Shown one piece after another: positions 1-64,000 of a stretch of DNA of 64,000 bases. Positions within the stretch are counted from its first letter, which is position 1, and the number at the start of each line of letters is the position of its first letter. This DNA is from Morchella semilibera (lineage: Eukaryota; Ascomycota; Pezizomycetes; Pezizales; Morchellaceae). The position numbers and the translations under genes were made by a program. The notes under the pieces were generated by a model. It was not told the DNA's origin, ran no database searches, and saw only the letters and a list, made by a program, of their open reading frames with translations. The DNA is taken from assembly GCA_009192285.1 (NCBI GenBank), contig WBVU01000017.1, positions 124,001 to 188,000 on the forward strand. The letters are read 5' to 3'.

Positions 1-902
1 CTATAGTATAGATTCTTCATATACAGTAGAGGGCATTGTATTGGTACACATACATCTACTCTAAACGAGGTTCGTACTATTAATAGTGACACTTGACTGA
101 TTCTGATTCTAGAGCTGTTGGATGACATACTACATGTAGCTACATACTTGGATACATGTATGTATTGTTTGGTTAAATAATTTGGCCTACTCAGGTATTG
201 AAAGCTACAAGTATAATATCCCGGGAGTGAAAAATGGCTGCTTCGTGCAGGCTACTGCACCACCAGCGTTAATTGTATGATGTACCTACCTTAATGATTT
301 TCGTTAGGCTGGGTGTGACTACATGTACATGTAGCTATATACGTGATCCAGCAGGGAAGAAGCCCGAGAGGCCCTTCTATCTACATAGAACAGCTGGGTG
401 AATGGAAGTCTGTACCCCCCCTTGTACCTTTAATCTGGCAGACCGTCAGCCCCACACAGTTCCTCCGGCAGGGCCCTGGGGAATCCATGCATGCATGCAT
501 GTCGGGTATATAGAGTTATATAGGGCACATACAGCACACCAGTATATTGGGGGGGTATCCTCATGCAGAAATGTTTACAGTTTTCTTCACCTTGCTAGCC
601 CTATTAACGTCGCGGAAGATCCACCTTTATCTTCCGGATTGTGGCAAGTGCCGAATTGGTTCCTGACCATTCTAACGAGGATTGAAACACCCTGATATTC
701 CTTCCAAGAGATATGGGGAACTCGCGATGAATTGTGCCAAAAATCCGACTCAGCAGAATTCCTCTATACCAGGGGTCTTTCTTTCATATATAAGAACCCC
801 TCCTCAACCCTCACAAGAGCTGTCCTAAGCATTCCCTTCACAACCAGAAAACACGCTAAGCCATACACCTGCATACTCCCAAGAAATCCCAATATATCAA
901 AA
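1..902. other. Spacer upstream of the CE12 esterase gene
   Basis: I see no supportable gene here. The stretch is AT-rich and carries four copies of the TACATGTA palindrome, around 131, 152 and 310 (an overlapping pair). Its last part is the promoter of the esterase gene. Confidence 0.6.
786..794 (+). promoter_or_regulatory. TATA-like box of the CE12 esterase gene
   Basis: An ATATATAAG sequence lies about 110 bp upstream of the ATG at 903, a normal distance for a fungal core promoter. The 5' leader that follows is C- and A-rich, as is usual for a well-expressed fungal gene. The call rests on sequence and position only. Confidence 0.4.
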
Positions 903-1964
903 ATGAAGGTCTCCTCATCCATCCTCAAAATGTCTGCCGCTGTTGCGGCCATTGCTATGGCACCAGCAACAGCCAAGATTCTCATGGCTGGTGACTCGAC
1001 AATGGCACAATCCTCGACCAATATCCAGGGGTATGATATGGTTCCCATTGTTCCGATTTCTTCTTTGAATGTGTGACTAATTTTCCCGCCTAGATGGGGT
1101 ACCCCATTCGCAAACTACATGTCTCTCACTGTGGTCAACTTGGCCCGTGGTGGACGTTCCGCACGCTCATACACCCGTGAGGGCCTCTGGGACACTCTCG
1201 TTTCCCAGATCGAACCCGGCGACTATGTGATTATTGAGTTTGGACACAACGACGGAGGCAGCGTAGCGACCTCGGACCGTGCAGCCCTCTTTGGCGACGA
1301 CACCTCAACCACTACCGTGACATTGGCCGACGGTACTGTTGAGGTTGTCCAGACATTTGTCACCTACGAGAAGTGGATGGTGCAGGATGTCCTTGCAGCG
1401 GGCGGTATTCCCGTTGTGAGCTCAACTACACCTAATGGTGACGCTTGGAACGCTGCTCACACGGAGGTCAGCGAGGGTAACCGCTTCGTGCCGTACTCGA
1501 TGTATGCGGCCGGAAACTACACTAGCCAGGGCGCAACCTGGATCGATCACTACGGCTGGGTGGCTGTTGCGTACGAGGATTTGGGTTACGACAATGTGTA
1601 CCCGGCATTGTTCCCCAATGACCACACACACACAAGCCCTGAGGGAGCCGATGTTGTTGCAAAGGCATTTGTGAATGGATTGAAGTGTACCAACCACGCG
1701 TTGGCAAATTACTTGACCGCTGCAGGAACCGCAATCCCTGAAGTTTGCAGGTTGGTGTCGTCCTCCTCTAGCACAGTTCCTTCGAGCACTACCGTTTCTC
1801 CCACTAGTACAAGAGCTACTACTACTACTGTGACACCTGCTGAATCAACCGGTACTGTAGCTAAATATGGACAATGCGGCGGTGTCAACTATACCGGATC
1901 AACTACCTGCGTGGCTGGGTCTACTTGCACTTTTTCGAATACCTACTACTCACAGTGTCTGTGA
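903..1964 (+). CDS. Rhamnogalacturonan acetylesterase-like SGNH hydrolase (CE12) with C-terminal CBM1
   Basis: Two exons, 903-1030 and 1094-1964 (63-bp intron), give 332 residues. An N-terminal hydrophobic segment (about residues 1-24) looks like a signal peptide. The SGNH/GDSL nucleophile motif GDST follows directly (Ser32), then [10 protein letters not shown], the FGHND block (about 92-96) and the catalytic Asp-His block [10 protein letters not shown] (about 217-220). A Ser/Thr-rich linker of about 40 residues leads to a C-terminal fungal cellulose-binding module (YGQCGG...GSTC...YYSQCL, last 32 residues). The family removes acetyl groups from the rhamnogalacturonan backbone of pectin; the CBM1 would tether the enzyme to plant cell wall. 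Exon 1 ends in the middle of a Gly codon and the join restores the family's GWGTPFANY stretch, which supports the splice. Pectin and cellulose targeting points to a plant-associated or saprotrophic lifestyle. Confidence 0.9.
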
Positions 1965-3877
1965 TTAGGTGCTGGTGGAGCAGGGGTTGTTTAATGAGAA
2001 GGTGTATAGTTGGAATGGTTTGTTGGCCTGTGTTTGTAATTTTATTTGTAATCTTATAGGTGGAGGTGTCGTATATATATCGAGTACTTTTCTATCAATG
2101 TTATTTTGAGATATGGGGACATAAAAATCTAAGCTTATAACTCAGGACAAGTCGTGTTGAGAGATCTTAGCTAATTATATGAGCCGATACTTATACTATG
2201 AGCTTCGTTGGCGGATTACTTACTTGTCTCCTTCTGTGCCTATCCGTAATTCCTAGTATAAATATTGAAATGATCTTGCAGCTGAATAACATTAAGCCCA
2301 ACATGCCTAGAGCCACTCCTGTGGGTTGAATGGAATGTTATTACTAGTGGCACGGTGTAAATATCCGGGCTATGAGATACTGGAGGATGAAGATTGAGTT
2401 GTATTGTGCTCGTGTACGTGCATGTATCCCACGAGATATTCGGGAGATCACGTTAGGCTAATCCCGGTCGTTTAGATGATCGTGAAGTCCATAGGCTCTC
2501 AAGGCCCAATGTGATCCCTTCCTATGATAGTGAGCAAGGGATCCAGATATGAAGTTGCTTATGGCGTCTGCCCAGACAAGCGCCTATACGCAAAGTACTG
2601 GAGGTAAGCTTACTCTTGCGACCGACTTACCCCTCGTCAAACCCGCAGAACACCAAAATGACTTTAGTCATAGCTGGTCACTCGGTGGTCTAGCGTTGTC
2701 GTTTTTTAGGATTAATACGGTACCAAAAAGAGTAGTGGGATCACTACGGTATTCCCGCTGATATAGAAATGGGGTAAGAATCGGGTATTTCTACAGTATT
2801 CCCCCCCATAATGCTGTTTTAATTCTCGTAGTCCTATATATGGTAGTGATTTCACCTCATCTTTTTCATACTGTAGTCCTAGGCACTTTGAACGTTGACT
2901 AAATTAAAGTACTAAGGGTGTAGGGGTAGTAAAGTACATGTATGCCCAAAAGCAGCGTTGCAACACACATGTTCGAATTCAAGGTTCTTGAATCACAGTG
3001 CATCACTCACAAAATCACTCAAATTTGTATTTCTTGTTTTTAATTTTTTTTTGTTTACATCATTAATTGTATCCAGCCGTTAGGCTATGACAATATCACA
3101 CTCCCCAGAACTACCCTCTCCTCTGCCGCCATCTCAACAAAGGAAAGAAACAAAGGGAAATCATAAAAACGTCCTTAAACACAATATGCCTATTCTGCCG
3201 TCTGTTCGCTTTTCACTCTCTCTCCAGTCCTCCCCACCCTACCCCCAGCTCCCTTTCTCTCTCTACCTCCTCTTCGTCTTCCTCGCCCTTCTCCCTTTTA
3301 CTCTCGGTCCATTGCCTCCAGATTTTCAGCGCTTGCTCGATCCCTTTCTCAGTCCATAGCAGTTGCTTGATCGTCGTATGTTCTGGTGCCAGTGTCTGCT
3401 GCTCTCGGTTTGGGGGCATTCGGTTCTTGTTTTTAATTCAATTGTATTCAGTGTTATGATAATCAGTTGCTCCATCTTGTATGATCGGTGTAGGTGCAAG
3501 CCTACACGTCTAGACTAACAGTTCATGGGCAATTAGTGAGTGTGACCCCTGTCCTTATATAACATTCCTCAACCAAGACGTTATAGCTTCGATTGCGGCT
3601 AAGCAGCTATAGGTGTCTTTAATTCGTTCGATCACTATACTCCGAGTATATAAATTGAAGATGTACTTACATGTAGGTACGTGTTTTGAAGTTTAGATTG
3701 ATAGTTGTACATAACTCTATAACACGCTACTAACCCCCCCCCCCCTGTTGAAACTACCACCGTCCTTCTTTTTTTCTCCCTCTACATCAAATAATCAAAC
3801 TCACTAAGTTCCTGGAATCACTCGATTCCAATAAATCAGCCAATTATAATCAGCAACAGCCCTAAGAGAGTAAGATC
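1965..3877. other. Spacer with one MITE-like element and a CT-rich stretch
   Basis: No gene is supported. It holds an inverted-terminal-repeat element at 2716-2875, a near copy of the dispersed GAGTGAT motif (2992-3008, minus), a strongly pyrimidine-rich strand at about 3100-3330, two TACATGTA sites and a C12 run at 3734-3745 that lies about 130 bp upstream of the next start codon. Confidence 0.55.
2716..2875. mobile_element. MITE-like element, TACRGTAC-A5 terminus family (copy 1)
   Basis: The left end reads TACGGTACCAAAAAG and the right end, read inwards on the other strand, TACAGTATGAAAAAG. The ends are those of the element at 34095-34267, but the interior shows only weak resemblance. The element is 160 bp with no coding capacity. 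TA-ended TACAGT termini suggest a non-autonomous Tc1/mariner-type element; that assignment is inference. Confidence 0.45.
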
Positions 3878-5840
3878 ATGTCCCAAGCGCCCTATCTCCA
3901 TAAGCTATCCGGGAAAAAATGCTGGGTCCGCATCCATCCAAGTGATGATTTATTTGGTCTTCATCCAGTTTATCTGACCGGTAAGATTCTGGTCAACCTT
4001 TGTTTCTCGGTCTGTTTAAGCTAACCTAGCAACTGCCATCTTAGATCCGGAAACTTTCCAGCCGGATATTAATAGGCGCACAGGGCGAATCGAGACATGG
4101 GGTATTGATCATTTAATGAAGGGTGAGGTTGGGAATAAAGATGATATACCAAGTTACCTCAAGAGGGAGGCCAAAGTATCTCACCTCTACAAGTTTTTGG
4201 AGACCCCACAAACTCAGTTTATAACACGTCTCATATTCAAAAAGGTATTTCCCGATATATGTTTTTATCCTTTTTTTTTTTAAAGGAGTCTAACTCCGCA
4301 TAGATGAAAGAGCTTCGACGCGCAGCACTTACTCATGGAAGAAACAAATGTGATTATATATTAGAAATCAAAATGCTGGGAATTAAGGATGAGAATGGGC
4401 TTGAATATATCACGCGCAGTATCAAGGTTTCCGGAGGACTGAAATTAAACTTGTTCCAGGATAAGATTTTACAACCGGTTATGGGATGGTAATTGTTCTG
4501 TTCGAATTCTGCTGTGAAGATCTAGGACTAAATTTCGAGGAAGGTCCCGTAACTACCATGGATATTTATTCACTGACTACAGAGATGGTGCTTTGTTTGG
4601 GCCTAGGGATTCTAACGTAGGTTCTCGTTCCCAAAATTATACAATTATGACGGCTGATTTATCAGCACGTCGATATGGTCAATATGTACAAAAAAGGCCA
4701 TGAATATATTCCCGACGATATATTTACAATTGGTGACGTCTTGGAAGGCCAGGATTCGACTCTTGGATATTTATACGATCTGGTGAGCGGATATTATTTA
4801 TACAAGTATGGCTGGGAAATTTGTTAAGTATAGGATTTTCAGGGCGATGACTGGCTTCACCATATTACCGTTGAAGCAATTTTCGATCCACAAGATTCCG
4901 ACGGCGCATTCGTTGTTCTTGATGGTATGGGGGCCTGCCCAGCCGAAGATATGGGAGGTGGCGATTGGCAGGATACCATGGAGTCACTACGAAAAAGACC
5001 TGTGGATAGGTATCTGCTACGTCAAATTAGTGGGGCTTTGAATAATCGAGATGCCAAATCTACGTATGCGAACAATCCTGATTATATCTTTGACCCGCAT
5101 GCGTTTAATATCGATGAGGCTACAAAGCGTGTTCGAGACGCACTCAAGTCCTACACTTCGATACCATCTGGTGCTAAGACTAATGTTTTCCTACCTACCA
5201 CTAAAGAAGGCCATTTCCGAGAAAGCGGAGACTGTCGTGGAAACTACCCAAGGAAAACAAGGACCATTTATACCGAACATACTATCCACGGGTATACAGG
5301 GTACATTATGGAAACTGTCCGTGAAGGCCAAGAACCCAGAAAGAGCGCTCTCTGTGAGGAATGCGGGAAGCCGAGCGGTCTAAAAAATTGCAAAAAATGC
5401 GGCCGCACGTGGTATTGTTCGGAAAAGTATGTGAACAAGGATATTCTATAATAATAGAGCTAACATCTCATAGATGCCAGTTTAAAAGTAGGCCATCTCA
5501 TAAGGCTTACTGCCTGCCCATCGAACTCAATCCAGATGAACTATTAGCTTCGCAACTAAAGATGATTTCAATAAATAACCCATGGCGGGTAACGAGCCAC
5601 ATGGGCTCATTCGGTGTGGAGACCTCGTCCGTTCGGGGGTCCTCTGCAAGGAGTTTCCCCGCAAAGAATTCCTCCGCAAGGGATTTCTCCGAAAAGGACT
5701 CTTCCGCAGAGTATTCTTCAGCAAAGGATTCATCCGCAGAGGATTCTTCCGCAAAGGATTTCTCCGAAGAGGGCGCAGAGGATTCCTCTGCAGAGGATTT
5801 CTCCGCACAGAATTCGTCCACATTATCTTTGTCAGAGTAA
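3878..5840 (+). CDS. PRiA4_ORF3-domain protein with MYND zinc finger and acidic repeat tail
   Basis: Seven exons: 3878-3980, 4045-4244, 4304-4488, 4544-4616, 4666-4782, 4843-5426 and 5474-5840; all phases agree and give 542 residues. About residues 100-310 match the plasmid pRiA4b ORF-3-like fold: QPVMGWSRNYHGYLF, then GDDWLHHITVE and GACPAEDMGGGDW. A MYND finger follows at about 398-436 (CEEC, CKKCGRTWYCSEKCQ, HKAYC), with its Cys codons joined across the last intron. MYND fingers bind proline-rich partner peptides; the role of the pRiA4 domain in fungi is unknown to me. The last 70 or so residues are built from degenerate DSSA/DFS repeats encoded by a 15-bp minisatellite. Intron 3 could instead end at 4525 (37 bp), but 4543 leaves a CTAA branch site and restores GWSRNYH, so I prefer it. 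Confidence 0.85.
5640..5820 (+). repeat. 15-bp-period coding minisatellite in the MYND gene tail
   Basis: Degenerate tandem units of about 15 bp (cores such as GGATTCTTCCGCAGA and GGATTTCTCCGAAGA) encode a run of SSAxDSSAEDSSAKDFS-type repeats. All three forward frames and two reverse frames stay open through it, which is a by-product of the repeat. Confidence 0.75.
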
Positions 5841-6402
5841 CGAGCTGCATGGAAAGTCTAGTCTCAGGCTACTCCTATTTTTTAAAACCGGCCTAGAGAG
5901 TGGAACTAGCTAACATGAGAAACGAGACTTCGATTGATATATAGAGCTAATGCTCTGCTCCCCTATGATACAGTATTTTATATCGTGGCTTTTGAATGGG
6001 AGCCTCTTATAAATGTAAATTAGAAATAAAACGATACTCAAGTCTCTTCACGAATTGCAGTCCGACTAATATCATAGCCACTTTCCCCACCCGGTGATAT
6101 TCTAGTATTAGCGTATTATGTCTGTATTTAACTCACCGCCATGCATGAGTATGAAAACGAGGCATCAATCTCTACCGAGAGGGAAGGAAATTTTATGACC
6201 TGATGATTTATATGAATGTATTATATACATGAGTATTTAAACGAAAATTAATAGTTATGAAAATATCCAAACGCCGTAGAACACGAAATACTAATAATGG
6301 GTATAAAAAGAATTATATTTAATAACCCCCATAAACAAAACAGGGCAAAACAAAAGAGAAAAAGAAAAAAAAAACCAAGGACCCAGAAAACAAATCATTT
6401 CC
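5841..6402. other. Convergent spacer between the MYND gene and the SNG1-like gene
   Basis: The two flanking genes converge here. The stretch is AT-rich with an A-rich run near 6355-6375. I see no gene or structured element. Confidence 0.6.
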
Positions 6403-7885
6403 CTATGCCTTCCCACCCGTTACCGCCGCAGACGCCTTGGCCCACCTCCTCCAATTCCCCCACATGCCCCACGAGACGGCGACCGGAAGCATCAACACGG
6501 CGACCGTCAAGTTGACCTTCAGATCGTTCGCCGCGCCATTCCCAAAGATGGTCATGAGGATGCCCCAGATGTGGTGGCTGGGGAGTAGGTACTCGACCCT
6601 GTAAAAGTTGCTGGCCAGCTCCATGGGCGACAGCACGGCCGTGACCTGCGTGATGATGGCGGTGATGATGAAGAAGGGCATCCAGCGCATCTCGAGCACG
6701 GCGCACATGCCGTCAATGACCCAGAAGTTGATGGAGGCGTATAGCCAGATTGTGAGCCAGCTCAGGAAGTACTGGCCGGGGCCTAGGTCGGCGCCGTCCT
6801 TCCACGTGTACACCCAGCCGGCCCACGAGAGGCCGATGAAGCAGGGGTAGGCGGTGCCTAGGACGGCGCGGATCAGGAGGTTGGATTTGAGTGACCAGTG
6901 GGCGTAGGCGCCGGCGCCGCCGAGGACTCCGTTGGCGGCCATCACGACGAAGAATTGGCTTAGGGGCGGGAAGACGAACATGACGGTGTTGAGGAGAACG
7001 CTGCTGGAGAAGCCGAAGGGGTTGATGTTGACGATTGTGTAGGAGATTGGTTGGAGGGCTGCGGCGATGGCGGAGGCGGGGGCGCTGGTGGGGAGGGAGG
7101 AGATAGTGGCAACCCCGTGGGCGCGCTGGTAGGTTGCGCCTGCTGCGCCGGCGGCGGAGAGGAGGTTGGAGTAGATTAGTGATATCTCGACCGTGCGGAA
7201 GCGCGCTTCGTTGTAGATTATTGTTAGTGCTGAGGTGGGGTCGTAGGTTGTGCTGGTGTTGTTGGAGGAGGATAGGGCGGCGGTGAGGTTGTTGGAGGCG
7301 GAGGGGTTCGCGATGATGGCCCCCCAGATGGGGCCGCCGGAGCGGACACGGTTGTAGATGGTGTCGAAGGTGTCGTCGGAGCTGGGGTCGTAGGGGGTGT
7401 TTACGTATGTGGGCTGATCGGAGGTGCCACTGAGGAGGGCAGTGGTGGAGAGCAGGGAGGACCCGATAGGGCCGCCGTCGAGATCAACGGCGAGAATGTG
7501 CAGTCGGTGGGCATGTTGTGCTTGCTTATACTGTAGATTGTTTTTTTTGAATTAGCTGATTGACTATTGCTCTATTGCTGGGGGGGGTTTATCGTACCAT
7601 TTTCCCGTTTATCCATGAAGTGTTTGCCCAGAACAGCACCAGCAGCGTAACTGCAGCACCCACAAGCTGTTTCAGTGCCACCGACTTTGGCAGCACCACG
7701 GGAGCTCCGGCAGCCCGAGGGCCAGCTTCGAGAGTGGCCGCCACGGCGGCCCCATCAAGGCCTTGCTTCTGCGGCGTCGGCGTCGGCGTTGCTAATGTGT
7801 TGCTGTCACTGCTGGTGCGTTCAGGCTTTCGGCTGTTGAGGTCCTGTGTTGACTTTATACTCTGGAGGGAGATTGTCTCTGCCAT
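6403..7885 (-). CDS. DUF3533 / SNG1-like membrane protein
   Basis: Two exons read on the minus strand, 7885-7598 and 7530-6403 (67-bp intron), give 471 residues. The ATG at 7885 is used; the frame is open a little further upstream but has no ATG. One membrane segment (about residues 65-90, LVGAAVTLLVLFW) is followed by a large non-cytosolic region starting LHILAVDLDGGPIGSSLL. The C-terminal half has about five hydrophobic helices (FPPLSQFFVVMAANG, GQYFLSWLTIWLYASINFWVI and others). This one-plus-five layout and the VDLDGG motif are those of the fungal DUF3533 family, whose yeast member Sng1 affects nitrosoguanidine resistance and lipid asymmetry. Codon choice is strongly G/C-ending, unlike the neighbouring genes, suggesting high expression or a different base-composition history. 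The molecular activity is not known. Confidence 0.82.
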
Positions 7886-9050
7886 TGCTGCTGCTGCCGC
7901 TGTTGGATTAATCAATTGCCTTCAAGTGCTAGTTGTATGGATATATATTAGATTCTTATGATTTGATGGGTTTGGGAATATGGGAGGATGGGGGGGGAGG
8001 GTAGGGGAGGAGGGGCCTACTATTTGTATGAATGCCATCTTTTGGTTGTTTCGGCCGACAGCTTTTTTTGGGGGGGGAGTTAGTTAATTTCCGACAATAG
8101 AGTTTTGGCTCTGGCTCGGTTGTGTGAAAACCTTCCAGAAGCACCGCCCGTTACGGCCGAGACATGCCCTTTGTTTGTCTGTAGTCAAGCCACACGTCTG
8201 TGGTGCACTCACACGTAATTTATCCGTTACTCCCCGGGGTGTGCCTCTACATGCAAAATAAGTATTTGTAACGGCAGCTGTGAAATGCAAGTAAATACTC
8301 ACCACGATGACGGGCCTACACCAGATCTAGATTTCGATGACAATACCACACCACAGCTGCGCCACCAGGCACGGTTTTTCCCCTATCGAGAGGTCTTGTT
8401 ATCCCGAGATGTATGTACTCTAGCGGCGGCGGAGTTTCCTATTCGATAGAGAAATAGTAGAAAGGTGTATGTGGCTGGTGAGGAGTAGGAGGAGGAGGAG
8501 GTGGGGGGGGGGGGGGTTGGCGCGCTTAGAGCCTTTTTATGGACTGCCGGCCGTTATAATTCCGGTTGGGTTGGGCTGGTGTGCCGATATCCGTGATATG
8601 GTGGCATGACGCGCCGAGTGATCTCTGGTGAATGCATTTGGAGAACGACTACCGATATATTTTACGCATATCTCCCTTGGGCATACAGAGCACCCCCTTG
8701 CTAATTACGCACATGGCTGGCCAGAACAGCTTAGTGCTAGCTCACTTGCCTTTTCATTAGCAGCTTAGATTTAGGTACCAGCCAGTGCTAGAGGACCTCT
8801 AATGGCAAAAGCTAAAAACAAAACAGCGTGGTAACACTCATGCTACAATACTGGAGCTCGATAGTAAATACAATGCATATTCGCGTTCATTTTGATATTC
8901 TGATCATCATGCATCTTAGTATTTACCAAGTGAATCCTATGCTGAGATTTGACTATATAATATTATTATAGATTTCCACTGCTATAAACACATCCATTTA
9001 CCAAGAACGTAAAAACAGATCGCCAACCCCTCCCCACACTTGCAGCTCGC
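7886..9050. other. Spacer upstream of the SNG1-like gene, with G-rich runs
   Basis: No gene is supported. It holds the promoter of the minus-strand SNG1-like gene and several G-rich stretches, the longest being G14 at 8503-8516 next to GGA repeats. The last part is 3' flank of the DUF7514 gene. Confidence 0.55.
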
Positions 9051-9506
9051 CTACTTCCGCACAGGCTGGTACTGCGGCTTGACGTACGTTTGCGAGATTC
9101 TCCTATTCTGGCCCTGCCCTTGACCCTGCCCCTGTCCTTGGGGCGGCTGTCCCCACGACGCGGACATAATCCGTGCCAGTTCCTCCCCACGCGAGATACT
9201 ACCCGAGGACTGTGATGACCAGGTGTTGCTATGTACCGGATACCCGGGCTGGGGGTAGTTCTGCTGCTGCGGGGGGTTTTGTGGGCTTTGCGGGGTCGGG
9301 GTGGTGCGTGGGGGCTGTGGAGCGAGAGGGTTGTGGGAGTATTGAGGTGCTTGGGGGTTTGCAGGGTATTGGGGTGTCTGAGGGCTTTGAGGGTATTGAG
9401 GCGTTTGGGATGGGGTTCCCTGATATGGCGCGTATGACGGTGCAGTTGGGTGTGGTTGCTGCTGCTGTTGCTGGTGTTGCTGATGTTGGTGCTGCTGATG
9501 CTGTTG

Positions 9507-9561
<55 letters not shown>

Positions 9562-11583
9562 TGCTCCTGCTGCTGCTGTATTCCCACAAAGGCCGCTAGC
9601 TTTGACACTGCCTCATCAGCCCTCTTTACACTTTCCGCCAGCGCCGCCCTCAAACTCTCCAGCTCAGCGTTACGGTTTTTCAACTCCTCTCGGCTCTTCT
9701 CTAGCTCACTGCGGCATCCCTCCAGTTCTTGCTGAGTGCCCTCCAGCTCCTCTCTACATTCCTCGAGCTCTTCATCCTTCTCCCCGACCTCCGTCTGAGT
9801 TTTTTCCAACTCCTCCTTACTCTCCCACATCTTCTTCTTCCAAGACTCAATCTCGGCCTTCCACCCTTCTTCCTCTGCTACTTCCTCGTTAGCATTAGCG
9901 CTACCTAGTGCTGTCTCTAAAGGACCTCGATATTTTTCTATAATCGATGCATCAGGTCCTCCTGGCAGTGCTTCGCGTGGAAACCCGCTCGCAGGTATAA
10001 CTCTGCCTTCATCGTCAACGACCACTCTACCTTTCTTTGACAAAAAGGCAGATATTCGCGCATGCTCTCCATCGGGGTTTATAAGCGCATTGATTAGTAG
10101 CCAATGCTCAAAGCCAGCAATTGTGAGTGCGGGTGAATGCGGCTTCCGGCGTCCGTCGCCGGGCGGGGCTGGTATAAGGAGATACTCGGTTGAGAGGGCG
10201 TTATAGAGAGTTACGAGAGCGCTGGGGGCACGTTGGGCGCGCGCAAAGAACTCTAGATGTCGCTATATCAATACCTACAAGTTTCGAGTTTTCTGAGGTT
10301 GGGGTAGGTAGCTACTTACGGGACTCGCGGGAGCTATATGAGGGGCTAATGCCGTAGTACATGCTCATTTTAGCGGGGGAGAGGACACATGTGGGTGTTG
10401 AGTCAACACTGCACTCTTTATTCTATAGACAGTTTCAATCATCAAATTCCAACTACTAACAGATTTATTACATCATACAAAGGGAGATACCTACCATACA
10501 ACGCGCAATACCCCTGAATAGGCCACGAAGCTCGGGCCTCGGTGCAAGTGGAATTTTACCCTGTGCCACTAATGTGGCCCAATAGGCGCTGCTATCAGGC
10601 GCATTCTGGTGCGCAGGATGGCCGTAGGGTTGGCTAGGTTTTGTGGTACCCGCAGGCGGCGGGCCAGTGTGCGGGGGACATGAGCTTGTGTTACTAGCGT
10701 TGTGAACTGGGCTTGAATTCTGATTGTATGCGGGATGTTGGTTCAATGGTGGAGCTGCATTATTTGCATGCGCAGGATGCTGCCCCGGATTCTGGTTATT
10801 ATTATTGTTGACCTGGTTATAGTTATTTCCCTGGCCTTGCGGCTTCTCTGGGGGCCATGTCTGCTGTTGCTGCTGAGCTAATATTTTCTCGGGACTAGAT
10901 CCATTGCCGGCTCCTGGGTTGTAATTATTTCCTCCAACTGTTTGTGGTGGTTTTTCTTGCCACTGCTGCTGCGGTTTCTCAGCCCAGGCAGGCGAGTATG
11001 CTGGTGGAGATGCGACCCCATTGTCATTGTTTTGTTGATTATTGTACTGCTGCTGAGGCTTTTGCTGAGACTGTGGTTGATATAGTGGTACCTGCTGCTG
11101 CTGCGGGAACGTTGTTGCAGGCTGAATATATGCTGGCGACACAGGTACTGTCCCTTGTCCATTACTATAATTCGGTTGCGGTACATTATAAACCTGCTGT
11201 GGTACCACCGTTGCACCGCTGCTATAAGTCTGCCCACCAGTAACACCATAGGTTGTCCCCGTTGTCTGTCCCTGTGCAGGTGTATAGAACTTGGGGCTCG
11301 TCGGATTCGACAGACATCCTTCCCCCGTATTGATAGTCTGCTGATAACTCGGTTTACTACTAAAGAAATTCAAAGTCTTTAGGACCCCCCCCTGTTTCGG
11401 CGGCGGGGGCGGGGGCGGCGCAAACTGCGGGGCCTGATAAGCGGGCTGACCCGGAGCAGTAAGGGCCGCTGCATCGACGGCTGGCGTCGGGAGAACTCCA
11501 GGTGAGAAGGGAGGGGTGGGTGGGATCTGTGTATTAACCCAGCTAGGAGGAGGGGCACCTGCGTGTTGGTAGTTGTATGCCAT
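9051..11583 (-). CDS. P/Q-rich DUF7514-domain protein with coiled coil and polyQ tract
   Basis: Three minus-strand exons, 11583-10495, 10422-10320 and 10252-9051 (introns 72 and 67 bp), give 797 residues. Residues 1-335 are disordered and rich in Pro, Gln, Asn and Tyr. A domain at about 340-480 begins SAYWATLVAQGKIPL and RGLFRGIARCM, passes CVLSPAKMSMYYG and continues TLYNALSTEYLLIPAPPGDGR with LTIAGFEHW. I read this as the fungal DUF7514 fold, recalled from the pattern GIA...(T/S)P.KM..(F/Y)Y...G(R)...LT..GF..W. It is continuous only across both introns, which is why the two long frames belong to one gene. A long acidic coiled coil (about 520-620) and a polyQ/His tract (about 625-665) follow, then a Pro/Gln tail. 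The second intron's acceptor at 10253 is chosen to keep phase. Function is unknown; the make-up suggests a scaffold or condensate-forming protein. Confidence 0.78.
9452..9580 (-). repeat. CTG/CAG trinucleotide repeat encoding polyglutamine
   Basis: A nearly pure CTG run on the plus strand (about 9511-9555) within a wider CTG/TTG-rich stretch encodes about 20 consecutive Gln, flanked by Gln/His and interrupted by one Glu. It is in frame within the DUF7514 gene, so length variation would alter only the polyQ linker. Confidence 0.9.
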
Positions 11584-12944
11584 CGTAGAGAAATGGGTTT
11601 CTGGGTGAGTTTTTTTTTCTTTCCCTTCTACTTCCACTCGGGCCTTTAAAGATATACGGGTGAGAATAAGAACGAAAGAAAGCTAGAGAAGGGGAGGGGG
11701 GGGGGAGAGTGAAGCGCCCTTTTTAGAGTCTTTCCTTTCACTCATTTCATTCATTGTTGTTGCTGTTACACAACTCTTTTTCGCTTGTGCGACGCAGCAC
11801 AACTCAGCCGCAGGTTGTCGAAAATAAACTAGGTACATGTACCTTATGTAAGTACTTTAATGTACCTCTGCCCTGGGTGCATTCTCGATATGTGCATAGC
11901 TTAACTGCATGCATTCATTTGTCTTCGAGGAGGACGAGTGATGCTCCATGATGTTCTTGATACAGCACTTGCTTTCTGGTTCCTACAAGTACATGTATCT
12001 AGGTATCCGCACAAGGAAAGGGGGGGGGGGGGTCATGTCGCTATTCAACATCACCTCTGTCTAAGACTGTCCCAACGGCATTCTCCGCTTTTCTCCTACA
12101 ACAGCGCCCAGGATCCTCCTCCACACACAGTGTGCAGAGTTGAACTTGGCAAGTTTGTCTTACCGTAAACCTAACCCCTTGCTCCTATTTCAGATTTCCA
12201 TCTAGAGTTTTTTTTTTTCTTTCTCTCTTTTTCTCTCCGGCTGTGCCTAGTAGACAGATCTACACAACGCTAAACATAGAACAGGTCGAAACCCTTACAT
12301 GGCAGCTAGTAGAGTAGACCAGATAAGTGCGGGGACTACTCTGCGAGAACCGCCATTTATTGGCTTTATTGGCTTTATTGGCTTGAAAAAAAGCTTCTTT
12401 ATTGTAGGGCCTAGAGCACATCTGCATCTCAACCCGTGACATATACTTTATACTAGTACAGAACCATGACCTGTTTCTATATATATCCCCCCCCCCCAGC
12501 TGATCTGGCTCATAGAGTATGTAGCTTTTCGACAACACCCTGTAAATCTATATGGTTGAACCTATGAATCCGCATCTCGCTAAAACTCTCAAGCCTTTCT
12601 TGCCGGATGGCGTGCATGTTGGCATAGCCGTTCTTGGGTGACACATGCGCCAAGGAATGGTAGTACCTACACATGTTGGCTTAAAGGTTCGCACTGCCAC
12701 GGCACTACATGTAGGTACTTTGGGTAAAATTCTATTTCCATGAGCGTACCAGTTTTTACGTGCACTGAAGGATTCTTAGCATGAGAAATCTCAGGTTGGC
12801 GCAACACAATACTTTGGAATTAAGAATTAACATTGACCATGCATGACAGACCAACACTGTAAATGATACAAGAACACCCTGATTGCAGGACTTTGGCAGT
12901 GTAAAGAACCAGCCCCGTGTAACAGATACCACAACCCCAGTTGT
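11584..12944. other. Spacer with homopolymer tracts and short repeats
   Basis: No gene is supported. It contains the pyrimidine-rich leader of the DUF7514 gene, G10 (11696-11705), G13 (12020-12032) and C11 (12487-12497) tracts, one copy of the dispersed GAGTGAT motif (11936-11952), three TACATGTA sites and three tandem copies of ATTGGCTTT (about 12357-12384). Confidence 0.55.
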
Positions 12945-14481
12945 TTAGGTATCGATTGATACCTCTGTCTCAAACGATAGCTCAAGCAATCCTTCAGGCC
13001 GAGGCTCACTCCATATTTCCAAAAAGTTCTCGATAGCCATGCAATTTACGCTCTGCATAGGATCTTCTGATATAAATCCCTCCATGTCCAGGAAGGCCAT
13101 GTGCTGGGCAGGATTCATAAACAAGCCAAATGAATACCAATGCATGAAGACACTCGCCTGCGCGCTGTCATACAACTCCTCCCAGGCCGGTATATCCTTC
13201 CAGAAAGCCGATCGGAGCGTCACATCATTCTCGTAACAAGGCCCCTGCACACCATTTTGTTTGTATACCCTGAAGAACGATTCAATGGTTTTGAGGGCCG
13301 CTACCATAAACGGATGGCGATAAAAGATTTCCCAACCCAGGATTGCAACAATACTGGTTGGAGTGGTTGTAGATAAAACAAGGTTATGTGGCCCAAAATC
13401 GGAGTGCATCACCACCCACGGTATCTCTTCGACATCATCAGGAATATCCATTCCATCCTCAACAAACCTTTTTATCCGGGGGAGGTATTTCTCCTTGTAT
13501 TCATCTAATTGAGGGTGTTTGGAAGCCTCCAGGCGCCTTAAATTCATTTCTATCCACTCTCGGAGATACTCAACTACCGATGAAAAAGTACCACCCATGC
13601 CGAAATCTCGATAGGGATAGGTGGAGTAGCTAGGGATATCAACAGTGAAATGTTCGCTTTTAAAATACCCAGAAACGTCGAAATTCGATTCCATTTCCCA
13701 CATAGCGCCGTAAGCTCTTCCAATCGCTTGGAGAACATGAACCTTTTCCTCAAATGGCAGGGTATGGTAGTTCAAGGACCCTGCGATACCCGGAGACATT
13801 TTGTATATCTGAATGCATTGTTCAAAGTTTGACCGCCGCGTGTCGCTATAAGTTTCAAGAACAGGAAGGAGACCCGAATAGTAAGTCGCAAGGAAGTGCA
13901 TAAATGGAGCCGTTGATTCGGTGTAACCATGGCTTTTGATTTGTATAGCCCATAGTCCATCGGCCTTGTTTTGTGCCTCGATCTTACAGGATAGATTGAG
14001 TGACCCGTCCAAGTGAGGCTCTGGCGGGCGCAGGTGCTCAGGGCTGATACCGATAGTTTCCGATACTCTTTCAATTATCTCCAAAGGATCGGTTGAAAGC
14101 CAATTAGATGCACTTATATACCCAGATCTACGGTCAAGAACACACATTAAACGGCCGAGGTTTAGTGAGTAAAGAGGGTTTTGAAATATTGCTATGACGA
14201 CAACAGTGTTCCTTTCGGGGTAATCTTTGTATAGTGTGTAAACAACGTCAACCTTCTTGACAGGAAGAGCCCGGCCGACCACGACATATTCTACCGTTTT
14301 TTCGTAGAATAGTTGATAGTCTTTGAGTGTTAGGCATTGCGACTCTGTGGCTTCATCGCCATCTGCTGACGGCGCCGTCGATACCTGCAGCCACCTAGCG
14401 TAATTACTAGATTTCAGCGTTAGAAAACAACGTTTTTTTTTGAGGGTGGAGGACTGGAAATTACTCAGTTGATGGCTCCAT
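12945..14481 (-). CDS. Aminoglycoside-phosphotransferase-fold (APH) protein, possibly a pseudokinase
   Basis: Two minus-strand exons, 14481-14465 (only 17 nt) and 14394-12945, separated by a 70-bp intron, give 488 residues starting MEPSTEWLQV. The tiny first exon is inferred: it supplies the only suitable ATG and its phase joins exactly to a CTAG acceptor. The C-terminal lobe carries the Brenner-type catalytic loop HSDFGPHN (about residues 333-340) preceded by WVVM, which is typical of fungal APH-family proteins. The following metal-binding motif, normally IDWE or similar, reads ILGWE (about 357): the Asp is replaced by Gly. Catalytic Asp and Asn of the first loop are intact. The substrate is unknown; fungal members are mostly uncharacterised small-molecule or protein kinases. 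The gene is divergent from the DUF676-like gene across about 1.1 kb. Confidence 0.82.
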
Positions 14482-15565
14482 TCTAGGAAAGCCTGTGAGA
14501 ATAGCTAGAATAGCTTTAAAGATGGTCTGCTATCCTAGACGCGTGTATGTGTTAGAGATCCCGAGAATTGAGGGTAAACATTCGGTATTGGAGATAACTG
14601 AAGGCTTAGACGAGAGAGAAAAAGTCACAACCGTGGCAGGTTATGTGTGCATGCTACCGTGTCCAAGGAGATATACCTAGATAGAAGTTTAGCATGAATT
14701 TGTATATTTGTCATAGAGAATCTCATGCCAGTTAAGTGTGGGTTGATTAAGAATACCAGCCAGCTAAGAACACATATATCAATTTTTGGTAGTAATAATG
14801 AGGGCATAAGTGCGTGAATCTTCTGAGCTTCTGGTGAACCTAGAGGCAGAGGCAATGTTGAGACCTGTAGCCTGTGCTTCATGGTAAGTGACTCCGTATC
14901 CACAACTACAATGTAGGCTCGTAGCCCCCAACCGCCAGCTTGCAGCAACCTGCTCGTAGCTATATATAGGGATGGGGTGTGGGGTTAGCTCGCGACCACA
15001 TTGTATGGGAGATAATACTAGATGATGGGGGAAAGTCTGTGATCTTAGTTGAATCCTTTGAAATTGTAAACACCCGGTTGAAAAATTAAATCGGCACTTA
15101 GGAGATGCGTAATCACTCAAGGCAACCGCGTTAAAATGGTGCTGTTAATCATAAAGCATCACTCGTTCCACCAAAGCCCCATTTACAGCTCAACAAACCA
15201 TCCATTAGGATTGATATATTTCATTTATATAGGAGGGAATTACGCGGCACTCGTATAACATATTCTGAACCTTGTGATATGTATCCACTGTATTTGAACC
15301 CTAACCCTGTCTAAGCCTCAACCTAGGAAAGTTTACATAGCCTCGAGATACGCCATGGCGGCCGCCAAGCCCTTGTGCCAACGTCACCGAGGCAGGCTTT
15401 GAGTTCGGTTTAACCAGAATCCGTGGGCTTAGCGAACAGAAGATACTCAAAGCTTATGATTTACCTTTCCATGCTACAGATTATATATCTACCTGTATCT
15501 ACCGGTGTCCGCTCTTCACACCTCTAATACAAAACAGCCAGCCAGTTAGTGAATCACTCTGAGTA
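14482..15565. other. Divergent intergenic region between the APH and DUF676-like genes
   Basis: It holds the promoters of two divergent genes. A consensus copy of the dispersed GAGTGAT motif lies on the minus strand at 15148-15164. A short CCCTAACCCT stretch near 15300 is not telomeric in length. No other gene is seen. Confidence 0.55.
15148..15164 (-). repeat. Dispersed 17-bp motif, copy
   Basis: It reads GAGTGATGCTTTATGAT on the minus strand, matching the consensus GAGTGATRCnnYATGAT exactly. Other consensus copies lie at 11936-11952 (+), 26064-26080 (-), 34323-34339 (+) and 37583-37599 (+). Confidence 0.6.
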
Positions 15566-18370
15566 ATGGATCCCCCCCACCATACACGCCGCTTCCTAGA
15601 GACTCTGAAGTTAGTCCTGACCCACAGCATCTACAATACCCGCCGCCACCCCCTCAAGCGCCTCTTCGGGCAACACCCCCACAGCTACCACCTAGGCCAC
15701 CTTCAAGTCGATTGTCAGCCGGGCCACAGGACAGCAAAAGCGGTCACAGTCGGTCGGCGTCACAAGTATCACTCGTGCCGCCAGTGGGTGATGTAAGCAA
15801 ACGAACGTTATTGATCATTTATATCCATGGCTTTATGGGGAATGAGACAAGCTTTCAGAGCTTTCCCACACATCTACATAACCTTCTTTGTGTAACGTTA
15901 GATCCATTGGGATATCTGGTGCATACAAAGGTTTATCCAAAGTTCAAGACACGGCATAATATTACTGTTGCTACTGAGAACTTCTCTCAATGGTATGTTT
16001 TTCTTATTCAAAAATGCGAAAAACCAGCCTGACTTTTGATAGGCTATCGAAATTCGAGAACGAAAATACAGATGTGATATTACTGGGACATTCAATGGGA
16101 GGTTTACTAGCTGCCGATGTTGCATTGCTCCAAAACTACACTGGGAGGAAGCGTCACAGAATTCTAGGAACTATTGCCTTCGATACTCCGTTCCTCGGTA
16201 TGCACCCCGGTGTCATTTCAGCTGGTCTAGGTAGCATCTTTCGCCCCGCTCCTAAAAGTCCAGGAGAGGATCCACAAGAGTTCTATGCCCATAGCGGAGA
16301 AGGCTCGAGCCAGAGCAACATGTCACTTCACACCATCAACTCTGGCGGCTCACAGGTTGATGAATTCTATTCCAAGCGCCCAACGAGAAACTACACCGTG
16401 ATTGTACCAAAGAAAGGTTATTTGATCCCATCAGATCGCTCAGTTTGTATCGATGATTTCTAACAGAAACAGAGGGGACTTGGGACTCCACACTTCATTT
16501 TATAAATAAGTACCATTCACGCCTTACACAAGCGACAGGCCAATACCTTATGTCACATCTTGAGTTTGGGGGGTGTCTCGCAGACATTATGGGTCTGAAG
16601 AATCGATACAATGCAATCCGTACACTGGAGGACGGTGTTATAGGTGCCGACGGCCACACCGAGCGTATAAGATTTGTTAATTATTATACCTCTTCAACAG
16701 GAAGAATCAAAGAGACCGGGACAGTGGGTCCGCCTGGCTCCGACGCATCGAGGGCGTTTGATGGCGAACACGGTGCTCCGGGGGCAGAACTGGACCACGA
16801 TCTTATTGGCCACGAAAGATCAAGCCAATACATCGAAGTTGGTGTTGTGGAAGCGGGTAAGCCCAGCAGTAGCTCCCTAAAGCATCAAGCAAATGCCAGT
16901 GTAAGCTCTTTTAATACTGAAAGTTCAATGGAGAACATGAAGCATGTTCCATCTGATCCATTAACGGATGACGAGTTTGGAGGTGAACCGGTTGCACTCC
17001 ATATCGTGGAAGTAGATGATTACTCGGTCGTGGATGGGAAACCGCCGACTGGGCTCTCCGTCCACGAGAACATCCAGTACTTGAATGAAAAGGAATGCTA
17101 CGATGAGAATGAGGGGTACAAAGAGAAATTTGCATACTATGAGAATGGAGAATCTTCACCCCCATCTTCACCCAACGATTTAACCCCCCAGATTACCAGG
17201 GACACTATGGAAAGTCTGGAGGAGGAGAAATCACTGGATCTTACTCTCGATGAATACCAACTACCACCAATACCGCCACCTCCAGAAGAGCCCCCTTCAT
17301 TTGACTACTCCCAAATACCTGACGCCATGGTCCGGAAAGTGGCCGAAAAAGAGGCGGCAAGGGTAAGAAAGGTTTGGGAGAAAGCGGTCAAGGACTACGA
17401 AAAAGCGGTCCGTAATCGTGAGAAGAATCTAGAAAGGTTGAGAAAGAATAAGGGTAAAGGGGTAGATCGGGGTACCAAGGAGCAATATAAAAGAAAGGGG
17501 TGTGAGCTGAAGGGTAAGGAAAAGGAGATCGAACGTCGGGAACGAGATCGAAGGAGAGAGCTCAAAGAGTGGGATAAAGAGAAAGACCGAGAAGAAAAAG
17601 AAATTCAAAAGAGGCTGAAAGAAGAGGATAAAGAAAGGGAAGTTAGGGAGAGGGAGAGACTGAAGGCAATGCGAGGATGGGAGCGGGAGAAGGAGAGAGA
17701 AGAAAGAGAGATCCAGAGGGAGCTAGAAAAAAAGGAGCGTGAGCTTGTGAGGGAGCTGGAAAGGATGGAAAAAGAGGTACAATTAGGGAGAGAGTGGAGT
17801 AAAGGAGATATTGAGAACGAAAGAAAGAATAAAGAGCAAGAGATTGCAATAGAAAAAGAGAAGGAGGGGAGGGAGGAATCGGGGTTGGCCTCGCGAGGAA
17901 GCGGAGAAGACACGCACGAGAAACGTGAACTGGAACGTCTTCGCAAGGAAAAAGAACGTATGGACGCCGAATATCGTCGCTTGAACGATATCCCGGAGCC
18001 TCCATTACAGCCCCATGCGCCAAGATCCGCACCTCCGTCGGCGGTCGTCCTATCAGCGTCTTCTTCACGTTCAGACCTACCTATATCATCTCCGTCCTTA
18101 GTATCCAGGGCGCCTGAGAGTAATTCTGCACCCCCGAAGCTCAAAGGAAGAGATAAGAAAAGAAGGGATCGCAGATTCTGTTGTTTGCCTAACGATAAGA
18201 ATGATAAATGTTGGGTAAAGGTCGAGATGAGAGGTGTTGATGAAGTAGGAGCCCATTGCGGCCTATTCTTTGTCGGGGCAGCTTACGAAAGACTGGTTGG
18301 AGATGTTGCAGTGAGGATAGAGGAATGGGTGGGAGAAGAGAGAACTAAGGGAATTTTGGAGAGCTTGTAG
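15566..18370 (+). CDS. DUF676-like alpha/beta hydrolase with long charged coiled-coil tail
   Basis: The hydrolase part has IIYIHGFMGNETSF and, after an intron at 15993-16042, the nucleophile elbow LLGHSMGGLLAADVA and IAFDTPFLGMHPGVI, all typical of fungal DUF676-type serine hydrolases. A second intron (GTTATT donor at 16417, acceptor at 16466 or 16472) is inferred to reach GTWDSTLHFINKY and SHLEFGGCLAD. About 280 residues of Lys/Glu/Arg-rich coiled coil follow, then a conserved-looking C-terminal segment (WVKVEMRGVDEVGAHCGLFF). Such enzymes act on lipids or esters; the substrate is not known. The 5' end is a problem: the coding frame upstream (GSPPPYTPLP...) has no ATG before a stop, while the ATG at 15566 is out of frame by one base across a C7 run. 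Either the run is one base short (assembly error or polymorphism) or an upstream exon supplies the start. Confidence 0.72.
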
Positions 18371-19332
18371 TTCAGATAAGGAGGGACATTATGGTTGATG
18401 ATATACCTAACTACATGTACCCGTTCTTTTTTTTTTTTTTTTTTTTTTTTGATTGTAGTTTTCAACGATTACATACATCTTAGTTATTCTTATGCGGATT
18501 GATCCTTGGGAGGTTCTTCTAATTTGCCTAGACCTCGTTAGAGTAAAGCGTAGCACTCAAGACTGGGTGTATTCAGTACTACAATATAACTGCACATTAT
18601 GAGGCAGCTTTAATTATTACTTTGGTATTACAATGATTAATGCGTGTGCTGGTTCCGAAAGTTTGAATCACCCCGTATTGCTACCGTGTCTAGCCTACAT
18701 GTATCATCCTCTATCCTACACGTTTCATCCTCTATTTTGGAACTGTACTTATTTACATATAGTCGATTATAGCTTGCGCTAATGCTAGATTCTTTTCATA
18801 CAAGAGCCAGCCAGGTCCTAAAAAGAAATACTGGTGGAAGGTTCTGAGATATGAGGATACTTAAGTAGGAGCGTTAAATTACTTACGTGACCTAGACTGT
18901 TTCCTTTAACCCGAGTAATATCGCCAGGCTAAAAGTAGATCTATTAGTACATGTATATATACTGTATTAAGAGCAAATGGAATGGAAGAAGATTCGTGCA
19001 TGGTCTTATGGGAATCTTAGTGCTTTCATCTTGAAAGTTTGTTGGCTCGAGCATGTACATACATGTACCTACATGTAATGTAGTGTTTTAGGTTGGCCTT
19101 GGAGTAAGCGGATGCCACATACAACGGTGTTCACAAACTATAATCTCGTTAACACCAATTTTTCTCTCAACCAAGTTGTCTCTCAACCACCATCAGTACA
19201 ATAATTAGCAAAGACTATCAGGCCCGCTACCCCCATTACCGTGATTACCATCAAGAGCAGGTCTAACATTAAGAAAACGAATCGAGAGCAAAACATTCGT
19301 TTATCTATCTACTCAAACCGCGGACAAGTAAC
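18371..19332. other. Spacer with T24 run and several TACATGTA sites
   Basis: No gene is supported. A T24 homopolymer lies at 18427-18450 just after the hydrolase gene. TACATGTA occurs five times, twice within 20 bp near 19060-19076. The 5' end of the next gene may lie in the last 100 bp. Confidence 0.5.
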
Positions 19333-20158
19333 TTGATCGGCTATCCGCTGCGAACACTTTTTATCGACTTCCTTCAAGCTCTAGCCCAAGTGCTTAGATC
19401 TCTCAGGACCCCGCAATATTCCTGGCTTATGTCTGGTACTGATGGAGTTTTGGCAGCGCTTCTGCCCAGCTTTTCCTACATCAGATTGTATAAACGGACG
19501 CAGAACGGTAGCAGTGATCCCTATGTTCTTCCCGTGGCTGAAGTTGATACTTGGGAGGTACCTCGTCCCCCGTGAGAATGACCGCATATATTCTCAGCTA
19601 ACATTTCGATAGAAACTGCTAAAATTCTCAAAGAGGATCTTCGACACTGACAGTCCGCCAAGAGTATTTACCGGAGATAACTGTCCTGTGCCCCCTGGTT
19701 TCTGGGCTGACATACTTCTTGGAGCTGGCCGGTCTGGTCAGTGCTTTTATCTTGAGATTCATCAGGAGCGATACACTGGATGCAAAAAAAACCCTCACCC
19801 CGCAAAGGGAGCTCCCTCGTCCGCAAAGTCTCCCCCCCTGGAAGAAATAAACCTTGTAATTCTTCTCGAATATCCGGCGGACCTATTTTCTGAGCCTCCC
19901 GATGATTTAATAGTCGAACCTATATCGCCATATCTACATTTTGAAAAACTGGCTCAAAATATGAAGTTTTCACTCTTTCGAGATTTCGCTCCGAAAACCG
20001 ACTTCTCCATTGTTTTCGAGAACGCAGCACGTGAACATCTTAACCCTAAACTCACTATTGCCCAATGCGGACTCTCTCATGGACAATTGGTCTACTGTAG
20101 GCTAGGGTGCTCCTCCTCGCCCCAGGCCGAAATTGAATCTTCATCCCTGGATAACTGA
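19333..20158 (+). CDS. Uncharacterised protein, possible ubiquitin-like C-terminus; 5' end unresolved
   Basis: Two exons are supported: one ending at 19557 and one at 19613-20158, joined in phase by a 55-bp intron with a CTAAC branch site. The frame is open upstream to about 19273 but has no ATG, so 19333 (TTG) is only a placeholder and a further upstream exon is likely. The C-terminal 60 residues (LHFEKLAQNMKFSLFRDF ... NPKLTIAQCGLSHGQLVYCRLG) have the pattern of a ubiquitin-like beta-grasp end, where a leucine-rich (L)xGLxHG turn is followed by a final strand. That resemblance is weak and unverified. I do not recognise the rest (VEPISPYLHF, LVILLEYPADLFSEPPDDL). No membrane segment or signal peptide stands out. 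Confidence 0.5.
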
Positions 20159-22271
20159 ACATTCTGTACTCTGGGCCCAATATCAACGTGGGGGCGGTGA
20201 AAGCTACAGATTTGTCGTGGCTGAACGAAAACGAGGTGAATTACTTGAAGGAACGAACGGAATTGCACAACTTTAATAGTTTGATTTGGACTGACTGTCG
20301 TCAGTACATTAGGATAGGAGCAGTAACCCGATATCAGGCGGCTAGAAACTTGTTACAATCGAATAGTATTTCTTTTGGCAATAAACAAGCATTCAGGGGG
20401 ATTTATATTAAAACAAAGTTTTTTCTTTCTTTTTGAAGTGTTAAGTCTGAGAAAATTGAAGTGCTATTAGTAATATCGCTAGGGTTTTTGTCGATACAGC
20501 TCGTATGACTTGCCAAATAATAAACCGTCAAACCGGTATGTTGGATCGTTTAGTTAACTTACATAGAGACCTTATAGACCTGAAACCCCTGCCCGCATCA
20601 GCACGGTGGGACCCCACCGTAAACAACTACCCTGATGGATAACGAAGTTCTTCATACCAACTAACGGCAACGATCAGCCGAGCAAAGATCAAAAGGTGTG
20701 GTTACCAAGACGATTAAGCTTTAGCTTAAATACTGTGAGGGCGGCCCAGGTAAGGGTCGTTAGGAATGGTGGGTGAGATATATATTAATTTCAGAACGCC
20801 ATGACAAAAACCAAAGGAAGGTTTCTACTAAATTAATGATAACCACTTCACGCGTAGTAATATCTGCATTTATTGTTCCTCGTGATGTGAAACATGGGGG
20901 TTTGGCTTATTAGGTATTGAGGTGAATCTTGGAACTTCTATGGTTCTCAAAGGAAGTTAATTGAGTTCAATGGGATGAAACTTACTTTTGTGGATGAAGC
21001 GGTGGAGTCTCGAAGCATTATCAAAAGCTTCTGCAGCACAAAGGAACTTCAAAAATATGTTCTCTACACCGAATTATTAAGGCTATCAAAGACAATTGGG
21101 GAGCCTTAGATCTCGCTACGGGATACACAACGATCGCGACCCATGTGGTTCCTATACTTGGTTCATTTAAACCTTAACCCTGTATAAAAGAATATGTGGT
21201 AGTACGGCCCAGTACGGCTGAGTCGGTCGCCACGAGGCTGGGACGTACAATAAAATGTTTTCGGGCCGCATCATTTCCGGTTCGTGCCTATTATTATTGT
21301 CACTATCACTGTCCTCAACACATGGCAAGGTTGTATCTTCGTTTTCCCCCACTAATCTTACCAGGGCCAGCACGATGCAAAAGCGAACCAACAGGGTGGC
21401 TCCGATAAAATTATTCTGGGGGAACGCCATTTCAGCGAGGAGGTCTTAATTCTGAGAAACCAGACCAATGAATCAAACCGGACATTCATTAACAAGGAGT
21501 AAAGGCCGCGAGAAGCAGAAGAAGACCTGATCCCTATGATCTATCTGCCAGGAATGCGGTGTTGCAAAGGAATACTAATAATTTTTGGATGATATCTGCT
21601 TATCGTACACTGTGCTGGCTAGCAATAGAGTATGTATGGCCGCCTTAATTAGTGCAACAGTAAACCAAAAATAGACCGCAGCATGGCGCTGGCCAATTGC
21701 AATCACGCAGTCATAATCATAATCTTCATGCACTTGCTAAAACGAGGAAGTAGTATTGCCCAAATAGGCCGACCGGTAATATTTGAGTAGATATGTAAAC
21801 CCCCAACCTGGTCAGCTTCTGTCCGATGTTTCTCTCCGGAAAATTGTTTCGTGATGGTGTGACCACGTTTATTGTAGCTTTAGGTTACCGAGCTCTCTAG
21901 AATGGCTTTTATGACCTAAGCCTACGGCGTAGAAGAATTACATCAATTGCGGGGAATGTAGAAAGTTCTTTTCTTCAACTAGGCCGTTCCCTCCCGCATT
22001 GGCTCCATAAATTCCGTGATCCCGCTCTACTTGATCTTCTAGCTGGCTAGCACATGTTCGTATGTCACAATAGCACATTCAACCTGGTACGTACATTGAT
22101 ATCACTAACACCTATTTACTGTCACGTCACATTACCATACTATAAGAAACCGCTAACAATTTCTAGCTATAAGATATATATGCCACTCTCTACACTCTGA
22201 AACCTCTGTGAAAGCAGACGAGGACTAGAAATCACACGACCGTTTTAGATATTTCTTCAAAAGCAAGCAGC
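20159..22271. other. Gene-free spacer of 2.1 kb
   Basis: I see no supportable gene; short open frames here use TTG or GTG starts and lack splice support. No TACATGTA site and no inverted-repeat element was noticed, so this is the plainest of the long spacers. Confidence 0.5.
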
Positions 22272-24059
22272 ATGTACGCCGACGGATATTATCAGAGCCC
22301 AGTGGGCTCAATACCTACGACATCAGATTCACCCAAACTACACTACAACAAGCTAGGACGGAATAAAACCCCCCCACTAGTCAATGGATATTTCACTCCT
22401 CCACAGAGCCGTGAGAATTCTCCCTCGTTGCGTGCAACTTCTCCGAACCCTCAAAGCCGGAACCATTCCCCTCTCCCACAATCTGTGCGAGATGCTTCAC
22501 CAGCCCCATCACATAGTAGCATGCGGAGGTCCCGAACAAATTCTGGGTCAAGATTTCCTAGGGCTTCATCATCGGTGCAGAGAGAGGACCCATTTGGAAG
22601 TAGACGCTTTACACCTGAGCCCATTGAGATTGCTATTCCTCCGCCTATCCAGTTTGGTGGGGAGCAGGGAACATTTGGACGCGCCGACAGTCGTAAATAT
22701 CAGAAGCCCCTCGCCCCACCTACTCCACCCGAATCGGTAGGGGGTGCAAACTCTCAAAGAAGCCGTTACAGAAGATCAGATGAATCTATAATAATTCCGC
22801 TAGAGCCGACGGTATATGTACCTGGAGTGGGGGATACAGTGAGCAGCGTGGAGTCTCTTGGGCTTGAACGCGATGATTACTACTCTCTTCAGCGGGAGCG
22901 TTCGATATCAGATCGTGTCGTTCAATTTTCAGCATATCCTACACCACCAGAATCGTTGGATTCACCCACAATCAAATCACCGTTTCTACCAGTAGAGCCG
23001 GAGGTTGAAAACACCGATGCGAGGCCACGCTTTCCAGCTCCTTATCAAAGGTGTGGAATGGCGTCTACACAAGAAGAGCTTGTAGGCTTGTGGAAGTCAG
23101 CCCAAGGTAACAGAAGAGGTGTAGTAAAGCCTATCGGTAAAACCTACATCTTGAACATGTACCGGTTGGTCTCCTCAGACTCCTTTATTCATGCAAATTA
23201 TTACTAACTCAACGGCCAGGCAAGCATCACTTCCTGACCCGCACCAAGCAGAACACCCTCTCGCATTTCCAGAGCATTTCACTTTTGGTGAAAATTCCCA
23301 CACGCCTTTCTACAGCATTCATGCAATGCGCGAGAATCCTAGCGATGATACCTTTAGCGAGCTGAGTCTTCTACGTCGAGATCCAGTGACTGGCCTGGAC
23401 ACCTCAGTTATAACTCTGGGACTCGAGCCTCCTTCCCGCCGTATTTCTCCAGCAGGAGATGGGTTGATCACTCTCATTTACCCCAAGGAAGCAGTCCTCT
23501 CTGCCATGTCCCCCAAAACCCCAACAATCCCGGATAAGGCCGAGCAGCTACTTGGTCTCGTAAGAAGCGAGGCGACGAGGAAAAGGCTAGGGAAGCTATT
23601 CAAAAGGCATACGCAACTGAGTGCTGCAGACTTAGCTGGAATGCAGCACGAAGAAGATATTACTTATATCATCCTGGTATTGGCAATGGCGGCGATGCCT
23701 ATCTCATCCAGATTGAAGGCGAAGTTGGATTTGACAACCTGGGCGCCAAGGGTTGTATCAAGTTAATCAATGTTGATTCAAGTGAAACTCTTGTAGAATT
23801 GGACTTTACACGCAAGATGTTGTTCATTGATACCAATGCGACCTCTAAGATCCCCTCAGACCATATAGTTGATGTTGCTGTGTCTACCGTCCTCACTGTT
23901 GCAACTGTTGAGGGTAGACGCATGAGGATGGTACGCCAGAGTCAATCATACTACTCGAATACTGTATCCGCACCACAGCACATAAGCAACCAATTCAGCG
24001 AAAAGCGTGTTCGTAAGCAACATGGCTTTTCAAACCTTCTTAGGAAGTTCTGCTTCTGA
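22272..24059 (+). CDS. Uncharacterised Ser/Pro-rich protein; reading frame shifts in exon 2 or 3
   Basis: Exon 1 (22272-23158) encodes about 295 residues of Ser/Pro/Arg-rich, probably disordered sequence with repeated PPTPPES and SP motifs. A 61-bp intron with a TACTAAC branch site (23159-23219) leads to exon 2. That frame runs through GDGLITLIYPKEAVLSAM and closes at 23766, but the sequence that looks like a folded domain continues in a different frame from about 23575: EEKAREAIQKAYATECCRL, RRRYYLYHPGIGNGGDAYL, LGAKGCIKLIN and VDVAVSTVLTVATVEGRR, ending at 24059. A second intron with a weak GTCCTC donor (23494-23564 or 23494-23579) would join the frames in phase; a single-base error would do the same. 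I do not know the function; the domain resembles an uncharacterised C-terminal domain of large fungal proteins. Confidence 0.6.
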
Positions 24060-26851
24060 AAAGATCTCTGCTTCTAGAAACTCTTATATTCATCAGTCTT
24101 CCCTTTCACTCCTATCTTTTTTCTTCTTTTTTTAACTACATAAATTTCTTTTGTTCTTATATAGGTTGGGATAAACTGGGCGGTGTTATATTGATTACTA
24201 TAAATGGGGATACGGTGTTTGGGGGGCTCTGGGACTGTGTCCACCTGGCGTATATTTGTCTTTCAGTTATTTTCTCTCTCACTTTTTGACGACACCTCTA
24301 TGGATCATGTTCTTTTCCTCTTGTCATTGTAGCTTGATTTTGTACGGGCCCAGGTGGCCAAATTTTTGATTCTTGATGTCTACATGTATTCTTTACGAGG
24401 CATGGCAAGTCCAGCTTGCGCGGAAATTGAATATGTCTTTAGGAGAAAGACATAAATACCTATTCGTGTTCACTTTATTCACGTTCTACCATAAATTTGA
24501 TCTAACGGCTTAATCTGGCTATTTTGTCACCTGGTGTTTTGGGTCGATGAACATTAGAGATAGATATATACATGTAGCTATAGTAGGCTTAATGGTTTAT
24601 CCATTAGGGAAACAGCGATACGTATATATATATATGCTTCCTAGTAATTAGCATCAAAAGTGTGCTAAGGTTTTAGACAAGATATTCCTCTATTTAAAAT
24701 CCTTCAAAGTATAACCGCATGCGTATATATATAAGCACCCCAATAAGCTTCAGTTCACAGCGATTCATATACTATCACTCGGCCTTCTAGAGGCAGAAAC
24801 ATTCATTTATGCCCACCGTCGTGACACGGATACATGGCTCAAAGATTGGGCCAAAGGCGCCGAGTGTTTATCAGACACCTTCCCAACCAAGTTTCAACCC
24901 CATATTGCATCTATATCTGCTCACATACCTCCCCTTAAATACGAAGTGCGTACATATAATACGGTTTTCTACCATACAGTACCTCACACCTTCATAGCTT
25001 ATCTGGGTGTAGAAATTCGAACCTAAACTCTCCTTATGGTCACCTTCAAAGCCGTCTCCCGACTGAATCTTGTAACCTTGTTGCAGGGATCCAATACTCT
25101 CTCCCCTTGAGTGTTAAATATATCTGTCTTGGCACCACAAAATGCGGAGTTGACCGTTCTTGGCTAGCAACGACTCTATGTTTGTGACTCAAGAATTGAC
25201 ACCTGCCATAATAGGCTCGAAGAATGTGAGTACATGTAGATTGTTCAACCCGCCTAGCCAATCTTTAAAGCTTCAAGAGGGTTGCTATCTTCCTATGATT
25301 TATGACTCACAGTTGATTGTATTATAAAAGCTTCTTGAGCGCTGTCACCTTTGGGAGTAGACCTGCACAAACCAAACCTACTTGACGCCATAACTACAGC
25401 CATAACTACAGGGAGGTAAAAAAAAACGTCAAACCCTTTCAATATTAACACATTGAATCAACCAAACTTAATCAAACCTAAACACTTTTTCTACACGTAA
25501 AGATGTCCTCCACTAGCCCCGCGCGTCAACTGACACCGCCTCCACTTCTAAACCCCTCATCGCCCCCACGCCGGCTGCCTCCTCAAACTCTCCCATCTCC
25601 TCGGTTCTCAAGTATTTATTCAAGAAATCGAACAGTACCACGGAGCAGAAGCAAAAGCCAGCCCCAAAGAGCACAACCCAGGGAAGCTTTGGCGGTGAAT
25701 TCAGGATCCAGTAGAGGGCGCAAAGGAACATCGATCAATAAGTTAATCTAGTTAAAGCGGGCAAGAACCGCTTACTCCGACCGAAGTATGGCATCCCCAA
25801 AGAAACCAGCGTTACACTCACGGGAGAGGGGTGTACGCTGGGACGTAGGGTGCCACCGACTAGACTGGCTGGGACCCTGAGCTCTGCTCCCGATCAAACG
25901 ATTACGGTTGGATGAGGGATAGGTGGTGGAGCTCTTTTTCTCCTGTATAGTCATATGAAACCTATAGTGTGGAGTTGTGTATTATTTACCGTATGAGCTT
26001 TTATCACTCATCAGTTGTTGCGTGTAGGAAGGATGTGTATGAAACTGAATTTAAGATGCATTAATCATGAAGTATCACTCGGTGTTCACCAAGAAATTCA
26101 AATGTTGAACTGGGGCTTGGAGGATGTATATACATGTATAAGGGGTAAGCGGCGTATTTGTCCCGCATAATCGCACGACACCCCACCACACCATCGCTGG
26201 TGCACGTCAACTTCGTGCTCCGTCTCTTCACTACCTTCATCGACCCATAACATCAGAAAATCTATTTCCCTCTCCGTTGGCAGCTATACCAGACCCAATA
26301 TATCTATATCCAGTGATCACAAATTACCACAATTAAGGGCCATTTACTCGAATAAGGGATATGGATAGAACCTCAGAAGATAGATACTTCGACATCCGTT
26401 CACTCGCAGCAGATATGGCTCCACTCAACTCTACATCAAGAGCTAGCTTATGCTGTGATAGGCAACAGGGACCTAATTCTCTACCGATAGGTGAATAGAT
26501 AATGGGTTTTGCGGGGGAAACGTATACTCTTGATAATATTTACAGCCAACAGCGCCGGGAGCGAATCACACCACCTTGTGAACTGAACAAAACCAGCCCA
26601 GAGCATAAGAGACTGGTTACTACGAATTGCAGGTTTTGCCGAATGATCATCTTGGTGTAGGCGAAACCGGAAGCACTCAAGCGCTCTCGGATGAGGGTCT
26701 AACAAATCCATTACATGGACAAAAAGAAAAGTCAAACACAATGGGGACGGTATTTATCACTCTTGGCATGGCTCCCCCTGCGAGTAAATCAAATAATAAA
26801 TCTTTAATGTATACAGTATTTCCTAAAACGCCAGACCAACTCCGGACCTAA
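24060..26851. other. Spacer of 2.8 kb with scattered short motifs
   Basis: No gene is firmly supported. It contains four TACATGTA sites, one consensus copy of the GAGTGAT motif (26064-26080, minus) and a (TA)n stretch near 24620. An 82-codon ORF at 25503-25751 is discussed among the rejected items. Confidence 0.5.
26064..26080 (-). repeat. Dispersed 17-bp motif, copy
   Basis: It reads GAGTGATACTTCATGAT on the minus strand, an exact fit to GAGTGATRCnnYATGAT. It lies in spacer downstream of the Ser/Pro-rich gene, with no similarity to the other copies beyond the motif itself. Confidence 0.6.
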
Positions 26852-28049
26852 CTAAACAACCACACCCCTCAACGCTGCCTCGGATAACTCAAGTAGCCCT
26901 TGCTGCATTTGAGAAAAGATATCAATTGCCTGTACCAGACGGCAAAACCAGATAATCAGCATAGCCCCAACTTATCAACTCAAGCCCGGTTAATACATAC
27001 CTGCTTTAATTTGCCATCATCATCTGCCTCAATGAGTTTGGTAAATTTCTCCTCGTCCTCTAGTACATTCGCATAATCGCTCGCCTCAGGTACTGATACA
27101 TCGGTCAGAACATCATATAGACTAGTATTTATAAAGCTCGTTGCATTATATTGTTCGGCTGCTAGAGCCTTCAAAAGCGTCGGCGGAACGGTGATGTGAT
27201 GCGCTCCAGCTAGCTGCAATATTTCCGAAACAGAAGTCAAACTAGATATCATTCAGTACGCGCCGCCACACCGTCCACAGGAGGGGAAGAACCTAGCAGG
27301 CAAGACCTGTGTCGAATAACCTTGTTGTTGGAAATACTTCTGCGAGACTACACACAACTTCAAACCCTTTGCCTTTGTGTGGTCTTCGAATCCAGGAGTG
27401 AAGTGTACTTTTAATGCATTCACATAAGGTGCTATATAGGAGCATCCAACTGCACCCGAAGCGGCGGCCTGTACCATGGTGAACAAGGTTGTCGCCAAAG
27501 TTCTAATTCCCTCCTTCTCCAGCACTTCACATGCTTTCAGCCCGGCATACGTGGTTGGAATCTTAATGCAGATCCTGTCCTGCGGAGTCCCTGGGGCAAG
27601 GAGTTCCACCAATGTCATGTATCGACGGGCATTTGTAATAGTGTCAGCGGCTGAGTTCGCATACTTCGGGTTTGCCTGGATGTGGACGCGGGAGGTGGTA
27701 TAGGCGAGATATCGGAGGGAGAGCTTAGTCTCGATGATTTCAACAGTGAGCTCAGGGGCGGTGAGGGCACCTGCGTAAGGAGATTGTTTGATAAGGGTTG
27801 AAGCGAGTTTGGCGGACTCGGTAATTATGTGGGCATTTTCAGGCTTTTGGATCTCGAAATATGCAATTGCCTATGACTGCCATTAGCACTCACCATTGAG
27901 CGATGAATACTAGAGCTAGGAGCAATGAGTACCTGATTAGACGTGCAGTCTACGAACGGACCAAGGTCTTTTCCTATCGATACATCAAGGGTATCGCAAT
28001 CTACAAAGGACCGTGTTCGAAGGTAATCTAAGAGGGTTTGAGTTGCCAT
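26852..28049 (-). CDS. Transaldolase family protein
   Basis: Four minus-strand exons, 28049-27933, 27870-27293, 27241-27001 and 26929-26852, give 337 residues, the usual transaldolase length. All phases agree. The Schiff-base lysine lies in RICIKIPTTYAGLKA (Lys142, close to Lys144 of yeast Tal1). Other family blocks are DCTSNQ at the end of exon 1 and VGCSYIAPYVNAL. Transaldolase transfers a dihydroxyacetone unit between sedoheptulose-7-phosphate and glyceraldehyde-3-phosphate in the non-oxidative pentose phosphate pathway. The sequence diverges noticeably from canonical Tal1 (it lacks the classic TLVEADTGDF-type start, having FVDCDTLD instead), so it may be a paralogue such as the NQM1 or fungal secondary-metabolism type. 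It sits alone, divergent from the DUF6536 gene. Confidence 0.85.
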
Positions 28050-30037
28050 GACTACTTGTTCAAAAATAAGAGCAAAAAATAATAAGAAGAAAAGATATCA
28101 AACGAAGATAGGAAACTACAATTGGATTTGGGAGAATGGATAATAATATACATAAGCGGGGGCGCACCTTGCGGGGAAATGCGGGATTTGCCGTTTCCCC
28201 GATCTGCACATGCGGACTGATGCAATCCGGTGGGTGGGATTGGACCGTGGGGGGTTTCATAGGGCGTCACTCGGTATACGACATACTAGTGCCAATTATT
28301 AAACCACTCAAGAGAGGGTGACGATAGTGATATCCCAATTACAGAAGCTTTGTATCTTCAACGACTGAGATTTATGGAAACGCAGCCGGAACAAAGAATG
28401 CAGGTTAATCTCAAGGGATGATAAAAGATAAACACTGCGGGTTGTTCCCCGGAGTTACGCAAGGCTATTTGCACTTTTCATAATTATTTTCAATTGCAGA
28501 TTGCACATTTTCTTGTGCCCGTTTCGTACAGACTGAGGGTTTCTCTTTTACTCGCTTAATTCTGTAGCGCCAAGACTCTGGGGTCTCCAGTAGGTAGTGG
28601 AAGCTCGAAGACGTACAGCTCCGGATCCGAAATAATTTATTAGATAAATATCGTCAGTTGATCCAATAAAGAACCAAGACATCATATCTTATTGTTTTTA
28701 TCGCATCATAGGGAAAATCTGCGTGATTCAAATACGTCTTCGGAGGCCTCAATAGATATACATTATATACTCAGCACCTGGAACCAGGAGCTGCTACAGT
28801 ACTGTAGTAATGTTTTGTCCTAGATAAGAAAAACATGATAGGATAAAACCATGACTGGTGAGCACAAAATTTGCCACATCCCATTGGTTTCATGCTAGGG
28901 ATTTATTATTATATTTATTTGTGGTATGATACGATGTAAGCGTTCAATAAAATTCGTGCTAGAGTGATAAGAAAGGCATTGGTAGACTGAAAAACAGTAG
29001 TCTCGGGCCATTCAATATAAGCGCTATAAATATGACCTTATGCTGTAGCCAGCAGGGATATAATGATATCAAGGCTCGTTCTTGGTTCGCCGACTAGGTC
29101 TGCCGATTAGTAAACTCGGCGGAACACTATTCCCTAGTGACTCTATGAACCCAATTTGGGGTGGCTCCGTATCTTCAAGACTCGATTCCACCGGCGCAGA
29201 TATCGCCGATGGATCTCGAGAATATGGATAGTAAGCTCAGAAGGCACTTGTGCCTGATTGAAAGAGCTACACTGACTGGCCTGATGAACTTGCTAATATG
29301 GTCTCAGTAAGTGGGTTAGGGTTACACAAACAGACATTGATTACGTATGATAAGGAAAAGGCTCGGCTGCTAACATCCGAGATATCCATCAACAACTCCG
29401 CCGCAAACCTTCAACAGAGGTACTTACATGTATGTAGATCGGTATGTAGTTACTACTCTAGCAGCTTAATCCTATATCCTAGTTAATCTACTGACGTGTC
29501 AATGGAGTAGTCAAATATACTTGTAACTAAATCCCGTTCATGATTCGGCCATATCGATCTCATGGTGGCCCTTCAGTCCAGGAAGTTTCCAGTCCAGGAA
29601 GCTAGGCCAGGAAGACAGCCTTTCCCGTTACATGTACTAAGACTACATACAATCCTCACTCTATGGATTCATGAGCCCCGGGCAAGAGAAGTTATCTCTG
29701 ACTGTCTATTTTGACGGGTTTTCCAACTACCAGGCATGCCCAATGAAGGTTCGAGAAAGTAACTGGTCATGATACTAAATTGTCCCATGTTCCCCTACCA
29801 GGTCAGGATGCTTGTACCACCGCCTTTATGCCGACAGACCCTTGTATCACCTCTGCTGTGTAACAACGGATGTGCATCGCGAATGACACCCAGCCACAAA
29901 GTCCAAGTACCTGTGCCCCTCTGTAGCCGCTGTCCAGCCTTCCCTGGTGTTAAACAGGTACATACACAGCCATTCTTAAGGGACAGGATATCTCTAGATA
30001 TTTTTCTGTCTTGTCTGGCGAAAAACTAGCCTACGAA
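28050..30037. other. Divergent spacer between the transaldolase and DUF6536 genes
   Basis: It is about 2 kb and carries both promoters. It contains two TACATGTA sites and three short TCCAGGAAG-like repeats near 29580-29610. No further gene is supported. Confidence 0.55.
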
Positions 30038-32400
30038 ATGCAGTATTCCAGTGAGCAGCATAGACCTCCCCCTCTATGGGGTTTTGGGGCGCCAGCCTCT
30101 CAGAATATAGCGTATCAGCCCATACCATTACAGCAGCTACCACAAGGGCAAGGCGAGAAATACGACTACGATCCACATGCTTTAGGGTAAGCAGAATTCG
30201 AAATCTAGTTGAGAGAATGTATACTAACACTCCGCAGTCCACCAGGCTACTACAATCCACCACCAGCCCACCACCGCAATTCGATCCCCCCACCGCCTCC
30301 TTCCCCGCCTCCGGAGCCGGAGACTAAGGCCCATGGTTTTTTCTCCGGGGGATGGAGAAGCGGGGTGACATATGCCGCCATCACGACATTCGTGGTGTTG
30401 CTTATCAACATCTCTGTGACGTTGTGGGCGAATAACAAATATGGGAACGTAGGCGGTTTAGGTGTATTACAGCATGGTATCTGTGCAAATGTAAAGAGAT
30501 CGAGTCTGTGGATCCATTTCGCCATCAACGCTCTGAGTACGGCGTTACTCAGTGCGAGCAATTATACATCGCAGACCTTGAGTGCACCCACGAGGAAGGA
30601 GGTTGATAGGGCCCATGCGAGAAGGAGATGGTTGGATATTGGTGTCCCAAGCTTGAGGAATTTGGGAAAGATCAGCTGGACTCGGTTTCTGCTATGGTTG
30701 TTCTTGATGTTTAGTTCTGTGCCACTTCATTTCCTGTGAGTGGATATTTTACCTACCTCGAGAGCCCAGTGCCCGCCGAGATTGTGCTTATAATAATGAA
30801 AAAACAGGTTCAACTCTGCTGTCTTTACAACATTAGAGACGAATTCCTATAGCACCACCTCCGTCTCCGAGGGTGCCCTAGACAGCTACCTCGCAAATAC
30901 CACAAACAGCGATTTCTATTATTTCAGCGACCCCCGGACCTTCGTTCGCCTCGAAAAGCTAGCATGTATGCAAGCCTACGGGAAGCAGTTCCTCTCAGAC
31001 CGCCGAGACGTTATCCTCGTGACCAACGGCAGTGCAAGCGCCCAATTCACTGGCAGTCATGGCTTTGCGGAAACTGGGACTAACACGGGTCGCCAGCCCT
31101 TTGATTGGCTCTGCGAAAACACCGGCGTCACAACGCTCAGCTGTAATATTGACGACGCGATAGCTCGCATCGATAACTGGAAAATGAATGGGGGGAGTGT
31201 TCAGTATTGTCTGAGTGAGCGAATGGAAGAAAACTGTAGTCTGGGGTATAGTCTTCAGATTATGGTTATAATCATTGTGTGTAATGCTCTGAAATGCATC
31301 TGCATGCTGCTAGCAGTGTTTCTGACTAGGAAGCTGGACAACCCGATAGTTACTATCGGAGATGCTGTAGAGTCGTTTTTGAATAAGAAGGATATAACGA
31401 CAACGGGTATGTGTACGGCAAGTAAACAGGATATAAAGGGTGTATGGGGCCCAGTACTGGCTCAAGGCTTGAGCAGGCCGCTACAGGCACAAGTTTGGGT
31501 GCCTCGGAGGAGGTTTTGGTTCCGGGCTGCTAGTAACTGGCAGTGGGTAATATGTTTCGGACTGTAAGTTTCCTATAATCTTCCCGGTATCCAATCTCCG
31601 TAGTTTCTAATATCGATCCTAGTGCTGGAGTTGGTATCATCACCGTACTTGGATTCCTCTTTGTAGGTATCGCCAACTGGAGCGATTATGGTGTCTCTCG
31701 CACCCCCGCCTCGATGTGGAAACTAGGCTTTGGTTCTGTCAACACCCTCGCTCTAACCTCAAAACCCACCAAGGCCTCTAGCACTAGCTACCAGGCCCTT
31801 GTTTCTTCCGTCCTTCTTGCCAATTTGCCTCAGGCCATCTTCTCGTTTTTGTACCTTCTCTACAACTCAATTTTCACCTGCATGCTCCTCGCCTCCGAAT
31901 GGGAGCGCTACGCAACAGACCGGCGCCCGCTCCGCACAACCACTCCTAAAGGAGAGCAGCGAAGTACCTACTTTCTCAATCTCCCATATCGATATAGCAT
32001 ACCACTCATGATCGGGTCCGGCGTGATGCACTGGTTCATCTCGCAGAGCATCTTCCTTGCGCGTATCCTCGAGTATAGAGGCGGACAGCTGACACCCTAC
32101 TCCCTGACCACCACCGGGTATTCCCCAATCGCAATTCTCTTCGCCGTGATTCTGGGGCTTGTAATGCTGCTTTTGGTGCTTGTGATGGGGCTGCGGCGGT
32201 ATTCGGGGCATATGCCATTGGCGGGGAATTGTAGTGCGGCGATTAGTGCGGCATGTCATACGCAGGAGTGGGGGGTGGCGGAGATGCCGATAATGTGGGG
32301 TGTTACGGAGATTAATGGGGGAGTGGGACATTGCTCGTTTAGTGGGGCGGAGGTGGGCAAGCCGGTTGCTGGACAGTGGTATGCGGGGGATCACAAGTGA
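30038..32400 (+). CDS. DUF6536 multi-pass membrane protein
   Basis: Four exons, 30038-30186, 30238-30735, 30808-31563 and 31623-32400, give 726 residues with consistent phases; intron 1 has an ACTAAC branch site. Residues 1-100 are Pro/Gln/Tyr-rich and cytosolic in appearance. The DUF6536 signature follows: GGWRSGVTYAAITTFVVLLINI, then GICANVKRSSLWIHFAINALSTALLSASNY. A long central stretch contains N-glycosylation sequons and Cys residues. The C-terminal part has about five hydrophobic helices, beginning NWQWVICFGL. The family is widespread in filamentous fungi and has no assigned activity that I know of. Late segments such as SIPLMIGSGVMHWFISQSIF match the family's conserved block. Confidence 0.83.
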
Positions 32401-34094
32401 GGGTCTAGGTAGAAATGGAGGGGTTTTTTATATAGAATATTTTGGGATGTGGGGCTGGTGGGTTTGTTTGTACTCACTGAGTCTTATGTGATATCTATGA
32501 CGTTTAACTGGCTATTAGTCGATGCAGATATGAGAGCTGTTCAATGGGCCTATCTTCAGAAGGTAGTTTTGAGGTACAAGACGTATTTTGGCAGAGCGAT
32601 AGTGCCTCTAGAATAAAAAAGGAAAAATAAAGAGAGCTCACTACTATATTTGAATCTTCTGTATTTTGAATAGTATAAGGTAAAGAATATATAGTAGACT
32701 TCGTTATCTTGTCAACCTTGAGTATAAGAGAGGTGACCTATATACCATATAAGACAGCCACATATATGTGTACTAGACATTAGCCCTAGGCACAATGATC
32801 GACTGTGCTCGAAAACAACACTCATTACAACAGAATCGAATGAGCTCGGCACCAGGCCCACTCTGAGCGTGACCACCAACATATGGGTAGGCCCCACAAA
32901 AGTACCACTTGGCAGTAAGTGTTTGATCTTACCGGCGAGTGATCATCCGTGATCCATTACACTTATTCATCCACACCCAGACAGACCCGTATGGAGTTAG
33001 ATTGGTGGCGGTAGCTCCCTGCGGAGACTACCGTAGCCGCTTCATCTGTTGACTAGGCGGGTGCACAACACATATTTCTTTTCCCGTCCGTGGACAAAAA
33101 CGGAGGTGTATGGGCACAAGACTGCAAGACATGCAATTGGTTTCATCCACCGACGTTTCTCAAAAAATACTGCCGCACTAGTGTGGTACGTCCATTTAAT
33201 TATGCAAGGCAAGACTAGGGGTTGATTTGCAAGTCCGATTGACGACTTTAATTTCTGGGCCACAATATAGGGTAACTGTTAATTGTAATGATTAAAGGAG
33301 TACTCCTTAAGCTAGGAGTCTAGGATCCTCCATAAGACGGTTTTTTGTGCACCTAAACATGGACACCGCATGATGTGCTACATACTGGACTCCTGCACAT
33401 ACAGTCTAGCGTAAATGAAAGGGACGTGTACGACACGGCTGGCTGAGTCGTCTATATATTCGTCAAATCTGATGTACAAGTAAACGGTAGTCTCGTTCCC
33501 AGACCCGATCGGTATTTCTTTATATAATTATGTGGTGTGCTCAATACCGGATACATAAAATACTACATCTCCAACCACACCAAAATAGGGGATGGGCACG
33601 AGACTAAATAAACGGGACTTTCCAAGATTAATACCTCCGGCCTCTCTTAAAATACTTGTCCAACTAGCCCACAAGCAGTCCAGACGTACAACGCAGTATT
33701 CAATTATATTTATTGGCCTAATTTTTGTGTCTTTTATCTAGTCGGGTCTGGTTTAGCTACGTCCTTCATTAATTGAAGGCAGTGATAATGTTATCATACA
33801 TGTAGATATATAACCACAAGGCCAGAGTTTGCCTGGACTATACATGTATATTTCCACCTCCAGGAGTCAAGTAACTCATTCGGCAGATGTATTTTAGAAG
33901 GATTTGTCGGAGTTATTCTGCGAACCTGTGAGATAATACCCTAGATATTTTGGTAACGTTTTTGTTGATTTCTAATTTCCGGGCTTTGTTGCTTCCGAAG
34001 ACTATGTCCGGTATATACATACATGTATGTGACTGTCTTGTATATATGGCATCTCTCTTGTGCTCAAGTCAGTTGTACTAACGGGATATTGTAC

Positions 34095-34267
34095 TACAGT
34101 ACCAAAAAAGCGGGTGCATCCAGTACCTTATCTGCCAGAGTACCATGGCACTCCAGTATTGCTATAGCATTGCTATGGTATAATAGCCGAAATTCCGACT
34201 AAATTCGGAAGCTTTTCACGGTACCGTATTGCTATGGTATCTATTAAATCCCCTTTTTTGTACTGTA
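34095..34267. mobile_element. MITE-like element, TACRGTAC-A5 terminus family (copy 2)
   Basis: It starts TACAGTACCAAAAAAG and ends CTTTTTTGTACTGTA, an inverted terminal repeat of about 15 bp with TA at both outer ends. The interior contains a short ATTGCTAT repeat. It is 173 bp, non-coding, and about 75-80 percent similar by eye to the inverted copy at 37711-37875. A non-autonomous Tc1/mariner-like origin is inferred. Confidence 0.7.
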
Positions 34268-34322
34268 TATATGTATGTACTTATCGAAAATTCAAAGGTA
34301 AAACGCGTTCCCTGTGACAGAC

Positions 34323-34339
34323 GAGTGATGCCCCATGAT
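34323..34339 (+). repeat. Dispersed 17-bp motif, copy
   Basis: It reads GAGTGATGCCCCATGAT, an exact fit to the consensus. It is followed by TAATTAATTGATTCATGATTA, which makes a local imperfect palindrome on ATGAT. Confidence 0.6.
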
Positions 34340-34706
34340 TAATTAATTGATTCATGATTATAAGGTTGTAACTTATCATGGGTACATATTTAATCAACTC
34401 AAATGCTCCCTTACCTTGGAACCTCGTGTCTCGTGTATTTCTTGGTAAGTAGCGAGTCCATGGAGTGTCCTGTTTGGGGGTTCTGCAGTCTAGTAGATCG
34501 AGCGGGTTACCTAAGCAGCAAGGTATTAGTTAAGTCCATGTGCTCTTCGTACCGATCACAAGGGTTGAAGATCAAAACAAGGTACTCTATAGCTCTTATC
34601 AGTGACAGATAGGGGCCGGGATGTCATCACATCATGGACCTATAAATTTCGTGATCGATTTTATAGATTGCGTCAGTCATCTCAGATGGGGTAAATCATT
34701 TGTACC

Positions 34707-34804
34707 TACAGTACTACGGGGGTAGGGGTAAGTCTGTAGACAGTGGTCGTGGTTGCAACAGCAGTAGGTGTCTACAGACTTACCCCTACACCCGTAGTAC
34801 TGTA
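34707..34804. mobile_element. Foldback MITE-like element, TACTACGGG family (copy 1)
   Basis: Two arms of about 35 bp (34707-34741 and 34770-34804) are inverted and differ at about one position; they begin TACAGTACTACGGG. The 28-bp loop contains TGGTTGCAA. The element at 63167-63243 shares the arm sequence TACTACGGG...TAAGTCT and the loop word TGGTTGCAA, so the two are members of one family. Confidence 0.75.
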
Positions 34805-35137
34805 TCGAAGTGGTTCCGAGTACGTAGATGGGACTTCCTATACTTTGCTGGGAAATCTTCCGGTAGCTAAGCACCTTTAACCAAGATCGTTGCTACAAAT
34901 GCGGGTATACTAGCCTATTGCACTGCACATGCAATTAGAGGCTGCTGCCGAGTTCCGATGCCGATATTCACTTGATTAATTATGAGTTCAATCACGCAAG
35001 AAGTGTCCCTTATCACTCGAACCTTTTCTATAGAAATATTACTTGTGTTTTGCCATTATATATATCAAGGACCCATTTCATTAGGGTGTATTAAGACCCT
35101 TCAACCAACCGTAGCCTTTAGAAAAACAGCTATAAAA

Positions 35138-36511
35138 ATGTCAGCGACGACCACTACTACGCTTCCGCCTTCTACCCTTCGCCTTACCCCCAATCCACAT
35201 AACAAGAATCTTACTCCCCCAATCTCCACCAATTCTCTCGATTCCTACCCGCACACATTATCCACACCAGTAATTGGAACTGAGTTCCCCTCGTCGGTGC
35301 AATTGGCTACCTTACTTACCTCCGATGCCTTGATCCGTGATCTTGCGATTTTGATATCCCAACGTGGGGTTGTTTTCTTCCGCGCTCAAGTTATCTCGAT
35401 AGAACAGCAAACAGAGCTTGCAGTGCGCCTTGGGGAGTTGAGTGGGAAGCCAGATACAAGTGGGCTGCATGTACACCCACTCACGAAAGAATTCTCAGAG
35501 CTGGGCGATAAGGTCTCAGTGATTAGCTCTGAGGGTAAGAGAATAGTTACGAGTGGGGAAAGGGAGGAGAGAAGTCAACGGGCGAGTAGTGGATGGGTAT
35601 GAATGTTCCTTAAATTAGTTCGTGGGAGTACTTAGTTAACCAATGGCACGTTATAGCATGCGGACATCACTTTTGAGAAGATTCCAAGCGATTGTAAGTT
35701 CATGGCTTCAATGTTGGCACCGCAGATGCACAGGGATTAACGGACGGGTAGATGCAATTCTGAAAGTGCACACACTACCTGAAACAGGAGGAGAGTAAGT
35801 TTCGACTCTTCCCTAGAGGTGTCTAGTTATTTATTTTTCCGTAAGCACACTTTGGGCCTCTGCATATGAGGCATATGATCGCCTCTCTCCTGCCTACCAG
35901 CGGTTTCTCGAAGGCCTGACAGCAACCCACAACGCTACTCGTTTCAACGAAGCAGCAGCTCGCGCTGGGTATGAGATCCGCAAGAACCGAGGTGCTCCTG
36001 AGAACCAAGGGACAGACCTAACCGCTGTACACCCTGTTATAAGGACTAATCCTGTCAGCGGGTGGAAAGGTGCGTGCTTTCTAGAACAAACGAAAAAGGT
36101 TGATAGGAGCGCTAATGAGTGACAGGTTTATTTGTTAACAAGGGCTTTACAAAGAGAATTAATGAACTTACCAAAGATGAGTCCGACAATTTATTAGATT
36201 ATCTTTTCAGACATATCAGCGAAAATCATGATCTCCAAGTCCGGTAAGCTTTTTCCAATAATCTGCTCTCTAGCGTAATTACTAAGACTCCTAGATTCAA
36301 ATGGGGCCATTATCAGGATGGTGCCGCCGACGTAGCAATCTGGGATAATAGAAGTGTTTTTCATACTGCTACTGATGATTACCTTGAGCTGGGTGGGATT
36401 AGAGCTGGAGACCGAGTCGTAAGCTTAGGAGAGAAGCCAACTTTGGTGCCGGAGTCGAAGGGTAGAAGGGAGGCGTTGGGATTGCCGAGGTTTGGCGGAC
36501 AGCTGTTCTGA
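35138..36511 (+). CDS. TauD/TfdA-family alpha-ketoglutarate-dependent dioxygenase
   Basis: Six exons, 35138-35596, 35657-35693, 35752-35794, 35846-36069, 36126-36243 and 36295-36511, give 365 residues. Three internal exons are tiny (37, 43 and 118 nt) but every phase fits and the spliced product restores HADITFEKIPSDYAILKVHTLPETGGD and TLWASAYEAYDRLSP, which are classic for fungal sulfonate/alpha-KG dioxygenases. The Fe(II) triad is visible: His154 and Asp156 in the HAD motif and the distal His in NRSVFHTATDDY; a C-terminal Arg (RAGDRVV) would bind 2-oxoglutarate. The family couples 2-oxoglutarate decarboxylation to hydroxylation of sulfonates, sulfate esters or other small acids. RGVVFFRAQ and LGELSGKPDTSGLHVHP are diagnostic. 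The ATG at 34982 is in frame and would add 52 residues without family similarity, so I start at 35138. Confidence 0.88.
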
Positions 36512-37153
36512 TTGTATTCTTCACTCTGTCTCGGATTATAATCTGTACCTATAGCCCAATTGAAACAAAAAGGTAGACAAAAGGTACAGCTAAGTACACC
36601 AATCGCTGTCACTCCCCTGTCAGAGTTTGATCATACTCACAGTTATCATCCCCGCACCAAACCCAGATTTACCTGTCAACGATCGACAGTGAGTGGAGCG
36701 GACCTAGCTTTTCGGTTGCAGGTTCCCTGTCCACCCAAGGAAACTTCAGACGGGCGTCTAGCACATGGACAACCAGTGCTCCACATCTCGTATCCGTACG
36801 GGGTCGTGATAGGTGAATCAGACCTCCAAAGAAACCTTTGCTAAGTGGATGAGAGTGTGATCGGAGGCACGTAAAGTGGCGAAAAAAATGCACATGTACA
36901 GCATTGGACAGGGCTGCATCGACTGGAACCATGCCACTATTGTACGTTTATGCATTTTTAAGCAAGTGGAACATATGAACGTTTTAGAAGCACGTGGTTG
37001 TAGATAGTTCGATTCTATTAAGGTTCATATCATAATGCACTTATCGTAGCACCCCTTCCAGTTAATTCGTAAAGGTCCCACAAGTAGCTCAATCTTAGCG
37101 CCCTCCAGAGAGACTACAGCAGCTCTGGTATGGCAGGCTCAGATTTCACGCAT

Positions 37154-37380
37154 ATGTAAAGCCCCTACCCAAAGGTTTTCGTGAATGCCTGAAAGTAGTT
37201 GAGTAGTGAAACCTACATAAACCTACCTAGCAGCGGGGTGCAAAAGGCTTCTCCCAAAGGTCTTTCCCCTGTCCATCATTATAATTAATTGTGTTGTGAT
37301 TCTACATTTGGAACCTGGTTCCACCTAGTCTGGGTGGTAATTGGCTCTTTCACGAAAACCTTTGGGTAGCGACTTTACAT
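37154..37380. mobile_element. MITE-like element with 32-bp terminal inverted repeats
   Basis: Arms at 37154-37185 and 37349-37380 match at 30 of 32 positions; they begin ATGTAAAG and share CTACCCAAAGGTTTTCGTGA. The 163-bp interior is non-coding. A sequence like the right arm (GCGAAAACC, then GTGGGTAGCG) recurs at 63902-63927 without an obvious partner. I could not assign a superfamily or target-site duplication. Confidence 0.72.
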
Positions 37381-37582
37381 GTAGTAAGAATTATCGAAAC
37401 TATAAATCTAAGCTTTATTAGGCCTAATAGAGTAGTTCTTTTTCTTTTTCACCACATGGTATATATCGCAACGTCTTCATGAGCCTACAAACATACAGTA
37501 TACATGTACGTACTCTACATGTACTTACATGTTTTATGAGACTTGCTGTACCGCACTGTTTACATGCAAGTAATCAACCATC

Positions 37583-37599
37583 GAGTGATGCATTATGAT
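37583..37599 (+). repeat. Dispersed 17-bp motif, copy
   Basis: It reads GAGTGATGCATTATGAT, an exact fit to the consensus. It lies between two pairs of TACATGTA sites. Confidence 0.6.
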
Positions 37600-37710
37600 A
37601 TTAGTAAGATACATGTATGTATCTGTACTACATGTATGTAACCCTGTTAGGCATAGTAAATTATCACAACTCTCATTACTTCCGGTTGGAATTTCTATAC
37701 ATACATGTAT

Positions 37711-37875
37711 AAGTAGTACGACGAGGGGGTATGCAATAAGTACCGTAACAATACGATATCGTGAAAAACTTCCAACTAGATCGGAATTTTAGCCATTATA
37801 ATACCGTAGTAATGCCGCAGTGTCATGGTATTTTGGCAGATAGGGTACTGGATAAACCCGCTTTTTAGTACGGTA
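37711..37875. mobile_element. MITE-like element, TACRGTAC-A5 terminus family (copy 3, inverted)
   Basis: Read on the minus strand it begins TACCGTACTAAAAAGCGGG, then follows the 34095-34267 element closely (TCCAGTACC, ATCTGCCA, TACCATG, AATTCCGA, TTTTTCACG). It is about 165 bp. The orientation is opposite to that of copy 2, 3.5 kb away. Confidence 0.65.
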
Positions 37876-38405
37876 GTTATGAAGGAAGTACATGTACCTA
37901 CCAAGATCTTCACCGACGCGAGGCTTGGGTCTTACCTCATGAGGAAACTAGCCGCCAGACTATAACCAAGGAATATACAGGTACAAGTATGAAGTATATG
38001 AATGCTCGGTTTGCAAGGTAATCACTTGGTAGGGAAGTGTTGGTACATGTGCTCTATACATGTATGTATATATATGGTTTTGCTTCATCAAAGTCGCCGA
38101 CATCTACATATAACCTAGGCCTAATTGCCCTTCCAGCCACTTTAGAGTCACGCCTATTATAATGTTTATTGCGATATAACTACATCTGATTAGTCCTGGT
38201 ACCAAGCTGGATTTGTCAAACTCGGTGACCAGTATCTGGAGCTTTTATAGCCGTATATTATAAATCAAGAAGTTTCTTCATCTGAGAAATATAGTATATC
38301 TTATATTCATTTCTTCTCATTACAGTTCACCATAGGTACAAAGAGGGGGAAAAAAGAGGCCTGCAAACAAGCGAGAGTAATAGTGGAACGCATAAATCCG
38401 CTAAA

Positions 38406-40205
38406 TTAAGTCTCCTTCTCGGCGGCGACTTCCTGGGTCTTGTGAGCGATATTGACTTTGAGGTTTCCTTGCTCAATATCCTTCTGGAGGGCGTCGAGTC
38501 GAGAGCCTTTGTTAGGTTGTTGACGCCAAACTGGAATGCCGGACTGTGAACGCTATTAGTTTCTGTTTTTCAGGGCCAGGAGTGTTAAAACTTACATCAA
38601 AGACATCATCCATCTCTTCCAAAGTCTTGCCCTTGGTCTCTGGGGCGGAAAGGAACATGTGAATAAGTGCACACCCATTGAAACAGCCAAAGATCATGTA
38701 CATCTTCCAGTTGATAGACCGAAGAAGTGGGGGAACAGCAAAGGCGAGACCACAGTTCCATGCCCAGTTCGATGCGGTTGAAAGTGATACGGCCTTTGAA
38801 CGGACCTTGTTGGGGAAGATCTCTGCCGGCATAGTCCACGAAACAGGACCCCACGTGATTGCGAAGGTCGCAACGAAGAGATAAGAGCATGCAACAACAG
38901 CACGGGATTGAGTCTCCTTGTCAACCATCTTCCAGGTGACGGCCTTTGTGGGGTCAGTCTCAGGCTCTCCAAATGCTCCCTGGATAGAACCAGAGATGAA
39001 CAGCCAGGCCATCATTCCGAACGAGCCAAGGAGAAGCGTGGGGCGACGACCCCAGCGGTCCATCCACATAATAGCAGGAATTGTCATGACAACGTTGATG
39101 ATATACTGGATGGATGAGGTGAGAAGAGGGTCTTTGATACCGGCTCCTTCCATAACGTATACGATGTAGTACATCATAATGTTCATTCCGCAAAGCTGAG
39201 ACCACATCTGAATTGACATCCCGAGAACAACACGCTTGAGAATACGGGGCTTGGTGAGTTCGGCATATGATGAGATTGCCTCTTCACGCTCAAAGCGGAT
39301 GACCTCCTCGATCTCTTGGTATTCAGCGAGGACCTTGGGATGGTTCAGATCACCGCCTCCGTGAACGTCGGCAAGAACACGGAGCGCATCCTCCCATCTA
39401 TCCTTATCGGCTAACCAACGTGGTGATTCCGGGAAGAAGAATAGACCGCCAACAAGAAGAGCTCCTGGAATAGCCTGGATACCCCATGGGATACGGAAAG
39501 CAGCACTAGGTTGATGAGGGTCCTCGGGACCGCCACCGTAGAAAGAGGCGCCGTACTGAATGAAGTATTGAATCAAGATACCCTAAGTAGCAGTTAGAAC
39601 AACCGCCGAGCGGAGGCCATCAGTAATAGTTGACTTACCCAGGTAATGGCCCATTGCTGAAGAGAAACCATACGACCACGAATCTCCTTGGGGGCGATTT
39701 CGGACTGGTAGACAGGTACGAGAGAGGAAGTGATACCGACGCAAAGACCAGCAATGACACGCCCAACAACGAGCATGCCAATATTCTGAGAAGCAGCCTG
39801 GATACTGAAATATCGTTAGTATGATTCCTAAGGATATCCCACGAGTATTACCTACATTGATCCAATGATCCATATGACACCACCAATCTGAATAGCCCAT
39901 TTACGGCCAACTTTGTCACCTAAGAAACCGGAGGCAAGGGCTCCAATTAGAGACCCAGCTGGCATAGCACAGGTAATTCCTCCTTGCTGTTCACATATTA
40001 TCAGCGCTACTCTCTCCTTCCCTTGGATCTCGTTATGAGCTATCAATCAACGTACTCTTGTATCCTGAGGATTGTCAAAGTAGTTTTTGTATGCATTGGT
40101 TCCGAGCACACCAGACATACTACTAATGTCGAAACCGAAAAGCCCACCCCCAATGGCCGCGAAGGCGCAAATGGCGTAAACGTTGTTCACCTTTGCAGAA
40201 ACCAT
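38406..40205 (-). CDS. Hexose-type sugar transporter (MFS, sugar porter family)
   Basis: Five minus-strand exons, 40205-40056, 39986-39856, 39804-39639, 39582-38596 and 38543-38406, give 523 residues with all phases consistent. Sugar-porter signatures are present: GGGLFGFDISSMSGV in helix 1, GDKVGRKW between helices 2 and 3, GRVIAGLCVGITSSLVPVYQSEIAPKEIRGR, PESPRWLADK, and the late AEIFPNKVR and PETKGKTLEEMD blocks. Twelve membrane helices are expected. These are proton-coupled or facilitative monosaccharide transporters of the plasma membrane. The FD in helix 1 (GFDISSMSG) is the common fungal form. The specific sugar cannot be read from sequence. The gene lies alone between long spacers. 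Confidence 0.93.
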
Positions 40206-43200
40206 GGCGAATACTGTCTCTGGCCGAGAGCAAAAAGTCCTTGGGGGTCAAGCTTTTATAACATATCGTTGGTAACCCTCGGTTTTGGTCCCAATAGAAT
40301 TTAAGTGGAACTATTACCAATATCGCTCACCCTACTTTACATCACCCAAGAAATACTCACATGCATGAAACAACCCAATAATCTCAGCACATTGGATTTG
40401 ACCCCTGTTTCTACCACATGCGGGGAGAGACACATAAGCACTCTACACACCCACGTAACACTGTCTAAAATAACGGCACGCCGCAGGATAGGGTAGTGTA
40501 TGATAGGCACTCCCCCAAACCCACCCGGTGTATATTATACCGTATTCTACTCACAGGATCACCCATTATCTGGGGTATTTCAAAACGGTCAAGGTTTTTA
40601 GCCGCATCTCACCACAAACCTCAAACGAGAAAGCGGGGTGCCATGGTGCTTAAAATTGAAAGATGGCTTGGGAATGAGCGGCTTAACTTGCTGCCTGGTG
40701 ACCCCCCTTTATCACCTTCCCAAAGGAACGGATACATAGCTGCTGCTTTATAAAGTCACTTTTATAGCTACTAATCATTCTCTATAGATCAACATTAATG
40801 CAATATGATTATTTACTCATAAGATTTATTTTAATACATCGAACTATACCATTCAATTCATTCTTATAGATACAGTAGCTCCAGCTGTTTTATCAAGGGC
40901 ACGTTACAACAAGCTTCCAGAGCCTCGTTACCAAAACGGTAATGCGGGCCGGTAATTTTGAGTGTTTGCTCGGGGGAGAATACCAGAATTGGGAAAGCTT
41001 TACCACGCGACTGTCCCAGCAAAAATAACATTAAAGCCCAGCATCCATCCTTGACAGTGTGAAAAAGTAATAACAAATTTGATTTGGTAGTACTTTCTCA
41101 CCACCTACTGCATGTCGAGTGCATTGCTTATTTGTGATTGGGTTTCAGGAGCCCTGTAACCCCGACGATCAGATTCAGGTATTGTTAGCAATTATTGAAT
41201 GTCTTCTCGTATTCCACCCATAGTAACGCATGTGGCAGCTGATTTGAATAGCATTTATGGCCAGCCAGCTCAGTCAGTCGCATTCTTCAGACATACCTAG
41301 CACCAAACGATATTTGGTAGCTGGGAGCGTAACCTGGTTGATTCGTCGACATCAATTTGGGCAATTAAGTGCCTTGCTCTAGGCGCCAGAAAAATACTCT
41401 ATGCTCCCTATCTATGAGAGTGAGTGACTTTTATCTTGCGAGCGCCACTCACTGGCTTTGACTCGATCAAGACCGATCTCAAGCATGGCATAAACTTACT
41501 TCCTTTTTCTTTTTTTCATCACCCAGGTACCCTACAGGTTTTATGAGGTACTAGGCACTGCTTCCCAACAGGTAGCCAGGATATTGCTGGACGGAAGCTA
41601 AGGGAAGCCACATAGCGAATCTCTCATCCTTTTCACCAGTGTTGCTATGGCTAAACTTTGTCCACGCACGAGAGTACAGGTCCGGACTGGCCCGTCGAAC
41701 CACAATTCCTGCGAGTAGCCATCACGAGATCAAGAACTCGCCTTGATTTTTATCAAACGCTAGTAGGTAGTGCAATAGCCGTGATATCGGGTGAAATGAG
41801 AACACAGGCTGATATCGATCAAACTAAATGCGCCACTATAACCTTACTTCAACGTATAAGGTATGAATGGCTCTACTCTAATTTATGGCTGTAACCAGCA
41901 ATAGTTGGTTAATCCCAACCCCGCTCATGCCGGATAAGTATTACTGATAACTCTAAATTTGAAATATAGGTGGTCCCATCGATCCTGTCGCTTGCGTACA
42001 GGTTACAGGGATGTACAGGGATGCGTTGTAGGAAATGGAGCACATAAGCGAGGAATCCGTTACAGAGAGACATCAAAGTTTGCGACATCACTACATCTAC
42101 GACTTTGAAGCATTATTGTTATGAGCTGTCGTGATGAAAGATGAATCTTGGGACGACAATGTCTACAACGCCGATACGCCGTAGCCGCAGCCAAGGGAAA
42201 AAGCAAGCACAAAAAAAAAAAAAAACGGCTGCCCACGCACAGACTGCATAGGGGTACCCTACAAGGCGGTGTGTGTGCAAGATCTCATACAATTCCATGA
42301 GGGCTCGCTTGCCGGAAGATGTCTTGCGGGTGACACAAAACGTGATGATTAGCCACCATCCAGAGAGTATGCTTTTCTCTTGTGGAGGAGACTGCAGACG
42401 TCGTGGTGCTGCGTAGAGTGGGGGCTTGTTAACCAACTATAAGCCAAGTCACTATTCGAAGGTTTAGGGGAGTTTCGGATGTGATAGATATCCTGAGTTT
42501 ATGCATGATCTAAAAGGCGTCTACGATCTAAAGTGTAAGTAAGGACAACAAAATGGAGGGGGCCATATCAATTTCATCAGAAATAAATTCCGCCTACACA
42601 CCCAAACATTACTCCTCTTACAATTCGTCCTCCGGCCGGCCGGTCAATTAGCAATTGCGACCTAGCATTTATTCCCTGGATCTTGTTCTCGGATCACTTG
42701 CTCGTTGGCAGGTTTGTGTCACTCTTACCCGACATCCGAAACTCTGTGCACGCCATCTATCCATCATTGGGTCTGCCAAGTTGTGGCTTTCCTGAATCGC
42801 CAAGTTGAGATGAGACGGATGCACCTGTAAATTGGGTTGGCGCCGAGATAATGACTGCAGGAACGGCCTTGAAGTGCTGGTCATATAGGATTGAAAATAT
42901 AGGCGTATATAGGATTTCTTTCGGAGTTTTATTGGGGGAACGAGTGATTTCAGGTGACTTGATACCGGTAGGGAAACTGGCCAATAATGTTGTGTTGGAA
43001 GATCCTGATACTAAACTTTGATACTATGTTTACCTAGTGATACAAGCCGTTATAGCTCTCTGGTGGATATTTTACTTCAACATGGGCTAGCTTTCTGCTC
43101 GGAATGTACTGGTGGGGGGGGGGGGGGATGGACCCATACCATTTCTGATATAGGTGCATTTATAGCCAATATCCAGCGAATTAGATAAAACTCTCACTCC

Positions 43201-46101
43201 TGTGGGGAGATAAGCCCTTAAATATTGTGGGCCTAGGAGAGACAATCAAGACATCGACTGGTCTACAGAGAAATACACGGTCACCTGCCTTATGCCAGAA
43301 AATCCTAGCGAACATATAATATAGATTTATGATTAAAGCTCGGAAAGCTTTCCCAAGACGACTTCATGGGATCAGATTAAACATATACTTACATATGTAC
43401 CCATGCTGTATATTCAACTCAGCTCGGGGTTTTATCCTGCGAGCTGTTTTATAAAGATACGAGGACTGGCCGGCGGGTTGGTATTCGTTTCATCTCAATG
43501 GAGCATCACACCATACCTCCCAACGTCCAGCCACTGGAGTTCGAGACGGCGACCAATACCTTGTCAATTAGGATTGGATCTGTCATGCTTAAGCTGAAAT
43601 CCTGGTACTCTTTGAGAATCCTTTAAAGAATGGTTATTTGGGGTCAAACTAACGCTAACTAACATCACCCTAGGTTTTAGGCGTCCGAATAATCATTGAC
43701 ACCAGATGTCGCTTCAAGCTAGTGCTTGTTAGCTATCCGCGAGCTGGCCAACAGTTGCGTTTGTCCCAACCACAACAAATCATCTCGTACGGTTTAGAGG
43801 GTACATACATGTACTTGATATTTATTACATTATTACAAGGACCTTCGTCTGGGGGAGTAGGGATAATATCCGAGAGATGCGCTAGGCTCCTTTGAGAAAA
43901 CCTGGAGATAGCGCCTAAATATATTTGGGGGCCAATTAATGGGGGCTGTTTCAACGCAACTCCCATCTCATGCTGCTGGTCGATTTCGACCGTTATTCAG
44001 GAAACAGCCCCCAACCTAGGTAGCTAGGTACCTGCCTTGTTTAACTGAGCAATGAAATTATATAGGCCAGTCTTGTCAACCATGAGATTGCCATGTATTT
44101 CTGCTAAACTATACTTTAGGCGTTGAATGTCAAGATCTTCAATTTTGCCACGAATGCATGATCATAGAGATATATAGATTTGCCACGTACACCATTGAAT
44201 ATTTCATTGACTGGTATTTTATTACAGGATAGTACTAGAGTTTATCTGGAAAGTCTAGGGTTGTAGGTTTAATTTACATCCTTGCTTTTCTGCAGGTAAC
44301 TGCATGTACTTGCATTATATTTTCTTTAAAAACAGCGATAAAGTAACTGCGTGTAGCTTTATCAAAAGGCCCCCACTCCAACCTGAATGCTATTTGGAAC
44401 GAGCGCAGTGGCATAATTACTAACGTGACATTCGCATCTACATACATCTAAATTCCGAATCTCACATGTGACTATGTGCCTAGCAATGGTGCCAGACTCG
44501 CACCCTACATGTAGTTATACCCATGAGTAGGACAGGCGGGAACGTGTCGAAAGAAATCCTTGGTGCGCCGCATGCGGGTTTTTACCTGTCAGATCAGACA
44601 AGGTAAGGGGCCACACCGTACCAACGAGTAAAGCTCGGGGGGGGGGGGGGCTGCTCTACACTCTCCTAAAAAAATCTGATCTCTGGGCTGACATTGCACT
44701 TCTAATCAGAACTCCGGGGGACCCCGCACTGGGGATTTCTCTAGAGGCATTATATTTTAGATGTGGCGAGGATAGATGTTTAAATTAGCTATAGACGATT
44801 TGAATTTAAAAATACTACATGTAGCCTTATTAGGCCCCATGAGTGAGATTCTAGGACCATCCGGTGGACAAGAATCTTAAGTTGTCCAGTGAGCTTTTCT
44901 GAAGGACCTACTGGGAAAATTAACTATATGTACTACAATCTGCCCAGAAAGAACTAGGCTTAAGGTTACAAGTGCTTATTCTTTCGCCCTGACTCTACAT
45001 GTCTCGTGTGCCTTGATGAACCCTCATTCAACGCCACTATTATGCCGCCCCCGGTGCTAACTCCGGATTCCGGATGCATGTATGCAAGCCACAAGTGTCA
45101 CTTCAACCTGAGGCCCTGCCAAGGTTAGATAGTACTTTCCTAAAGCTATTGTGGGGGCATCATATATTCACCCACGAGTCTAACATGAAATATCACTCAC
45201 TTCACACCACCGGTAATCTTTCCGATGTATATTCAGCTTTATTCTAGGTTTTTCGCACTAGTTACTGTCACTTTTATCGAACATTCTGCTCAGACCTATT
45301 TGAGACGACATCCGCCTAGATCTGGGTAAAGTAGCCGCATGAACACAGCGGGTGGACATCGTGCAGCTTAATCCTTCGTGCTACTTCTGAAAACCGGAGC
45401 CTCGCCGACTTACTCTATCATGGGCCGTAACTAATGTAGTCCAAATGATACCGGAGATCTGAGAGTCCGAGGACTGGACCGGAAATCTCTATCCTATATC
45501 CCTGACGAAACAGCACCCGATTTGCCCTAAATTCTCGGAGAGTGATATGGCTGGATCAATCTTTTGAGCTAGGGGTCCGTTGTGCGGATATCGTTTGCTT
45601 TTCGCACGTACTACGGATACATACTAATGCTAGAGTACGTGCTGAAATTTCACCGTAGCGATTGAGATCTCTGCGATACAGTGTGTAGTTGTGCATTGGA
45701 GGCTCACATGTAGTATATATCGGAGAAATTGAACTAGATGTTCTCTTGGAGGGCCTCAATTGGTCGGGGCCTCGGGGTTCTGTTTGCATATCAAGTTCGA
45801 GCAAGGTTTTGGGTCAGCAAGAGGTAAGTCATATCTATAGCCTTGGGATTATTCCGCGAGAGGGTATTGACTAGTATTGCGCCCCCAATTATCGAGGATT
45901 CGGGTTTTTTGATAAACCTTTGTTTCATAGACGCCCAGGATTAACTAGAGCTCTAAAAGAAGAAATCATGACCCTGATACTACATATCTATATTACTTAA
46001 ACAACTTTACATACTCGATACACTCCACCTTTTGCTCCTCAAACTCGTTTCACTGTATAACGTCAATTCATCCACTAGGAATTTCTAAGTCCTAATATTA
46101 C
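40206..46101. other. Gene-free region of 5.9 kb
   Basis: This is the longest stretch without a supportable gene. Open frames are short, mostly with TTG or GTG starts, and none shows family motifs or paired splice sites. It contains an A15 run (42211-42225), G14 runs at 43114-43127 and 44637-44650, a 12-bp inverted repeat (43941-44012) and three TACATGTA sites. A divergent copy of the GAGTGAT motif lies at 45182-45198 (minus). Confidence 0.5.
43941..44012. repeat. Short hairpin with perfect 12-bp arms
   Basis: GGGGGCTGTTTC (43941-43952) and its exact reverse complement (44001-44012) enclose a 48-bp loop. It could be a small foldback element or an RNA hairpin; nothing else identifies it. Confidence 0.5.
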
Positions 46102-47269
46102 TTAAATCTTACTTACCAGATCCTTCTTCATCTCAGACTGATTGACCCCATACACCTTGGCCGCGTTTCTCCACCACACATCCTCTCTCTCGTCCTCGCC
46201 CAACTTCAGTGCTGTAAACACCCTCTCCGTTATCCCGACCCACAAGCCCCACGCTCTTTCTTTCCCCCCATTTATTGTACACACTGGCCAATCGCTACCC
46301 CACAGTACCCTCTTTGTCCCGAAAATGTCAAGAGCGGCTTGAATCCATGGTTGTACATATTCCTGGATGGAGAGTAAATATTGTTCCCTATCTTGGCCGG
46401 TTTGTTGCACAAGCAGCTCTGAAGGAAGCTCCGAGAAGCACCCGGAGAGTTTGATATAGGTTTTCTCGTGATTCATAGAGGCGAGATGGGATTTCCATGT
46501 CAGGAAGAATTGATTGGTAGGAATATCTTTTGGGGCGACTCTCAAGTCAGGTTTCGCTAGGTGGTCTTGAAGCTCCCTGTTAGTGCACCATCACTATTCA
46601 GTCTTTGCATAAAAAAAAGGCCAACATACCAATAATTATTCTAACCTTCTGATCTTCCGGTACATCCTTGTGCGCCCTTTTTACCATTTCTGCCGCCTCC
46701 TCGAGCTGCCACAACCCGACGCTTCGGCAGTCTACCGTCAACTCAAACAGATAATGCTGCTGCCCTATCCACCGCAGCGAGTCCACAAATGCATCATCCA
46801 GCATAACCCCCTTGGGGCAGAACTGAACTAAGTACCTAAACCCCTTCAACAAATCCATCCTCGCACTCTCTGGGCCCGCAATCTCTTGTAGCCGCCGGAG
46901 GTAATTATACATCGCCGTACTCCCCCCGGGCACTGGACCCCATGGTACAATCCCCAGGACCTTATCTGCAACGGCCCTGTAGGCGGGATCTCTCCCTACA
47001 CCAGCGTTATAGACGAAGGCGAATTCTAAGAGAGGCCCTTCCCACCCCGGAGAGGTCATGGAGGATACATTTTTCTTGCGGTCAGTCTCGAGGAATATGA
47101 ATCCGAGGGGCTTGCGCGCGGTGGGGTTGTGGGTGTGCGTGGAGAGGTACTCGTGGATAGAGTGTTGACTGTTGAGAGGGTTATCGGGGGTCATCCAGGA
47201 GAGGTTTGGAATGTCTTCTGTGCGGAAGAGATGGATATGTGTGTCGATGAGATATTTCTGCGAAGACAT
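46102..47269 (-). CDS. Amidohydrolase-2 family protein, probable sugar-lactone hydrolase
   Basis: Two minus-strand exons, 47269-46630 and 46565-46102 (64-bp intron), give 367 residues. The metal-binding DTHIHL motif is at residues 9-14; KVRIIIDHLAKPDL is restored across the intron; IKLSGCFSEL and the final metal Asp block VLWGSDWPVC follow. This is the Amidohydro_2 TIM-barrel layout shared by L-fucono-1,5-lactonase and fungal L-rhamnono-gamma-lactonase (LRA2 type). The N-terminal LSWMTPDNPLNSQHSIHEYL is typical of the latter fungal group. The enzyme would open a sugar lactone to the aldonic acid. It is divergent from the MFS transporter and close to an aldose dehydrogenase-like gene, which fits such a role; other amidohydrolase-2 members are decarboxylases or hydratases, so the reaction is inferred. 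Confidence 0.8.
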
Positions 47270-49650
47270 TGCTGCAATTGTTGATGTAGGCTTTTTTGAT
47301 ATATTGATGATTCAACGCGGTGTAGCTTCTCGAGGAAGGCCTCGGTTGATCAAGTTGGCCACGAACAAAGTGGTTTCTTTTTCTTTGTCGGAAACATTCC
47401 GTCATATATCTAAGGTCTCCTGTCCCCCCACCTCAGTTGCATTGGGTATTTAGGGCTGGCTTTAGATTTATCCCTGGAGCTGGCCAAGATCTCCACATTT
47501 CAACGGGAAGGATAGAAATCCTGATTGGACAGCCGGTTAATTTGAAAGCTTGATTTACCGAGACCCAGAAAGGTCGAAATAGGGTTTATCGATGTCTTGC
47601 AGTAGCTTCAGGACGAGTTCAGATAGAATGTTCGAAACTCTCATATCGGGGTGTTATGTCTTTGATATCACTAATCGGGAATGTTTGATGTCAGTTGGTA
47701 CCCACTCTTATATACTTGGATACGGCTATTAGTAGGTTGCCAAGGCTGGTAGCTAAGTACATAACTTAGAGGGTATTGGTACTTGAGCGGTGCAGAGGGC
47801 TGAATATTGGATTGGCGCCCACCCGACCAATTGGTTGGAAGACACGCGAGAATCAGGTGCATTTGAGAGGCACGGGGAAAGAGAAGTGGTTATAGGTGGG
47901 CAGATATAACTGCCATAGAATACCAAGTCAAAGAGCTGCTTCGATATATATAAGAAGCTGAAGCAATCATACAATATTATGAACACAGGCCTAGGGGAAA
48001 CGCTACCATCCTAGTATAAGACCTGAACTACATGCATTACCCCATCTTAAGGAGATATGGTTGTACTGTTTAGTTTATATACATATTAGCAGATATCCAC
48101 GCGTATTTACATTATAAACGTATACCATATTTTATGGGACCAATGTACCTACTCGTTGTTTTAGTCATAGTAAAAAGTGGGTGAATGTGTGCTCTCCCTA
48201 ACGTTGCGCTGTGTGCCCTAGCTGGAGTTTTTAAGGTATCAATTGACCAAGGGGACACTATTCATAATTCTCTATGCATGTGCTTAGTAGTCTCCAGTAT
48301 CAACTGCTGAGCCAGAATCTTATCACCTCACAATCTTATCAGGAGGAATACCTGTGAAGGAAACTTCGGATACTAGAGGATACCTGGATTTGATAACTGT
48401 CCCGAAAAACCTTCTTATCTTCCAACCGTACACACTCTGCATTGAATAGTCGTGTCTCTATTAATTAAACCGGGTCTATCCCTGAACCGATATCTCGCTG
48501 CCAAATCTAGACTCTAGGATTAGATGACATTTTGCGGGGAAACGAATTTACGATTACTCTCCGCTCTATCAGAAACGGAGCTCCAACTTCCAAAGACCCC
48601 ATAGGGATGATCATCGACGAATTCCATGATTGTTTCCTTTAGTTAGGGCTCTAATTTCCCCTAACGTCTTGAACCCTTTCTCTGGGTTTTGAGGTATGTA
48701 TCTATCTACCTTTGCGAGGCTAAGAGTCGATACCTACTACCAAGGCCTATATATTGCTAGCTATCATGAGTATATTACATCTGCCAGATCCCCATTCCTG
48801 TAATATATCCGACGTCATATTCATCAGATAATTCCCTCTCCCCGCTCTGTCGGTTCCAGGCACACCTCCTTTCATCCTTAAACTCGGATGAGTAAATAAA
48901 CATCACGAACGCCAACATCTCGCTTACAATCCACCACCACTCCTTGATGATCCATACAATTTCAGGATCTCTCAATTCCTTTTCCACTCATGGCTGGCCA
49001 TCTTGCACGCCAGCTCCCCCTATGGACAGAGCGCGCAATGACCCTTCGCACACCGGAGTAATGACCACCGAGCCTTCCTCCCCGCATTAAATTTGTGGGG
49101 AAGCCAGTCACCGGGCCATTTGCTAGCTAGGCGAACAGGTGGGGGAGCCCCCGGGGTATGCCCCCCAGAATATCTCTTGTGCTTCTACCTGCCAGGAGGG
49201 GGGTGATCCCTGGGGGGGGGGGTGTCTCAAAATCGGATAAAGAGCGAGCAATCAAGAGAGACACGATTGGCGAGGGGCGGGGAGCAGTATTGTACTACTT
49301 TATTTTCGCACAGTAAATTATACGCGCGGGCGGTGGGTATTTGAGTGGTAGTGGGTGAGGTAGTACATATGATGCAGCTAGATACACTCAAATGAACGAC
49401 GCTACGTTACATGCCCACGGCTTGATACCTGATCGCAACTCCATGTACCCCCTAGATAAATTGCTTTTTAAACAAAAGCTGAGAGTTAGACACTTAGATC
49501 CCCCGGATTCAAGCGTTCCCGGGTTAGTAACAATTGCCGTGAAAGTTTGATAAGTTCACCCTTTTCCCCGGATTTTCTCTTTAAAGCTTTTCAAACAGCC
49601 CTCCTATCCCTTGGTTCGATCAGTCAGATTGCAGTAAATACCTTGATACC
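47270..49650. other. Divergent regulatory spacer of the putative sugar-oxidation cluster
   Basis: It lies between the lactonase-like gene (minus) and the transporter (plus) and contains both promoters. A G11 run is at 49212-49222. A short minus-strand frame at 48775-48987 with WIIKEWWW looks like a relic. No TACATGTA site was noticed. Confidence 0.5.
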
Positions 49651-51357
49651 ATGGCGAAATTCTTTCGAAAACGTAGTCTTAGAGCGCGAGATGATCAGGT
49701 TACCAACGCGTCGAATCTTACGCTCAGACAGTCAATACTTCCGTTATGTTTAGTCACGATTCTCTTTTTCCTCTGGGTATGTTCACCTACCCCCTATCAC
49801 CTGAGCTGAGATGTCAGGATTAACCAGAAATTTTGATTAGGGCTTTGCATATGGTTTATTAGATGTACTCAATAAGCATTTCCAGAACACCTTAGGGATT
49901 ACTCGATCTCGATCTTCAGGTCTTCAGGCTGCTTATTTTGGGTTTGTCATTCTGTCATCTCTTATATTGTTTGGGGGTTTTAACCTGATATTAACTTGTT
50001 TACAGCGCGTATCCAATTGCTTCATTGACATATGGAGGTTACTGTCTCCGAAAACTAGGCTACAAGGCCACCTTTATGCTTGGTTTGACATTGTATGGAG
50101 TTGGCGCGCTTCTGTTCTGGCCTGCAGCGCTGAAACGGTCCTTTGGTGTAAGGTGCCCTCCTAATTAAAGGATCCTTCCGGGGAGGATGGCTAATGTTAA
50201 ACATGAGATCTAGGGATTTTGCGGTGCCACCTTCATCATTGGTTCTGGGCTGGGTACTCTTGAATCTGCTGCAAATCCGTACCTTGCGGTATGCGGTCCA
50301 CCAAAGTACTCGGAGATGCGTCTCAATCTTGCACAGGGTGTCCAGGCGGTCGGTACAGTTGTGGGCCCCGTGTTGGCATCACAGGTCTTCTTTAAGAACG
50401 TGAAAGAGAGCTCCTTGGAGAGTGTTCAGTGGGTGTATCTTGGTATCGCAATTTTTGTGTTTTTTCTTGCGGGTATTTTCTATATCTCGACAATTCCTGA
50501 GATCACGGATGCCGATATGGAGCGACAGATGGAGGCCACTGGAGGCGTGTTTACGGAGGATGACGCAAAGCCAATCACAAAACACTACCAGTTATGGTGG
50601 GGAGCTTTCTCGCAGTTTTGTTATGTCGGCGCTCAAGGTAATAGTTCCCCTCCATGCATGCCTTTAACTAGTGTTAATTGTGGTGAATAGTCGGTATTGC
50701 GGGGTACTTTGTCAACTACGTGGTTGAAGTCCGGAAGGGTACCTCTTCAGCAGATGGAGCAAATTTCCTGGCTGGCGCACAAGGCTGCTTCGCGGTTGGA
50801 AGATTCTTGGGTGTGTTCTTAATGAAGTTCATCAACCCGCGTAAAGTCTTCCTTGTCTACTTTACCTGCGTTATTGCGTTTCAGGCATCGGCTATTGGGG
50901 CTACCGGGAATGCTGGAATGGGTATGTTTCTATGAAGCTTACTGTTAAGACTCACGCTAACAATTTTGCGCCAGCCTGCCTGATGCTCGTACTATTCTTC
51001 GAGTCAATTTGTTTCCCCACAATCTTCACTCTTGCCATCCGTGGTCTCGGAAAGCATACCAAGCTCGGTTCTACGGTCGTCGTTGGCTCTATTATTGGCG
51101 GCGCCGTTGTGCCCCCACTGTTGGCCGTCACTGCAGACAGATTTAACAATACGGGCACTGCTATGTTTGTGCCCTTGATTTTCTTCTGTGCTGCATATAC
51201 TTTCCCGCTAGGAGTCAACTTCCACGCGCCTACCAAGCGTCTGATGGATGGCTTCTTGAATAGTAAGGTTGGAATAGAGACTTCCAAGGAGGATGATATC
51301 GAGAAGGCAGATATAGAGAGAGTAGAGGATATTGAGATGCATAAAACGAAGGAGTAG
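49651..51357 (+). CDS. Fucose-permease-type MFS transporter (FHS family)
   Basis: Six exons, 49651-49776, 49841-49941, 50006-50147, 50214-50637, 50691-50921 and 50975-51357, give 468 residues with consistent phases. FLWGFAYGLLDVLNKHFQNTLGI in helix 1 is the hallmark of the L-fucose/glucose/galactose permease (FHS) group, as are GLQAAYFGAYPIASL, LESAANPYLAVCGPP, RLNLAQGVQAVGTVVGP and the late FFESICFPTIFTLAIRGLGKHTKLGS. Bacterial FucP is an L-fucose:proton symporter; many ascomycete homologues are labelled only as MFS or glucose/galactose transporters. The C-terminal tail is acidic and cytosolic. It stands 535 bp upstream of, and on the same strand as, an Ara2-type aldose dehydrogenase. Confidence 0.9.
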
Positions 51358-51891
51358 GGTGTATTTTGCTTTTTTTGTTTTGTTTTAGCAGCATTTGCTC
51401 TACGAGCTTTAACTATAGTTTATGAGACATATGAATCAAATGAGATATTAAACTCAGCAACCTCAGATATCTGTATGGGGACGTCCCATAAAGGACATAG
51501 GGTAGAACTGAGACTTTACAGGGCCTCTCTGCACTGCAGCTGTGATACATGCCCCCCTTAGAGCCGCCCGTTGCATTACGGTTATTAGGCCAATGATCGG
51601 GAACTGGAGCCCCGCTGCCAAGCGCTGGTACTACTGCTTTATATTCAGCCTGATCCTTACCCCTGCCAATGATACATGCACAGGTAAAACCTGCAGCGAC
51701 AGCTACTACCGTAGAATTAACCAAAAAGAAGGGAAGAATGAAAGAAATGCCGACTGAAAAGCTCAACGTCTTCTTCACCTTCACTTGGGTAGTTTCACAT
51801 ACATACCTCAAAGACTGAGCTCTCCAACTGCTCCTCATTCCAAGCCCAATTGCTCCCAATTACCCTAACAGAACAAACGTAATCCTGAACA
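51358..51891. other. Short spacer between the transporter and the aldose dehydrogenase-like gene
   Basis: It holds the transporter's 3' end and the promoter of the next gene. I see no further feature. Confidence 0.6.
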
Positions 51892-52920
51892 ATGACCACC
51901 ACCCCCCGCCCCAAGCTCTCTACCCTCCTCCCACCCGTGATCCTCGGCGGCGGAGTGTATAACACCCAAATGAACCCGGACCCCTCCCTCCTCCCCGTCC
52001 GCGCTCTCATTGCTCGCGCCTTCACCCTCGGTATAAACGCAATCGACACATCCCCCTACTATGGCCCGTCCGAGGTCCTCATTGGCGACGCCCTCAAGCA
52101 CTCGAACGCGCCTCGCGATTCCTATATCCTCATGACGAAAGCTGGGCGCATCGCCGAGCAGACATTTGACTACTCTCCCGCATGGATCCGGGCCAGCGTG
52201 CTGCGATCACTGCAGCGCCTGAATACGACATATCTCGACGTAGTATTTTGTCATGATACTGAGTTTGTAGCACCTGACGCTGTCGTCGAGGCCGTACGGA
52301 CGCTGTTCGCTCTTGTAGACGAGGGGAAGGTTCGATACGTGGGGATCTCGGGATATCCGCCACAGGTTCTTGCGGAGCTTGCGGTGATGGTGCGGCAGCG
52401 GTTGGGGAGGCCAGTAGATGTGGTGCAGAGCTACTGCCACTATAATCTGCAGAATGAAAGACTGAAGAAGTATCTACCAAGGCTACTGGGGGAGGGCGGC
52501 GTGGACGTGGTGCTGAATGCGTCGCCGCTGAGTATGAAGTTACTGTCAGGGAGCTATCCGGGTGATTTTCATCCAGCGCCGAAAGAGCTCCAGGAGAAGT
52601 GTTTAAAGGCGGAGAAGTGGTGTCGAGAGAGGGGCGAGTCGCTGGCGGGTGTGGCAATGAGATGGGTATTTAGGAATTGGGAGGGGGGTGTGATTTCCGG
52701 GGCGAGTTATGTGGAGGAGCTAGAGAGTAATTTGGAGGCGTTTAGGGAAGTAAGGAGTGAATTGGGGGGAATGCAGGTGGGGAAGGAGAGATTGGAGAGG
52801 TTGGAGGAGCTGTGGAAGGGTGTGAGGGAGATATTGGGGGAGTTTGTGGATTGGAGCTGGAGTAGTCCACCAGAGGGTTATGTTAAGTGGGGGGAGAAGG
52901 TGGCTGAGAGTAAACTATAG
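51892..52920 (+). CDS. ARA2-like: Aldo/keto reductase, D-arabinose / L-galactose 1-dehydrogenase (Ara2) type
   Basis: A single exon of 342 residues. The catalytic tetrad of the AKR superfamily is visible: Asp52 and Tyr57 in IDTSPYYGPSE, Lys83 in YILMTKAGRI and His121 in DVVFCHDTEF. The start LPPVILGGGVYNTQ and the DYSPAWIRASVLRSLQRLNT block are those of the NAD-dependent Ara2/L-galactose dehydrogenase group, which oxidises D-arabinose, L-galactose or L-fucose at C1 to the lactone. Yeast Ara2 acts in D-erythroascorbate synthesis. Strong G/C-ending codon bias is present in the first half. Its position behind a fucose-permease-type transporter and near a lactonase-like gene suggests a catabolic role here. 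Confidence 0.85.
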   Translation: MTTTPRPKLSTLLPPVILGGGVYNTQMNPDPSLLPVRALIARAFTLGINAIDTSPYYGPSEVLIGDALKHSNAPRDSYILMTKAGRIAEQTFDYSPAWIRASVLRSLQRLNTTYLDVVFCHDTEFVAPDAVVEAVRTLFALVDEGKVRYVGISGYPPQVLAELAVMVRQRLGRPVDVVQSYCHYNLQNERLKKYLPRLLGEGGVDVVLNASPLSMKLLSGSYPGDFHPAPKELQEKCLKAEKWCRERGESLAGVAMRWVFRNWEGGVISGASYVEELESNLEAFREVRSELGGMQVGKERLERLEELWKGVREILGEFVDWSWSSPPEGYVKWGEKVAESKL

Positions 52921-54217
52921 TTTTTTCAGGTTGGAGTAATTTTTTCCTTTCTATGTAGGATGCATTAGTAAAAACTAGCTAGATGAAAATGGAACTTGGT
53001 GTTATTGCTCACAGTAGTTGGAGGGAAACTCGCTTACCTATATTGTCGGGGAGATGAAAAAATCCAAAGCCTTTCCTGAAAGCCAGGTGCCATATCTCTT
53101 AGCCCAACAGCTCATTGGTTTCTTTTACCTTATTCATCTATACAGCGCATGTAGCTACATAGTCTGATATAACTCGTTAATTGGCCTCTCATCAATCCTG
53201 TGATTTAGAAACCAAGCTCGAAGGAACACGCACTTACAAATCATAGTCGTACAACCTACAAAACCACCCCTTTTCCTTTTAGATGCTTACATCCCATTGA
53301 TATCTCACAAAATTGACGTGGTCATGTTCTTCCAATCGTTCACTGTCTGGTAACAAGACTAGCTTGGAAACCATAGCTCTGAGGTAGAGCCCAGACTTTG
53401 CTCCTTGTGTCAAGGCTGATAATTCAAGTACTTAGGTCATCCGCGTACATCTATGCTCGCTCCTTAGGTAGGCCCATGAGCGAACCAAGAGTGGAGTAAG
53501 GTGCCGTTATCTTTATCTTTGATCGTTGATCGTTAGAGGTAATTCTGTAACATTCTTGTAGACTGGGTGGTCGTCATGGCGAGGATGTGATTTATGATAG
53601 CAATTATCTTTATCCAGGCTACCATTTGTGAGTAGGAAGCCGCAGCAGAAGAGTCATGAACGGAGGCACTCACAGTCAAAATGCGGTTGCAATTGATTCC
53701 TCCTATAATTTGAAGGAGTGAGATGTAAAGTGGGTTGTGGAGTTCTTGGGAGGGTGGGGGTGTTGCAAGACAAGATGGATATCGGTGCGAATAGGCCCCT
53801 CTTATTTGAGCCTCAATTCGTTTATGGACATGCCCTATTGGTCAAAAATGGCTTTCTGCAATATTCATAGTTACTGGTAATTTTACGGCTCCTCTAGTTT
53901 TTGTTTTGTTCTTGGGCTAGAAGTAGTCACACACAATCACTCGAGTAAGATTAATTACCAGCAAAAAAGATCCGTTTTTTTATTTCCCTCCTCCTGCAGA
54001 AGCAAACAATATGATAGTTGGTATGAAAAGGGTACATGGCCTGTCTCGCTGTCCTCCATTACCTCCGACCTGAATTTTAAAATGTTCGATATCCATCCAA
54101 CATCTTATTCTCCCACAAGCGACAACATTTTTCCCAGAAAATCAAACCCAAACTTTTTTGAAAACAGATAACAATAGAATAGTCTTCCCACAAGTAACAA
54201 TGCCTTTTCCCGGGGAG
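52921..54217. other. Spacer between convergent genes
   Basis: About 1.3 kb between the aldose dehydrogenase-like gene and the minus-strand membrane protein. I see no gene, inverted-repeat element or TACATGTA site in it. Confidence 0.55.
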
Positions 54218-55015
54218 TCAAACCCAACTAACAACTATCTTTTGTCCTCGATGGCTATTAAAGCTACGGATCCAGCGCAGGAGGATTGAGACAAACAACC
54301 AGCCGATTAAGAAGGAGACGAGCAAGAGAGTATTACGGTAATACCAGAGAACGTAGTCCAATCCCTGCTGGTACAAGAACATACACCAGCGCACGGATCT
54401 AGCCAAGCCTTGACCAACGCTGACCATGAGTATGACCCTCAGGTAATTGTAGCATTGGAGCAACGGTGCTCTCGGGTCGTTGATACTAATGATGAGCACT
54501 TTTTTACGTTAGCTTTCCCTTTGAAGTAGAGTTATATGGAAGAAGGGGGGACTTACGGTCTATCATAGCATTCGAAAAACCTACGAATTGTCTAACCATC
54601 TTAGGACCATAACAATCCATAAAGGCCTCCATAACCATAGCCATCTCACTAACTGCCAAAAAAAACACTTTTCCCAACGTGGAGGTAATATCACAGAGCC
54701 CAGCCGATACAAAGAGAATTTTTTTCTTATGATTCCTAAGGGAGAAAATGATCGGTAATAGAATCACGACAATTTTCAATACCGGGAATCTATTAATCAT
54801 ATAATCAAGGGCCTGCTTGATTGCAACAATCAATAGAAAAATAAGGGCTAGATTAAGTTGCCTGTGCGGGGTGTTAGTGTATCTTGATGAATCATGTCTG
54901 TAGATAATGTCTTTTTCATCGGTTGAGAGTAGGTCTAATGAGGAGTTTCAAACCTGTAAAGGGACCTTCTAGCATTTTTCTTCGACTTCCGGTCCTCGCT
55001 GGGGGACGTTGCCAT
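54218..55015 (-). CDS. Small uncharacterised membrane protein
   Basis: Three minus-strand exons, 55015-54954, 54861-54557 and 54498-54218 (introns 92 and 58 bp), give 215 residues; all phases agree. The N-terminus is short and basic (MATSPSEDRKSKKNARRSLY). Hydrophobic segments are NLALIFLLIVAI, FPVLKIVVILLPIIFSL and the strong C-terminal LLLVSFLIGWLFVSILL; the middle is amphipathic (KVFFLAVSEMAMVMEAFMDCYG). I do not recognise the family. Consistent splicing across two introns is the main evidence that it is real. Confidence 0.62.
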
Positions 55016-55998
55016 TGAAAATGCGTTCTTAATCAATTTTTGAATTCTTGATGCCCTTGGAGATTCCCTACGTAGTCTGAACTTGGTTCTATACTTGGCC
55101 ATTCACCCGAACTGAGACCTTCAGGGGAGTATATCAAGAATTTGATGGAGAAATAATTATGATGAGTTTGTATGATTTGAGGCGAGGAGAGATGAAAAAG
55201 AGATGAGGAGTAAGGAGTAGAAAATTGTAGAAGAAGGAGGATGGGGGAGTGCAAAGGGATGATAAATGTAGGAGCGGTGAAAAAGTAGAGGGAAAGCTCG
55301 GCAGCTCTTGCGGGACGACAGGATACTTGCGCGGCTAGTGGCATGTTCGCATAAGCATGCGTAGTCCAGCACGGTGGCTGTTCGAGGCCTATATAGCCTT
55401 AGCAAGAGCTACGTAGCTGTCTGCTAGATTTGTATGGAATTTTTTCTACCAATAGTAATCCGCTCCTGTATTACGAACCAATCGAAGAAACTACAGAGAG
55501 TTTAAGGATACTTTAGAATATATCAACTATATTCGTAAAGAGTGATGCACTCTAGGCTACTCACCTTTGATTGTCTTATTTCATGCCTGAGTAAGAATTT
55601 GAGATATATCCTCGTTCCTATGGTAAAACCCCCCCTCATTAACGTACACAATTTGACGCTAAACAAACTGGTAGCAACGAGCATATCTCACATTACAGTT
55701 CATAAGATAATTAGAACTCACCGTTATTGTTGGTTGGTCGACCGACAACGCCCCCTACCCTAAATTCATGGTGGTCATCTCGATCATTGACTCGGGAGTA
55801 GAAATTCATGTGGTATCGATCATTGCAACCCCACCTGCTTGACAAAGCACAAAAGTAATTCTTCCCCAACAAGACTAGTGGGCGGCTAAATGATGTCATA
55901 TTTCTTGGCACTGAAACCCACCGCGTTAATAAGCTTAACGGCTGTTATTGAAGACCTTCAGGAAATGACACAAGCACCACCTCCAGAAAACTAAAAAT
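55016..55998. other. Divergent spacer between the membrane protein and the second aldo/keto reductase
   Basis: It holds two promoters. A GAGTGATGCAC word at about 55540 resembles the start of the dispersed motif but not its second half. No gene is supported. Confidence 0.55.
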
Positions 55999-57142
55999 AT
56001 GGCTTCTAAACTCACGATAGCATCAACCGTGCGCCTGGCTTCAGGCTATGAAATGCCGCGTCTAGGTCTCGGTGTATGTGCTCTACCCCGCACTAGGGAG
56101 TAAGCTCAATTGAATACTGATACCTAATAGGTCTATCAAACGTAAGGAGTATTAATTGCATAGCTATATGCATATATATATATGATTCTCTAACTAATGC
56201 TATACCCCAGGCCAGCTGATAAATGTGAAGCTCTCGTTCTACATGCTTTCTCAAAGGGCTACCGACACGTAACACCCCCCACAGGCCTCCCGCGGTAGAG
56301 CCCACTAACAAAACACCTTAGATCGACTCCGCCACCGCCTATCGCAACGAGCGGCCCTGTGCCACCGCAATTGCTGCATCACCTCTCTCCCGCTCTGAGG
56401 TCTTTTTCACGACGAAGCTGCCGCCGCGGCTCCGTGGGTCTGAATACTATCCTTTATATTTTGAAACATCGAATAGGCTGACTTAAGCTAGATACGAGGC
56501 AACAAAGGAGTCACTTGACAATGTCATCAAGTCTAACCCTGAGCTCGAGGGCTACATCGACCTTTACCTGATTCATGCCCCTTTCGGTGGCCGCACTGCA
56601 CGCCTTGGCGAATGGAAAGCCATGGTGGAAGCACATAAAGAGGGGAAAGTTCGCTCTCTAGGTGTATCAAACTACTCTGTGGAGCATCTCAATGAGTTAT
56701 GGAAGTATATTCATGAAGAGGGTGGTGGTGGTGTCCTGAGTGTGGGACAGTGGGAGGTTACGCCGTGGCTGGGGAGGAAGGACATAAAAAAATGGTGTGA
56801 AGAGAAGGGAGTAGTGGTGCAGGCTTATTCACCGTTGGTAAGGGCTACAAGGTTTGGGGAGCCAATATTAAAGAGTTTAGCCCACAAATATGGGGTGACA
56901 CCAGCGCAGATACTGGTAAGATGGAGTTTGCAGATGGTAAATTGTTCCTCTCCATCGGTGTCTTGCTCTGAGGTGTTAATATATGACAGGGGCTTGTACC
57001 TCTCCCCAAGTCGGTGCATCATGAGAGGATTTCGGAAAATGCAGATGTTTACGGGTTCGAAATGTCCAAGCAGGACGTGAAAGGATTGGAGACCGACGAG
57101 TATAGTCCATGTACTTGGGATCCCACAAAGGAGCCTTTGTAA
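55999..57142 (+). CDS. Aldo/keto reductase (AKR), fungal glycerol/xylose reductase-like
   Basis: Five exons, 55999-56099, 56211-56268, 56322-56437, 56492-56936 and 56990-57142, give 290 residues with every phase consistent. The catalytic tetrad is Asp55 and Tyr60 in IDSATAYRNE, Lys85 in FFTTKLPPR and His120 in LYLIHAPFGG. Nicotinamide-binding and late motifs follow: [41 protein letters not shown]. The family reduces aldehydes and ketones with NADPH. The reading is unbroken after splicing, although without splicing only a 152-codon middle part is visible. It belongs to a different AKR branch from the Ara2-type gene 3 kb upstream; I see no reason to link the two functionally. Confidence 0.88.
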
Positions 57143-58354
57143 ACATCTGCCATAACTTGCAGCAACCTATCAAGAATTACTTTCAAAGTGGTTTATGTAT
57201 CTCACAAAGGATCTAGTAATATAAATATAATGACATTATATTAACATTAGTCAAGAGTTTTTTCCATATGGGGGAGCTCAGTTTGGATCACGATTCTCCT
57301 AAGTTACATGTATCTAAACCTATCAACTGCGGCTAGCCTAGCTTCGTTTAGATTTTTCTATTTTTTTATTGTTTTTAACTGCTAATAAGCTATCCTATCC
57401 TAACTATAACTACCCCACCTCCTCACTGTCTAGATATCTTTTACTGACAATAAGTTCAGCAGAATCGACATTTTACGCTTTGCGAGTGATTCGATGTAGG
57501 TACAGTACCTTGGTTGATACTAGCTAAAAGCGGTTAGCAAAACCACACATTAGACTCCTCGCCAAGGTCGATCGCTTAGCAGCCACGACGGGGTGGCTTC
57601 AAGTTGAGTTTCCGCCAATTGATGCCCCAGAGCGAGTTATTGACTTCAAATCCGCAGAGGTTGTCGAGACTAGACCCGCCCCAGAATAGTAAGCCCCGAC
57701 TAACTAAACCAACGGCGATTCCCCCCCCTCCCTCCCCCTCCCTGGTGGGGCTAGGTTGGGGCGCCTTCAATTACTTTATATCTGCTAGTCAACTGCTGCT
57801 CGGCGTTAGATACTTTACCCCCCCCCCCCCTGGTATTCCGGCCAGCGAAGGTGGTGGTATTTTACTAAGGCCGACTTTGTTTACCTGGGGGAGAGTCTTG
57901 GGAAGGAGTTTAACGGGCTTTGCATTTCCCTTCTTGATAAATATATACGGCCCACGACTCACAAGACTTCATTTGTTTGTACTGATCATTTTACCTCTCG
58001 GGCCGCTGGTTCGGCACAATCATCACTGGTTCACGGGATATTTGTCTCCCGTTTTTTTATTTTCTATGTAGAACTATGTAAAAAGTTTAAGCTCCGATCC
58101 CCGCATTGCCTGGGGAGAATCGGCTATCGAGAAAAACAATGGCGCATGGGCCGTTTTTTGTGGTTGGATAATTGAACCGATGAATCAATGTCTCGCAACA
58201 AGGTTCTTCCACCATATTCATTACTACATGTATGTACTTACATATTTACTACAGAGTACCTCGGCTTTGGGTTGTGATCGTACTATAACTTAAGCGAAAG
58301 AAGGTCAATGTGCCCCTTAAAGCCTATCCCCTAGCTTTGGCGGACGGTATCTAC

Positions 58355-58454
58355 TCGCCAAATTTTTAAGTCTGTCCCTTTTTGTACTGGGTGTTGCGGC
58401 TGCAACGCAACCAAATGTTAGGTATCAAAACGAACAGACTTGAAATTTTGGCGA
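58355..58454. mobile_element. MITE-like hairpin with imperfect 23-bp arms
   Basis: The arms 58355-58377 and 58432-58454 begin TCGCCAAA and share AAGTCTGT; they differ at about four positions. The 54-bp loop contains the palindromic word GTTGCGGCTGCAAC. It is non-coding and of unknown superfamily. Confidence 0.5.
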
Positions 58455-58586
58455 AGCACACCTATCTGTTCCAGACTCACAATATCCAGGTTTAGATAGA
58501 TAGGGGGACTGCAGAGTGAAAGATTCAGGACTTCCCGTAAGCGCCTAATAGATCAAATTTAGGTGTTCTACCAAGTAGAATTGGGG

Positions 58587-58618
58587 GGGGGGGTCTATTT
58601 ACTCTTTATAGACCCCCC
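58587..58618. repeat. G/C-rich hairpin
   Basis: GGGGGGTCTAT and ATAGACCCCCC form an 11-bp perfect stem around a short T-rich loop, at the end of a G11 tract. It would fold strongly in either strand. Confidence 0.5.
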
Positions 58619-59954
58619 TCTCTTGTCTGTTCCTTCTGGTCTTTCTGTCTGTTTTTTTATCTGCTGTAATTGAGAGAAAAACCCTTACTAGCACGAGAAC
58701 TAGTACCCAGCTTATCTTAGCAGTCAACCATTGCAAGACACTCAACCTGGTGGACGGTTCAGAAACCACTCTATATCCCGCTAACGGGAAGTCCTAAATA
58801 TCCACACAGCCCAGAAGCTAGAATCATCCCCCAAACCCCTGGATAACCCTCCCTACATATTTCCTCCCATAAAAATACCTCCTACCCCGTGAGAAGTTTA
58901 TCATTCCTCCGCACAGGTGAAGCTTAATTAAACTTTATGTCAGGTACCTAAAATACTGTAAAGCTATTTAGACGAATACGAGCCCTATCCTAACGTACGG
59001 CTCATGAAACCCGTACGTTTCTATACAAGCACAATGATACATTGAATATTTGAGAAAAGGCTACCATCAATCATGGCCATGGTCTCTGGCTACAGGAGAA
59101 ATAGACACAGATGTATCTACATGTATGTACTTGTAGTTTTAAGTATCTACCTCCTATTCTCAAGAGCGCTTTCCGTTTGGGCCCTGTATTTCGAAATGTA
59201 TAACCATGGCATGAAACCCTATATATAATTGAAGATAGCATCTGCCCTTAGTCCGAGTCCGAAAGTCCTGAGTCAGTGGCCCCCAGACCAACTCGGAGTT
59301 GCCGTGATTAACCCGGACCTTTTAGTCCGGCCAAATTAATGGGAAAATCTGTTACTAGTAGGCATTCGGTTGTTTCCTCTTGGGGCTTTGTATGAACATG
59401 CTTTTGTAGTTAAGGACCGCATACCTCTCTCAACTTTTCGGACTCCAGAATCCCAGACGCCACACCCACGGGTCTGTGTTCGATAATATCGAGGGTTGTG
59501 ACCTAGCCTATAGCCCCCCCCCCCCCCCCCCAAAGCCCTAAGTTGCAGACCACCGGCCACCGAGATATATCAACCACACAACCAAACGACACCCACCAAA
59601 CCCCCAAGATCTCGATCAAAAAGGGTAATATTATCCTTCTAAGTGATAACCCATTAGAGCAAGCGCGTACTAGCGCGCTACACCAAACAGCAACCTGTAA
59701 AACAGGACATCCTATTACTTGAAAAATTCAAGAGCAGTATTTAAAGGGCAGTATATATACATATTCTATACAACCTAGTCTCTGAAATTTATATAAATAA
59801 AACTCGCGAGTTACAATGATGATAAGTTTGGATAACCAATATATATTAGGGTGAACGCTGTGACGGGATATTCCAGTCACTAATAACAATCTAGGCCCGA
59901 AGATATTAAGAATATAATACAAAATTATACAAAGAAAATAGTTATCAAGCACCC

Positions 59955-61965
59955 TTAGTTGGGGCAAAGACGGCCCTCCAAATCTAAAGCCCACCTCTCA
60001 CTACCGACTGCAGTGGCAGCATAAAATACACCCTTGGGGTCGAACCTCTGCTTCAACTGGTACAAACGGTCGTAGTTAGAGCCATAGAAAGACTGTTGGA
60101 AGTCTGGCTCCTGGATATCAGACTCTCCGAGGTAAGCCCCAGAACCGGGGGTGACATCTCTCCATTTCTGCATCTGCACATATGTGAGGTAATCCCTCTT
60201 CGCCTGGATTTCGTCCGGGGTTGCACTTGCGTCCCAGGAGGCGGCACCAATGGCGTGCAAAACAGACTGTCTCCATGCAGGGTTGACAGAGTTGTCGGGT
60301 TCACCACCACTGGGGAACTCGTTCTTCATATTGAATCCAAGAAGCATTCCCTGCTCCTCAATAACAGACTGGATAACCGCGAATGTCTTGTCGAAAGTCG
60401 CATCGTCCGCCCAGTTCGCACGTGGGAAGAGTCGAGAGGCAGTCTGCACTGTGGTATAACCAACGAGCTCCTTGGGGAAAGTAGCTTGCCATGCGTCGAA
60501 GAATGACTCGTGCTCGGTGATCACGGGTGTGTAGGTAATGTTCAATGAGTCGAGTTTATTGAAGAGAGGCTGAAGGAGTGTTGTGACCTCTTCAGTGTTC
60601 AAATTGGGAGCAAAGAAGGGCGCCATGTTGAAGGTTCCGGTAAAGATACTGAAGTATGAGTATGTACCCGCGTCGGCGTTAGTGATAAAGGTCTTGAAGT
60701 ACGTCTTGACAGCGTCCCAGTATGCATCTAGGTTGGTAGAGGTGAAGCTAAATGTGGCAGTAGTAACTGGGATATCAGGATACGCTTTGACAATGACTGA
60801 GGTGACGATTCCAAAGGTAGATCCGCCACCTCCACGAAGGGCCCAGAAGAGATCTGAATTTTTAGCTGCATTCGCGGTTACGAAGCGGCCGTCGCCGGTC
60901 ACAACCTCGTATTCGAGGACATGGTCGGCTCCCATTCCATAGATACTAGACAGGGGCGAGTGGCCACCCCCGGCGAGGTAGCCTCCAGCATATCCGACAG
61001 TCATACCCTCTCCACCAACGACGACAAGGCCTTTGGCCTTAGCCGCGGCATAGACATCACGGCCCTGGACACCAGCCCCGACTTTAAATGCAGGGCCGGA
61101 CCAGCCAAGACGGCCGAAATTGGGGATGTGCTTGATATCGTCGAAGAAATGGGTCCAGACACTGATGGAGTTTGCACCAGATGACTTTCCGGAGAAATCG
61201 TGACCTGCGCGGAGGTTAGTATACATATAGGCCAAAGAAATTACTTAGGTGGTGGGAAATTACCAGTGTTCTTGACAACGAGTCTGACCTTGTAGTTTCT
61301 AGCAAGGTTGACCGCTACCTGGATGTCGAAGACGGTCCTGGCCCTGACAACGTAATTTGGGTATCCTCCAAGGGTACAAGACCCAGTGGGGTCGGTGGTA
61401 GGCATGCAAGTAGCACCCTGGTAGAAAGGAGACATGATCGAGGTAGGATCTTGATCACTAAAATCGTATAAGATTTAGAACTATAACATCAATTGGACTA
61501 AATTAAGTAGTAAACTTACTGCAAATCCGAATCGTTCCAGCTGGCAGTGATTTCAGCACATCTGGTGGCATTGTAGTACTCCCCATCATAGCAAGGCGCC
61601 GCCAAAGGAACAGTCGGGATGAGTTGCTTTCCGGTCAGGAAGTTAACAATGCCCCAGATCTTTGAAGAGGGCCAATCCGAGTCACTCGGTATGACTTTGC
61701 ACACGAGATTGGATACCGAGCGCTTTTGAGAAACATCTTGGGTATAGACATCATCGTCGAACGAGATCTCGGGGTACTCGCTGACATCGTCATCGGTCAA
61801 TGTTGTAACCTCGTACGGGAACAGCTCAGTTGTAGCAGTACTGCTAGCTGCGGCATCGGTACTCGAGGACTCAGGCGCCGGAATTGCAAGCGCTCCGGAA
61901 AGGAAAAGTGCCAATGCGGCAAGTTTCCAGCTTCCTGTACGTTGGGTAGAAACAATGTTTGGCAT
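59955..61965 (-). CDS. Secreted FAD-linked oxidoreductase, berberine-bridge-enzyme type
   Basis: Three minus-strand exons, 61965-61520, 61457-61264 and 61204-59955 (introns 62 and 59 bp), give 629 residues. A signal peptide ([17 protein letters not shown]) precedes an acidic linker. The FAD_binding_4 domain starts around residue 170 ([22 protein letters not shown]) and contains [13 protein letters not shown], whose His (about 215, split across the second intron) is the expected 8-alpha-histidyl FAD anchor. [21 protein letters not shown] follows; the Cys that gives bicovalent FAD in some BBE-like enzymes is not there. The C-terminal BBE motif is [20 protein letters not shown]. Such oxidases act on sugars, alkaloids or polyketide intermediates. 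An in-frame ATG at about 62049 is not credible because it would bury the signal peptide. Confidence 0.9.
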
Positions 61966-63166
61966 TTCCGTGATCTTGGGTTTGGTAATGGGGGGGAAAA
62001 AAAGAAAAAAATAACGAACTGACTGAGGGTGAGTGAGTGAAAAAAACACGTGGGGAACGAAAAAGATAACGAGAGTGCCACGTTGTAGACTTCACTCAGG
62101 GAGGAAGGCGGGAATTTATGCAAATATGAAGGTTGACATTTTCAGATAATCCGTTGATCGGGACTCCCCTTCCTATTCCCTATGGAGAAATCCGGATACC
62201 GGATGCCCACGTGGAAGAGAGGGTGGCTTACAGAAGAACCTGGGAAATTTTGGATAAATTGGAGATTATTACGGTTTGTACTGTAGCTACCAAGCCTGTG
62301 TTTCTATGCAGAAGTACGTGACGATGAAGTTCTAGTTGGGTCCGGATACCGAGTAATAGTCCGGAAGGAATGTGGGTACATGTAGTACATATGGCACGGA
62401 CGGATAGGCGACAACCGCGCTCGCTCTCAAAAAGTAATCTACTTTTGTGTGGCTTACGCACAGTCTTAAAGACGGGATCAAGATGATATATTTTGTACAA
62501 GGGAGTCAAGTCCGATATTGAGTCTACTGGGATATGTATATCAATAATCTCACCTTGGAGACCGGCCCTGCAGCCATCAACGAACGCTTTTTATCTAAGA
62601 AGGGGGTTATGATAACTCTAACATTTATCGAGCCATATAGCATATAAATCCCCTGGTATTATCTTCATATCTAGAGTATAGGATAAACTACTACTACTAC
62701 TACATGTATCTACATGTAGCCTTACTTCCTTATTCACACCAAGGGATACCCCTTTACTTGAGTTTTGGTCGCCCATATATATACCAGCTACCTACCAACA
62801 ATACGGCACTACCCTAGTCCACCAAGGCGCATCATCTTTTATGCCTCACGATGCGTGCTAGAGTTCGTAACGGCATGTCTTACAACGCCACAAAACGACA
62901 CTTATCAAGCTATTGCTACATGTACTACCAAGAAATAGTAGATTGACCAATTAGTTAAATGACCACATCGGTATTCTTTGCGACGACTATTTAAGGATGA
63001 TTACATCCCTCTCTGCTCTCCCCACAGACAGTGCCATTGTCGCTAGATGTCTGGGAGTGCCCCTGAAACTGGAGCGATCATCTCGCATCCCGCCGGCGAT
63101 GTACTCCGTTATGCATACATACTATACTGATTATTTTAGTACGGCTCACTCTCTAAAGTTTAAGAA

Positions 63167-63243
63167 TACTACGGGGGGGTAAGTCTCTAGAACCATAGCT
63201 ATGGTTGCAATAGGTCATAGTTCTGGAGACTTAACCCGTAGTA
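63167..63243. mobile_element. Foldback MITE-like element, TACTACGGG family (copy 2)
   Basis: The left arm starts TACTACGGGGGGGTAAGTCT and the right arm is its imperfect inverse ending CCCGTAGTA. The loop contains TGGTTGCAA, as in the copy at 34707-34804. It is 77 bp, with more arm mismatches than copy 1. Confidence 0.7.
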
Positions 63244-63260
63244 CTGGTACTCGCGCGAGT

Positions 63261-63395
63261 TCGTTTACCACGAAAAGAACCAGAAAATGCAAGTGAATAA
63301 AACAGGGATGATTTGTAGGAGAGATCATCGCCAGTCCAGACAAATTATCCTTGCCCTAAACAACTACATTTTCTGGTTCTTTTCGTGGTAAACGA
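63261..63395. mobile_element. Short element with perfect 29-bp terminal inverted repeats
   Basis: Arms at 63261-63289 and 63367-63395 are exact reverse complements, beginning TCGTTTACCACGAAAAG. The 77-bp interior is non-coding. It lies 17 bp from the end of the foldback element at 63167-63243. No related copy was seen elsewhere in the window and the flanks show no clear target duplication. Confidence 0.72.
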
Positions 63396-64000
63396 GTACA
63401 GAGGAGGTTCAGACATTGGGTCAATATTCAGCCACGCGAAGCGCCTCTCGGAGCGTCAACCGTTTAATGCAGGTCCTGATATATATACAAAGTATTTTTG
63501 CGACATGCACGCTAGAAAGTAAATTTATAAATCAGAAACAAAATAAATAATCCCCATTTCCCCCTCATCGATATCTGCGTTCTGTCCTTGCGAAAAAAAT
63601 TTCCCCGCCAAGATGTGAAACATGGATTACCCTGAATAGGAGCATACCAATCCGTAGCACCATACAGCTTTTTTTTTTGTTTACATCATTAATTGCACCA
63701 CACTTAGCTAGTCCCGCAGGGGAGGTTTGGATAGACATGAATTTCGGTCCATGCGCAGCACATGGCTACTTGACAAATCTCTTTCTATCGGCTTAACACT
63801 CATTCTCCCCGCGTCACAGATAATCACGCACCATATGTATATGTGTCATCCTAACTTCTAGATGAGGTACCTACATTCCTCGCCGGTGAATACAGTCGCC
63901 TGCGAAAACCTGTGGGTAGCGTGCAAAAACGGCCTACCGCAACGGACTATCAGTAGGGTACAGATGAAATTGCCGAATTCGCGACCAGCCAGGCGATAGT

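Follow-up and report, generated by a model that had tools for sequence, protein, structure and literature searches.

Which sugar would be handled by three neighbouring genes of Morchella semilibera that encode an amidohydrolase, a transporter and an aldo-keto reductase (AKR)? The genes lie in a window of 64,000 nucleotides, the whole stretch of DNA analysed here. An earlier sequence-only reading had suggested that they take up an aldose, oxidize it at C1 and open the lactone. We show here that the three genes are intact and linked, that the same gene families co-occur in bacterial clusters, and that families for the downstream steps are present in the genome. These genes, termed A, B and C, probably constitute a fungal oxidative entry module for L-galacto-configured aldoses, with L-fucose as the likeliest substrate and L-galactose as a close second; substrate, direction, cofactor and co-regulation are what we infer.

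Gene models and protein families

Gene A (46102..47269, minus strand) encodes a COG3618-type amidohydrolase of 367 aa, a candidate L-fucono/L-galactono-lactonase. It starts with the ATG at 47269 and has two exons (47269-46630 and 46565-46102), separated by a single 64-bp GT..AG intron (46629-46566). The divergent spacer between A and B (47270..49650; 2,381 bp) contains no stop-to-stop frame of at least 110 aa. Gene B (49651..51357, plus strand) encodes a transporter of the fucose:H+ symporter (FHS) family with 468 aa in six exons (49651-49776, 49841-49941, 50006-50147, 50214-50637, 50691-50921 and 50975-51357); its five introns are all of the GT..AG type and 53-66 bp each. Downstream of B and in the same orientation, behind a spacer of 534 bp (51358..51891), lies gene C (51892..52920, plus strand; single exon, 342 aa), an Ara2/L-galactose-dehydrogenase-type AKR and candidate L-fucose/L-galactose (D-arabinose) 1-dehydrogenase. 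With the introns removed, none of the genes has an internal stop. The gene models, together with Pfam matches above cut-off, confirm the positions given for the three genes in the sequence-only reading.

The genome contains at least two loci that match A and at least four that match B (identical copies on C9 and C10 being counted as one). At least two are close to C, and generic AKR genes match it more weakly (30-31% identity). It is very unlikely that A, B and C are three unrelated genes that became neighbours by chance. A spacer of 2.4 kb and a separate upstream region for C would fit such a view, but the chance of finding one of each family within 7 kb is about 1e-6, a rough post hoc estimate with families picked after the fact and paralogue counts that are lower bounds. 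Moreover, bacterial clusters from four phyla bring these families together as well.

Membership of A in COG3618/Amidohydro_2 is indicated by its PF04909 score (80.7 bits, cut-off 26.4) and by H11, H13, H215 and D305, which we take to be the HxH motif and the late His and Asp of the amidohydrolase fold and which are common to a paralogue on contig C19. The sole PDB match at E<=0.01 is 4dlf (E 5.8e-8), presumably a bacterial L-fuconolactonase, and the sole NCBIfam match at E<=1e-5 is the L-fucono-1,5-lactonase equivalog NF052480. With 71.6 bits A stays far below the curated cut-off of 400 bits of that model and is thus related to L-fucono-1,5-lactonase, yet not classed as a member. The suggested logic of uptake, C1 oxidation and lactone opening would have suffered from a placement of A among decarboxylases; by these matches A appears to belong with L-fuconolactonase instead, in line with that logic. 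The C19 paralogue scores nearly alike with the same model (67.6 bits), hence sequence alone cannot split rhamnono- from fucono-lactonase between the two. It is the nearest relative of A that we saw, with 42-45% identity and an intron position common to both, while the bacterial relatives listed reach 22-30%. For these reasons, acquisition of A from bacteria by horizontal transfer is not favoured.

The transporter B scores 65.3 bits with MFS_1, above the Pfam cut-off, and its PDB relative by sequence is FucP (3o7q, E 8.3e-65). The alignment runs in two stretches (chain 21-186 and 200-428 of 438), thus across most of the length as expected for the FHS family, and includes conserved equivalents of FucP D46 and E135, to which we ascribe a functional role. 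B remains under the cut-off of the fucP equivalog TIGR00885 (246 compared to 280.4 bits). Against an L-fucose module it can be held that a paralogue of B on C6 (60% identity) could be the fucose permease instead. FHS membership alone does not imply fucose, since RhtA of A. niger is an FHS L-rhamnose transporter that, in the part of the report available, showed no sign of L-fucose uptake in a growth assay (PMC5161314).

Gene C matches PF00248 (Aldo_ket_red) with 173.7 bits, above the cut-off, and a motif scan finds D52, Y57, K83 and H121 at the tetrad positions of AKRs, presumably the catalytic tetrad. Its top PDB relative is 8k1i (E 5.3e-55), and ranks 2-6 are all L-galactose dehydrogenases (7ezi with E 3.5e-51, 8scc, 7smi, 9w6y and 7lh6). 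These features place C with the L-galactose/Ara2-type AKRs. A second gene of this type on C11 shares 55% and 57% identity with C across two stretches.

Bacterial gene contexts and the choice among L-galacto-configured sugars

The two lactonase types could not be separated by sequence; gene contexts in a plasmid set were more useful. With A as query (E<=1e-12) four records were obtained, three from Duffyella and one from Rahnella. Three were read, and each is an operon in which L-fuconate dehydratase is accompanied by an amidohydrolase, an SDR, a mutarotase and fucP; in the fourth, the distance between the fucP match and the match to A is about 1.3 kb. A aligns to the lactonases of such operons with 81.6 bits (two operons compared), and these lactonases share 47% identity with 4dlf over a piece of 187 residues. 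For comparison, two COG3618 proteins of Pseudomonas rhamnose clusters give 40-42 bits with A and two from outside plain fucose operons, of Aureimonas and Qingshengfaniella, give 73.6 and 69.3 bits.

Against the preferred reading stands a scan of genome contigs for COG3618 loci, with an FHS gene in the available flanks of 0 of 77 loci, an AKR in two, a FucD-type match in one and a rhamnonate-dehydratase-type best match in 13, three of them strong (L088, L089 and L109). Of the 77 candidate ORFs, 63 belong to the HLP-motif sub-type, for which the search pattern ID[TS]HIHLF selected.

Gene C was compared with the same plasmid set by tblastn (E<=1e-20), and all four records obtained were read. In each of them a zinc alcohol dehydrogenase lies near the AKR; fucP is close to the AKR in Acidisarcina and B. 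finegoldii, and an amidohydrolase adjoins it in Paenibacillus, Catenovulum and B. finegoldii. Acidisarcina additionally has a tagaturonate epimerase nearby, and Catenovulum a mannitol dehydrogenase and an altronate dehydratase. These contexts resemble bacterial L-galactose catabolism and, like the PDB relatives of C, argue for L-galactose as the physiological substrate: C would form L-galactono-lactone, A would open it, and L-galactonate would enter the D-galacturonate pathway via L-galactonate dehydratase. We regard this version, which is contained in our preferred reading as one part of it, as possible though rather unlikely. It is weakened by the four best plasmid relatives of A, which lie in L-fuconate dehydratase operons or 1.3 kb from fucP, and by L-fucose being commoner in plant matter than free L-galactose. 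In its favour, L-galactonate is a native fungal intermediate according to the accessible portion of one source (PMC11219438), and another, likewise available in part, names BVU_0219 and BVU_0222 as L-galactose dehydrogenase and L-galactonate dehydrogenase, respectively (PMC12632266).

D-arabinose, also on the list of substrates proposed earlier, can be kept there, but it ranks under L-galactose, for which the bacterial contexts of C weigh. It seems improbable that the locus serves D-arabinose catabolism or D-erythroascorbate synthesis with C as a second Ara2-type D-arabinose dehydrogenase. C is indeed of the Ara2/L-galactose dehydrogenase type, a bacterial COG0667 AKR oxidizes D-arabinose and L-fucose alike (PMC6336799, as far as the available text goes), and the FUR1 orthologue of A. 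niger adjoins a putative D-arabinose dehydrogenase (PMC12370193). Yet the C11 gene of the same type can serve erythroascorbate, and a lactonase and a permease would make no sense in a synthesis that needs the lactone intact.

L-Rhamnose and the downstream enzymes

L-Rhamnose, likewise proposed earlier, is an unlikely substrate because the genome has its own ordinary rhamnose cluster on C20 (C20:1778345-1784400), in which a dehydratase, an SDR and an aldolase lie together. Still, A might be the L-rhamnono-gamma-lactonase (LRA2), moved away from its cluster, with B as an L-rhamnose transporter of the RhtA type. Consistent with this, lraB of A. nidulans lies apart from lraA and lraC, the C20 cluster as read has no COG3618 gene while genome matches to A occur on C14 (the contig of the locus) and C19 only, two COG3618 genes found in the contig scan sit within Pseudomonas rhamnose clusters, and RhtA itself belongs to the FHS family. 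However, the part of LRA2 could be taken by the C19 paralogue, C belongs to another family than the rhamnose dehydrogenases, and the C20 cluster already has its SDR. Furthermore, A and 4dlf both have an H..KP motif and GSDWPVC, whereas the two Pseudomonas rhamnose-cluster proteins have HLPNA and GSDWPNS instead. The two GH78 places of the genome, on C23 and C11, are distant from both B and the C6 paralogue, and GH78 proximity did not serve as a tie-breaker for the RhtA-like FHS gene. Altogether, we give little credence to L-rhamnose catabolism at this locus.

The absence of a sugar-acid dehydratase and a KDG-type aldolase from the window, stated in the sequence-only reading, holds for the PF13378 and PF00701 families. 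Family searches of the genome found at least four genes of each, none of them on C14, so that the locus also does not fall among fungal LRA-type clusters, in which an SDR goes with a linked rhamnonate dehydratase. The recommended search for both enzymes was fruitful as to the families, although neither is near A, B and C: C21 has an L-fuconate-dehydratase-type gene, of which a hand-joined piece scores 321.7 bits with ENOSF1 (4a35) and 276 bits with L-fuconate dehydratase (2hxt), and C3 has DHDPS-family aldolase genes. In favour of L-fucose use, the GH95-type domain PF14498 is present at two places in the genome; as points against it, a GH29 fucosidase and an RbsD/FucU mutarotase were not found there.

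In the preferred L-fucose/L-galactose reading, B would import the sugar with protons, C would oxidize it at C1 with NAD(P)+ to the lactone and A would hydrolyse the lactone to L-fuconate or L-galactonate. The unlinked L-fuconate/L-galactonate-dehydratase-type enzyme of C21 would dehydrate the aldonate, and an unlinked DHDPS-family aldolase, with candidates on C3, would then release pyruvate and L-lactaldehyde or L-glyceraldehyde. T. reesei uses these later steps in D-galacturonate catabolism as well, so that a cluster without dehydratase and aldolase would be understandable. The presence of downstream enzymes is not sufficient proof of the route, since A. niger has GaaB and a FUR1 orthologue and is said not to use L-fucose (PMC12370193).

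Known systems and regulation

L-Fucose caps many glycans. For T. reesei, a degradation route via LGD1 and LGA1 has been proposed; its lactone step, spontaneous or enzymatic, was left open on publication in 2025 (PMC12370193). The locus described here shares with this FUR1/FDH1 system a putative non-phosphorylative L-fucose route, a fucose-type permease, an LGD1-type dehydratase and a DHDPS-family aldolase outside the cluster, and GH95-type fucosidase domains in the genome. Differences are the first enzyme, an AKR compared to the SDR FDH1, and the clustered lactonase gene. Bacterial L-fucose operons with a 4dlf-type L-fuconolactonase (plasmid copies of Duffyella, Rahnella and Pantoea) similarly combine a COG3618 lactonase with FucP, but rely on SDRs and, for later steps, also encode an L-fuconate dehydratase and an FAH-family protein. 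The AKR, amidohydrolase, fucP and zinc-ADH clusters of the L-galactose type (B. finegoldii, L136) share a C-type AKR, an amidohydrolase and FucP, but continue by a zinc alcohol dehydrogenase, and the B. finegoldii amidohydrolase has no match to A at E<=1e-3. The fungal LRA cluster follows a similar chemical logic of dehydrogenase, lactonase, dehydratase and aldolase, yet with an SDR and a linked dehydratase, and the LRA-type set of this genome is separate on C20. RhtA is a fungal FHS member like B, but apparently L-rhamnose-specific and adjacent to a GH78 gene, as described in the part of the source at hand (PMC5161314), while no GH78 place lies on C14.

The view that a fungal cluster of an FHS permease and an AKR would be new was too strong. 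A fungal FHS transporter was known with RhtA, FUR1 orthologues of Fusarium and Metarhizium have predicted L-fucose permeases of the FHS type as neighbours (PMC12370193), and an AKR-type D-arabinose/L-fucose dehydrogenase within a bacterial gene cluster is described in the available part of PMC6336799. According to PMC10481521, the step that opens L-fucono-lactone was not found in fungi, and in mammals the L-fuconolactonase step is not identified (PMC13406643). A is a candidate gene for this step, which was missing from a 2023 survey of fucose genes in fungi. If the assignment is true, A would give L-fuconolactonase its first known gene in eukaryotes, judging by the literature searched. Tentatively, and at close to even chances, we propose that fungi assembled an L-fucose/L-galactose oxidation system a second time, independently, and that this locus represents it, with an AKR recruited through duplication inside the Ara2 family and a dedicated L-fucono/L-galactono-lactonase, these two enzymes feeding the dehydratase and aldolase of D-galacturonate (pectin) catabolism. 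If right, the locus names a gene for the lactone step, the first oxidation arose at least two times in fungi, with an SDR and with an AKR, and the pectin-pathway enzymes are suggested as a common sink for L-galacto-configured sugars.

A further difference to T. reesei concerns regulation. In contrast to the adjacent FUR1-type regulator and upstream CCGACGG of that cluster, no such regulator was found near the locus: a scan that misses intron-split motifs places the nearest Zn2Cys6 motif no closer than about 83 kb, and XlnR-type DNA-binding domains, searched with an approximate query sequence, occur on C1, C3, C5, C11 and C19 only. The exact FUR1 core CCGACGG is absent from both spacers (0.27 expected from its density in the window); with one mismatch it occurs four times in the two spacers (about 4.9 expected) and 108 times in the whole window. 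In the two spacers together, the GaaR motif is absent (3.15 expected), XYR1 GGCTAA is found once (0.73 expected) and the CreA-type SYGGRG 21 times (14.25 expected). CGG-N11-CCG occurs once per spacer (49054 and 51598), the only one of 22 spacings present in both, which is a weak signal.

The three genes and their surroundings

The sequence-only reading had proposed that three neighbouring genes of M. semilibera take up an aldose, oxidise it at C1 and open the lactone. The gene models read here establish that these genes are real and intact at the locus, in a window (C14:124001-188000) of an assembly of 56.8 Mb in 23 contigs. Gene A (47269-46102, minus strand, one intron of 64 bp) encodes an amidohydrolase of 367 aa, gene B (49651-51357, plus strand, six exons) a transporter of 468 aa, and gene C (51892-52920, single exon) an aldo-keto reductase (AKR) of 342 aa. 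A and B are divergent across a spacer of 2,381 bp that holds no frame of 110 aa or longer, and C follows B after a gap of 534 bp.

Protein A is an Amidohydro_2 protein (Pfam). Compared with the PDB at E<=0.01, it matches 4dlf alone (E 5.8e-8), an entry titled Amidohydrolase 2 that we take to be the L-fuconolactonase of B. multivorans (Hobbs 2013). Among NCBIfam models, only L-fucono-1,5-lactonase matches it at E<=1e-5; the score of 71.6 bits is far below the cut-off of 400, so that A is kin to this enzyme but uncertified as one. Protein B matches FucP 3o7q in the PDB (E 8.3e-65) and TIGR00885 fucP with 246 bits, below the cut-off of 280.4; its sequence places it in the FHS (fucose:H+ symporter) family, to which PMC5161314 likewise assigns RhtA, the L-rhamnose transporter of A. 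niger. The top PDB match of C is an AKR, 8k1i (E 5.3e-55); the next five, with E from 3.5e-51 to 1e-35, are L-galactose dehydrogenases. In C, D52, Y57, K83 and H121 stand where an AKR tetrad would be expected.

Several other genes lie in the window. A minus-strand Sugar_tr (PF00083) transporter (38518-39582, 253 bits) is found 6.5 kb from the end of A, and 7 kb separate C from a minus-strand FAD_binding_4 plus BBE oxidase (59958-61244), whose family has sugar C1 oxidases among its members. A further AKR piece (56487-57077; PF00248, 70.9 bits), unmatched in the search with C, might, speculatively, reduce an aldehyde product. A GDSL esterase carrying a cellulose-binding module of the fungal type (1077-1961) may, by its sequence, be akin to rhamnogalacturonan acetylesterase.

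The T. reesei L-fucose regulator FUR1 binds CCGACGG (PMC12370193); this core occurs in neither spacer (0 against 0.27 expected). The sole plausible Zn2Cys6 motif found within 264 kb of contig C14 is about 83 kb off, and XlnR-type DNA-binding domains were located only on contigs other than C14.

Bacterial neighbourhoods and the likely substrate

Searching a plasmid collection with A gave four records at E<=1e-12. All three neighbourhoods read are operons of L-fuconate dehydratase, amidohydrolase, SDR, mutarotase and fucP, and in the fourth record a fucP match lies about 1.3 kb from the A match. Among weaker matches (323 records at E<=0.01), three more neighbourhoods were read: two Rhizobium loci have a fuconate dehydratase and an oxidoreductase, and a Martelella locus has a mandelate-racemase-family gene and a mutarotase. 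With B, 37 records passed E<=1e-40, and among the 30 matches listed the top 21 are annotated as fucose transporters; of four neighbourhoods read, two from Pantoea are L-fucose operons of the kind seen with A relatives, and those from Hymenobacter and Parabacteroides are without an operon of that type.

For C, the neighbourhoods of all four records at E<=1e-20 were read. Paenibacillus has amidohydrolase, AKR and zinc ADH followed by sugar ABC transporter genes; Acidisarcina zinc ADH, fucP, LacI and AKR; Catenovulum mannitol dehydrogenase, zinc ADH, amidohydrolase, AKR, a GH2 gene, an altronate dehydratase family member and mutarotase; and B. finegoldii (NZ_OY725933.1, 2402-7839) a compact set of LacI, AKR, amidohydrolase, fucP and zinc ADH, which likely serves L-galactose catabolism. 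The last record is labelled a plasmid and has a glycine tRNA ligase gene as well. Zinc ADH thus occurs in 4/4 loci and tagaturonate or altronate enzymes in 2/4, resembling bacterial L-galactose catabolism; in PMC12632266, BVU_0219 is named as L-galactose dehydrogenase and BVU_0222 as L-galactonate dehydrogenase. A COG0667 AKR of a bacterial gene cluster accepts D-arabinose, L-fucose and L-galactose (PMC6336799).

On this evidence C favours L-galactose or the 6-deoxy form of that sugar, A favours L-fucose, and B is compatible with both. Taken as a whole, the three genes probably serve L-galacto-configured sugars. Within that probability lies the narrower proposition that L-galactose is the true physiological substrate, which by itself appears rather unlikely.

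Some results count against this reading. The B. finegoldii amidohydrolase gives no match with A at E<=1e-3, and in a scan of genome contigs an FHS gene was present in the flanks covered at 0/77 loci. The same scan gave a rhamnonate-dehydratase-type best match at 13/77 loci, strong at three (L088, L089 and L109), two of which also have an SDR, a FucD-type match at 1/77 and an AKR match at 2/77. The L088 and L109 amidohydrolases represent a different sub-type, marked by HLPNA and SDWPNS; with A they reach 40-42 bits, against 81.6 bits for the two amidohydrolases compared from L-fucose operons. Proteins from Aureimonas (73.6 bits) and Qingshengfaniella (69.3 bits) come near the latter score, in contexts that are not plain fucose operons.

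Later steps and paralogues elsewhere in the genome

PMC12370193 describes oxidation of L-fucose in T. reesei by the SDR FDH1 and proposes a further route via the dehydratase LGD1 and the aldolase LGA1, both common to D-galacturonate catabolism; its authors leave undecided whether the lactone opens spontaneously or enzymatically, state that A. niger is a non-user of L-fucose and quote other work in which GaaB is tenfold more active on L-fuconate. Homologues of L-fucose dehydrogenase and L-fuconolactonase were reportedly not found in fungi in a 2023 survey (PMC10481521), and mammalian L-fuconolactonase is still without an assigned gene (PMC13406643). L-galactonate and L-fuconate can both enter an L-galactonate-dehydratase-type enzyme in fungi (PMC12370193). 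Since either aldonate could be used, the three genes together with a resident dehydratase and aldolase would make a complete pathway for L-fucose or L-galactose.

The genome has at least four PF13378 sugar-acid-dehydratase genes, none on C14. For the gene on C21, a hand-joined piece gives 321.7 bits with ENOSF1 (4a35) and 276 bits with L-fuconate dehydratase (2hxt). The gene at C20:1.78 Mb scores 437 bits with rhamnonate dehydratase 3fxg, which we assume to be a Gibberella protein; an SDR (best PDB match 7b81, titled SDR only, 213 bits) and a DHDPS-family aldolase follow, and by context this set is an ordinary rhamnose cluster. The dehydratases at C20:4.14 Mb and C19:1.30 Mb are taken, by eye, for D-galactonate dehydratases; the former adjoins a DHDPS-family aldolase (C20:4144874-4147245), likely a D-galactonate catabolic pair. 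Two further DHDPS-family genes, candidates for LGA1, are on C3. Thus, later-step enzymes exist in the genome unlinked to genes A to C, in agreement with the sequence-only reading, which saw none in the window. A GH95-type domain (PF14498) occurs in two places, and neither GH29 nor RbsD/FucU was found in the genome.

A has at least one paralogue (E<=0.001), on C19, with 45% and 42% identity across the two exons of A and an intron of the same position and phase; among the proteins compared it scores best with the Aureimonas protein, whose locus holds sugar ABC, SDR and mannitol dehydrogenase genes. C has a close paralogue on C11 (55% and 57% identity), the likelier housekeeping Ara2, and matches at 30-31% in three more places. 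Paralogues of B are on C1, C9/C10 and C6. The C6 copy (C6:121210-122637) is the nearest, with 60% and 47% identity along its two longest matching stretches, and has a mid-gene frame change without an intron-like boundary, which from its sequence is a frameshift or an assembly error. C9 (2,071,371 bp) and C10 (2,071,177 bp) appear to be either a single chromosome present twice or a contig duplicated in assembly; both locus pairs compared, at near-equal coordinates, are base-identical (3,264 and 3,366 bp).
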